NCBI RefSeq assembly: GCF_036417845.1 | Contig: NC_089978.1 | Span: 89,832,007-89,896,006 of the forward strand | Length of the DNA: 64,000 nucleotides | Source: Apteryx mantelli | Lineage: Eukaryota > Chordata > Aves > Apterygiformes > Apterygidae | Direction: 5' to 3' | Shown: in pieces, positions 1 through 64,000 of the stretch | How positions within the stretch are numbered: position 1 is the stretch's first letter | Layout of the letters: every line of letters starts with the position of its first letter | Notes under the pieces: model-generated | Seen by the model: only the letters and a program-made list of their open reading frames with translations | Database searches by the model: none | What the model was told of the DNA's origin: nothing | Made by a program: the position numbers and the translations under genes

Positions 1-392
1 GCCTGTGTTCTCCATTGTACACTGGAGAATGATATATATTGGGATTTCATCTTGGATTTAATTTACAAAATTTTTCATTTTTAAGCACTTCCAGAAGAAA
101 AGTCTTGATAGTACAGTAGCAGCCAGAAAGTCTTTCTCATTGCTCTTTTTAAGTATCTCTTAAATGGCTATATATCTAATTACCTATGAACCTCAAATTA
201 GTGCTATTTAACTAACATTACATTCTGCGGATAAAAGCGACTTTTGCCCTTCATCATTTTTTCCACTCACAAGAGGCCTGACTCTTCTCCGCTTTTGCTG
301 CATTGGTTTCACTGGTTTTATCTCTCATTTATTGGTAATTGAGAGGAAAGTAGATCACATGCTCCAGAATTCATCTTTCAATTGAGGGATGC

Positions 393-419
393 TAACATTA
401 TGCACTTTGCATAATGTTA
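393..419. repeat. Short perfect inverted repeat
   Basis: An 11-bp stem (TAACATTATGC, 393-403, against GCATAATGTTA, 409-419) surrounds a 5-base loop. It is AT-rich and not attached to any gene. It could be chance or a decayed transposon end. Confidence 0.6.
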
Positions 420-1009
420 ACCCCTCATTTTTTTCCACTTTACTATATGACTGCTCTTCAGATCACTACTCTTTACTATGCTTCAAAACATCAGTAAAAA
501 CAGAGAAGCAGGACAACTAAAATATTTTCCATTAATTCATGGAGGCCGTGGCTGTCACTTTCCCTCCAAGCAGTGTGATTTAGGAAACCTTGATATTAAG
601 TTCACAGCTACTAAGTTTGATCAAATAAGACACATTTTACCAACTTTAACAGTAAGGTATACCTATATATGAAATCAGTGGGAATACAAGTGTTCTTTAA
701 GTGCTTTTTTCCACCAGGGCCAGAGTGCTTAACAATTTGCATGAGCAAATGTGTTATGTCCATCTTCCTTTTACTCACATGTCCTCAGTAGAAGAGGAAA
801 GTCAAACTTCAGTAGCAGTACTGAAAAGGAGATCAGTTTTTATCCAGCTTCCAACATTTTAAGAGGTATAATCAGAGACTGACCACTATCAACTCACTTT
901 GAAAAAACAGGACAAGAAGGGGATTTCATGAGCCATCTTCCCTTGACACTTAATTCCCAGACACTTAATACAATTCTTTTTTTTTTAATTTGTTCATACA
1001 CACTGATCA

Positions 1010-1029
1010 AGCCCCATAGCTATGGGGCT
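1010..1029. repeat. 20-bp perfect palindrome
   Basis: AGCCCCATAGCTATGGGGCT is self-complementary over all 20 bases with no loop. It lies about 40 bp from the 3' end of the CR1 insertion. Its function is unknown. Confidence 0.75.
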
Positions 1030-1071
1030 ATTTTGTTCCCATTTCTGTTGGAAGGCTGTTCCAGAGCCTTA

Positions 1072-2446
1072 CAGAATCACAGAATCACAGAATCACAGAA
1101 TGGTTGAGGTTGGAAGGGACCTCTAGAGATTGTCTAGTCCAAGCCCCCTGCTCAAGCAGGGTCACCTAGAGCACGTTGCACAGGATCGCGTCCAGACGGG
1201 TTTTGAATATCTCCAGAGAAGGAGACTCCACCACCTCTCGGGGCAACCTGTTCCAGTGCTCTGTCACCCTCACAGTGAAGACATTTTTTCCTCCTATTCA
1301 GACGAAACTTCCTGTGTTTCAGTTTGTGCCCGTTGCCTCGCATCCTGTCGCTGGGCACCACTGAAAAGAGTCTGGCCCCATCCTCTTGACACCCTCCCTT
1401 CAGATATTTGTACACATTAATAAGATCCCCCCTCAGTCTTCTCTTCTCCAGGCTAAACAGGCCCAGCTCTCTCAGTCTTTCCTCATAAGAGAGATGCTCC
1501 AGTCCCCTAATCATCTTTGTAGCCCTTCGCTGGACTTGCTCCAGTAGTGCCACATCCCTCTTGTCCTGGGGAGCCCAGAACTGGACGCAGTACTCCGGAT
1601 GTGGCCTCAGCAGGGCTGGGTAGAGGGGGAGGATCACCTCCCTCGACCTGCTGGCAACACTCTTCCTGATGCACCCCAGGATACCATTGGCCTTCTTGGC
1701 CACAAGGGCACATTGCTGCCTCATGCTTAACTTGGTGTCCACCAGCACTCCCAGGTCCTTCTCTGCAGAGCTGCTTTCCAGCAGGTCAACCCCCAACCTG
1801 TACTGGTGCATGGGGTTATTCCTCCCTAGGTGCAGGACCCTGCACTTGCCTTTGTTGAACTTCATGAGGTTCCTCTCCGCCCACCTCTCCAGCCTGTCTA
1901 GGTCTCTCTGAATGGCAGCACAGCCCTCTGGTGTATCAGCAGCTCCTCCCAGTTTTGTATCGTCAGCAAACTTGCTGAGGGTGCACTCTGTCCCTTCATC
2001 CAGGTCATTGATGAAGAAGGTGAACAGGGGTGGACCCAGTACTGACCCCTGGGGGACACCACTAGCTACAGGCCTCCAACAAGACTCTGCACCACTGATC
2101 ACAACCCTCTGAGCTCTGCCATTCAGTCAGTTCTCAGTCCACCTCACTCTCCACTCATCTAACCCACACTTCCTGAGCTTGTCTATGAGGATGTTATGGG
2201 AGACAGTGTTGAAAGCCTTGCTGAAGTCAAGGGAGACAACATCCACTGCTCTCCCCTCATCCACCCAGCCAGTCATTCCATCAGAGAAGGCTATCAGATT
2301 GGTTAGGCATGATTTCCCCTTGGTGAATCCGTGCTGACTACTCCTGATCCCCTTCTTTTCCTCCACATGAATAGAGATGGCCTCCAGGATGAGCTGCTCC
2401 ATCACCTTTCCAGGGATGGAGGTGAGGCTGACTGGCCTGTAGTTGC
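1072..2446 (-). mobile_element. CR1 LINE, 5'-truncated, minus strand
   Basis: This is a non-LTR retrotransposon of the chicken-repeat-1 family, read on the minus strand. Its 3' end is at the left, marked by three and a half copies of an 8-bp unit (CAGAATCA on the plus strand from 1072), the typical CR1 tail. The body encodes the C-terminal half of the reverse transcriptase. The match to the CR1 pattern stops near 2446, so the 5' part, including the endonuclease and any promoter, is missing, as in most genomic CR1 copies. No convincing target-site duplication was seen, which is also usual for CR1. The right boundary is accurate only to roughly 10-20 bp. Confidence 0.93.
1152..2405 (-). pseudogene. 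CR1 reverse transcriptase, C-terminal fragment with one nonsense codon
   Basis: The frame contains the reverse-transcriptase blocks in order: GFTKGKSC, then the first catalytic aspartate in [18 protein letters not shown], and the FADDTKL box holding the catalytic aspartate pair. It ends in the usual CR1 C-terminus ([12 protein letters not shown]). The frame is one continuous reading interrupted by a single TGA at 2127-2129, at a position where CR1 proteins normally have tryptophan. Apart from that stop and the 5' truncation it is well preserved, suggesting a fairly young copy. It cannot be active because the N-terminal part is absent. Confidence 0.9.
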
Positions 2447-3855
2447 CAGTAGTTACCCTTCTGATCCACAGTAACCTTCAGTCCCTTAAGGCTGGCATAT
2501 ATGCCTGAATAAGTTTATTACTGTGACACTGTCTGTATGAATAACATTTTACAGAGACATTTTACAAACATTGTCCCTACTTTGTAGAACCTATAGCGTA
2601 ACTTCAGTGCAAACATGGCAAGAGGTGGGAACCAAAATGAACTCCCTCGGAAGTGGAGTAAGAGCATAGAGAAAAAGATACACTAAGATCACAGCATAAG
2701 GAAGTCTTCAAGGTCTTGTTTCTCCTGGTTCTTTGAATTTATTCTTACAAAATATAGTCTTAAAAAGTGGACTCTGTTGTAGGAAAGCCAGAAAAATAAC
2801 AAGATTCATCCAAGACACAGTATATAATTATAGGTGCCTTGTTAATCCTTTGTTTCTATTATGGTGGCCTGTATTCTTTGATAATGGCCCTCAGCATTTT
2901 CTTTTGGCTATGTTCTTTGTATGCCTGTTGTGTATCATTTTGTAAAAGAGAGAAATCGTACTGTCCGTTCTGGTGCAGGTACTGTACCATCCTGAAGGTA
3001 CATTTACTACAAATCATCTGCTAACGGAGACGGGACGTGATGCAGAGGCCTCTCGGCAAGAGCCTGTGACACAGTGAGGATGGAATAAGGTTTCTCCTGA
3101 GCCACCAGCATCCCCAGGGGACGTAGTCCCTGGGTGCTCCACAGGCAGGAGGCTCACGGTGCCCCACTTTCCCTGAGGGACAGCTCCCGCTCTCTCACAT
3201 CTTGATTTTCAAGGATCCTGATTACAACTTAACGGAGACACTTGACAGTCAACCTGAGCTGTGCCAGCCAAATGCATATGCCTGGCATAATCTAGTTCAG
3301 CTACACGCTGCACTACTATAAAGCCTTACAAGCTGCTTGTTACAGTGCACTTCTTTTCCTGAAATTCTTTCTCATTACCTCTTGGCTTGCCTGCAACCGA
3401 ACACATGCTGAATTACCTTCTAGCTATGTGTGAGTGTAATAAATACATAACTGCCTTGTGATGTGAACCACCTCAGCACTGAGGGAAATGACCTCTCACG
3501 AGCCAACCTTGAGCCAAGACATCTGGAATAAAAAGGCACTTTGTAGCCTCAGTTCCACTTAACCACATTTTTAAGGCAGCCCCCAGGCACACAGCGGGGA
3601 GCACATCCCCCAGCGTCTGCCTCTGTGGCAGCAGTGCAAGGTTCCAGGCCTGAAACAGGACGCTTTATTTCTGTTCCAGGTCTGCACCAAGCTAGCCCAC
3701 CATCAGGCCTTGGGCCAGCTTAGATGCCGTGCAACCCCGTGTCAGGAAATGCCCGCAGAACCCACACTGCCACAGATAAGAGACACCAGATGGGAAATCT
3801 CTCCTGTCGGTGCACGGCTTCCTCCTGCAATCATGCACTGAAGCACACACTCTGC
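2447..3855. other. Intergenic region upstream of PRDX4
   Basis: No exon, RNA gene or recognisable repeat was found here. Short open frames in this stretch are isolated and lack paired splice sites or recognisable protein similarity. GC content rises toward the PRDX4 promoter. Confidence 0.55.
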
Positions 3856-3857
3856 AG

Positions 3858-3858
<1 letters not shown>

Positions 3859-3902
<44 letters not shown>

Positions 3903-3936
3903 ATAGAGAGAGATTTGTGTGTGTGTCTGTGTGTGA
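3859..3936. repeat. (TA)n / (TG)n compound microsatellite
   Basis: A run of alternating TA (about 3864-3902, interrupted once by a C) is followed by GAGAGAG and a TG-rich tract. It sits some 80-160 bp before the PRDX4 start codon, directly on the edge of the CpG island, so it probably lies in or beside the core promoter. The length is likely polymorphic. Confidence 0.9.
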
Positions 3937-3939
3937 GGG

Positions 3940-4830
3940 CGAGCGCGGCCAGGCTCCTCCCCCGCCGCCGCCCGGGGCCGCGCCGCGCCGCGGGGCCGCG
4001 CACTCTCTCGGCGGGCCATGGAGGCGGCGCGGCGGCGGCTGCGGGCGGGCGGCGGGGCGCGGGCCCGACGCTGGGCGCTGCTGGCGGCGGCGGCGCTGCT
4101 GCTGCTGCTGCCGCTGCGCGGGGCGGCGGCGGAGCCCGAGGAGCCGCGGCGGGCGCGGGGCGACGAGCAGTGCCACTACTACGCGGGGGGCCAGGTCTAC
4201 CCGGGGGAGGCGGCTCGCCTGCCCGTGTCCGATCACTCGCTGCACCTCAGCCAGGCCAAGAGTAGGTGCCGGGCGGGAGCGGGGCGAGCCGCTGCGGGGC
4301 CGGGGGAGGAGGCCCCGGGCCGGGAGGGCGGCAGCCCTGCGCGCCCGCCGTGCCCCGGGCTCGCCGCACCGCGGCTGGGGGGGGAGCCGCGGGGGGAGCG
4401 GGCGAACGCCACATGGCGGCGCGCGGGGCCCGGCGGCGGGCCGTTAAGGGCAGCGGCGGGCGGGCTGGGGCCGTTAACGGCCGCCGTGGAGGGCGGGCGC
4501 GGGGCGCGTGCGTGCGTGCGCGCGCGGCGGCAGTGCGGCCCATGGAGGGAGAGCCACGTCAGGCGCCGTGCAGCGGTCAGCGGCGTGGGGAGGGGGGACG
4601 GGCACCGCCGGGGGCGTTGGCGGGAGGATCCCGCCCGGCGGAGCCAAAACCGCCCCTCGGCGGTGAGTGCCGCGGGCAGGAGCGGCGCCGCGGCGCCTAG
4701 GGAGGCAGCTGCCGCCGGGGGGTGGGCGGGAAGGGGGCGGCTGGGCGGGCACCGAGCCCCCCGGCCCTGTGGCCTTGCCGGCTGCCTGTGCAGGGTCAGC
4801 GCCAACAGCGAGCTGCGGTGCTGGTCAGCC
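3940..4830. promoter_or_regulatory. CpG island over the PRDX4 promoter and first exon
   Basis: About 0.9 kb of very GC- and CpG-rich DNA contrasts with the AT-rich flanks. It covers the PRDX4 start codon, exon 1 and the beginning of intron 1. No clear TATA box occurs inside the island. The TA repeat just upstream is the only AT-rich promoter-proximal element. Several long overlapping open frames here are by-products of the base composition. Confidence 0.85.
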
Positions 4831-7800
4831 TATGGGCCTTAACGCACTGCGAGCTTTGCGGTTTGGTCCGCGCAGAAGTCGCATCTCTCGAAGGTTTCCA
4901 CAGCTTCTGAATTTCTTCCCCTTTTCCAGCTACATTTGTGGTCATAGTAGTTTGCACACTGCATCCATTTTGTGCTCTGGGGGAGACCGTAGGAAGGTCA
5001 AGGACTGCCCAAGGTCCCTTCCAGACTTACATTTTTATCGTGCTAGATTGACAGCTAATTCAACAAGGTCTGCGTTCCCAGAAGTAGGAAACGAGTTAAG
5101 AGAAACTCTATAAACAGCATGTAGAAGTAATTGGTGCCCTCAGTGTGATCAGAGGTACTAACTCTTCACATAAAAGGTCACTTGGTTTGTTCCACACCGT
5201 ATCACACGTTTAATGCACCACATTGCAAACTACAGTTCTTGCAAACAGGATACAAGTTACAGCTGCAACAGAATGTCTGATACTTAACTGAAAGCAGTAC
5301 TGGCATCTATTTTTGGACTTAGTATAGGCACAAAAAACACTGTCAAACTGTCATGTCATTTAATTACATCATGGCAGATCTAGGTGCAAACATCTTTAAT
5401 GGAGTTCAGTTAAATGTTCAGTGGCACCTGTTCAAATGGTCACCTGCTCTTAGAAATTTCAGTTTTGTAGAACTGCAAATGGAAAAAAGTATAGTAGCAG
5501 TAATCCTTGCTGAGAGAATTTACAGTTTTAAATCCGTTTCCTGTACTGAGCCAGGACAGAACTTCCATTTTAAACCTTTGAAAACAGATGGTATGAAAAA
5601 TCATGGAAGCCAGCCAAGATACCCATGTAACCAATTTGGGTGTTTTTCCTCTCTTTGTAATATATATTATTACAGCATTTCAGACAAAATTTTTAAACAA
5701 AAAAACCACATTCATTTAAAAATGGCCAAAACTGAACATATTTAATTTCTCTTCCTTCTCCCTGCTAATTTGGAGATCAGTTGAAGAGAATTTTTTCCTG
5801 CAGATTCAACTAGGGGTATCAGTTTTTGCTAATGAAACAGCATATTTGGAAAAATTGTGGGCAGCTTTAAATAACTTGGACATTAGTCCTTGCCCTTGCT
5901 TGAAAATAGTCCCTTACCTTCAAAGATTCAGTAAAAAAGCATTAGAGAGAGGTCCTGAGCTTGAAATCTGATCATCAAGAATTTTATAAAAAGACAAGAG
6001 GAAAAAGAACATTTCTTCAAAAATTTTAAAACTAAACTGGTTTTGTCAAACATATCTGCTGATTTTATGTACTCATATTAATGCATCATTTGTGGGTTGT
6101 ATAAAGTGAAACCAAAGACTGCATGCCCACTTTCAGACACAATGTGTCTGATGTTTTAGGGTATTTTTTGTGATCCTTGTTCTATATCCTCTCTGACTGT
6201 ATTCTACAGCTACGGGTTGTCCTAAGAAAAGCAAGGAAAGACTAACAATGTAATCATCATCCAGATAATAAAGACTCCATATATTTTTCTCAGCAGCATA
6301 ATAATTTCCTGGGGCTGTATGCCAATGTCCTTTACATCACAAGTGTATTCAGATGAGTTTTACCTCATACGTTCAGCATACCCTAACCTTTGTCAGAGAA
6401 TTCACATTATTATGGCCTTTAATACTGAAAATAGTACTTGGAAGAATTTTTTTTTTTTAATTCAAGATTGAACCCTTAAAATAGGAATAGTTAATATTAC
6501 GTTTCATCCATTTCTAATTGGATTTTTTTTTAAATACAACTACCTCCAAATCACAATTTGCTTAGGAGTTGTAATTTAAATAATATACAGTGCATTTTTA
6601 GGCATTTGTCTCTAAATGTGTTACAGCATGTATTTTCTTGTGGTCTTGAATTTCAGGTAGTTTTTCTTGGCCAAAGAGTAACAATATGAATTTGAACCAT
6701 CCTACGCTGATGATTCACAGCAGTTATTCATAACAAAATAGTATGGTTTTCTGAAATCTAAAATAGTTTCTTCTTCAGTCTAAATAGATGTTCTGTCATC
6801 AGCTGGTGGTGGACATTTGATGTATTAAATATGTCCAGATAACATTCATGCAGCCTTCATCATCAGTGAATCAGGTGGCTCATGTATAAGCACAACTTTG
6901 TCGAACTGTATATTTTCCATGCATACTGAAATGTGTGTTGCTTCAGCATTCTGTAACCTGGGCCAGCTGTGAACTTTCTAAAGAAGAAAGTTTGTTTTTT
7001 TCAGTTGTGTGCAGTACATTATTTTTCACACATAAGTAAGAATAGTTATCCATGTACATGAGCTAGCTAATGAAGAGCTTTGTTTGAACATGTGTTTCAT
7101 GTAGTCTCTTACTTTAATTTGACTGTTCTTCATATTTCAGTCTCCAAGCCAGCACCTTACTGGGAAGGAACAGCAGTCATAAATGGAGAGTTTAAAGAGC
7201 TGAAATTAACAGATTACGAAGGAAAATACCTTGTCTTCTTTTTCTATCCTCTTGACTTGTAAGTAAGACCACTGTAGACATACCAAACTGAGTGCACCTA
7301 CACTTGACTCATAATTCACTCGTTTTCCTCTTTTTTTTTTTTTTTTAAATTTATTGTTAGGTGAGGGTTTGGGGGAGGGGAGGGGAGAGATGGGAGAAAA
7401 GACATTCTTTGCATTTGTACTTTGATCATGCAGTGGTAAGATTGTAACAAAGTCTTTGTCCACATAAATTCTCCATACAGAACAGTAACCTTCCCTCTGT
7501 AACATCTAGTCAGTCAACCCTTACATTCTGTATTATGCTGTAAATCAGTTCTGCAAATAGAAGAGAGCATCTCATCTATTTTTTTCAGGCTGTATGAAGG
7601 GACATTAAGAGATGGTGTTTTCCCACATCCTGAAAATATTTAACATTCCCCTCCTTTATTTGGAATGCAGTAATTTCACTGGTTCAGTGAAGATGCTTCT
7701 GCTTTCTACCAAGCAATCACATTCTTTTCCTCAAAATGAGGAACAGAATAAGTAGTACAGTGACAGAGATGCATAACTACCTTAATGTTATTAAGGGAAT

Positions 7801-10800
7801 GACTTGACTCTTGGCTTTTTACTTTCCATATAGCTTCAAAGACCAAGGAATTGTGATCTTCTTTACCATTATCTCTCTTCTGTAGCAAAAGAAGTTCAAG
7901 TTAAAATACTTAAAATAAGCAGACATGCACTACACCAAGAAGTTAGAGTATGTTCCACTAACTTGGCATATCATGCTTAAATTCAGCCACTTCATATTTG
8001 AAAAGTCCAGAAGAAAATAATTATAAATACACTTGCGTCCAGATCATAAGCCAACTGTGAGCTTATAATCTTCTTTAGTAATAAACTGTAATTGAGCTAG
8101 AATCTGAGGTTGGAGAATTTGTCAATCAGCATTTTGGTGTATATTTGAAGAGGCAATAAAAATAAATAAAAGATGAAATAATTTCAGATAAATTCACAAC
8201 TTATTTTCCATTTTTTACTTCAAAAAAATCTAACTGCTTTGAAGAAGCTAGTTACTAATAAGTTAAACAGTGAACTTTCTGGATGTTTGAAGAAACTTTG
8301 ACTTTATTTTTTCTTTTATCTAGTACGTTTGTATGTCCAACTGAGATAATCGCCTTCAGTGACAGAATTGAAGAATTCAGAGCAATAAATACTGAAGTAG
8401 TAGCATGTTCAGTGGACTCAAAGTTCACTCACTTAGCATGGTATGTATCTTGTCTTTTATTAAAAATTATTCATGGGTCCATCTTAGCTGAAGAATGGTA
8501 TCCCCAGATTTATAGCATGTGTAGGTATATCATAATGTATAAAAGCATGATGCCATTGATAAAACTTTTAAAATATTTTTCAGTGGTAAAAATTTTAAAC
8601 CCTAGTGTGTGAAAGTACCTTTATCTTTGAAGGTTGCTTAATAGGTATTGTTTGAAATATATCATGTCCCAATCCAAAATATTTCAAATACAAAAAAGAG
8701 ATAAGGATGCAGGTATATGGATGCAAGTATCTGTAAAAATGTATTACACTGTCCCAGTTTATGAGTTCACTGGTTTGCCATGGATGGCATTCATCTCCCC
8801 CATGGGCAGAACAAAAAAAAATCACCTCCAGTAAATCCTTCTGTCTGTACTGTTCTGGTTTGTGGCTTAATTTTCTGTAGAGGATATAAAACTTAATGAA
8901 GAATACAGCTACATCTCATTTCTTTCAAAGGATCAATACTCCTCGAAAACAAGGAGGTCTTGGACCAATGAAGATTCCACTTCTTTCAGATTTGACACAC
9001 CAAATTTCAAAGGACTATGGCGTATATCTGGAAGATCAAGGGCATACGCTTAGGTATTTCACTTTGTTACAGTTCATTTTGTCTTGTTGGAGTAGAACAT
9101 CTTACTATACAGTTAAAGAAGCATTTGAAATTTTTGTTTTATGCTACCCATTGAGCTGTATGCATTATTATCAGAGTGGCTGGTACTTTTTCATGTGAAA
9201 TAGAGGGCACATCCCATGATCTTGTTTTATGGGGTATTAGCAAGTCTGCAGCCAACTTGCAGCATGTACCTACAAAAGATCTTTCCTTCTCATTTGCACA
9301 ATTCAAAATGTTTTAACAACACATGCCAATTATTTGTTACCATTGCACAAAATAATTTGCATTAAATAACTTTCATATGAAGCCTTCCTTTAATACTTGA
9401 AAATACATGAGGACTCATCAGTGTGATTGGGATCATAGTAGCCCCACACAGATGCAGACATACTCTTTGTTAATGAACTAAGCAACACCAGGAAGCGATA
9501 TTTTTGTAAAGCAAGAATAGTTTTTACTTGGGCATTCATGCTCAGGGACAAGATAAATGCTGAAGAACACAAAAGAACAGCTATAATGAGCCTGAACAGG
9601 GGTCTAAGTTGACATCATGTTTGACAGCACTCAGCAGCAGATGCCTAGGGCAGGGCAACACAACAGTGAGAATTCCCCAGAATTGCTGTGATTCAGGGAC
9701 CTCCCAAATCCAAGTGAAGACAAGACTGAGAGTAACGAATGGCCTATTTCTTTCATAAACTTTACCATTTGCTTTTTGGATCTCTATAATATCTTAGCAT
9801 CTGCCACATCCCAAAGTTTAGTTTTATGTTCTGCAAAGATGTATCTCCTCTTCTGTTTTTAACTTGCCCTCAGCTCATTTTATTTGATACCCCCCCAGAT
9901 AAAAAATACCAGGTAAGTAGCATTCTAAGGTGGTGTGTATTGTATTGTATGGTGTTTGCAGAGATCAAATTCCTCCCATCCAGCAGACGTAAAATAGTGT
10001 GTGAACACAACAGTGTAATCAGTTCTGTTTTCTAAAAAGAGAAATTTATATATGTTTTCACAGAGGCCTTTTCATTATTGACAACAAGAGAATCCTTCGA
10101 CAGATCACAATGAACGACCTTCCTGTTGGGAGATCAGTGGATGAAACGCTTCGTTTAGTACAAGCATTTCAATACACAGACAAACATGGAGAAGGTGCTC
10201 TTTAAAATATTTTTATATTAGAAATTGCTTTACTTAGACTGGAAGGTGTTTTTGTAGCTTTTTGGAAGCAAGGTACTCAGTATCATCAGAGAGTAGAATG
10301 ATGAAGTATCTGTGAAGTGTTTTGATTGCCCTGCTTCAAGATTTTGTGGGCCTGGTTCCTCCCCAGGTTGCCTCTGGTGTAGTAATTTACATTTTGCTTT
10401 ACACCTGTGTGAGAATGCAGAGCCTAAAGCATTTCTTAGTCTGAATTGAGGTATATATCTTTCCACAAGCATAAATCTGCACAATATATGAGGCACTGAA
10501 GAATCAGGTCCAATATTTCAGTATACCTTGGCAGACTAGGATTGAGATGCACAACATGGCAGTCCTTGTCCCATGTTATTTGCTGATGATGATCTGTAAC
10601 AAATAATTGAGAATGCTTCATGTCAAGAAACATGTTGATACTGTGAAAGTTAGATTACCCGTTTTCTTTACAAGTGCTACAGGGTGATCTTCCCTTGACA
10701 AAGCATTTCTCACTGACTTCAGGTCATTATTTTGTCCCAAATAGGGCTGTATTCCCCCCTGCAGTTCAGCCACAGGGTGAACTTTTTACATATCTTTAAA

Positions 10801-13666
10801 TAATGAATTTAAATAAACACATTAATTATTTAAATTAGTTATTTAAATATTAATACAGATGTTCAGCAGCTTAACTTTCATTTCAACTAGATTTCACTTG
10901 GCATTTAAAAGTATCTTTATCTGAAGAAAGATATACAGCTACAGTTTACCTATGAACAGAAATGATACAAATCATCATACTTTGCTGTACAGAATTAGAA
11001 AAGATAAATGCCGATACTTAGGCTACAAACCTTGTAGTTTTCCAGTAAGGAAAATGAGTCTCTCAATTTAGTTACAAATTAATCTTGATCTATGCAATGT
11101 GTTTCCAAAGTACTAGATCTTTTTCAGTCTTACTTGCTATCTCATCAGCTTTTGCATGAATGCTGAGGCAAGCTTCCCAAGACATTTTGTTGGATTCTTT
11201 GCACAGAGCAGGAGGAAAAAATCATTCACAATTCCTGAATTGCATTTGCAGTATTTTGTATGGCAGGGTGCTTTAAAGCAGTGTAATATGGCGTAACTCA
11301 GGGGCTAAAGCCTCACAGAGAGAGCTGTGAATGGACGTGAGTTTCACCCAGGAACATGTGACTGCACAGGAGGTCTCAAGGCTCTCTGAAGCAGCTCAGC
11401 CACACTGCATGCTAACCACATGCTATAATCCTTGTATTCTGGGCAAGGCTTCAAATAAAATCACTCAGTCTCTAGTGGAATCTTTGAACTGATTTTCTTG
11501 CTTAACAGATTTTCCCTGGCATTGGTTTTAAAACAAGCTAGGTCTCTATGTTGTTCACGCGCATTTTATCATGCAAATTCTGTGTCCAACAAGAATAGGT
11601 GTTAATTTTCAGATATTATTTTGCCAATACTTTATCTAGAAGGGCATGAGAATTAAACCAAGATACAAACATCCATCCAGAGATACTCAGTTTTCAGTTA
11701 ATGGAAGTGGTAGGTGGTAACAGTTATGAATGTGTTACTGACACCATCACATGTATAAAGAAAATCGCATATTTAATAGTTGCAGATATTTACACACTAT
11801 GCTTCTGTGCTGTTTTACTTCCAGTTCAGAGAGTGATATTAAAGATGTCCAAAAAAGCGAGTGTGTGTAAAAATATTTACTTTTACTAGCTTGTCTTTTT
11901 TGTTTTCCAGTTTGCCCTGCTGGTTGGAAACCTGGCAGTGAAACAGTAAGTCGCTATTTGTATTTAAATCCTCCTACTATTAGAAAACACCCAGTTATCA
12001 TTTCCATTAAAGTGAAACACAGAATTGTTGCAACTTGCAGTGAGGTGATAGTATCAGGAAGGTTGAGTGATGTTAATTTTTATTAGGAATGTTTCAACTA
12101 TTAGTAAACTCACAGTTACAGCTTTTGGATTACTACCTATTTCATACAGAAAAGCTCATTTTTCTTAAAAATAACTGAGGTGATAGGTCAGACTCAGAGT
12201 TTTCAAGTTCCTCTAATCAGGCGTGAACAGTTCTTGATCCACTAACTGATCGCTGCTCAAGAGAGTTTTGGTTATACACATGGAAGTTGAAAGAACAGGA
12301 AAATGTCCAGAGTCTAACCTGTCGCCTCAGTTATTTGTCCATATAAGTATTAGGTGCTGGGGAGTCTTGACTGAGGATCCTAGGCACTACCCAAGTATAA
12401 ATGATGTTCACAGGCTGCTGTAGGATTTTTCACGGAGGCAGTGTGACATGGCCAGAACTCTAAGAAAGCACCGCTTTGCTGCACACTAGCTCTTGTTACT
12501 GTTTCCCTACATGTGACTACAAGCAAAAGAGGAGGCAGGGTTCAGCTAAACACTCATTGGCTTCATTTATGTTCTGTGGGCTTGGATTGAGCCTCAGGAG
12601 AAAAATGGAACTTTTACTAAAGGTCCAAGCTGCCTAGTTTAGATGAGATCACTGTCATTTATGTGGCTTTCACAGAGATGTGGTTTTCTCTGAACCATCT
12701 GGTGATGACAAAGTATTGTTATTTATTTAAGAGCTGGCTTTAACAAAAAAGTGGGTCCCAGCAGCCTCTAGTATACATTTTAACTGACAGTAAAAACAGT
12801 GGAATGTTAAACTAGTTTTACTTCCTGGCTGTGAAACTTTTACAGGATGACTGGAGGCTAGGAATCACATCCTTTGAGCTAGCAGAGGTTTGTCTCAGTG
12901 GGAAAAGCTGGATATTAAGATTTTAAGATGAAAGAGGGCTGGCTGGCCTAACAGATACATATTTTGGCAATGGAAGTTCGGCCCTCCATAATCTAAATAA
13001 TACTGTAACTTCATATTATTTACTACATTTCTTCTGAAAACCAGTCTTACAATGCTGAGATTACCAGGTCCAATACTATCAATTTAAAGCGCTGAAGTAA
13101 ACACATAAGCTGTTCTCTTTCTTCTTTATGGAAAAAATGCAGATAATTTAAATAGAGTAGTTCAGACACACTTGCCTGAAGATACTTTAACATCTGTAGC
13201 CATGTTTTCTAAACGTGTTTGATTTGATTAGATCAAACCAGAGGAAGCCATGAGAGTGTGGTGGCCAAGGGAAGAACTGTAAGTAAATTCTAAGGCACTT
13301 GATTATAGATGTTAATTTATTATAATACCTTGCTTTTGAGGCAAGCAACATTGATGTATGTGCTTTCAGCTGTCCGGACTCTTCCTTTGGTAGGCTGCAC
13401 TCTCTCTTCCACCAATTAAACCTTTCTGCTCTTAGGCATCTATAGAGATAAACAGTAATCTAGTGTGAGGTCAACTGACAAGTAACTTTCAGATGTTGTT
13501 TGTGGGTTGGCCTTAACATCATATTGTGAAGTACTGTGTTGTTTTGGCTTTATAGTACATCATATCTATGTGATATTGTTTTTAGACTAACATTTTCTTT
13601 TTCTTTCTTTCACAGATAATACCTGATCCTGCTGGGAAACTGAAGTATTTTGATAAACTAAACTGA
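4018..13666 (+). CDS. PRDX4: Peroxiredoxin 4 (ER 2-Cys peroxiredoxin), 7 coding exons
   Basis: The exons are 4018-4261, 7141-7258, 8324-8440, 8931-9053, 10064-10194, 11911-11945 and 13616-13666. All introns are GT-AG, and the joined frame of 819 nt gives 272 aa (human about 271). Residues 1-38 form an ER signal peptide with a poly-Leu/Ala core. Cys52 (QCHYYAGG) corresponds to the extra N-terminal cysteine that links PRDX4 oligomers. The thioredoxin-fold domain carries the peroxidatic Cys125 (FVCPTE) and resolving Cys246 (EVCPAGW). GGLG (168-171) and YF (267-268) are the two motifs that make eukaryotic 2-Cys enzymes sensitive to overoxidation. The enzyme reduces H2O2 in the ER and passes oxidising equivalents to PDI for disulfide formation. 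The start was chosen because it gives the signal peptide and has G at -3 and G at +4. A possible alternative last exon lies at 13232-13282. Confidence 0.97.
13232..13282 (+). other. PRDX4: Candidate alternative terminal exon of PRDX4
   Basis: After an AG at 13230-13231 the frame inherited from exon 6 (phase 0) stays open for 16 codons ([16 protein letters not shown]) and ends in TAA. The 51 nt including the stop equal the 51 coding nt of exon 7. The start, IKPE with Ala at the sixth position, resembles exon 7 (IIPDPA). A GTAAGT motif overlaps the stop, so the segment could also be an internal exon: splicing to 13616 would give the same peptide, because Leu-stop is recreated across that junction. 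An ATTAAA at 13415-13420 could serve as a polyadenylation signal. The polypyrimidine tract is only moderate. No transcript evidence is available to me. Confidence 0.4.
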
Positions 13667-13715
13667 GGCTCACTTCTGTTGAATTACATAGGTCACATTC
13701 AACTTGATCTTTGCC

Positions 13716-13721
13716 AATAAA
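13716..13721 (+). terminator. PRDX4 polyadenylation signal
   Basis: An AATAAA lies 50 bp after the PRDX4 stop codon. The short 3' UTR would end around 13735-13745. Confidence 0.8.
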
Positions 13722-16627
13722 ATTTCATTAATTTTGTTACTTTCTTGAATTTGGCTAATACATAACGACAGTAGACCACCATAGCTCTAGTAGCTTAAAT
13801 AGGAGCTGAACTAGCTCATTAGTTATCAGAGGGTATTCTTGTGAAATACATTTATAACATGTTTACCCTGCCAGTATTGTTTAGATGCTTGCTTTTCCCA
13901 AAGCATACTTTCCTTAGCATCTCAGGCTTAGATTCATGAGTTTCACTACTGAGAGATTGTTTAATTTCCGCAAAGTCTTGTCTGCTTGGTCATATTTTAG
14001 CAGCTACAGCTAGCAAACAGCAACTTGGTTATGGTCCATTAGACCACACTGCAGAGGCAATAGTAGCCTGAAGCCAAAAATACAGTTACGGCTGCTGAAT
14101 TATATTTCTAGTTTGCCTGAAGTTGGAAAATGCTTTTTTCTTTAAGCTATTAACATAGTCTATGCTACATTAATCAGTACAACTGCACTGAAAAAAATTC
14201 AGCTATGTCAGTTCATGTAATTCAAGAGTTGAACCAGTAATTTTTTTCTCACACATTTGTAGTTAATGTGCTGATAAGATCACTTCTGTTTCCCATGGGC
14301 TGTATTTTCCCTGGTCTTACAGTATTACAGACAGACATACTAGTTATTGTTCTGTGCTGCTCCACGTGTTACCATGGCTCCTAGTTTTAAGGGAGTAATT
14401 GTCTTTCCCAGGATTATTATTGACATGTCCAGTGGCCATCAGAAACTTTTGTGGCTCATGTACATGAATTTCTTCTTTCAAAGGATAACATCACCTTCTA
14501 AGACATACCTAATCCTTACCTTCACCAGAGATCCCTTTTATAATAATGTCTTTTTCTTGCCCTCCCCACCTCTCCCTCTTTTTAACATAATACTCTATGC
14601 AACTGGAAAAACAGTGCCTGATACCAGAAATCAGTGTCAGCCCTTCACCAGGATTGCTGTGCCCTGGTCCATGAAAAGGCCACAGATGACGTGTCCTCCC
14701 TGCTCTAATCCAGTATCGCTAGCTACCACACCTGCACACCATGCTCCGGAGAACTCCATTCCCCCTTTCCCAGCCAGTTCATATACCTTCCACGTACATA
14801 GATGCTTCAGTACAGTTCTGCAGAACTAGATCAATAGATGCATTTTCACTGTAAAGTTACTTGATTGTGTAAACTTCAGTGAGTTATGAGCAGCTCTTTA
14901 GTAGCTGCAGGTTGAGGGTAGAGGCTGCTGCTTGATTTCTGCTTCAACTCTAATACAAATGCTCAGGGCATGCATATGGCAGGCAGAACTACTGCCACAG
15001 CAAGCATAACTCCACCAACCCCAGATATAAGAGCCCTGATGGTAATTTAGCTCCTGCTCAGAGATCTGGGGAGAGCAACGCCCGATCACAGCCACAGTGC
15101 AACGGAGGCAAAACAGGTACCTGGAAGACATGAATGCCAGAGGCTGGTAATGCATTGCTCCAGCCCCTGCAAACTCAAATACCAGAAAGCCAGTAAGAGA
15201 GCCAGTTTCTCACATAACTGGGCTGTAAATCAGCAGCTCAGGATTTTGTCTACAGCCTTTATCAATCCTGAAACACCAAAAAATCATCAACAAAGAGAAC
15301 ATTCAAATAACTCCAAACGACTCCAGCGAGACTAATGCAGGCCCAGCTACTCCATGGATATTCATAAGCAGCCCAGGGCACAAAACAAGCCCTACATATG
15401 TGCCTCTCTTAAAAATAGCTCTGTGCTCTTGTTTAGCAATACAGTACAAGTACTTTGCCTGCCTTTCAGTCCAGTAACTCTCATTCACATCTAGTACTCC
15501 TAGCAGCCAGGACGTTTGTTCTACTAAGCCAGCAAATGAGACATTATAGAGAACGCGAGAGGAGTTACCCCCCATACTTTGAATATACTCCAGCCTACTG
15601 CTCCTTGCTGAGCCAGGCAGGTAGGAACTTAGAGTAACAGAACCACAGGCTGTGCCACTGCAGCGGGTACAGCAACAGCATCAAACAAAAGCGGGCACTG
15701 AAAGCTGTACGAATCCCAAGCTGAAAAAGGAAAATAGGACCAAGAACACTTACTGACTGAAAACACTGATGCAGTCTGCACACCTCTGAAAACAGCAGAT
15801 TTATGTGTGCAGCTGTACAGCCGTGCCAAATTTAAAGGGCTTAGCCCTCTAAATGCATACAATAAGGAATGGCTAAGGAATTATTTTTTAAAAAGCAGTT
15901 CAAAAGGAATAAAAAGTCTTAAGGAAACAGTCCTTAAGCAAAGACCTGAGTCTCCATGTCACCGTATATATTTGAAAGGAAAGAGTATTTCTATGGAAAG
16001 GCAGAATGGGGTTTTATAGAGATTTGGATATGCTGGTAGGGAGGTTTAAGAAGGAAAAGATGGATGAAAAATACAAAAGTACTGGTGTTTGAGGAGAGAG
16101 ATGTAAGAGTTGGAGAGTGGTGGAAACACTGGCAGAAGCTCAGTTACACACTGCCTCCAGGAAAGAGTGGGAAAACCTAAAGAGGGAAGATGAGAACCTT
16201 GAATAAAAGATGAGATTGGAAACTTCAAAAAACAAAAGGTTGAAGTCTGTGGTGCTGGGGTTGTGATTAGGATCTGCAGAAGTGGGGGGGTGGGGGGGGT
16301 GAAGCCAAATTGAGGATCTGGCCTATCATCACCTTCACCACCTGCTAAACCTACTGCCCTTCTCTTGCTCTAGAACTTCCTGGGCAGACTTGGTTTCAGA
16401 GCTCCCTGGGATACCATGTACCATTTAATGGTATCAGCTGATTTTTATAATATCCTCCATCATGTAGCAGCCTGACTAGCAGATCTAAACAGTACAGAGC
16501 TTCCTCGGGTTTTTGTTTCCCTCTACTCTAGGGAAAAGTCAAGGAAGGAATGACAGAAAGTAGAACTAGAAACTAACTATACACAAACAGAGCAAATAAA
16601 GCTCTTGAAAGTATAGAGCCCTATTCT

Positions 16628-16667
16628 GATCTGACTTTTGCTGGAAGGATCTGACATTTGCTGGAAA
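16628..16667. repeat. 20-bp tandem duplication
   Basis: Two adjacent 20-bp units (GATCTGAC-T/A-TTTGCTGGAA-G/A) differ at two positions. The second unit runs directly into the 36-bp repeat that recurs 1.3 kb away. Confidence 0.85.
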
Positions 16668-16701
16668 CATGTATTGTGGAAGGCATGTTTGAGGTGAACA
16701 A
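16666..16701 (+). repeat. 36-bp dispersed direct repeat, copy 1
   Basis: This 36-bp sequence (beginning AACATGTATTGTGGAAGGCA) is identical to 17962-17997. The flanks differ, so this is a discrete duplicated block. Its origin is not recognised. Confidence 0.9.
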
Positions 16702-17961
16702 GGACTTTTGCTCTGCCCGTCATTGACATGTATATACCTGATAAACCCAATAAAATAGTAATAAATTGATAATGTAACTTTCGTGATGATGGTGATAGCT
16801 ACATCAGAGGCTTAGGTGGCTGTTTAATTATTTTATATAATCAGCACGTCAGGGTTGAGATCTTCCAGCAAAACCAGCAAGAACAAATTAATTCCAAAAT
16901 CAGAGTCTAATAGTAACCACAATCCTGAATAGGATCATCCAGCAAGCAAACAGAAGTTTCAGGATTTGTTTTGCCCTTCCGTGTTTTAATTAACAGACTG
17001 TTGCAATTTTCCTTCTAGTTCCTATCTCAAATTCTGCCTCTTATATTAAGCCCATATAAAATATGTCTGAGCTGAAGGAGAGCCACTGGGAGGCAAAAGG
17101 CAAGATGAATACTTTAGTAACGCATACTGTCCACAGTTGACAAAGACTAGTTTCAATTAACCAGCTAAAATTAATTCAGATTCATAGCGATAATGAAACA
17201 CTGAGGCAGTAACAGAACATACTCACCTCATCTACATGCACATTACCAGTGCTTGCCTATTGCTTGAATTAGGTGTTTCCATGGTCTTGTTAACATACCT
17301 GGGTATGTTTTATGTACAGGTGTAGGATCAACATGTTCAAATAAGCACAAGCAGGACAAAAATTAAAATCTTAAAAAGCTTTTAGGCAACAAATAGAAGT
17401 GACATTATCTCCTAAAGGAAAGAGCACCCACCAACAAACCTCACTGAAGTCCACATTGCACTGGACATCTGTAGCATTGCCTGAAATATGACGCTTTCAC
17501 AAATTTTGGTGCACAGAGTTGAATCTAAGAACCTGACTTCCAACAGCTGATTTGAAAATACTGATCCACATCACAACAGCCACAGATGAACTCAGACTGG
17601 GCAATGCCATCTGCAATGGTCACTTACAAAATGGTAACTGAACAAAAGACATAGTGGTCTGTTCTTCAAGTACTCTTCATCTGAGATTTGAAGTAGTGGA
17701 AGAATTAAACCTCATAAAACTCTGCTTCCCAAACCCTGGGAAGTATTTACAGGCCTCTCTTGGAAGTGCATGAAACACAGATGCATGAAACTGCCATTTT
17801 GAACCTGTCTTTTCAAAAGGCAAAAAGGACAAAATTTCCAGGGCTCCAACTTCTTCCAAACATAATAAAAGCTCTCTTCTGAGCCCACGCTAACTGGCAA
17901 AAGGCTTTTCCGTTCCATGGACCACTTAGATCCAACAAACTCTTCAGCAAAGAGGCTCCTT

Positions 17962-17997
17962 AACATGTATTGTGGAAGGCATGTTTGAGGTGAACAA
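17962..17997 (+). repeat. 36-bp dispersed direct repeat, copy 2
   Basis: This is the second exact copy of the block at 16666-16701, in the same orientation about 1.3 kb downstream. No simple-sequence character explains the identity. Confidence 0.9.
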
Positions 17998-20278
17998 AGA
18001 ACTCCTGGAAAGCAAATAATTACTAGCAATGAGACTGTCTGCCTTCAACTTTCACTGCCATTTCAGGCAAATGACTCACACTCTTGGACTGCTGTCTCAG
18101 CTGTAAAAGAAAAGCTTTATAAAGTGGTGGTATCTGGAGGTGAAAGGCCACCTCTCCAAGTACAGAGGTTCTACCTTTCAGAAGAAGTGAACCCCCTTTG
18201 GGGCTGGTATTCCAACAAAGCTATCTTACCAAAAAACACCGGCAGATGGTGCCCAAACCACACGCTGATGCGCTGCCTCCAGCTCCCCAGCCAGCCAGCT
18301 CTGCCAGAGGCTGGGGTCTGACTTTCTGGAGATGCAGAGCCCTGATGCTGTTTTATTTGTGTTGCCTGTAATAAGAAGCTCACTTTAAGCAGCATTTAAT
18401 TCTTGATAGCCTCTGCCGGAGGCCCCTCCACCATCCTGGAGAACACAAAAAGCCCAGGACCCAGAGGGGGGAATCTGGTCCCTGCTCCAGGACTGCATTT
18501 TCTTACTGAAGTGTTACAAGATAAAATAAAGGAGCTACCATGTGAGGGACCAGAATGTGTAACTGTTCTTACTGAGTGCCCCAAGCACCAGCCCCCAGAG
18601 CCCCGCTCCATTGCTCCAAGGGTCTCCCATTTCTGCTATGTAACAGAAGACACAGAGCAAGGAGCAGCCTCTGGCCAGAAGAGCCTCCAGCCTCCTGGTT
18701 AGGATGCCCTGCTGGGACGTGGGGCGCCCTGCAGTCAGAGCAGCACCAGTATATTTTATATGCAGGTATTATCATTATGCCCTCCTCCAACTACGCCTTC
18801 AACAACAGCAATCAGCAGCCCTGTGCAGAGACCCTGCGCTCAGCCTGCCCCTACCCTGGGCCAGCTGAGACAGCGAGGACTGCCCAAGTCCTGCGTCCCC
18901 GCTGGGGCTCAGGCCAGGCCAGCCCTGGGCATGTGCTCCTGGCTCTCTGAGCCCCCAGGGACCATCAAGGACCCAGGAACCCAGGGAGTTTTCCAATCAC
19001 AACTGCAAACTGCAGGCACTCCTCAATTCCTATTGCAGACACTGGGAACATTTACTGGTTTCAGGCCCAAGCAACTTGCCCAAGGTTATGCACAAAGTCA
19101 GTGCCAGGGCAAGAAACAGAAGCCAAATACACACTGCTGCCCACCAAAGTCTAGTTAACTACTTAAATCACAAACCACCCTTCTTCACAGTTAGAAAACA
19201 CCATCATGTAAATTGGAGCAAGCTGGTGTTGGGAAAAATCTAATAAACTCCTTCTACTCTGAATTAAAGCAACCACATTAATTACAATCCAAAGCTTCAT
19301 AGTTCATCACATCACTAACCCTGGAGCAAAGCTTTGTGTTACTTCGCTGCCAACCCCTTCATGAAATCTGAATATTTATTCTTTTCTTTTCCTGTTAGCT
19401 AGTCCCTAGCCCAAGATGAAATAGTATCTCACACACCTAGTTTAAAATCTGTTCAGAGGAGGACCAGCAATAAAAGTCTGTCACCAATAGATACTGACAA
19501 AGAATGAAGAGAACATACAGTAAAACCAATGAAACATGCAGTAATTTTACAGTTCCTGAACTAAAACCCTCACACTTGCCAATGCTGTCATAGCTTCAAG
19601 AAATTTCTTCCTACAATGCTAAACACTGCTACTTAGCTGCAAAAGAATGAGAATTTGAGGAGGGATTACTAAAAGTTCTTATGGTATTTTTTATTAAGTC
19701 ATTTTTAATCATTTTATTTTTGACACAGAAAAATAAAAACATCTAAAACAAAGTACTATGGGAGGCAACTTAGCTCACCAATCTCACAGAATTCTCCTTA
19801 TCCGTCATTGTTAACTGAAAGGGTTGGGGGCGGGGCAATCCAGCTGCTAGAATTCCCCCTTCCTTGCTGCATTCCAAGACATGATGGGCACAGAAACATT
19901 TACTTTCCACTAGTCATAGCCAGTTACACAGATATGTTAGCTATAAACAAAAAGATTTTCTATTAACACATTTAGCTTTGTGTGGTAATGGTTAGTTACT
20001 TTATAGCACTGAGGGGTTGGTCATTAAGTTGCAAAATAAACCTAATAATAATTACTATGTTAAAATATTTTAATTCTGAATATGAGATTTAAGAAAAACT
20101 AATTTTATATCACCCATGAAAGCATACAGAGATGTACATAAACAACATTCCTCAAATACAGATATCCTTAGCCTGTACTCAGAGACGGAGCCAGCTTGGA
20201 GTTACCTTCCAAGAATAAAAATACATGAGCACATATTCTCTTTCTTTTTATTACTATACATAGTTTACATAGGTTTTA

Positions 20279-20314
20279 TATATATATATATGTGTGTATA
20301 CACACACACACATA
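20279..20314. repeat. TA/TG/CA simple repeat, partly palindromic
   Basis: A TA run passes into TGTGTGTATACACACACACA, so its centre is self-complementary. It lies in intergenic DNA beyond the ACOT9 3' end. Confidence 0.85.
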
Positions 20315-21923
20315 TTCTGTATGGCTGTACGTACATTTCTATAGTTAACTGTGATTGTTGTACATTCTTAAGATATCATGAACTTTGAAAACACACATCC
20401 TTTTAAGCATCTTCTTTTACTGGATTCATTTTCTTCACTGTGCCCAGGGAGTTTTATGTCATGCTTTCCTCCCCACTATGTTATCTCTTTTCCTCCTTTC
20501 CAACCACTTTCCAAAGGATAATTTTAGAAATTATGATAACTTCATATTTAAATATAACTGAAAAGGCAGCAGAGGAAGAATTTGATACTCATTTAACTTA
20601 TAATTGCTATGCAAAAGTGACCCGTGTAGGACCCCTGGGCCAAAGCTAAAAAAACTATATAGTCAGAAGTAATAGATAGTTCTGAGACAGATGTCTCAAC
20701 TTCCTGCTTTACTGCTTTCTTTGAACACCCCAGTGATGCATACAGCAAGGGAGGAAGAAGCTGGGAGAGAATTTCCGTTCTTTATTTGTGTGACCAGTCA
20801 AATATACTCAGCTTCCAAAGAGTTTTAGAACACGAAGAGGCAGAAAACAGAAAATACACACACAATACATACCCAGAGTTTCATAACCATTAAAGAAAAG
20901 GATTATAAGATCATACAGCTGCATCAGCAACAGAGTGTGGCTGAAGAAAGGAACTCGATATAAGGAACAGGGAGCATGCTATCACTGCAATGCATCAACC
21001 CAATCTGTATCAAGTAACACTTTCTCCATTGGAAAGCTGCCTAACACATGCAGCAAAATCTTAGAAGGGAAAAGTCAATGCATAACATGCGGGTTGATGG
21101 AACGCTCATTCCCCTTCCATGAACGGCCGTCAGCTTTTACAAGCCATGAACTTCACGCTATCGTTCCAGCGCCAGAGGAAGCTGCTCCTAATCATGAATT
21201 TCTCAAACTTTCCTACTTTGAAATAAAATCTCATCACATTGCTTTATTTTATCAACCTGCTTCACACATCTTTGCTGAGTTGCATCAAATCTACCTGCTG
21301 CTTCCCCATTTTGAAGATTTTAAACCTGTAAGGGACAGCTGAGTCTATTCTCCTGCACTGTAAGACATGATAGTTCCTCCATTTAACCTATTGCTGAGCC
21401 CTGCTACTCTTGTTTGGGTGTCTTGATCACACAGGACATCAGTCTTGATTTGAAGGTATCAGAGATCCAATTTTGTGATTGTGACTGTCCTTCACAGATA
21501 AACTTGACAAGCTTTAAAGTAGTGCAATACTCATACTCCATTACAGTCCACCCCTACATAGGAGTGGTATAGCTATTCCCTCATAGGAGAGTAACAATTC
21601 TCTCACTGTTCAGCAGCTGACTTGGGAGCTGCTCAGCACAGATTCCCTGGACCCCTGACTCCTGCATCTATCAGATACAACCAATACCATTTTAGCATTT
21701 TCCTTTCTCTGCTCCCAACTCCAAATAAACCAAAATGTTTCGCTCCACAATGCCCTTTCCCAATCTCAGTCAGATCCCTACTCTACAGACCGTCATGAAT
21801 AATTCATTCAGGAAAGCACTTGCAGTTTTAGCAACAAATAAACAACAACAACAAAAAGTTTTACAAGAGACTGGCAGAACTGCCTGTATGCAAACAGAAT
21901 GCCAGAACAGCCCATCTGGCCAT

Positions 21924-21929
21924 TTTATT
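21924..21929 (-). terminator. Possible ACOT9 polyadenylation signal
   Basis: On the minus strand an AATAAA occurs about 645 bp after the ACOT9 stop codon. It is the first canonical hexamer I noticed downstream. The true 3' end is unproven, and further hexamers lie beyond. Confidence 0.35.
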
Positions 21930-22573
21930 TCATTACAAAAACCAAGCTCCCCAAGGGAACAGGAAACCATCCAAAACAGAAGCTGCAACAACCCTGTAAA
22001 ATCCCAGATGATGGAAAATGCCTGCTTGCATATTATGTACACGCTAATATCGCGTGCACACTCTAATAATTTGTGAGCTTCTGCTGCTGTCCAGATGCTT
22101 GTGTCTTTGTTAAAAACAACAAGATCCTGAACCTAATTTACACATTAATGTAGGTCAAATGGCTTCATCTGTGTTTATCTACTTATTGCCCATATTTTTC
22201 TGATAGAACTTCTACCCCTTATCAGAGAAACACAGAGGGGAACTATCTAGGGAAATAAGGCAGATGGTGACAAGACAGCAAAGGTGGTAACAAGATCTCT
22301 CAAAGCAGACAGACAGAAGCTTTCTAAAGATTAAAATGGTATTTTTTCCAGCCTTTTTTCCTAAAAGAATCAGTGTGTTGAAGTAGATTTCTAAAAAAAA
22401 TGCTAGTAGCAGAGACTAAGAAATCCACTTATAGGCAAATACATAAATAGTGCTAAAAAGGAACTTTTTTTTTTTCCCAGTATGGCAGGCACCTGTCTGG
22501 TAGTCATCTCTGGCGACAGCTCTCTTTCAAAGACAGCATGCTGCTATGCTTTTGATGCAGCATTCAGTGCCTC

Positions 22574-25500
22574 TCAGATTTCTTTTACGGTTGCAGTGAA
22601 GTGTCGCTTTCCATCTAAATACAACATGGACTCTGAAATAACGTGAAGAAAAGAGATAATACACTATTAACTTAGTATCAATAATGGGCAACTACAGAGA
22701 GTGGCAATATTAAAGAGCAATCCAAAATGCATTTGTTTTGTCATCAAAGCATACATGTGCTTTGCCATGAAATGCTGTTAAATTATTCAAATGTCAATAG
22801 TTCATCTCAGCATTTCATTATATTCAAACAGAAGGAAAGAAAGTCTTCTTTTCCACAGAATTATAATGAAAATGCATTAATTGGATACTTGCCTCCATAC
22901 GTTTTGGGGACAACCCGTGGGACCTCCTTTTCTGATATAAATGTAAAATGGAAGATATTGGTTGTCTGGTGTTCTCTGGTATCTGCATCATAAACCTCAC
23001 TGTGTACTCGAACCTGGATATAGTTTTTTTCTGTATAACAAACCTACATGGTTAAGACAGGAGGTACAATTAGTAATTCATCATTGGCACTGAAAAACTG
23101 AAACAGGCTTTGTTTTACTGCTTAACAAGAAAAGTCACACTCTCTCACAATGCACTGTTCATTATCAGTGATTAAGAGAGATAATATGAAGGGTAAGTTT
23201 TTCTGCTCTTCAAAAAGAAACCAACTCCTACCTGTGCAGAAAGCAGTAGTAAGGAGCCAACCTCAACTGGCCTCTGAAACATGATATCATCAACAGATAC
23301 GATAAAGGGTCTGGAACCCCTGAGCAAGAAAAAGAGAAATTTGCTCTCAAGAATAACTAGGGTGCTTGGAGAAACTGAAGCTATTTCCCTGTCGGCCTTT
23401 TAATGACTTTTTTTTAGAAAATAAGTCTCAATTAAATACAGGCCACAGGAATTGCTGAAGAATTATGCCATCACCCTAGACAAAAATAACTGGAGGAAAC
23501 CTCTCTTATATGCATTCAAGTACACACTCCTTTAGGACACACTATGGCATCACTGCCTTATGCTTGCCAGGCAGTCTTCATGCCATCATTGCTTAGGCCT
23601 CAGGTGTCCAAGTACTGACAAAAAACACTCATCTTTCTATCAGGCTATGCACATGCTCACCATTAAAGTCATACACAGATCTTTGCTGGATGATGACCTC
23701 AGTCACATTTTCTAAGAACAAGCACTTTTTAGAAGTTCAGAAACCATTACTCTTGTGTATGTAATGAGAAGATGCAGTACCTGTTAGAATGTTTATTTCG
23801 TATGTTTAGAAAGAAAATGCATCTTTAGAAGTCAATCTCAATAGCTTGGAATGACAAAACAAAAAGGATATATTTTCTATCTTTGCATGTGATATTTAAA
23901 AACCAAGCTCTAAGGAGAAAGATACAGATCTCTTTGTAAAAATGACAGGTGCACCATCTAAGCAAAATATTGCTGTGTCCTGCCACATTCAGTCAGACAT
24001 CTAGGTCCTTTCTATTCAGACTTATGTTGGTTAGCTTGGTTTTCTGACCTATGAATGCATGCACCACGTTCTGGATTATATAAATATTGCAAGTCTGCAA
24101 CTCACCCACAGCTGCAAGCAGTTGCCCATCCCAGTTCAAATGCTTTCCTCATGAGAAAACCCCCAAAGATCCTATTGAAGATGTTCCGTTCCTACATGTA
24201 GAAACACCATCAGCAAACTGCTATATAACATATATTTTTCCCAAAATATTGTGTTGAATTCTGCCTAGTAATCTGCACTTCTGTTTACAGGATTTAACAG
24301 AACACCCAGCATCTGAATATATAAAGAGCGCTACTGAAAAATATATACAAAAGGCCAAATGGCTGTAGCAAGTTAACTTAATAGGCGCTCATCTGACTCA
24401 TTTGACAATGTAAGATCAAAACTCAAAATTGTGTCATCAACCAGAAGTCCAACTTAAACACTTTGCAAAGGAATTTCTTTACACAAAATGAGCACTCTAA
24501 TAATAAAAGAAAGCATTGAAAATCTTCTATTTTTCAGTGTTAATCCATACAGATAATACAAGAATGGCAACAGAAACTCAGCTCTAAATAGGTAAGGAGG
24601 ACAGAAGAACCTAAACAGAATAAAGGATTCACTAGTCTTAAAAGACAATTCTTAATTCAATAACTGTTTTTGTAATTCATTAATATACTTCAAAATACCT
24701 GAGGGTGGCAAATTTGTAGGCTCTTCAACTTTGCATCTTCCATCCACACTGAATTGGGTGGTAATACACGACTCCGGAAACTTACCGTCCTATGGAAGAG
24801 GCAATAAACTTAATAACCCACATTAGCAGAATTCAGCAAGACAAAAATGCACCAACAGGAAATGTGGGCACTAAAAAAACCAAAAATGCTACCACTAAAA
24901 GCTATTCCAACAGACCTTGAAGCCTTATCCAAAGAGGTATTTGGATTTGTTACTGTAATCATATAGCCTCTGCTCCCAATCTTTCAAATACTTCTGCTAA
25001 TGTTCAAGTTTATGTGAACAGTCTCAACTTATGAAAGGTGCATGAAAGAAGAAATGAACTACATCCACAAAGCATGTGCTTACTTTTCCAGAAAAGCCTT
25101 GCACTGTTTATTAAGTCATAATATGAATTAAAAGCACACAATCAACTAACAGAGTAATTCAACATCAAACAGGCAGACAGTTTGAGGTTTTCAAACCCAG
25201 ACAGAGTGTGAACAAAATACATTTGCTAATTCTAATGGAAGGCACGTCTTACTTTGGTAAACAGTTTTGAAATATCAACTACATAATGTTAGTAAGTTAA
25301 AGAAATTATAAACTATCCACAAATGCAACAGTACACTAATGTCATTAGGCATTGCTCTACCACCACTGGCACTGGAAGATTTCACAGAAATTTCAATGGG
25401 AGAAGTATGTCAACACTAGTCTCCCTCAGAAAATGTTGTCAGGTGTTATATTTAAAACACACTGTAAGGTTACCTGGTCAAACATGGCCAATTCCTGCCC

Positions 25501-28500
25501 TCACAGGTTTTTCTAGATATCACAGCAGAAAACTCTTATATGGTTGCAAGTCACAAGGCTGCAAAAGAGTTCCATTCCCTTGTTCAGTTAAACATCATTA
25601 ACCTTCTTTCTGAAGATTATTCCAAACAGCTTGCTCAGAAGCTCGTTGTGCTAACACTGTCACTTTTATCATCCTTGCACAGCTAACACTCTTGGATGTT
25701 GAAAGATACTTTTGAGAGGCATAAATGTCACATCAAACTTTGTATCTGTGTTTCAAGCAGAGCACCCAAGAATTTAAATGTTGAAATAGGAAAACAAATG
25801 TCTACGTATCTTCCACTCTGCTCTCCAACTCAAAAGGCATGTTACTTTTCCCTCTCACAAGACTTCAGTTCTCCTCCACCCCCCCTTTCTTGCCTTGTGT
25901 CCAATGTATTAAGGAATATGTCATGAACAATGTTTCTTTCTTCTGCAGTGGGAGCCATTTTCAGTAAGGAAGCAGTGCTGAAATCAATCCTCTTTGTCTT
26001 GTTAACTAAACATTAAAAAAAAAAAAAAATCGGAGTTCAAAGACAAAACCCTTTCACTTGGCTCTGGGGATTTTAACCTGGAATCATCTGTCTCTTTCCA
26101 CTTTATTTTCCCACAAGTTAAAAAATAAGATTCACAGTCCCACAGTGCTAGACTTGGACTCAAACAGAAATTTGGCTTTTAGAATTGATGGCATCAAAAT
26201 AAAAATAAGGCAGAAATCCACTGTTACTCCCGAATGTGATGAAGACTCCTTATACATATACTGTGATATCCATCCACCCCTCCAACAGGGCACTTAAATA
26301 TCCTCCCAAAGTACAAAAAACATATCAGACAAAAAACCCTACAGAACAGACAAATATCTGTAGGTTTTCCAATGGTACAAGAATGCAAATTTATGATCAA
26401 ACTTATTACCCCAGGCCACACTGATTGAAACTTTAAAAGATCTGTTGCTCAGTTTATACAATCTTTTATTTTTCTGCTAAATTTAATTCCCTGCTTTAAA
26501 ATTCCAGCTTGGAACAATAGAAGAAGGTGCTGCACGCTTTTCTCCCATGCCTGAGTTCCTTTCCAAAGGAAACTCAGCCACCCAGATAGGGAATGAGCTG
26601 TGATGCACTCCAGCAGGCCCACCGTGGGGCCAATGCATCAACCAGAACATCAGGACAGCCCATGCCGCAGTCAGGACCGAAGTGGAGTGAGCATCCTGGA
26701 AACAGAAGTCTAGGGTGCAGAGTACACCAAAAGTGCCCTTGCCTGTCAGCTTAGCCAAAGGGTTTCCAAGAATGTGGTATCAAGCTTTTAAATCCTCTCT
26801 CTTCCATCTCTAGCCATATTGACACGTGAGACACAACAAAAATCTGATTTTAAACAAATTAGGAACATCTATTAGCAGCAGAACTCCTGAAGTCTACTTT
26901 CCAGCTACTAAGTTGAAGCTGAGTCAGATTTTCATACTGCCAGGAAATAAAACATACATTCCCCTTGCTTGAAGATTTCTTCCTCCTCAGGGCTCTCAGG
27001 AATTAGTGGATTAACAAATGCTGGCCTATGGATAGGAATTTTTTTAAGTTACAAACTTTATAAGAATTTGTCCTATAAATATTACGTTATAACATTTTTA
27101 CTTACATACAAGTTACAAGATGAAAAGACAGACTTCAGATTATATCTTAGAAATAAATGTTATTTCATGATGTGGCTGCTGCCAAATGAGTATCTTATTA
27201 ACTTTAATTCTGAAGAGTCAGGTAAGAGATCCAACCACTATCTAGTACCATTAAGAAAGAGTAACCAATGCATCTGTGCTTCTTAAAGAGCCCAAACTGT
27301 ACCCATAGATTGTACTGAACGTCACTCAAGGAGAAAGCTATTTAGAAACATAGCAAATGAAGATGTGATGATCTAGAACAGTCTAAAATAGATATACAAA
27401 ACTTCAATGGCAAAACAAAATTCCTTCTGGAATAGAAAGAACACAGTGCTTTAAGTAGCAAGTGTTCTTATAATCTATACATTCCCATGACAGCCTTATC
27501 AACAGCCAAAAGCTGTTTACCACATGTAACACTTATCAAAGATGATGATATGAGGCTGCCTGGAGTCCCAATTCATATGTTTATATTACTGCACAAATAA
27601 ATCCACTCTAGCATAATTATATAAAATTTGATTCTTTCTGTTCACAAGGCAAGGCAACTGCTTATTTTCAAGAGCCCTTCTTCCTCATAATTTCCACATA
27701 ATATTTTTGTATTTTAACTATTTATAGGAATGCTCAGAACAAAAACATACATATCTATCTGCTCAGCAGATTTGCATGTTTGCGTATGTATATACATGTG
27801 TATGTGTGTATATGTATACATATATACATACACACACAAACATGCAAATCTGCTGAGCAATTCACATCTAGCCCTGAACCTTTATTCGGGTGGCTGACAA
27901 GCAGCACACAGAGACACTGTTTGCTGGGAACAGCCTGCTCTCTTTCCTCTTTGCCAGAACTTTGGTTGGGGAATGTTCGAGACCCAGTGGCTCCTGCTCC
28001 ATCACATGGCTCATATTTGCTCTCCCCAGCTCAGGGCACGTCAGCACCAGCTCTTCTGTCCATGCCCCAAGCTGCTGAGATGCACATTTGCTATGGCTCA
28101 AAGCCATACGCCCACATTTCTGTGGTGCTGTGCACAATCTAATTTATCTCGTACCTCTCTGCAAAGTCTTTACCTAACACAGAATCCCCTTCTTATACAG
28201 ATAGAAGTCTTCCAAAACACAGCTGGCTTTTGTCCATCTGGCTCAGAGAAAAGGCAGTGAAGTTTGTATCTATGACGTACCTCCATATAGACATGCCCTC
28301 AGCTGCCCATTTGTAAAGTAGAATAAGAACACTGCCTTGGAGAGTTGCTTGGAGTTACCACCATTTGTTTTGCTGCATTAGTCAGTCTGCTAGCATATAA
28401 TTATATCAATTTGATATTATTTTTTGCAAAACAAGCCTGCTTCCTCAAAATGGGTATAAGATAGATAAATTTCTTTTAAAGTATATTGTGCATGAATACT

Positions 28501-31500
28501 ATGTTAACGGGACCTAAAAATATCATATAAACCTGAAGGAAAACAAACTAATAACTACTTTTATTATTATCAGGAGTAAATAATTATGTCAGGCAAAAAC
28601 CCCTTCATTAAACACAACCCTCTTCATTAAATACAAACAATTATTTAAACTAGTTAGAAACAGAAAATGGTTTATGACTTTTGCAAGCTATTTACAGAAA
28701 GGTAAGAAATACAGCTGATTTTTAATAGTGCTGGAGTCATGCAAACCAAAACTGAAACCAAGCAGCTTGTTTTTTAATGACTAGGCATTAAAGAGTGAAA
28801 CTAGAAAAAATAAGGTAATTCTTTCTTGTAATTCTGTGAAAATACTTCCCAATCCCATGTTATTTACATAGCAAGTTTCAGGCTGATGAGTCATTCTGAC
28901 AACACCTACTATTTTCTATTAAGGAATTAAAGGCATTTTTCACTCAAAGATTACCGAACCATTAAGGCTCAATCTTTCCATTCCTTAGGACAGGAAACCA
29001 ATTAACTCTAACTAGTACTCCAGAATGCAGATGAGTTTCTAGCCAACTCATTCAATTCCATGTTCATCAGGCCAGTCATTCAAGCACAGGGATAAATCTA
29101 TTAAAGAAAAGGGTCAAATCCCGGGACTAACAGCGATTCCTTGTGTCACTTAACTGCTGAATGCAATGCTCTGAAGCTTGCCCCAGAAAAGTAACAAGAA
29201 ATTAGAGGGACATTTGGCCAAGAGAAAACACCAAGTGTGTCATTTATCTGTAACCGATGCTATATAGTTTCTACACATACATAGCAAGCTACCACGTTTG
29301 CAACTTTCACTACAGCAGGAGTCTGAAGAGGATTCCTCTGTCCTACAAATTACCGTTTGTTTTCTGGATCCCGGGCCACCATGACAAAGGTCGCATCTAA
29401 CACAGGGCTGTAGTCACCATCATGTAGCTAAAAGAGACAGGAAACAACTATATTCGTAAACTCTAAAACTGTATTAGTGCTTAGCAAGCTATCCAGTGGA
29501 CATCAACCATACAATCACACTGTAAACCTGTTTGCTTTCTCATTGTCATCCCTTCTGAGCTCTCTCACAATAGATCCAAGGCAAGGAAAGAACAAAACTT
29601 AAAACATTAGTTTCCAGAATTCTGCAATGTAAATATTAAGCAAAGGAATGCTAACTAATTACTAGTTTCAGCTAGAAAAATCATCATACTCATTCTAAAA
29701 TGATCCAATTATCCTTTATTCTGAGAAATGCCACAACAACTATTTGTTGTTAATATCAAATTGCCACACTGGGAGGAGTTCAGACAACAAAGGTGTAACC
29801 TGATCTTCTACATTAGAGACTTCACTCAAGGAGACACACTGAATCATAAAATATTTAGCTGAGTGTTTATCTGAATTGTAGCCAGTAATACTTAAGTAAT
29901 TAAGTATACTTACTGAAGTAAGTATATATTAAGTAATACAGTATAAACAATTAGGCGTTCATACTGTATCTGCATTACTCTTAAATAAATGACAGAAAAA
30001 TTAGCAACAACGGATCTTGCTGATCCTAGAGCATCAGCACTCACCTTGGTCTGGAAACACTAGAGCTGTTTCAAGCCCTTCAAGACAGTTATCCTAGAAA
30101 ATTTAATTTAGACTGCTAACATCCTCATTCAGAATCCTTTCTGAAGCACCTCAGAATATAAAGCGTGACTGTCACAGGATGGAGAGAAGTCACAAGAACT
30201 AACCTGCAGCATGTGCATCTTCACTTCCATTGAGGTCTTCCCAACCCAGGAAACATTGCCAGTGAATTTGATGTCACAGTCTGGATATATGATCTTTTTG
30301 CACAAATCTAAAAGACAAACATTAGAGGTTACTGGAGATAGAGAATCCAGTCTTTCTGGATTAAATGTGAGTGATCTAAGGCTTCTTTGTTTTCTGTAAG
30401 TGACAACACACACAAAGACAACCCAGAAAAAGACAGTCATTGCAAGGGACCACACTCTAGAACAGGAGGAAGAAGTAGGCATATAGGTGGCAGATGGATG
30501 ACAGATCCACAGAGATGCTCAGCAGAACATGGGACATAAGCAAGGCCTAACTCCATCACAAGAAATACTGTTCAATAATGAAGGTAAGAGAATCACTTGC
30601 TAATACAACACTGAACACAGAAGTGCAGAAAGCATAAAAACTCATGTTTTGAAAGGAAGGGAAACCTGAAATGCTAGGAAAGCATCTACAAAGCCCTCTT
30701 CCCTCCTCGCCCCCTTCCAAAAAAAGCCAGAGTACTTATAAGCCAAAACAACAAAGTGAACTAAACAGGAGAGGGAAGAAGAAATCCCCAGTAAGAAACA
30801 TGGGAAAGCAATAGCTGCAGAAAGACCAGGGGTTCAGGCCAATAGATGAAATCATTTCTACTGATCAAATTGCCACTTACTGATTTTATCCACCAGGGCT
30901 GTAACTATTGATAAGGGAGACCTTGGCTGTGCTTCCTGCTTCGTGTGAGTGTAGCAAATGAGAACTGCAGAGAGTTGAAAAATGGAGTCAGCTTTCAGTT
31001 CTCCTGTATTTTACCAAAGCGTTAGTAAAGCATTATCAAAGCCATCTCCGTGAAACATGAGAGGTACCTAAAAACACAAACTCAAACAGCAGCCTGCATG
31101 GCTGCAGATGAATTCCACATTTTCATGTGTGTAACTCATGGGATTGCTATAAAGAAAACTGTGATTCAGCAGTTGTCTAGGCTATATGCATATTTACTTA
31201 CTACAAAGGAAAACTGATTTTAGCACCTTACCTCAACCCATTGCTCCTCTACTCCCTATCCCATATAATCTCTTCCCTTTATCCCTGTAGCCCATTTGTC
31301 TCAGATCTTGCATTCCCTTCCTACCTCCTACTCTGATTTTATGCAGGCTGTCCAAGGATACATGTTATCTGAGGACTTATTTTCAAATACTGATTCCTTT
31401 AAAGCGGTGCAAATTAGATAAATGTGGCTTATAGGCATGAAAGTATAGTCATTATTTAAATTAATTAGCTCTGATCACAAGAGTACATCCAAGTAAACTC

Positions 31501-34500
31501 CCTAAAGTACTTTGCTGCAAAGATACTGTCTACTATTCACGTGATTTTCACTTGATAGAGATTACTGTAATCAAAAGTATTCGTTTGCAGAGAGGAGAGA
31601 GATCCTTCCAACAAATGAGATACTTTTTCTCTCAAATTGCTAAAGTCACCATTCTAAAAACTGTTATACCTATCAATACAATTTAGTAAGAGTCGGAGTT
31701 GGATTTATCAGACTTCTATTGCCATGGATAAATAATTTGAAGTCAATCACATCTTGATGTAGAATGCCTGTCAAGATCACAGTTAGGATTAACCCAAACT
31801 GATACATCCCCAACAGAACTGACTGAAGTCAAATATGATTAAAAACAAAAATGAAAACATTCTGCGCTGTATCAGGAAAAATCTAAGATTTTCACAGATC
31901 TACAGGGAAGATAAGCAAGGTAGAGAAAGAAAAACAAGCTCATCTCATTTAACAGCAGAGGGTAGCCAATAGTTTCAAGACTCCTTTCCTAATTCAGGAC
32001 AGGAACTGGAAGGCAATACCTTTCACATCCCAGAAAGAAATACAAATAACCTAGCTATTTCATCTATCCCTGATGACATAGGTGATATGCATTCACTTGT
32101 TTCTCTGCCTTCCTCAATTTTGGCCATCCGGACTCCTAAAAGGTCTTTCTTTTCCGTCAAAGAAATCAATATGTACTTTCCATTCAGAGCTTCCCTTAAA
32201 TAAGTGTTTAATTCTTTGTCAAAAACCTCCACCAAAATGCTCCCAATGAGTTACAGAACTTTGATCAAAACAGAAATCATCTTGTGACATTTTAAGAGAA
32301 AAACATCCCCAGGTTATATTAACAACCCAGCACTTATTTTAGCTGGAAAACAAAAGACAAAGACCTTGAACTTTTAAACATCATGAATAAATGAACCAGG
32401 GAGAAAAAGATCAAGAAAGCTAACTCACAAAACAACTGAGTGGTTTCTACTTCTACCTGTAACACAAATTCCAAAACACAACCCAAGAATCTATACCAGG
32501 TGGTTTTTATTTGATCACAATGGATACATTCTCTCCACACTATACTGTCTTATTTCTCCCCCAAAAGGAATATTAAGTAACTTTCCCCTCACTATCAGCT
32601 GGGTTTGTTTTTTTTTTGTTAAGAGAAAAATAATCTGATTTAATTTGAAATAGCTCTCTATGCAATTTTCTCTCACTTAGAACTCAGCACAGACTCACAG
32701 TCTAGGCGCATTTCTCAATAAACTATTTTTGTAGCTGGTCCTTTACAAAACTGGACAGAGGCAAGAAACTGAAGATATAAGGAGCCATTTTGCTTCTGGT
32801 TATTCTTTATCACCCCTCATTTTCTTTCAACACCTGTATATTTTCCCTGATCCCCCCTTAGAGATAGCACTTTGATGTGATCCTCTCTCTGAGGAAATAT
32901 CATACCATCCCAAACACTACTCAGACTCACTTTGTCTGCATTATTCATGCATTCATTTCAAGAGACAGATACTTACCTCCTAAACTGTCAAGATCTTCAA
33001 GAATTCTTCCAAACCTGTAAAATATGTTTTTTGACAATTAAATACCTACGTTGATAATGCATGAAAGTTAACACCTTTCTGTACATATAACATACTTGCT
33101 TTGTTACCTGACACTGTTGTGTACGTTCAGATACTTTTCTCTTATTTCAGGTTGACTTCCTAGAGGTAGGATAACTTCCAAATAGCTATCTTTCATTCTC
33201 CTAGGAGGCAGATCTTCCTGCCGTTTTGCCAGTAAAGTATGAAGAGCTTTTCTTTCTTGCATTGCTTGTACATGATCCCTAGTAAGAGAAGAAAAACACC
33301 ATTTGAGGTATGACAACAGAACTGAAACCCTACCTAAAAGATGCCACAGTGAAGATTACTACAATGAAAGGAAGAAAGATATAAAAATAGCAAGACACAG
33401 CAAGTGTGCCTTGAAAAGAAAGTAAAAAGCACATAATAAGCTTTGTTATGCAAGACTACTGCTGAGAAGTTTTTAATAAAATAGTTTTATTGTATGAGTG
33501 GTAAACCCTTACTTTGCACTAAAGAGATAAACAAAATTTATCTAATCCTGAATGATAGCAAAATGTTTTTCCTTGAAAACAAAATAGTTTAAAAAAATTT
33601 AAGTATGTACAATTTAACCTACGGATTTTTGTGCACACTCATGTCTTCTGTAGCTTCTATATCCCAATTCTTCTTGCCAATTTTGTATGCTGGAAATCAG
33701 ACCTATAATCTCTCCCAAGTAAACAAAGGAGACATAAAATGCTGCCTAGTACTGACCAGAGAGATATCTCATCTGCTAAGACTTGCTGTCACCTGCAGAT
33801 GACGTTTCCCTTTACAGCATCAGTTCATACAGCATACAGTTGACCAGCAAGCTAAAAGAAAGGGAAAACAAACCTATTTCTCTCTCTTTCTGCCCAGTCC
33901 TCTTACTGCTATGCAGTTATGGAAAGTAACCACACAGCAAAGGGAACTCTACCCTTTCAGAGGGTGCTTTTCCAGCACCACCGAGTCCAGAGGGGTTGCA
34001 GCTTGAACAAGAGAGAGGGCCAACTTATCCTCACTTCTTTCCAATCCACCAGCTTGGTTCCCTGCACAGATACCTACGCCATGTAACAACCCTGCCCACC
34101 ATTCTCCTACCTGTTCCTTGAAACTTCCCTCCCTTAAAAGTGCAGCCTGCCTGAAGAAAGCAAATATTTGATAACATCCCTAGAATCAACAACAAAGCAT
34201 TAATAATCTGAGGGTTAGACATGCAAGAGTTCAGGTATAAAGCAAGAGAGTGCACAAGATGATTAATCAATTTCTTAGAGCAAGAGAAGGCATTAAACAC
34301 TAAGTAACCAAACTTAATTTTAAACTTGTAGTGGATATGTACCATTCATCCAGTGGTGCATGCTGCATTACTGTGATTTGCGTGCCACTGTTTAACAGAG
34401 ACACTTAAAAAACAATCTATAAGAAAATAACAGAAAAGAAACTTTTCACCAAAAAGGAATGGAAAGTTGTCTTAAAGTTTTTATTTTGGATGCATTCTGG

Positions 34501-37500
34501 ATATTAGCCATATTTTAAGACAAAGTTTTTTTTGGCTTGTGTTTTATTTCAGCAGAGGAGAGGTCCAAAGGAGTCACACTTCCACATATTTATACCCCCT
34601 TTTCTGTTTAATAATTTTGGGGGGAATGTGAATAATCCATAATCAAAGAACACAGACATTTACAGAAAATTTCAAGAGTATTTTATTGTTTAAAAAATAT
34701 CATCTGAGCAACATGAATACATAATATTGCAGAGTTCAGAGAAGATGAAATGATAGCTCCCTACTCCAGAGGGATTTTTTGAAGTTGAGACACTGTATAG
34801 ACATGGAATATACTAGATGACTAAGGAAAAAAATGCAGTCAAAGGCAATGCACCCCTATGCTTTCTTAAAGATTTGTTTCTAAGGTCTTTCAGTGAAAGG
34901 TTTAAGAGAAATTAGTCAGAGATTAAATCAAAATTTTGTCTAAAAACATAAAAAATAAACAATAAAAATTCAACTACATTCTGTTTTCACCAGTCCCATC
35001 CTGGCTCCTCTGAGGTCAACAGCAGAGCTCTTCTTCACTTCAGCTTCAGAATGCACTCTTTAATATACAGAAATATTGGGCTCAAGGCAGTTACATTTTA
35101 CAACAGATAAATACTTTTCAACACTGCAATACCAGTCAACACTTCACCTAGGTATTCACCTAATAACTGCTCTAAGTATTTTGAGAAATGACATTTTTTG
35201 TTTCTAAAATGGCCAAAACTCTTCCTAGACTCTGGTGAAGTCTAGTGTAAATCATCCTATGAATCCGTCATCAAACTGTACTTGCAAAAGAATTTTACAG
35301 GTCTTCTTATGCAGACTTCTATGGATGTTATTCCTAATGATCTCAACACAGTCCAAACTACTCCATAACCTAGATCCAATAGCTTTATTTAGAAATATCT
35401 CATATCCATAGTAAGAATCACTGCACTGTATTAGTAAAGGGGAATGGATTCATTCTTAACTATGTAAGTATAGAAACAGAGAACGCACAAGCAAAATCAT
35501 TCTTTTTAATGCAAAATGCCACTGACCCCTATAAGAGAAATCACAAAACAAAATTTCATTTTAGCAAACTTAATGGTCCAAGGTGTTCCTCCAACCTGTA
35601 TCTTTCCTACTCTCACAGTAGTCCACACGTCTGTGCATCAGGCCTTCGCAGCCCACATCTAGTTCCCATTTCCAGACCCCTGTCAAGCTGCTCTGTTGGA
35701 TCCTCTTAGTCATCCTGTGGTCTAAGTTCATTAAAGCACTAGCTGTTCTGTCTATGCATATCAGTTCTTTGTCACTCCGTCCTACAAGTGGGATCTCAAC
35801 ATCCACATGACTGATGTCTTCCAAACTTCCCCACAGATTAAGCTTGTCATTCTCAAGCACATCCAGCTATGGGCTACCCAGCTTTACTTCTTCATGGTAG
35901 TTGAAGCATACAACACTCTGCAAACAACTTCCAACACAATTATTCTGCATTTTATATAGCACAAGGGATATACCTATCTAAGGAATACATTGCTCTGGTG
36001 ATCCTGGCTTCAGTCTCCTCTCCTGTCATGGTGGGAGCAGTGGGGGAGAAGAAATGGATGGAAAGACTGTATTTGACCAGGCCTTCTATGAGTTTCCTAT
36101 CTTCAGATGATATTTCCATATAGCATGGTTCCTCCCTATTTGTGGCTGCAGGAAAGGCTTTTTTTTTTTTTTTTAATCAACCTTAGAGTGCTTGTCAGCT
36201 GACCTATTGAAATTTTCAGGTCGCCTCATGCTTTGTTACTTGGCAAAAATCAGCTTCCGAGATTCAGGCACTTTCATTAGCATGCCTATAGTACTGTTCA
36301 GATAGACCTAGTCAGAAAGCCAGGACACATTAGACACTCAATCCAGGCATGCAGATACCTCTCCACATTTCCTATCAGTGCACAAAGTGTGAAATAATAG
36401 CTCAGCAAATACAGTCATAAGAATATCAACAGTCAATAAAATAGCTATGGAACCACTCATTCTGCAATACATAATTTCCCCAGACTGTTATACTGACTTA
36501 CTCAGAACTGTTAACAGCTGGAGGACTACAGTCAGCTCTGGTTTATCCAACATAATGGAGGGGGAGCAAAATAACCCAAAACATGGACGATAGAAATTAT
36601 ATGCAAATTAAGCCACAATTAGGTTACAGCAGAAAAAAGAAATGCCTGAGATACTCCTGACTAGAGAACAGAGACCCAAAGCTGACAATTTTACAAAGCC
36701 ACATGGGTGCTGCCAGGCCATTCATAATACAGCCTGCTTCATGCAGACCCAGTTCTGTTGCCTCTGAATCCAGGGCAGAATAAATCTGCCACATGGATAA
36801 TCCCCCAACAGATAAACCAAGAGATGACTGCAATGTAACATTTTTGGTCAGACTCTATGGCTCTTAAACTTCCATCAATTTCAAAGCTAATGCAAAATTC
36901 TTGTAAGAGTTAAGAACATAAACTTCATTCCTTTGGTGTTAAAGATAAATCTTCTGCTAGAGAAATCTCAGAAGTCTGTGGTACAGTAAGAATTCAAAAA
37001 CCTTTGGTTTGCATTATTTTTTAGCATTGGCCAGATGCTTTTTTTCCCCAGCTAGCTAGCGAACATTGTCAATTTCCATTACCACAACCCTGAGCTCCCT
37101 CTGGGTTTCACAAATAAAGTAAAATACATTTAATGTACACTGTACCTCCAGTTGGTAGATGCTCCCACTATATCCCTCAATCTGCTTCGCACTGAAACAA
37201 AAAAATCAAAGCAAATCAAGCTTAGTTCTGCAAGTGATAAATGTGAGGTTGCCTGGTGCAAAGAAACAAAATCCTCATTCCAGAACAGGAAAATTAAGCA
37301 GTCATGCAAATATTGGCTTCAAAACAAAAGTTTGGCCAAATTCATTGATGCTGTTAGTAGGCATATCACAATAATGGATTGAGTAACATGATTCTGTAGC
37401 TTATTGTGTACAGCCAAGATCAGCAAAGAATGCATTTAGAGTGTTTGTTAATGCAATCAAATGCCTGCAGTGCTAATTAACAACTGAAAAAGACAGCAGA

Positions 37501-40500
37501 TCAAAATCAGATTGAGGAATTTTGATGTGAAAATATTTCAGGCTAAACACAAACAAACCGTGGAGATAACACAGATCATGAAGTCATAAAAAGGAACCCA
37601 AAAGGGAACAGCACAGCTGGGAGACAGGGAATGCTGAGAGCACTTTTTAATCAGTCCCACCCATGAAGGGCAGGTAATGTCAGTAGTCTGGCTCTTGCCA
37701 GCATATTTTCATATGCCTTCACTCAGGAAATACATTTTTAGCAGCCTCAGACATTACAGTGTTAGGACAGATCTGTACAATTGCTTCCAGCACTGTTTTG
37801 CACTATCACAATTAATACTAGCCCTGCATAAGGTTTTCTTAAATTTCAAGAACCTGCAGAAGCAATTACTTGACTCTTTCCTTGGATGGGACTATTAAGT
37901 GTGCTAAGATCTAGTCAAGTCGATCAGACCACTCCATCACTATCAGGCAGGTGAATGTATACTGTTTGCAAACATCTGAAAACAAACAGCAACAATAAAT
38001 TCTTAAGTTCAAAACAGAAGAAAGTTGAGAAGTGGATACCTTGCTTACTTACAAAGATTTTTATGGAGAGGGCTCAAATGTTAGGGCAAAATAGTTAAGG
38101 ACACATCAAGGAAGGGCTGTCAAAAAAAATCCACAATGAAACAGAAGGGGGGCTGCTGGTGACCCATCAGCTGATCCTTTATATGTTTAGGTTATTAGAT
38201 ACAATCAGGCTTTGCCAACTCCAAGCTAAATGCCAGGTCAGAGTATTCCCTGTGGTCAGCAAGCTGTCCTGTGAGCACTGGAGTTAATGAAGCCTGACTT
38301 CCTATGGATTAAAAACAGGTACCATCTTTCAGCCAGATCCACTCTGCCCGCTGGCACAGTCACTTCAGTTGCTGTTCCTTTCCTGCCCAAGTCCCCCATA
38401 CCTCCATAGCTGCAATACTCCTAACCTCCCCTTTCTCATTCCTTTCCCCCAGCACCCTCAGCTCCCGTCTGTACACTCTCAGTCTACTTCTGACCTCTAG
38501 TCAAGCACCTCTGGTCAAGCACCAGCACGAGCTGTGGCCACTTCAGCTACATACGGCTGACTGCCAGCCAGTACGCAGATCCCTGTTACTTGCCAACTGC
38601 CATCAAACACAATGGTCAGCGGCTGAATGGCAACACTAATTTTGGCACCCTAATGAACCTCTAATTCACATGCCAATTTTCACAGAGCTTGTGGAAACAC
38701 AGGTCTCTGCGATTTGTGCTTACCTATTTTTATTTTGGCTTAAGGCAGGCAAGAAAAGATTCTGGAAGAATACGGGGATACGAAGATAGGCAGATAGACA
38801 AAGACAAAAACTGATTACTGAGGCCTAACTTCTTAAAGAAATTAGGCTAAAAATATGTTTGGAAATAAGAAGAGTTCCTTTACTAATTCTAAGAACAAGA
38901 AATTATCAGTGAAAAGAAACTGATTAAAAATTGAAGAGTTGATTTTTGGAAGGGGGTTCTGATTGGTTTTTTAAGCAGCAGCTAGCTTGCTTACATAATA
39001 GGTACTACTTTCCTGTTACTCATACTCCATCTGTGAAGCTGCCATAGCATGCAGTTGAATAATACAGAGTTAGCAGAAACCCAGTTACAGCTTCTAGAAC
39101 ACAAAACCTCAATTTCCCAATAGTGTGCAGACTGCTGGGATAGGGAGGATAAACAGCACTTCCAGAGTCAGTGTCTCTGTCTTGGTTTAAACTAAGTTCA
39201 TCTTCCTTTTCAGTTTTAAAGAGGTAAAAAGCTCTAAAAAGCCTTCGGTCCAAACCTGCAAACATGTATATACAGTGTTAATCCCATTTACTCTTTCTGA
39301 TTTCAATGCTAGGCATACAAGTAAATGTTTGCCAGACTGCGACTATGTAACCTTCATTTTAACAATAAAAGAACTGAATGTAAAAGTGTTTCTAAGATGT
39401 TGCCAAACTAAATCTGGTCCATTTTATAGACTCACAAATACATAATTTTTTTTTTTTCCCCCTGGGAAAATGATATTGCTCTTCTACATTTTCATTATTT
39501 TATAACAGAATTAAGTTCAATACACCATTAACTATTTCTCTTTTTTTATATTACAACTGGTAAATGTCTTAGATGTACAAAACATAACTATAGAAAATGG
39601 GTTTCACCCATTCACCCATATCATGTTGCAATATTTTACAGAATCTCCTGGAACATTAATGCCAGAGCAAGAGGACCTGCATTTATTCAATCTATTCTGT
39701 ACAATGACAGAGGACATGAATGCAGCTGGACAAGCTTACTGCATCCTTCAACGAGATCCATACCCCCTTGTGCTGATGCCTCCCCAGGCTGTGGCCAGCT
39801 TCAGGTAGACCACTAATATATTTTACCAGCCATTTGTGTACAGAACTTGGTCCAAACTTCAGTGAAAGCTGCAGATATTCACTGCTTCTAAACAGCAAGT
39901 CTTTTTATTCAGATGTCTACAGTGAAGCTAAATACTGCAAGAGTTGGTATGTAAGAGATTTTGTATCCCACAAGCCTCTTATAAATGTGTTATCCAGCAT
40001 GCCATCAGGAATACAGTGTGCTGACTGAGACCTACTACAACAGTATCTCTACAAATAAGACCAGACCATTCACTTGTTATGACTAACAACTTTAATAAAG
40101 ACAAAGAGGCTTTAAGCAAGTTGACAGAGGAGAACAACAGCTTTTCATTCTTCATGAATGCTAAAGTAAGGCAAGAGAGTAGCAAGGTAAGTTTGGTGCT
40201 ATAGCAAATATTAAAATATATACAGATTACCACAACACACCATTATTCACATGAATGGGTAAATGTCCTGTGGAGCAGAAAGCACATGTTAAATTAACAA
40301 TACCATTGTAAAAGAAAGAAAACAAGTTACCTTTATTCAGGGGTAATCTATGAATCTGATAATTTTACTTGCTTAAATTCCATTTAAGTACATGCACCTT
40401 AATTTTAGTAAGCAACTGTAAGCAACTTGTCCTTGCTCGTTTCCAAGGTTGAGTCAGTGTCTTTGTGATTTCAACTGAATTAGTCCCTTCCTTCACATCT

Positions 40501-43500
40501 GATCACAGACAGCTTTACTGTTCATCCATCTAGTGGCCCTGTGTAATATCTGCCTCCACCGTAATTCCAATTAATTTCTCAAACACTGTGCTACCTTTTA
40601 CTGTCAGCAAGCAATATTAATATTGGTTCTCAATGCACACATTAATGACAAGATCTCTGAATCTAGAGCTGCAAACACTTAACAGCATGAGTAATCGTAA
40701 TACCTCAGACACTAATGGGAACGTCAGGATTGCACTTGGACGAAAGAATAATTGGGAGCATTTTTCAGGAAGTGGGATGAGAGTTATTTCAAAGGAAATT
40801 ACTGAAGTTCTGCACAGTATGCTTTAGGAGAACCATGGAAGAAGTGAGCACATTCACAACTGGGACCCCAAGTTAGAAAGAAGGGTGTGAAAAGCTACTC
40901 AGTATTTGGTGTTTTGTGAAAACATATATAGCAAATGAAAGGAAGAAGAGCTTGTTTACATATCCTCAAAAGTCTGCACAGCATTTTTATTAATTTTATA
41001 ATTTTGGAACAAAATTTCAAATATTTACAGTTATTATAGCCCACAAAATATTAGTATTCTTCAGTAACAAATCAGAGTTAAGGCCAGGATGGCTTCATGA
41101 CTTCAGTATTTGTACTGTCCTTCCAGGTAGTATCATTATAAAATGTCCAAATAAAAAAGCTGGGTAATATTTGCAATTATGCAATGTTCTGTTTACTTGT
41201 TTCTCTCCTTTAACTCCCAAATTACTATTTATTAACAATAATGAAAAAAAAATCTCTAACAGCCAATAAGCCTCATTTTCTCTTTTATTGGATTACTTAG
41301 GGCTTCCATTTAGAGAACAAAAGGGAAAAGCTGACATTAGAAACAAGCAGAACTTCATGAAGGAATTATTTGTATACAATTTTGGCCCTTTTCCTCCTCT
41401 CCTTTTCTCAATGCATAGGTTAAGAATGCCAGAAAACTTTTTAAAAAGCTTTTGAAACAGGAATACTATGATTTAATTATTATTAGAGCATTAAAACAAT
41501 ATTTCAGCACAATGCACTATTGACAAGCACATTTTCACATGGCAGTGATGCTGATCAAATTAAAAGATTTTTCTATGTTTATGAAACAATATTGACACAA
41601 TAAAAAACACAGAGTGTGAATAAAGTCTTACAGAACTATCTCTTGACCATAGTCTCCAATCTCCTTAGTACCTGCCTGTACTATATTGACTTTCCATCCA
41701 GAGTCTCCTTACAAAAAAGTTCTTCCTCCAGAAAAGAGACTTCTTCCAAGGCTAAAGATCCAGACTAATCCCTAAATCTGTAATTTCTATAACGTATGCA
41801 TATTCATTGTCATTGATCTCAGAACACACGCAATGATTTTCTGCTATTTCCAAAATATTTGTACTATGAGCTAACAGTCAAGGGTAAGGCCATTTTGCAA
41901 TGTATCCAAACCATATTAACACATCAAAGGCTACCATCTGAAACAGTAAGCTCCTTAGCAACATTTCTAAGTCTTCCAAAATACAGCTATTTACTTTACC
42001 TTCAGACATGTCAGGAAGTGACAGGGAGCCACTGGTCCCAGAAGTGAGTGTCCTAGCCAGGACAGAAGAAAGCTTCTTCATGGTGCACAATCTACAGACA
42101 TAGTGGAAGGATTTAGTATCATTAATACTACTGCCATGCAATTAAATTAGGATTTGTTTTTAATGGTACAGATTGCTTCAGAACTACCATTCTTTATTTT
42201 TAGTCTGATTTTTAGAATCATAAGCAAACCAACAGCTGAAGCCAGTTGAAATTCAAACTGGTATCTGTCCCTATCCTAAAACAGGAGGGAAGAATGATTC
42301 ACTGGAGGTGACTGTGCTCTTCACTGACTATTCAGATGCCCTGGGACAACAGCTTAGACTGAACACCAGCTTTACAATGTAGACATCCTAGCACAGACAG
42401 GATCTGCATGCATCTAGCACGTTATCCACGACTCTAAACATAAACACCGACACACGCGCTTGTCTGGCATATGTGGAAGCGGAAGGTGGAATACTCTAGG
42501 AAGGATATCACAAGGCCCCCAACACTTCCCCAGTGAGCGAACCATGATATTCTTCTCCATGGTTATGCACTGCTCCAACTCATAACAAGCATAAAGTGCA
42601 GGACATAATCTTCTTAGTTGCTCAGCAAAAAGCAGCAACCATGAAATCCTTCAGAGAATGTAATCTGCCCAGCAATTCAGTAACTGTTCAACCAGCTAGC
42701 AGCCAGGAAGGATCCTCCAGGCAAACAAAACTGTGGTAACATAAAAACACACAGAAGGTCTGCAAGAGTAAAACCCCTCATGATAGTTCACAGTATTATC
42801 CTAAGAAGTAACATGGGTTGCCTGTCCCTTAATTTTCTGTGATCAAGGCTGGGGTTTCTCCTAAAAAAAGGAAAAAAAGACACATCCCCAGGCACCAGTG
42901 GAAAGCAGGGCCATATACATATCTCTAGCTACATCTCCCCTATGAACATATTTACACACATGTATCGTGTACATACAAGCTGCCTCCACCTGCAGCTACA
43001 TCAGGATTACTTAAAACAGTAAGGAAAAAAAAAAAAAACACACACACACCTTAACCACCTTAAAAGTTTTTTTTAATAGAGTTTCATATGCACTAGAGAT
43101 CATGTTAGTGGTAATTGTGAAACCTTTCTGTTACAGATACAGCTTCTGGACCAAACACATCTCATAGCACAGCCAGCAAAAGACTTCTTGCTTAACCCAG
43201 CCTGCACTCCCACAGGATCATAAAACTTGCTGTCATTTATGTATGATGATACACATTCCCTACACAAATAAACATACAAAAGTTCAAAATGCTTTCTCAA
43301 ATATGTGCTGCCAACTGTGTTGTCAAAGTTGCACAGCCCATCAGTTCCTAAAAAAGAGTTGTTTCCTCTCCACAAGAGTGAGAAAGAGAGAGACATAGAA
43401 GAAACACTCTATGGGCCAAAGGAGGGAAAGTGAGGGCACTGGTGCCTCGCAAGCCTTGCTTCTTCTCATACCTGCCTGGTTATCATGCTGCTCCTAATGG

Positions 43501-44252
43501 CTTCCCACTCACAGAACCCCTTCACCCTGTTAAACATGGCATGACAACCACTTGAGAAGTATATTTTTAAAAAATGAGAATCACTGGCTCAGAGTAGATT
43601 TTAGGGAAGAGTTTTGACCCAAGTATTACTATAGAAGGATCTAAACCAATATCCTCAGTTCTATTCATCCAACAAGCAATAGTTTGATGAGATTTAACCA
43701 GCCCTTTTCAGTGTCTGGAACATCTTTCACTTTCCAAGAGCCAGAAAATGAAATTAAATGCTGTGAAAGAAACCTACGACTACACTCAGTATTTTTTGTC
43801 TTCCTCCAAGTTGTATCAAGCCAACACCCCGCAACGCAAAAAATAATAATAAAAATAAGGGGGTGGGGGCCACCGAAATGATAAAGGCACGCCTTCGTAT
43901 CGGCAAGCCGGTACACCACAGGCACCTGCGGCGCCGGACTCTGAGTGAACGGCCACCGCGGGGGCGGCTGTTGGGCCGAGGGGGGTCGCGGCGGACGCCA
44001 GACCCGTTGCCGAGAGCGACCGTTTCCTCAGGGGACGCGCACAGCCCGCCGCCGGGGCAGCCGCCGCCCCGCCGACGCTGCGTCCCGGGGCGGCGGCTCC
44101 CTCCCTTCCCCTCCGCCGCCGCTGCGCCCCGGGGCCCGGCGGTGCAGCACAAGGCGGGCTGAACCGCTGCCTCCCTCTCTCCCGGAGCGGGCGCCTCCGC
44201 CGGCCTCGCCACCGTGGGCAGGAGCCGAGCAGCCTTACCGGGCGGCCAGCAT
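22574..44252 (-). CDS. ACOT9: Acyl-CoA thioesterase 9 (mitochondrial), 15 coding exons
   Basis: The coding exons in transcript order are 44239-44252, 42000-42091, 37146-37191, 33108-33278, 32977-33014, 30881-30964, 30204-30307, 29354-29427, 26958-27025, 25894-26005, 24699-24789, 24106-24191, 23232-23319, 22893-23043 and 22574-22632. They total 1278 nt and give 425 aa, with every junction in phase. The N-terminus (MLAAR, LCTMKKLSSVLARTLTS) is basic and amphipathic, a mitochondrial presequence. The body has two HotDog thioesterase domains (roughly 90-230 and 270-400) with family signatures VRFGRILEDLDSLG, DIKFTGNVSWVGKTSMEVKM, SPVLDATFVMVARD, ERNIFNRIFGGFLMRKAFEL and FHFTFISEKEVP. The enzyme hydrolyses short- to long-chain acyl-CoAs in the mitochondrial matrix. 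The start is the only in-frame ATG and has A at -3. The tail after LYLDGKRHF is shorter than in human. Introns 10 and 14 begin with GC, not GT; the others are GT-AG. Confidence 0.96.
22891..22892 (-). other. GC 5' splice site, ACOT9 intron 14
   Basis: The transcript reads GGAG|GCAAGT at this exon end, with the acceptor at 22633-22634. Joining gives YGESMLYLDG, the conserved family sequence, and no GT in register is available. The rest of the donor matches the consensus perfectly, as is usual for genuine GC-AG introns. Confidence 0.85.
25892..25893 (-). other. GC 5' splice site, ACOT9 intron 10
   Basis: The transcript reads GACACAAG|GCAAGA. Joining to 24789 restores LDTRTVSFRSRV, which follows the family pattern, with phase 2 matching the single base at the start of exon 11. 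No GT donor preserves the frame. Confidence 0.8.
27761..27858. repeat. 98-bp hairpin with perfect 22-bp arms in an ACOT9 intron
   Basis: The left arm 27761-27782 (GCTCAGCAGATTTGCATGTT plus TG) and right arm 27837-27858 are exact reverse complements. The 54 bases between them are TA/TG/CA-rich and continue the pairing imperfectly, so nearly the whole segment can fold back. Both arms contain the octamer ATTTGCAT. The segment lies in the intron between the exons at 29354-29427 and 26958-27025. It could be a palindromic expansion, a small foldback element or an RNA hairpin. Confidence 0.9.
29905..29926. repeat. Short hairpin in an AAGTA/TACTT-rich tract
   Basis: A 9-bp perfect stem (TATACTTAC and GTAAGTATA) surrounds TGAA. 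It lies inside a longer stretch (29886-29938) built of overlapping AAGTAA/TTACTT palindromes, within an ACOT9 intron. Confidence 0.7.
38494..38523. repeat. 15-bp tandem duplication in an ACOT9 intron
   Basis: CCTCTAGTCAAGCAC is followed at once by CCTCTGGTCAAGCAC, differing at one base. It lies in the intron between the exons at 42000-42091 and 37146-37191. No function is evident. Confidence 0.8.
43024..43047. repeat. Poly-A / CA simple repeat in ACOT9 intron 1 or 2 region
   Basis: A run of about 14 A is followed by five CA units. It lies within the first ACOT9 intron, between the exons at 44239-44252 and 42000-42091. Confidence 0.85.
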
Positions 44253-45100
44253 GGTGCTTCCGCGCTCCGCCACCGGCACCGCCGCTCGCCCAGCGCCTGC
44301 GGGCCAGGGCCACGCCTGCCACAGGCACGCGGTCCTCCAGCACCATAGACTCGCGGCCCTCTTGGCACAGAGCGTGCGACCCGGACGGCCCTCCCGCAGT
44401 GACACTCTATGTCCCGCGCGCTCTACCTCCCTGCCGCCGCGTGGGTTTGCTTCGTTCGCCGCGCCACCGCCCAGGCGGGGCTCGACCGAGCAAAGCTTCA
44501 CGCCGCTGTCCCAGGCGACATGTCCCAAGGGCCTGGCGCCCGCCCCGCGGCGTGCGGGCTCCCAGCACCCCCCCTCCCCTCTCGGTGTCGCCTATTTTCC
44601 CCCGCGGCCGTGAGCGCTTCCTGCGGTGCGTTGCCGCGGGCGCCCGCCTGCCCCGCTCCCTGTCCCCGCGTGGCTGCGAAGCACGCGAGTGAAAACAAGT
44701 CACCCGGGGCCCATGGGGCCGCCACCGCACGGAAACGAGAGGGCTCGGCGGCTGCGAGCCGCGCACGTGCTGGGCCGCACGCGGCGGCGGGGGCTGCCTC
44801 GCCCCGCCGCCCCGTGACTCCTGCTGGAACCGGTTTCTTCTACGTGGCGCTCAGCACGAGCGCGGCGGGGCCGGGCGCCGCGCCCAACGGGAGCCGCCGC
44901 GCGCAGGCACCGGCCGCAGGGCAGAGGCGCGGCGGCGAGGTCAGCGCCCGAGCACGGCGGGGCGCGCGCCCGCGGCGGCGACCGTTAGCCGTCGGCCGTT
45001 GGGCCAGTCCACGGCCGGCCCGCCCTGCGGAGCCGCTCCCGCGCTGCTGCCACGGGGCCCCACAGCCCGGGCAAAGCACGGCGGCCTCGGGTCCTTCCTG
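43860..45100. promoter_or_regulatory. CpG island of the ACOT9 promoter
   Basis: About 1.2 kb of CpG-rich DNA surrounds the first coding exon (44239-44252). Roughly 850 bp lie upstream of the start codon and the remainder in intron 1. No TATA box is seen, so dispersed initiation is expected. Long open frames on both strands (for example 44409-45131 plus) are explained by GC richness and have no recognisable domain. Confidence 0.85.
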
Positions 45101-45131
45101 TTGCGTTTTGGGTTTGTTTGTTTGTTTTTAA

Positions 45132-48100
45132 TAAATGTTGTGGGTGTTTTTTTCTTTTTTAATATTAATTTGTTTTCACTTCCACTGAATTCTAAAGAAA
45201 AATAGGCTTATGAATGCCTGGGCACTACCTTGTCAGTGTACACAGCCTTCCCATTCCAGGAAAAACAAAAAGGGGGGGGTCAGCAGGCCCTGTTCAAATT
45301 CCTTTCCAAACTGCCTTTCTCACACTGACCAACAAAATCTATAAATGGCTGTGTAATTGAATCATTAGAAAATACCTTTTCCTCCCTTTACGTGTCACTT
45401 GGTGGCACTGTTACAGAACGTAATTGGGAAAATTCGTATTTTCTAGGGCAAAAAAGGCTAATGCGGCACTATTTTGTTAAATCCATGCGTTTTCCACACA
45501 CGAAGTATCAACAAATGTAATTCAATTAGAATTACTTTTATATTGTGAACTGAAAAAAAAAGAGGTAAAAACTATCTGGGAGCAGAGAGGCCCCTCAGGG
45601 CCCATACCAAGGTCTCAGAACAGAGAGGCAGCTCCCTCTCCTCACAGACCATAAACATTATAAGGATGTAATTTACAGAGAACTAATCAGTAGCTATTTA
45701 AACATCTCAGGGCAACTTGTATATAGATGGACAGGTACAGCCCATGGCTTGCACACCAGTCATAATTTCTACTGTTCTCACTGGTTATTTAAATTTACCA
45801 GCAAAACAGTGCTCATAGGAGATACGAGTTAGCAAAGAAATAAGTACATTGCTAAAGACTTAGAAAAGACAACACTGAGAGATTTGAGAAGGGATATAAT
45901 TTGGAGATATAATTTGGACTGAAATACTTGAGAGCCATTTAATACTACACTCAAAAATTATTAACTCACTGCATTTTAATGTGGAATAAGAAGTTCTTAT
46001 TCTTCCCTCTTTTATTTATTATAAGCAGAGAACTTCTGAGGCATGACAGAGGCATTCATACAGGAATTCAAGGAATCTTCCTAGCGAAGGAGGAAATCAA
46101 AAATTAAAATACCAAAAGTAAAGAAGAGTTTGATTAGTTGAACACTGAAGAAAGCAAGCTGGTCCCCACTTTGAGCCTTCTCCTCCATCCTCCAAAATAA
46201 GAGAAAATTCAGAAATTTAGATGCAAATTGAAATAGTTATCAATACAAGTATCCAACTGAGGCCCATAATTCTCTGAATAGATTGTTCAGCTGCATCCCT
46301 ATGAAAGGATCTTGGGGAACTAGCATGACTATAGCCTGTAGCTCAAGCCTGGACAGTACTTCTACCTCTGGAGGGATGTGGGGAAAACATGCCTTCTTAA
46401 GATACATATTGTTCTGTATGCTTTTATTAACAGCAGCACCTGTTGCAACACTTTCTTTTTTAAGTGCTGCTTGGTTTTTTTTGTTTTGTTGTAACATTTT
46501 CTGGCTCCTCACTTAGAAGTAAGATTTAGAGAGGAGATAAAATGAGAATGAGAGGAAAATGTGTACCATCTTTTCAGATAATTCTAACCATTCCACCTCT
46601 CAAACAGTGAAGTACCATCCCTTTTAGAGGAAATATAGGTTCATACTCAGCAGGTTCTGCATGGAACAAGCTACTGCTTGTAACATGAGAAGCAAGAACT
46701 AATCCAGAGTTTAGTGCATATGTCATTATAACAGTTTATTTCAACATTGGTTTACTTTAAATGCATTTACTAATGAATTTCCAGCATAATTGTATAATTT
46801 GAAAAAAACTTGATCCTTGTCAGAACAGTTACCACTTCTTATTTCCTCTAGGAAAAGTGTAAATAAATAGGCTGACCACTCAAGGCTAAAATCCTAACCT
46901 TATGGAAGTCATTAGAAATTTCATCACTAACTTCAGCTTGGTCAAGATTACATGAAAGATTCTCAAAAATCAACAGAGCTGAGACAAACAGAAGAAGCTA
47001 CTTCTAAAGTACAATGTCCATCGATACAATTCATTCACAAATTGAGTTCTTTAGAACCTCTTTGTAAAATATTCTTACCATCACACCGGAAAAAAAAAAG
47101 TGTATTTACATATAGCCAAATAATTGTAGCATAGGTTATGAGGTCTAGGTATCTTAATCACCTGATTTTTAATTTCCCTTTTGTTCTTTTTTCTTCCCTG
47201 TATTTCTTATGGGTCCATGAAATTATTTTTGATACTTTCGGATTTTTTTAAATATTTTTTCTTCTCCCTTGTGAATTTGAAAGCTAACTCAACCGTATTC
47301 ACTGGGGTAACACAGTATCAGCATATTTCTGAGCAAGCTGAGGCAGGACTCTCAAAAAACATTTGAGGTAGAATATGTTTTTTGCTGAAACTTCAACTTT
47401 TAAAATCATATGACTTTTCTGACTTGAGAACGAGAGAAACCAGGCCCTTTCTGCTCTTACCCAACATTAGGTTTTCTGATAGTATGACTTCCTCATTGTC
47501 AAATGGACAAAAAAAAAGTTGACACAACAGAAACCCTTTTAAGTCTTTCAGAAAAATAGCATTCCGTGTTTGTGATCCCAGTCAGGTTATTCCTAGGAGT
47601 TAACAACAAAAAAAATGTATATTCATGAAATCCCTTGCACTTAGGTTGGGACTCTTCTTTGGGAAGTTATTCAGATTCAATCTCCCTACCAGAACCCATG
47701 TCCTGAAGGATTTCCAGATCCGTAACATCTTCTGAAACAAATCTCAACTTTCTCCTCCTAGCCATTGGCTGTCACTTCTTGTTTGGGAAATGCTGCTGTT
47801 CCTTGGGCATCTCCAGGTGTCAGTTTTGCCCCAATAGAGGGTAACTGAGTTAGCTGGTGACACCTGAGTTGGTGTCTGAATAAACCCAAAATTACTCTAG
47901 TAGGACCCTAAGCACATTCCACTGCGTGTGCCAAAGGATCTTCCTGGGTAACGCTGGCCGCCAGAATACACATTTCTTTATAAGTGCTCCTGTAATAACG
48001 CGTTCCATACTGACCCATATGTCCAAATGAAGGTGAACCTTGTAAGTCATTGCACACACTGGAAAACAGGATTTGAGTGTTGTGAGAGTGTTTGGGAATC

Positions 48101-48765
48101 CATGTTTTAAGGACTGTTACAACAGTAGCATGACTTAGTGTTTTCTCATACCCCAAATCACTTTTAAAACAAGTCAGATTAAGCTGAATGTAAAAGAATG
48201 TACACTAGTGTCCTTCATGCAAAGGTAGACACAGACGTTAATAAAAGTGGGGCTGCAACGGATTTAGGAATTATGAATCCCAATCTTGTCCATGAACAGT
48301 ATTGTGTCAGAAACATTTTAAATCAGTCTTCTTACATCTTTTATGGTCAGACCTCTTCTCTCAGGTGGGTGCCTTTTATAGTAGACTTGATTTTTTTTTT
48401 TAATTGAGGAATCTGTTTTAGCTCCTTGTGTCAAGGAGCATAGACTATCTGGAGGGCTTCATACTCCCGTGTGATGAGCCCAGGGTTGCACAAGAGCACG
48501 TATGTTGAACTTACAGCATGGTTTGTGCATTGCTGCTTGGGTCAGTGTTTGGTTATTTGCCAGTCGTGTACGGGATTTAGGTTACTACGGTCTGGAGAGT
48601 CTCTTCTGGTGACCAAGGTGCACGCTTTGATGAGGCAGAGGACCAGAACTATGTGTACGGGGGTTCATATGGATCGCTGTGGCATTCCGAGACATTTCGG
48701 GCAGATACAACAGCTTTTTTTTCCCATACAGCAAGGAAAATAACTTGTGTTAAAGCCACTGCTGA
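45132..48765. other. Intergenic region between ACOT9 and SAT1
   Basis: This AT-rich DNA separates two divergently oriented promoters (ACOT9 minus, SAT1 plus), which lie about 5 kb apart. Nothing recognisable as an exon, RNA gene or transposon was seen. Confidence 0.5.
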
Positions 48766-49110
48766 AGAGCTAAGATGGCGCCGAGGCGCCCCTCACCGCA
48801 CGAGGCAACCCCCTAGCTGCAGGCACATGGCCGAAGGGGGGCTCCGGAGGGCTCGCAGCCAGGCGCAGCCCCCAGGGTCGCTGCGGCAGAGGCCCGCAGG
48901 CCGCGGAGCGGGGGCGGCGGGCGCGGCACGGCTCGGCTCGGCGGCCCCTGGGCCCCGGCCGCGGCGGGGCGGGCTGCGGCGGGGGCGCCCTGCAGCGCCG
49001 CCCGGCTCCGCTAGGGGGCGCCACCGCGCGGGGGGGCTGGGAGTCACGAGACACCCCTGCACCAGCTGTTGCTGGCAGGGTGAGGTAAGACTCCGGGGAG
49101 GGGCGCTGTC

Positions 49111-49186
49111 ATTGGCTGAGGGCGAGCACTACGCGAGCTCCCATTGGCTTGCGTGTGAGGAGAGGCGGGGCGAGGGCATCTATAAA
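49111..49186 (+). promoter_or_regulatory. SAT1 core promoter: two inverted CCAAT boxes, GC box, TATA box
   Basis: ATTGGCT (inverted CCAAT, the NF-Y type) occurs at 49111 and again at 49143. A GGCGGGGCG Sp1-type box lies at 49164-49172 and TATAAA at 49181-49186. The spacing predicts transcription starting near 49210, giving a 5' UTR of about 200 nt. I did not find the TATGACTAA polyamine-responsive element known from the human promoter in this stretch. Confidence 0.8.
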
Positions 49187-49280
49187 TGAGGAGCGCGGGG
49201 GGGCCTTCACCGTACACTTCGCCTCGAGGACGCAGCGGCAGCCGGCCGGTAGTCGCCTATCTGCTCAGGGCCGCCGGGAC

Positions 49281-49295
49281 ATGCTCGCAGCCTGA
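49281..49295 (+). other. SAT1 upstream ORF 1 (4 codons)
   Basis: ATG CTC GCA GCC TGA lies in the predicted 5' UTR, about 130 nt before the SAT1 start. Its G at -3 gives it a moderate context. Its role is inferred only from its position. Confidence 0.5.
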
Positions 49296-49329
49296 CTGAC
49301 CGCAGGTGGCCGCCGCGCCCGGGACACGA

Positions 49330-49470
49330 ATGAAGAAGCAGTTGCTCCTCCTGTTCACACATCGGGGACTCGTCAGCCGAGGGGGTCGCAGGGGGAAGCG
49401 CCGCCGAAAATGGCCTCGTTCCACATCCGCGCCGCGCGACCTGAGGACTGCCCCGACCTGCTGCGACTGA
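49330..49470 (+). other. SAT1 upstream ORF 2, overlapping the main start
   Basis: This 46-codon frame starts with MKKQLLLLFTHRG in the 5' UTR. It runs out of frame across the SAT1 ATG at 49410 and ends at TGA 49468-49470 inside exon 1. Its own ATG has C at -3 (weak), while the SAT1 ATG has A at -3 and G at +4 (strong), an arrangement that favours leaky scanning. Translation of SAT1 mRNA is known to be polyamine-sensitive in mammals. A role for this uORF is inference. Confidence 0.5.
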
Positions 49471-51886
49471 TCAAGGTGCGCGTCGGGCGGGGGGGAGAGG
49501 GGAGGGGAGCGAGCGGCGGTTGGGGGTGTTGTTCAAACGGCACGCGAGACCGGCCGTTCGCCGGCGCCGCGCTGGGGGGAGGGACGGGGCGTCCCGCAGG
49601 GAGGGGGGGTTGGCCCGCCCGGGGGGGGTACCTCTGCCCTTCTGCCTGAGAAAAACAAGCTCTTGCGCAAGTCTGCGGAGGGGGTGAGTGGCCAATAAGG
49701 AAGCCGCTGAGGAGACCTGCGGGGACAGCTTGCTTACATGTTGTTCTCTTCCAGGAACTGGCGAAATACGAGGACATGGAGGACCAAGTGGTGTTAACTG
49801 AGAAAGGTATACACGCGGCAGCTGCTCACCTCGTTGATAGCCTAATGACAATGCCTGTAGCTTAGGTGACAATTTGTTCTGCTTTTCTAGAACTGCTTGA
49901 GGATGGCTTTGGCGAGCATCCTTTCTACCACTGTCTTGTTGCAGAAGTGCCAAAAGAACAGTGGTCGTCTGAGGGTGAGACTTTCTGCCTCTTGTTTTTG
50001 ATGCTAAATACACAAGAGATGTCTTGTACTTAATGTTGTCGATTGTACATAAGGTTCTGCCAATGAACTGGGGCAGGAGGACTAGGTTAACTGTTAAAAA
50101 TGGAGTAATGTGCAGTGATATTCTCTGAAGTAGTCACTAATCCTGGAGATGTGGGAAGATCAGGTATAATATAATGTACTTTAATTCCAATTAATTAAAT
50201 GGCTTTTCTTGTTTGACCCTAACTTACCTTATGTAATCCTGTTGAATCACATTTTTTCTTTAATTTGTCCCCAATCTTCAGGTTACAGTCTCTAGCTTCG
50301 CCATGTACATGGCCCTTCTGTGTACATGGATGGGCGGGGAGGTAACTAAAAGATCCGTTACACAATAAAGTAGATGATCATAATATGAGGTAAGGTCTAC
50401 AGGGACAAGTGTTATTCCCAAACCTTTACCAAAAAACACGGTAGATCAGAAATTTGTATGCACGCTTCTCCCACAGTACGTGCAGAGTATTACAGCAGAT
50501 ACGATCTTAATTCTCAAGATTTAGAACCAAGTGTGCTGCTGTTGGAAGAGTTGGTTTCTCTTGTGTTGAGCCATAGAATTATACTTGAAGCAGCGGCTTT
50601 CCTTACTTAAAGTAGATAAGTTTTCTGGTGTGAGAGATAGAGAAGGGCATGATGCTATCAGTGCAAACATAAGTTAGTGTTGGAAGTGTTGCTGTAAATG
50701 TGGTCAGCAAGCATGCCCTTCTCACACAGTAATTACTGAGGAATATAAATTGTAAGATCAGTGCTCTCTAGTTTGTTAGCTTGTTTTGTTTGCTAAGGAA
50801 GCAGAGTTGAGGTAATCATCTAGATTCTGAACTGCCGTGTAAAATATGACTTGTATTCCAGAATGGAAATACTGATGAACTGGTAGGGTATGTATTTGTA
50901 GAAAAAAGCCTTATGTTCAGTACTTACTATAACATTGCTTTTGAGGATTTCAGGATATGAAAAGGGCATTCTTCACTGTTAGGTCAATTAAAATTTTGTT
51001 AGAACTCATTTTCAGTTGTGTGCTTATTTGCAAACTTCACTTTTAATTCTAACCTAATAGTGAACAGCTGCATGTTACAGAAAGAGGTACAAAAAGAGGG
51101 ACTCTATATTTAAGCCTGCATGTAAGACTTGAATTAATATTTTTGCCTTTTAAATTCAGACTAGCTAAAGTTACACCCTTTGTTTCAGAACACAGCATTG
51201 TGGGATTTGCCATGTACTATTTCACTTACGATCCATGGATTGGAAAACTGCTGTATCTTGAAGATTTCTATGTGATGGCTGAGTACAGAGGTAGGTTTTA
51301 TGGCATTAGACAAGTAATTATAGGGTTTCTCTAAAACTGAAAACTTACTACTTTTTTTTTGACTTTTTAGGACTTGGCATTGGGTCAGAAATTCTGAAGA
51401 ACTTGAGTCAGGTATGTCTAAGTGATAAGACTAAAAAAGCACAACTGAGGATATGTGACAAGTAGTGCTCTTCTGCTAACAGCATGAAAGTTTCTCATTA
51501 AACATTACTCAGTTAACACAGCTGAGTTATTAAAGGAGGTGACAGGACACTAGATAAAGCTTTAAACTTTCTCTAGAGTGTATTAAACAGTGACAAATGC
51601 TGAACTGATAAATGATTTTAAAACTTCTGACAACACGCAGTTGAGTAGCTTCACCCATTTTTACTAGGTTTAGTGAGGGCTTGTTTTTAATTCATACTGT
51701 TGCACACTCTTGCAGGTTGCTGTCAAGTGCCGCTGCAGCAGTATGCACTTCCTTGTTGCAGAGTGGAATGAGCCTTCCATCAGGTTCTACAAGAGAAGAG
51801 GTGCCTCCGATCTGTCCACTGAGGAGGGGTGGAGGCTTTTCAAAATTGACAAAGAATATCTCTTGAAGATGGCAACAGAAGAGTGA
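49410..51886 (+). CDS. SAT1: Spermidine/spermine N1-acetyltransferase 1, 6 exons
   Basis: The exons are 49410-49475, 49755-49806, 49891-49974, 51189-51290, 51371-51411 and 51716-51886. All introns are GT-AG, and the 516 nt give 171 aa, the same length as in mammals. It is a GNAT-fold enzyme that transfers acetyl from acetyl-CoA to the N1 amine of spermidine and spermine, starting polyamine catabolism and export in the cytosol. The acetyl-CoA loop is RGLGIG (101-106), the catalytic Tyr is Tyr140 ([13 protein letters not shown]), and substrate-site acidic residues lie in LYLEDFYV (90-96). The C-terminus ends MATEE, the signal required in mammals for rapid proteasomal turnover. The start has a strong context. 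Regulation visible here includes a TATA promoter, two uORFs and a stop-containing optional exon in intron 3. Confidence 0.98.
50282..50389 (+). other. SAT1: SAT1 poison exon (exon X) in intron 3
   Basis: A long pyrimidine tract ending in CAG at 50279-50281 precedes this 108-nt segment, and a strong donor (GAG|GTAAGG) follows it. Spliced after exon 3 it reads GGT TAC AGT CTC TAG, so translation stops after 71 codons at 50293-50295. Mammalian SAT1 has a corresponding exon X of about 110 nt in the same intron. It is included when polyamines are low and sends the mRNA to nonsense-mediated decay. Inside it, CCATGTACA (50301-50309) and TGTACATGG (50321-50329) form a perfect 9-bp hairpin with an 11-nt loop. 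A second, weaker donor (GAG|GTAACT) lies at 50342. Position, size and stop agree with exon X; the identity of regulators is not visible. Confidence 0.82.
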
Positions 51887-51901
51887 GAGATGATTCCAGC
51901 A

Positions 51902-51907
51902 AATAAA
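51902..51907 (+). terminator. SAT1 proximal polyadenylation signal
   Basis: AATAAA lies 16 bp past the stop. Others follow at 51934-51939 and 51974-51979. Being so close to the stop, this first hexamer may be less used than those further on. Confidence 0.5.
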
Positions 51908-52213
51908 TCCTTTCTATGAATATATACTCTATGAATAAACTCCCTCTTGCTTTCTGTGTACAGTTTGTAGTGGAATAAAGTAGCATGGATGCTAATAATG
52001 AAAATGATGCTTTGCAAGTGTGGTTAGAGTAATTGGTACTGTGATCTGGAATTGAGGCATCTGTGAAGTTGAAAATGTTCTTGTATACATCCTTAACCAG
52101 TGTGGGCTTGTTATCTTTGAAATGTATATGAAAACTTCATTCTTGTAAGTGTCATTCAAATGTGTACAATGTACACACTGGTAGGATTTGTTTTAAGTAT
52201 TTCCTTTTATAAA

Positions 52214-52219
52214 AATAAA
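52214..52219 (+). terminator. SAT1 distal polyadenylation signal
   Basis: AATAAA about 330 bp after the stop is followed by a T-rich stretch. It would give an mRNA of roughly 1.0-1.1 kb, close to the size of mammalian SAT1 mRNA. Confidence 0.65.
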
Positions 52220-55200
52220 TAGTGTTTTCACTTCATGGCAGTAGTTTTGACTTCAATTTTCACATAATGGAAAGTTAGCATTTAAGGTCATAGAAGTCTA
52301 TTAGTCACCCAGGCATATTTTTCAAAAGGGAAGGGTTGTTTGTCACAGTCCCCAAGTGATGATAAAAGTGCCTGCAGGTCCTAATGGTGAGGTTCTACCC
52401 ACACTTTTATTGGAGCAGAGAGCACTCTCAGCTCTGTGCATTGTGCAGAGCATCCTGTCTAGTAAGGGAAGTTAGGTGTTCTTGAACTAAATTTTTTTTC
52501 TGTGAGAGTCCATACATGGTTACTGGTCTCTGCTGCCTAGAAGATAGCACCAGGCAAAGAAGCTACTGCTACTTTCTCAAGACTTAACTGTAGAACACCT
52601 CTGTGTGGAGGCATAAGCTTGAGGGGGGGGGGAATAACCTTGCAGGGACTGATGGATCTAGCTATATTTGTAAGCCTAAAAGATTAAAAATAGTCAAGAT
52701 TGGTCAAGCACATGAGAAAGTGTACTTTTATGAACTAGAAAAAAATTCCCTTACATGAGTCTTTAAAGATCTAATTTAAATACTTCTGGAAGTCCTATAT
52801 TTATATACATAATTTCAGATACTCTACTACTCTACTCTTTGGCATGTGCTTCAGTGCTGTAAATCAGGCAGCAGTGGCAAGATGCCTAAAGTGCTGTGCT
52901 AAGCACTGTGCTAAGTGTAAAACCTAAGTCCTGTGCATTTAAACCTTTGTATAGCAGCAAGTAGAACAATGCTACTCACCAACTTTTTCATCAGCTTGAA
53001 AAGCAAGTATATTTTTCAATTTAGCTTTACAATATTGTCTACTTTTTTCTTAAGTTGATAGTACCAAGTGGATGTATGTAATTTTTACATTTTTACCTTC
53101 TTATGCTGTAGTAACTCCCTCAGTGAAAGGCTTCTTTTAGCCAGTATTGCTTTACGCTTGAAAGAAAGAGGCTTACCTGGCTTGTAACATGCCCTGCTTT
53201 AAATGAAATGGGCTTTTAAACTGAGTTTGATTGCTGCATAAATCATGCATCCTCTAGAAGGTGTCTCCTCATCCTATAGAGTAGTGGGCACCAACTGTTT
53301 TGACCACAGGTAACCCTAAGGTAAATTTTGAGAACAAGACAACCCTCTGCCTTGCTTCCAGAGGGCCTGTGCAGGGGGAAATTACAAAAGGGTATTTTGT
53401 GATTTTTTTTTCTTTTTAACTAAGGGATAGGCAGCAGTGTGCCAGTGCTGCTTGTGTGTGTGATGGCTGTCAGCCATTGCCTAAGCAATAAGAAATCCAG
53501 TAAGAAATATAGGAAGTCCTGGAAAAAAGCAGGAGGCAGCATACATCTACACTGTTGTCTGGGCCAACATAGTTTGGATTGAACCTAGATTCTGTCACAA
53601 AATTTACCCTGACCTCACAGATCAGGTTCTGCATAAAAGTCATTTCCAGACATGTGCCCTTGTTTGTGTAGCAGCTCAGCTGCGAGAGTGTTCATACTGC
53701 ATGCAAGAAGAGCCTTAGGGTCAAATCCCTCTCCAGCCTAGGGGAAGGAAAGTCAGTATTTCTCACTTGACCTGTGGCTGTGGAGGTGTTCACTACTCTC
53801 TCGTTGAAGCTGCACGGTTTTGCAATTCAGTGGGCCAAAGAAAGTGAGAGTAAGCCCAGCTGATGAACTGTGTAGGTTACTAAGCCCAGAGACTGTATGG
53901 GAAGGAGGAGCTGGTTTCCTTTCACTGAGGTTCAAGGTCATAACTTTTTCTCGTGTGCTTCTGACAGGTTAAGGATACACCTCCAGACAGCTACTGAAAT
54001 GAAGCTGATGATTGAGTGGTAACTCATGACCTACAGTAACGTAATCATGCATCTAAATCATAGTGAGATTGGTTTTAAAGCTAATTTAGGCCAGTGCTTC
54101 TGGCACTGTGTATCAGTCCAGAAGGTGATTACTAGCAGAGCAGATAGATTAAGGATGTTTTTATTTTCAAATTAACAGTTCATTAGATATCTAGGCCATA
54201 ACTACTCAAGCCTCAGACTTCTGGAGCACAATCAAGCTATCGCTGCTGCACAATTGAATGGACCAAGCTAACTAATTAGGCATTCTCATTAGGAAAGTAA
54301 ACAACTTAGTCAAATTTTCAATCAGTTAAAAATGTTTATCCTATCTTGTTCATCTGCTTCTGCCAATGCAGTTTACTATTGTATTTTTAATGAATCCTGC
54401 TGAAATAAATAGAGAGTTTCTCAAGGAGCTGCATAAAACAAATTAAGCATTGTTATATGAACAGACCTCCTCCAGCCATCTGTATTCATTTTGAACATTA
54501 ATGCTTGAAAGTAAAGACAACGACTAACCTTTCAGACATGTGACTTTCACTGGTATCCTGTTAAGCAGAAGGGTTTTTAAAAACAGCAGAAATATTGTCA
54601 CAGTGATGACAACAAACTCTCCAACAGGGGGATGTGGTAGTGACACTGCTCAAGACAAAACCAATTTTCAATTCCCTTAATAACTTTTTCTTGAGAGACT
54701 TACTTACTCAAAATTAGCTGAAATAATTGGGGTACCAAAGTGACACTGTAACTGTGATGAAGACTCCCAGCTGAGTATTTTCTACTCATTTAGACATAGG
54801 AGGAACATTTCACAGACTGACTGAGGAAGACTTTCTTTCCGTCTGGGATCTTGACCCCACTGCAAAGCTGCACTGGTAGAGTAATCCAAAACCAAACAGC
54901 ATAAGCGCAGTTGTACCCAGAGGAAAATGCTATTTACTGGCAGACTTCCTCCCCCTTTCTCTGTAGGGGAACAAGCAATACCAGTGTAAGTAAGTGGGGC
55001 TCAACAACAGCAACATACTCGGGGCTTGTTAGCAGTGCAGTAACACCAGTGAGCACTCATCTCAACTCATCCAGCAGCACCAGGCTTGGCCGGCCACATT
55101 CGGAAAGGATGGGCTCGCCGCCCCCTCTCCATGTCACTGCTTCCCGGCTCCTGCACAATGATCGCAGCTGCAGCCATAGCAACCGTGTAGGAGGAGGCTT

Positions 55201-55999
55201 TTTTGTCTACATAATTTGAATTAAAACATGAAATAAGTGGGGAAAACACCCTTCCTCCCTCCCCCCTTTTTTTAAAGAGCCTTTGCGCTCGACATCATAA
55301 TTCAAAGGTCAATGCAAGCCTTTCCAGAAACACAGGGATTTTAATGAATTCATATACACACTGTTTCATCTTGGGAGATTTGCCATGCTGGAGCCCGGCC
55401 AGCTAAACGCTGAGGTCTTGCTGACACGGTTACAGGGAAAACACCAGCTCCGCATGGAGCAGAAACATAGGAAGCAATTGCATAATTTACTGCCGTACAG
55501 CACCACCGCTGGCTCAATGCTAGCTTAAAGACGTAGCTCATGCCTTGTTGTCTTTGAGTTGACAAGAAGAAAACAAACAACACAAGGAGCTGACAAGAAG
55601 GAAATTGCAAACTTTCAGGGGAGCGTGAAAGGCTGCGAAACTAAATGCAGAGCATCAGCTGAGCAGGAAGAAACGGGTCTTTGCACAGTCTTCCTCTCAA
55701 AATACGTGTCGCTCACATTCGGCTTTTAACCAGCGCAGCTGTGCAGTACGAGGCTGCTGACGCTCGCCCCGTATCGGGGCGCCACAGGGCCATCCTTGCC
55801 CGCCCCGATCTTGCTAGAGCGACCTTTTGAAAAGGCCTCTTGAAATCTGCTCCCCCACCACACTGCAGTCGTCAAAGGCGTTGGCGGCCCTGTCCCGGTG
55901 TGAGAGCTTGTCCAAAATTTTCTCCTTACAGCACTCGCCCCCATGCTCAGCTACGCCTTGCTCCTTGGCGGAGTGAGAAGAAAACCAAGCCAAAGGAAT

Positions 56000-56000
<1 letters not shown>

Positions 56001-56047
<47 letters not shown>
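56001..56047. repeat. (CA)n microsatellite
   Basis: About 23 uninterrupted CA units are followed by a degenerate CA-rich tail to about 56090. It is likely polymorphic. Confidence 0.95.
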
Positions 56048-56049
<2 letters not shown>

Positions 56050-56469
56050 CCCAACACACGCACACACACAGGTGCACACACAGGCATGCACCGACTGATT
56101 ACCGCACCTGTGAAACCTGCCGCGCGTCGCTGTTTGACTTGCTTTAAATAATTCACCTCATGTAACCAACGCAGCTTTGCACAGTTGTTTTGCTTGCCCA
56201 GACCAGACTGCTGAAATGCTTTTTTTTTTTTTAACTTTTTTTTTGTTCGGAACTCAGGTTTCAGAGAAGCAGCTGCAATTTCAACACGGGCAGTAGCTGC
56301 TACCTGAAACAAAACAGAACATAACTCGCATTTCAGGCACTAATGTTTAATCTTGCTGCAAGCAGAGCGCAGCTTTGGCACCCAGGCATGTCCCTGTCCC
56401 ATTGCTCTGGCTACATGTATTTTCCAAGAGAGCAGAACAAGTGCCCATCTTCCCCCCCAAGACTTGGCC

Positions 56470-56472
<3 letters not shown>

Positions 56473-56501
<29 letters not shown>
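56473..56501. repeat. 29-base T homopolymer
   Basis: This is an uninterrupted run of T. No SINE-like body was recognised beside it, so it need not be a retroposon tail. Confidence 0.95.
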
Positions 56502-57850
56502 GGCTATCGAGCAGGTTTTTGGCCAGTGCAACCTCGACCAAGGGCTCCGAGCAGCCCCGGTGAAGGATGGCCAGGTAACCAGGGCTGATCAAGCCCGGGG
56601 GAGCGGCAGCAGCTCCCGTCCAGCAAGGTGGACGTGGGAGAAAGGGCTTAAGGCTGAGGATGGTAGATTCGGGCTCTGGGGTGGAAACACGGCACCACGG
56701 ACACCTGCGCCCTACTAGAACAGGGCTGCTAGGTGCACCTCCTCGTATCCCCCAGGCCTCTCCATACCCGAATTTTTTGCAATGAGAAATGACAGCCGCG
56801 CCTGATAACAGAATAAAGCACAGCCGCCCACCCCAGCTGAGAAGAGGGCGGGGAAAAAAAAAAAACAGCTTCAAATCAGTTTCAGTTTCATTTCGCGGAT
56901 TTACTGGAGGCCCAAAAAAACCATGAAGGGCCGCAGGAGGCAGTGAGCTCTCGTGAGAGCAAAAAGCAAACACAGGGCTGCAGGAACGCCTCTGCACTGA
57001 ACGGTTTTGTTAATTTGCATTTGGACCTCTGCATATTTTCATCGTTCACAAAGCAGGTGTAAAATGATCGTGTTCAAGGAAAAAGGCATCTCTATTTTCT
57101 TTAGCTCTGTTTTCTTTCTCTACAAAATCAGGTTGAAAAGAACATGCTTTAGTAAGATGAAACCAGATGCCAATTCTCACGTAAAAGTTAGCTGCGCAGC
57201 ATAATGTGGCAGCTTCACATTTTCCAAATCCCCTCCCAGAAGCCCACCATGTGGCAGAGAGAAGTGAACACCTGAAATTCCCACTAAAAACCCCCCTCCA
57301 CCTGTAGAAAAAAGCAGGAGAGAGATGCTAACTTTCCACATTAAAGCCCATCAGTGTTTCCGGTATTGCAGTGATGACTTAAGCGTTTTCAAAAGACGCT
57401 GGTAGAAATGCAGGATGAGATTTTTCAAAATTGACTACAGGCATACCTCACTTTATTGCGCTTCACAGATATTGCATTTTTTACAAATTGAAGGTTTGTG
57501 GCAACCCTGTGTTGAGCAAGTCTGTCGGCACCATTTTTCCAACAGCATGTGCTCACTTCATGTCTCTGTGTCACATTTGGGTAATTCTCGCAATATTTCA
57601 AACTTTTTCATTATTATTATATCTGTTATGGTGGTCTGCGATCAGTGATCTTTGACGTTACTATTGCAATTGTTTTGGGGCGCCACGAACCGCACCCACA
57701 TAAGGCGGTGAACTTTTAATCGATAAACATTGTGTGTGTGCTGACTGCTCCACTGACCGGCCGTTCCCCCATCTCTCTCTCCCTCTCCACAGGCCTCCCT
57801 ATTCCCTGAGACAGAACAATATTGACATTAGGCCAATTAATAACCCTCCA

Positions 57851-58772
57851 ATGGCCTCTAAGTGTTCAAGTGAAAGGAAGAGTCACACGTCTCTCACTTT
57901 AAATCAAAAGCTAGCAATGATGAAGCTTAGTGAGGAAGGCATGTCGAAAGCTGAGAGAGGCCAAAAGCAAGGCCTCTTGCACTGAACAGTTTGCCAAGTT
58001 GTGAAGGCAAAGGAAAAGCTCTCGAAGGAAATTCAAAGTGCTACTCCAGTGAACACACGAATACTAAGAAAGCAAAACAGCCTTACTGCTGATATGGAGA
58101 AAGTTTTAGTGGTCTGGATAGAAGATCAAACCAGCCACAACATTCCTGTAAGCCAAAGCCTAATGCAGAGCAAGGCCCTAACTCTCTTCTATTCTGTGAA
58201 AGCTGAGAGAGGTGAGGAAGCTGCAGAAGAAAGTTTGAAGCTAGCAGAGGTTGGTTCAGGAAAGAAGCCATCTCCATAACATGAAAGTGCAAGGTGAAGC
58301 AGCAAGTGCTGATGTAGAAGCTGCAGCAAGTTACCCAGAAGATCTAGCTAAGAGAATTGATGAAGGTGGCTACACTAAACAACAGATTTTCAATGTAGAC
58401 GAAACAGCCTTCTATTGGAAGAAGATGCCGTCTAGGACTTTCATAGCTAGAGAGGAGAAATCAATGCCTGGCTTCAAAGCTTCAAAGGACAGGCTGACAG
58501 CAAGAGAACTAGAACTGACAGCAAGAGAACTAGAATTAGAAGTGGAGCCTGAAGATGTGACTGAATTGCTGCCATCTCATGATAAAACTTTAACAGATGA
58601 GGAGTTGCTTATTCTGGATGAGCAAAGAAAGTGGTTTCTTGAGCTGGAATCTACTCCTGGTGAAGATGCTGTGAACATTGCTGAAATGACAACAAAGGAT
58701 TTAGTATATTACATAAACTTAGCTGATAAAGCAGCAGCAGAGTTTGAGAGGATTGACTCCAATTTTGAATGA
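57851..58772 (+). pseudogene. Tigger transposase remnant lacking the catalytic core
   Basis: The frame opens with MASKCSSERKSHTSLTLNQK, the start of the CENP-B-type N-terminal helix-turn-helix. It stops at TGA 57983-57985, apparently a decayed CAA. It resumes through [20 protein letters not shown] (the second, CENP-B-type DNA-binding helices), then shifts frame near 58230-58262, where a few bases appear lost. From about 58263 to 58772 it is open again: the first catalytic aspartate is present in [12 protein letters not shown], and the protein continues to [16 protein letters not shown]. There it jumps directly to an acidic C-terminal region ([17 protein letters not shown]). The second and third acidic catalytic residues of the DDD triad are in the deleted part. 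At the junction a 21-bp unit is repeated in tandem in frame. The product cannot transpose. Confidence 0.88.
58494..58535 (+). repeat. 21-bp perfect tandem duplication at the transposase deletion junction
   Basis: CTGACAGCAAGAGAACTAGA plus A occurs twice back to back (58494-58514 and 58515-58535), encoding an in-frame repeat of LTARELE. It lies exactly where the sequence jumps from the middle to the end of the transposase, so it is probably a repair scar of the internal deletion. Confidence 0.95.
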
Positions 58773-59225
58773 AGTTCTATTGTGGGTAAAATGCTATCAA
58801 ACAGCATCGCATGCTACAGAGAAATCCTTCGTGAAAGGAAGAGTCAATCGATGCGGCAAACTTCACTGCTGTCTTATTTTAAGGAATTGCCACAGCCACC
58901 CCAACCTTCAGCAACCACCACCCTGATCAGTCAGCAGCCATCAACACTGAGGCAAGACCCTCCATCAGCAAAAAGATTACAACTCACTGAAGGATCAGGT
59001 GATGGTTAGCATTTTTTAGCAATAAAGTATTTTTTTAATTAAGGTATGTACATTTTTTTTTTTAGACATAATGCTATTGCACACTTAATAGACTACAGTA
59101 TAGTGTAAATATAACTTTTATAGGCACTGGAAACCAAAAAATTTGTGTGACTTGCTTTATTGCGATATTTGCTATATTGCAGTGGTCTGGAACTGAACCC
59201 GCAATATCTCCAAGGTATGGCTGTA

Positions 59226-62200
59226 CTGTACTTTGGCATTTGGCTACCATCTGCAAAGGTACCTTTGAACTGTCTTCCTCTGATGACTCTTATGATAATC
59301 AAACTCCTGTCTGGTCTCTTCAAGATCTCCCTGAACTTTCCCTTTTGAACTGCTCCAATAACTGGCACAGGAACAACACCACATAGCTTAGGCGCTACAG
59401 GAAAAACAAAAGGACTCATAGTTTTGGCCTATAATCTTTTGCAGTCAGTTTATATCATAGAATTTTGCACTTCTTCCCCAGCCAACTTCCTACCATGGGC
59501 TAACATGGATTGACAAGGACATTTCCCACCACACAGCCTGAATACGTTTCAGCTAAAGTGCAGGCACATGCATCTTTTCTTTTTCTTTTTTCAGAGCTTT
59601 TATGCTTCATTATAAACATGACTGGTAGGACTGAGCCTGAATTTTAGCCGAGTTAGAGCACATATGGAAGATATATTATAAGAAGAATTAACAGTTTCCT
59701 TAAAAAAAAAAAAAGTTTGTTTTAAGAAGACTTGTTCAAAGCTCCTTGCCTGGATAATGTAGCCGCAGGAGGAGATGCTCCAGGGGCCTCTCTGGACTGA
59801 CATGGGATGGCATTTAGAGAAGGAAGATACGGCCAAACAGGAAGTTTCCAGCCTCTCCAAAGCATTTCAGTCCAAAAGGTTTGACAGTTCTGTGGGTTTT
59901 TTTTTTATTATTATTAATTTTGATTGTTTACTGGATTGATCTTAATCAGCACAGGCCAAGTTGCGAGGAGAGGAAAAATTTCAAATGCAACTAGTAAAAA
60001 TATCCAGCCCAAGCGGGAACTGCAGAGAGCTGTGCTGGGGGAAGCCCGCTGCCCCCGTGCTGCTCTGGTGACTCCCGTGGGGCACCCAGGGGGTAGCCAA
60101 TGTAGCGGGAATGGAAGGACAAAAATCTATGATGTTCACTGCTCCTGGAGGTAATAACCCCTGTACAAGAACGGTAACGTTGCCATTGGGGCAGAAAATT
60201 TAAAGTCTCAAAGAAACAGCGCTGTGTTAAGCCAGTTTTTATCAGAACTAGCTGGGAATTCAAGGAATAATGGCAGTGTATGTTGTTCCTTAGCCATGCA
60301 AGGAAACACACCCATTTTAATATAACTACCTATCTCTGAAAGCTGGCAGACTGCAAATAACGCTGATAAAACAAAGTCCAGCACATTACAAAGTACAGCT
60401 GTCCAAACGACAGTGAAGCGAGGCCAAGGTTAAAGAGTCCCAGAGGCAAAAAATCTGTTTCCTAAGAAAGCAGTCGGCATTTACGGGCATAAGTCGATTA
60501 CCGTCTCAGCACAGGGAAGTAATAATGACCCTACATTTCCATGCTGAGTTTGCCATCACAAACATTTGACTGAAATTTGATTAAAGCAGTCCTGCAGAGA
60601 GTTTTGCCCAGGGGAAACCTCACCTGCGGGAGGAAGCCGTGCAATGGCCCGAGCCCCAGAGCTCCTTTTCTTGCCATTTGGACTTGGTGTCACCATGAGT
60701 TCCTCCCTGGCTTTGCTATTAAAAGCCAAAGCGCTTCTCAACCCCACAGTTCACTACACTCAGCCGCCCCTTCCCCTCTCCCAGGCAGGACCAGGTTCTT
60801 CCCAACACATCCGTGTCCACATGCCTCTTCAGCATGGTTCATGCAGCTATTGCTCTACTTACATACACTTGTACCTGGTTAGGTGTACTTTCTGAACTAG
60901 GTTTTGTTTTTTTGTTTTTTTTTTGTTTTTTGAATAAGCACAGGACTGCAAAAGTCACAGGTCCTCTTAACACATCAACACAACTCAAAAGCAAGAAGGG
61001 CATGGGAGGAGTAGAAGAGGATGTACCACTATTTCCCATTCTCAGATGGGGTGTTGAGCCTTTGGGATTCAAGAAGTGATGGTTCTCCCATTTAAAACAC
61101 AAAACATCCAGCGCTCCTGATTACAGAAGTACACAATGCAAAACAAATGTAAATCTGCCTAAAGCTATATGGAGGAAACAAAAGCTTTAGAAATGCGAGT
61201 ATGCCATGCTGGTGCTGCGGCCCAGCAGCAGCCCCTGGGACATCCCCAGAGGGGCTCAGTGCTACGGAGATGGGGGCAGTTTCAGCCAGCCCTTCTGCTT
61301 TATGATTTCTTCTGCACATACGAATTTAGCCATGGTAGTCTAACTTGTGCCGAAGGACCCGCTGAACACTTCAGGGGAGAGCCAGTGGACTAAGGAAGTC
61401 AGATGACTGTAAACACCAAATTTTCATATCATCATACTTGATCTTAACTGTTGTCAGCAAAAGCTGGCAAACTTGCGTATGAGGAACCTCTTCTGTACAC
61501 TGTACCTTTTGGCACTCTGTACTGGTGCCCGCTGTTGCCAACCAAAGCCAAAATAATCCCCCTTCCCAGTGAAGCTGACATGGCAAACAGTATTTAGGAA
61601 GAGCAAAGGTAAGTCCAAGAGAGCCAGTTTCTATGCAACTGGTTAAATTGTGGCGTTCAAGATTTAACGTTTGCCAGGATGAGAAGGCGAGTCATGCACG
61701 TGGGCTCCCCGCGGTCTGCGGCAGGGAGCACTGCAGAGGAGAAACTGCAAGAGTTTGCAGCAGCCTGCTTCCCACCACTGAATTAATGGGGGTTCATGCC
61801 TCTTCTCAAAAGGCACACAGAAAATCAGACTTTGAAGTTATATGCAAAGCCATATTTGCAGGCTATAAACACATAGTCTGTTAAGTTTCTTGCATGCTGC
61901 CACATGGCACACTTGGTAAAACACACACCAAGTTTTATCAGTGTAAGCAATAGATTACAAACAGCCATCAATGAAACAAAAACTGTTCATAAAAGTAGTT
62001 TTCTGCAACATAACTGATACGAAAAATAAATCTTGCAGACGCAAGATAATGTTGTAGGGGATGAGTCTTGCCCATTTGCGGCTCCACCTGCCGTGAGTAT
62101 TCATGCCAATAAGCCTTTTACACCACATCCCATGCTCATGTATTACCTATATAACTTGTTATACACACACGCGCAACCTTGCCCCTTGTCTCAATCTGGG

Positions 62201-64000
62201 AGCGGCCGCTGGCAACCAGCGCCAGCGGGGTGCATGCCCCCGCCAGCCCCACGCACGCGCCCTCGGGGACGCCACTGCCTCCCAGGCACAGGGTCAGGCG
62301 TTTCGGCAGATATGTTGCCCGATAAGGTAATGGGACTACATGAAAATATTCAGCGACTGGAAACTGAAAACTGTCACCCACCCCCATCTCACCTGAAAAA
62401 CGTATCTTACTTTTCAAGCACTGCCCTGAACTTTCTGCATGCCAAATAAAAGGGATCTAAGAAGAAAGAAATGACATTCAATGGTAAATGGTTTTTTTTT
62501 CCAGAACGTAGATCTAAGATGCTCAAAAACTATACTTAATTCTTGATTGCCAGCTTTGATAGTTACCTGCAGTATTTCACACAAAACAAAACCCATCTTA
62601 CCCAAGCAATTACAACATCACAGTCCGCATCAAGACCCCCTCTCCTCCAGCTGCTGTGTTTCGGGTCCCAACGTGTTCAAAGGGTGTTTCGAGGCCCCAG
62701 CGCAGCCACAGGCTCCCTCTGACACGTCCCTGAGTTTCAGGCTGTTGCTCCCTCGCAGCAGCCGACGTCCCGAGGGCTGTCCAGCACCAGCTCTCACACA
62801 AGGACGCGCAGTGGCTGGGAAGGTGGCACGCCAGCGTCCCAAACCTGGCCCTCCTGGCTGAGCACAGACAATGGACGGAGCTGGGATCGGCGGTGATGTA
62901 CGGCTCCCTTCCTCAGCCTCCTTGCCACCCTCCAGCCCTCTTCAGGGTTTGACTTGATGTCCCTTCGGGGCTCCACATCCCCTCTCCTCCGGAGCATCCC
63001 GCCTGCTTGCCTCTTCCTGTACCTTCCACCTGGTCTTCTGCCAAAACCACCAAAATCCCACATTTTCTCCCCAGCTCCCGACTGAGCTCTTTCTTTAACC
63101 CTCGCTCTGGCTCCTTCATCCTTTCGCTCCCCTGCAGAGGGATTTCCCACCATGTCTTCTCTCCCCAGGTCCCAGCACCGTGGATAAAATTAGCTGAGCT
63201 GACCTTCTCGCACTCATCCCTCAAACACCCGCTGCCCTGCCAGGGCCAGTCATCTGGCTTTATGACTTGCTGGTTGCACAGCTTTGCGCAGACCTGCGTG
63301 GGGATGTGTCATGGACCCCACCAGCCCAAGGATGACTGCACGCATGGAAGCACGCACCACAGCCTTCAGGATCGCCTCTCTGCACAGCCAGCTCCCCCCA
63401 GCAAAGGCATACACTGATAACCTACAGCACAGCACTAAATCCATAAGCGGGCTTTACGCAGTTGCACGAAACACCGGATTTCGTGGCTGTATAGCAGGTA
63501 ATTCTAGAAAGCTGTTAGAGTGGGCCCTTGCAGCAAGCTTCTCTCCCTTCTGGTGAGGCTCAGAAGAACAGTATGGTTCAACATTAATAGCTTAAATACT
63601 GGTGACTGGCAATAGGATGGACTCATGGCTTTGCCTTCAGCTGAAACGAGCCGGTGGGCCTTCACGGATGTGTCTTCTGAAAGCAGCAGACACCAGAACC
63701 TGCCTCGGTTATTAGGCAGCCCCTGGTTCACAATCCTGAAACACCCTGCCACCGCCTCCAAGACACTACAGTGTTAACAGCACACAGGAGCAGCAATAAC
63801 ACATACTTGCTCTTACTGGTGGGACACGCTCAGTTATGGAGTGCTGGAAACAAAAATATAGAAAATTGGTAAGAACTGGAACAGTAGCTGTCACAGATAT
63901 GTTTATGAAATGACTAAAGCGCAAGCATACAGAAATGATAACAAATGAAAGAGTACCTATGACATGAATTTTTGAAAGGCTGGAAATTTCAAAGACTGGC
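59226..64000. other. Intergenic region at the right end
   Basis: No gene could be supported. Open frames such as 62794-63153 (minus) and 63007-63417 (plus) occur in a moderately GC-rich stretch and show no recognisable domain. A very short candidate exon with good splice signals on the minus strand (63817-63843) is noted as a finding only. Confidence 0.5.

Follow-up and report, generated by a model that had tools for sequence, protein, structure and literature searches.

The 64-kb window (the whole stretch of DNA that was analysed) raises the question of how a transposon of the Tigger1 family came to lie in a bird chromosome. The reading that we favour, with a probability of roughly 0.85, is that the element is a Tigger1 fossil in a ratite (most likely kiwi) chromosome, that the family entered horizontally, and that an internally deleted form, moved by a helper, landed near SAT1. 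Tigger1 in kiwi is already in print; a BLASTn comparison published in 2016 counted more than 20 such insertions in the brown kiwi, at 97% or above over at least 92% of Tigger1_MNa, an element almost 97.5% similar to human TIGGER1 (PMC4971623). That report raised horizontal transfer, left both transfer and contamination open, and remarked that Tigger1_MNa copies may have diverged to an extent compatible with neutrality. The brown kiwi insertions belong to the same family and most likely to the same host genus as the window copy, but neither a locus nor a deletion form nor emu copies figure in the report's account of them. The locus described here argues against contamination, and adds the emu copies and the deletion form; among the literature titles and abstracts listed (a scope outside of which most subscription papers lie), no emu Tigger1, deletion form or integration locus was found, and the string 'transpos' is absent from the main text of the kiwi genome paper (PMC4511969).

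The first-pass annotation had claimed CAGGCATACC-type termini and TA duplications, and both were borne out by a TA on either side, imperfect inverted ends and exact coordinates (Table 1). The boundaries read ...GACTA/CAGGCATACC (57438) to GGTATGGCTG (59223)/TACTG..., in the wider context ...AAAATTGACTA/CAGGCATACC...GGTATGGCTG/TACTGTACTTTGG..., where the slash marks the junction. CAGGCATACC, which we take to be the start motif of Tigger1 terminal inverted repeats, is exact at the 5' end and has one mismatch at the 3' end. When TACAGGCATACC was searched at up to one mismatch, two sites were returned in 64 kb, and these were the two element ends, on opposite strands; 0.24 sites are expected by chance, and two or more occurred in 3 of 100 shuffles. 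Self-BLAST and pattern searches yielded no second Tigger1 copy in the window, and Rfam and tRNA scans of the window found nothing. The element is a Tigger1 DNA transposon, of the pogo type within the Tc1/mariner superfamily, which agrees with eutherian Tigger1 (TIGGER1 of Repbase; TIGD1) in the family of its transposase, in having CAGGCATACC ends and in targeting TA, but differs in its bird host, in a deletion of ~633 bp, and in carrying I518, L534 and S580, residues rare in mammalian rows.

Table 1. Coordinates of the Tigger1 element, its parts and its host surroundings in the window.
Feature	Positions	Strand	Basis
Tigger1 element, internally deleted, 1786 bp	57438..59223	+	ends, protein relatives, alignment to provisional consensus
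Target-site TA, 5' side	57436..57437	.	read from sequence and pattern match
Target-site TA, 3' side	59224..59225	.	read from sequence and pattern match
5' end, imperfect inverted repeat, starts CAGGCATACC	57438..57493	+	local alignment, both ends
3' end, inverted repeat, CAGCCATACC...	59167..59223	-	local alignment of ends and pattern match
Transposase frame remains	57855..59009	+	ORF ends, frames, alignment
Piece with HTH_Tnp_Tc5 DNA-binding domain	58001..58276	+	Pfam PF03221, E 9.8e-08
Internal-deletion junction; 211 codons (~633 bp) missing versus most relatives	58488..58499	+	alignments to relatives and provisional consensus
Perfect 21-bp tandem duplication at junction (TARELEL x2)	58494..58535	+	Tandem Repeats Finder
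SAT1, host gene, coding span (exons by eye), ~5.5 kb upstream of element	49410..51886	+	solved diamine acetyltransferase 1, E 5e-102
PRDX4 exon 1, host gene (end approximate)	4018..4261	+	peroxiredoxin-4, E 2.4e-16
CR1 retrotransposon, 5'-truncated, avian-type 8-bp tail	~1071..2477	-	reverse-transcriptase matches, tail

The transposase frame is interrupted by TGA stops at 57983-57985 and 58770-58772, and its frame undergoes a net change between ~58228 and ~58260. An intact kiwi transposase, P0001, gave CENP-B_N, HTH_Tnp_Tc5 and DDE_1 in a domain scan; the scan of the window copy, which covered pieces other than the N-terminal one, detected HTH_Tnp_Tc5 but no DDE_1, so that CENP-B_N is recorded for the relatives alone. 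The window copy has lost most of its DDE catalytic domain. With no DDE_1 in the scanned pieces, 211 codons gone, and stops and frameshifts in what is left, it is not an autonomous, full-length Tigger1, but a non-autonomous deletion derivative, a fossil that is inert and for which no present function is proposed.

The deletion has counterparts among the relatives, of which 164 proteins were fetched; 109 hold both flanks of the junction. The spacing from KASKDRLT to ARELEL is 211 residues in 62 of these 109 and 209-212 in 77, whereas it is zero in two, P0002 and P0069, both from A. owenii (little spotted kiwi). Their junction, KASKDRLT^ARELEL, is identical to that of the window copy, although they are without its 21-bp duplication; the sharing was seen at the level of protein sequence. 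When 81 residues of P0002 over the junction were used as a query, P0002 and P0069 were the sole high-identity spanners among the best 120 of 166 matches, a vervet row (P0124) that also covers it being only 43% identical and having a longer gap. The window copy is 86.9% identical in protein to P0002 and 77.5% to P0069, values too low for a single insertion in two kiwi species, and these are probably insertions other than the window copy; the deleted form has therefore probably multiplied, and the recurrence of the junction in two of 109 proteins, both from A. owenii, suggests that it did so inside the bird. Since the catalytic region is absent from the deleted form, its movement would have required a full-length helper; the need for a helper transposase follows from how Tc1/mariner elements work. 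We reasoned from the protein-level recurrence of the junction that the deletion form was probably amplified within the bird by such a helper, which would have acted in trans.

A search with the read-through transposase returned 490 protein matches, the best being an Apteryx mantelli 'tigger transposable element-derived protein 1' (E 7e-201). One A. mantelli, 13 A. owenii and four emu entries are among the best 120 of these 490, which also include many mammalian sequences, primate TIGD1 among them, and members from further hosts such as Gavialis, Euleptes and Candoia; the emu proteins P0063 and P0065 are nearly identical, and some entries may be one locus counted twice. The description of Tigger1 as a mammal family did not hold, as the emu, gharial, Euleptes and Candoia entries show that it is not mammal-only. 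Among the matches listed, birds are represented by Apteryx and Dromaius only, and no neognath appears in the best 120 of 490, the best 120 of 166 or the 86 of 86 matches, with the proviso that annotated proteins undersample dead transposons. The tallies of PMC9219625 give Tigger for 20 species of reptile and one of bird, and the paper places Tigger1 in Crocodilia, with transfer involving Eutheria. No DNA relative was matched in viral and genome contigs (by protein or by a 27-base non-coding pattern) or in plasmids. Tigger1 sequence also occurs within predicted host proteins: a visual system homeobox 2 of Crocodylus porosus (P0139) starts with ~65 residues of the transposase, and is either an exonised fragment or a gene-model artefact, and a GUF1 translation-factor isoform of Loxodonta africana (P0162) aligns with 52% of the transposase stretch used as query, at 78% identity, a possible exonisation or annotation artefact.

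For consensus comparison, 74 of the 120 listed proteins were grouped by host. The kiwi consensus proved 97.8% identical over 588 aa to one built from 20 mammalian rows, which include two strepsirrhine primates and two afrotherians; identity was 96.0% to the consensus of vervet fossil copies, 94.3% to the gharial copy P0050, 92.6% to emu and 92.3% to the primate TIGD1 gene. The values for Bombina (73.0%), Cherax (70.2%) and Trichuris (69.0%) are lower, and at 69-70% in protein the relatives from Trichuris and the crayfish lie too far off for either to have been a recent donor. SAT1 in the window matches the best solved diamine acetyltransferase 1, a chain that is presumably human, at 148 of 171 residues (86.5%). 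Tigger1 thus stands at 97.8% against 86.5% for the host protein. A single host gene is a slender yardstick, but the enzyme that it encodes is conserved, and the Tigger1 copies set against it have decayed.

A tree was built from 49 rows, namely 48 of the 164 proteins plus the window copy, with six rows serving as outgroup. The 43 amniote rows, the window copy included, form a clade with support of 96/99, within which the order is largely shallow; 20 of the 46 inner branches of the whole tree are open. This star-like clade is the picture of what may be one master gene widely copied in a short time. Kiwi, emu, crocodilian and mammal copies are so alike that Tigger1 has probably jumped between animal lineages, and horizontal transfer, advanced in the annotation as the simpler reading, is supported by the 97.8% to 86.5% comparison and by the shallowness of the amniote clade. 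Transposases of the gecko Euleptes (P0035), the boa Candoia (P0038) and the gharial Gavialis (P0050 and P0136) fall within the same clade; judged from these sequences, the presence of squamate and crocodilian Tigger1 there suggests that the transfer to birds was not the sole one.

Residues that set the ratite copies apart were sought in 109 of the 164 proteins at positions 518, 534 and 580, which were picked post hoc where the group consensuses differ. I, V or L at 518 is found in 12 of 13 ratite versus 7 of 63 mammalian rows with data, L at 534 in 9 of 11 versus 4 of 64, and S at 580 in 8 of 10 versus 3 of 55, an enrichment with p < 2e-6, a value to be read in the light of the post hoc choice of sites and of partial dependence among the rows. 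The window copy, which stands outside the ratite counts, has I518, L534 and S580. Squamate rows have S580 in 3 of 4, I518 in 1 of 4 and L534 in none of 4; neither of 2 crocodilian rows has L534, and the gharial proteins P0050 and P0136, although in the same amniote clade as the window copy, have T518 and F534 and are without the ratite residues. Among thirteen metagenome rows, kept out of the test, two of the nine with data at 534 have L, and two of the eight with data at 580 have S. These patterns suggest a ratite Tigger1 subfamily, but are in themselves no proof of a single entry.

The age of the window copy was approached at the DNA level with a provisional Tigger1 consensus, which for the non-coding parts is not independent evidence. 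In translation, this provisional consensus shows 98.5% identity with the mammalian protein consensus and 97.5% with that of kiwi, so it does not simply reproduce the window copy. Against it, the window copy has 106 differences over 1777 aligned sites: 30 of 98 CpG sites differ and 76 of 1679 non-CpG sites (~95% identical), the latter divided between coding (57 of 1121) and non-coding (19 of 558) sites without a significant difference (p 0.14). The K2P distance at non-CpG sites is 0.047. Kiwi and emu split 54-56 Ma ago in most data sets and 39 Ma ago in one, according to the estimates given in PMC12368558; were the copy as old as that split, the rate would be ~0.85e-9 per site per year, part of the difference being the subfamily's. 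With a K2P that is partly due to the subfamily and a rate that is assumed, the copy may date back to the parting of kiwi and emu or be younger.

The alternative that survives best, though we hold it to be a minority prospect, is that Tigger1 entered the kiwi and emu lineages separately, from similar donors, after they had split. Kiwi, emu and window rows do not form a single clade in the best tree, but a forced kiwi-emu clade was not rejected (p-AU 0.405). At an assumed rate above ~0.85e-9 per site per year, a K2P of 0.047 would mean an age below 54-56 Ma, and position 62 is Q in 10 of 13 kiwi rows, with K in the two emu rows that have data there, which favours separate entries; against these stand I518, L534 and S580, enriched in kiwi and emu alike, and similar decay, members being 82.7-96.6% (kiwi) and 86.7-89.2% (emu) identical to the kiwi consensus. 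A fuller account, to which we give somewhat under even odds, is one in which a single Tigger1 strain swept eutherians, crocodilians, squamates and the kiwi-emu ancestor in a short span, giving rise to a ratite subfamily (I518, L534, S580) and to a 633-bp deletion derivative that multiplied in trans in kiwi.

That mammalian contamination or an assembly chimera placed a mammalian Tigger1 in a bird contig is very improbable. Contamination of the kiwi genome was left open by the authors of PMC4971623, single-copy pogo cases came under suspicion of it in the account of PMC7325037, and contaminants might also be present among the predicted A. owenii and emu proteins; yet the annotation's argument that clean TA boundaries speak against it gained strength, since the exact, TA-flanked ends lie in the same window as PRDX4, SAT1 and an avian CR1. 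The tail of this CR1, 3.9 units of ACAGAATC, is the reverse complement of ATTCTRTG, the microsatellite that PMC8665684, in its treatment of CR1, ascribes to nearly all avian members. With reverse-transcriptase matches in two frames and long open frames of 324 aa (stop-to-stop) and 116 aa, the CR1 looks fairly young; the same treatment describes CR1 as recently expanded in kiwi but nearly inactive in emu and cassowary. Together with the deletion junction shared with A. owenii, this makes kiwi the favoured host, and emu or cassowary a less likely one. Self-BLAST of the 64 kb gave a sole repeat pair (16666-16704 and 17962-18000, 39 bp, 97% identity, direct), more in keeping with a bird genome than with a mammalian one full of SINEs. 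That the whole window is mammalian, an idea prompted by the mammalian look of the element, was rejected on account of the avian-tailed CR1, this lone repeat pair, a CpG observed/expected ratio of 0.35, and an inspection by eye of ~26 of the 64 kb that turned up no mammalian SINE. Contamination is further opposed by several kiwi entries, by the deletion in the window copy, otherwise found only in kiwi among 109 proteins, by the ratite-enriched I518, L534 and S580 of the window copy, by emu entries, and by the position of kiwi P0001 on an 88.5-Mb contig.

Equally improbable is vertical inheritance from an amniote ancestor with slow evolution, which the close relatives in crocodilians and squamates would favour by making the family wide among amniotes, but which, as the annotation had held, fits the similarity badly: master sequences of now broken copies are more alike than a conserved host enzyme is, the amniote copies form a shallow star unlike the host tree, and no neognath stands among the matches listed, in a protein record that undersamples dead transposons.

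Under the horizontal reading, near-identical active Tigger1 would have circulated among amniotes and entered the ratite lineage through a donor or vector. A full-length copy in the bird would then have supplied transposase with which elements were cut and pasted into TA sites, among them the internally deleted form, minus ~633 bp of the catalytic region. One deleted copy would have landed at a TA ~5.5 kb downstream of SAT1, and afterwards gained the 21-bp duplication and point mutations that accompany its present inert state.

Transposon transfer into birds is seldom documented; by the figures that PMC7070016 gives, fewer than 3% of 975 inferred vertebrate transposon transfers involve mammals and birds. 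A firm ratite case would turn a doubtful remark from 2016 into a documented transfer, and insertions shared or unshared among kiwi, emu and cassowary could date it directly. If the single-sweep account is true, Tigger1 would be a datable marker of an amniote transfer network, with entry into ratites at or before ~54 Ma.
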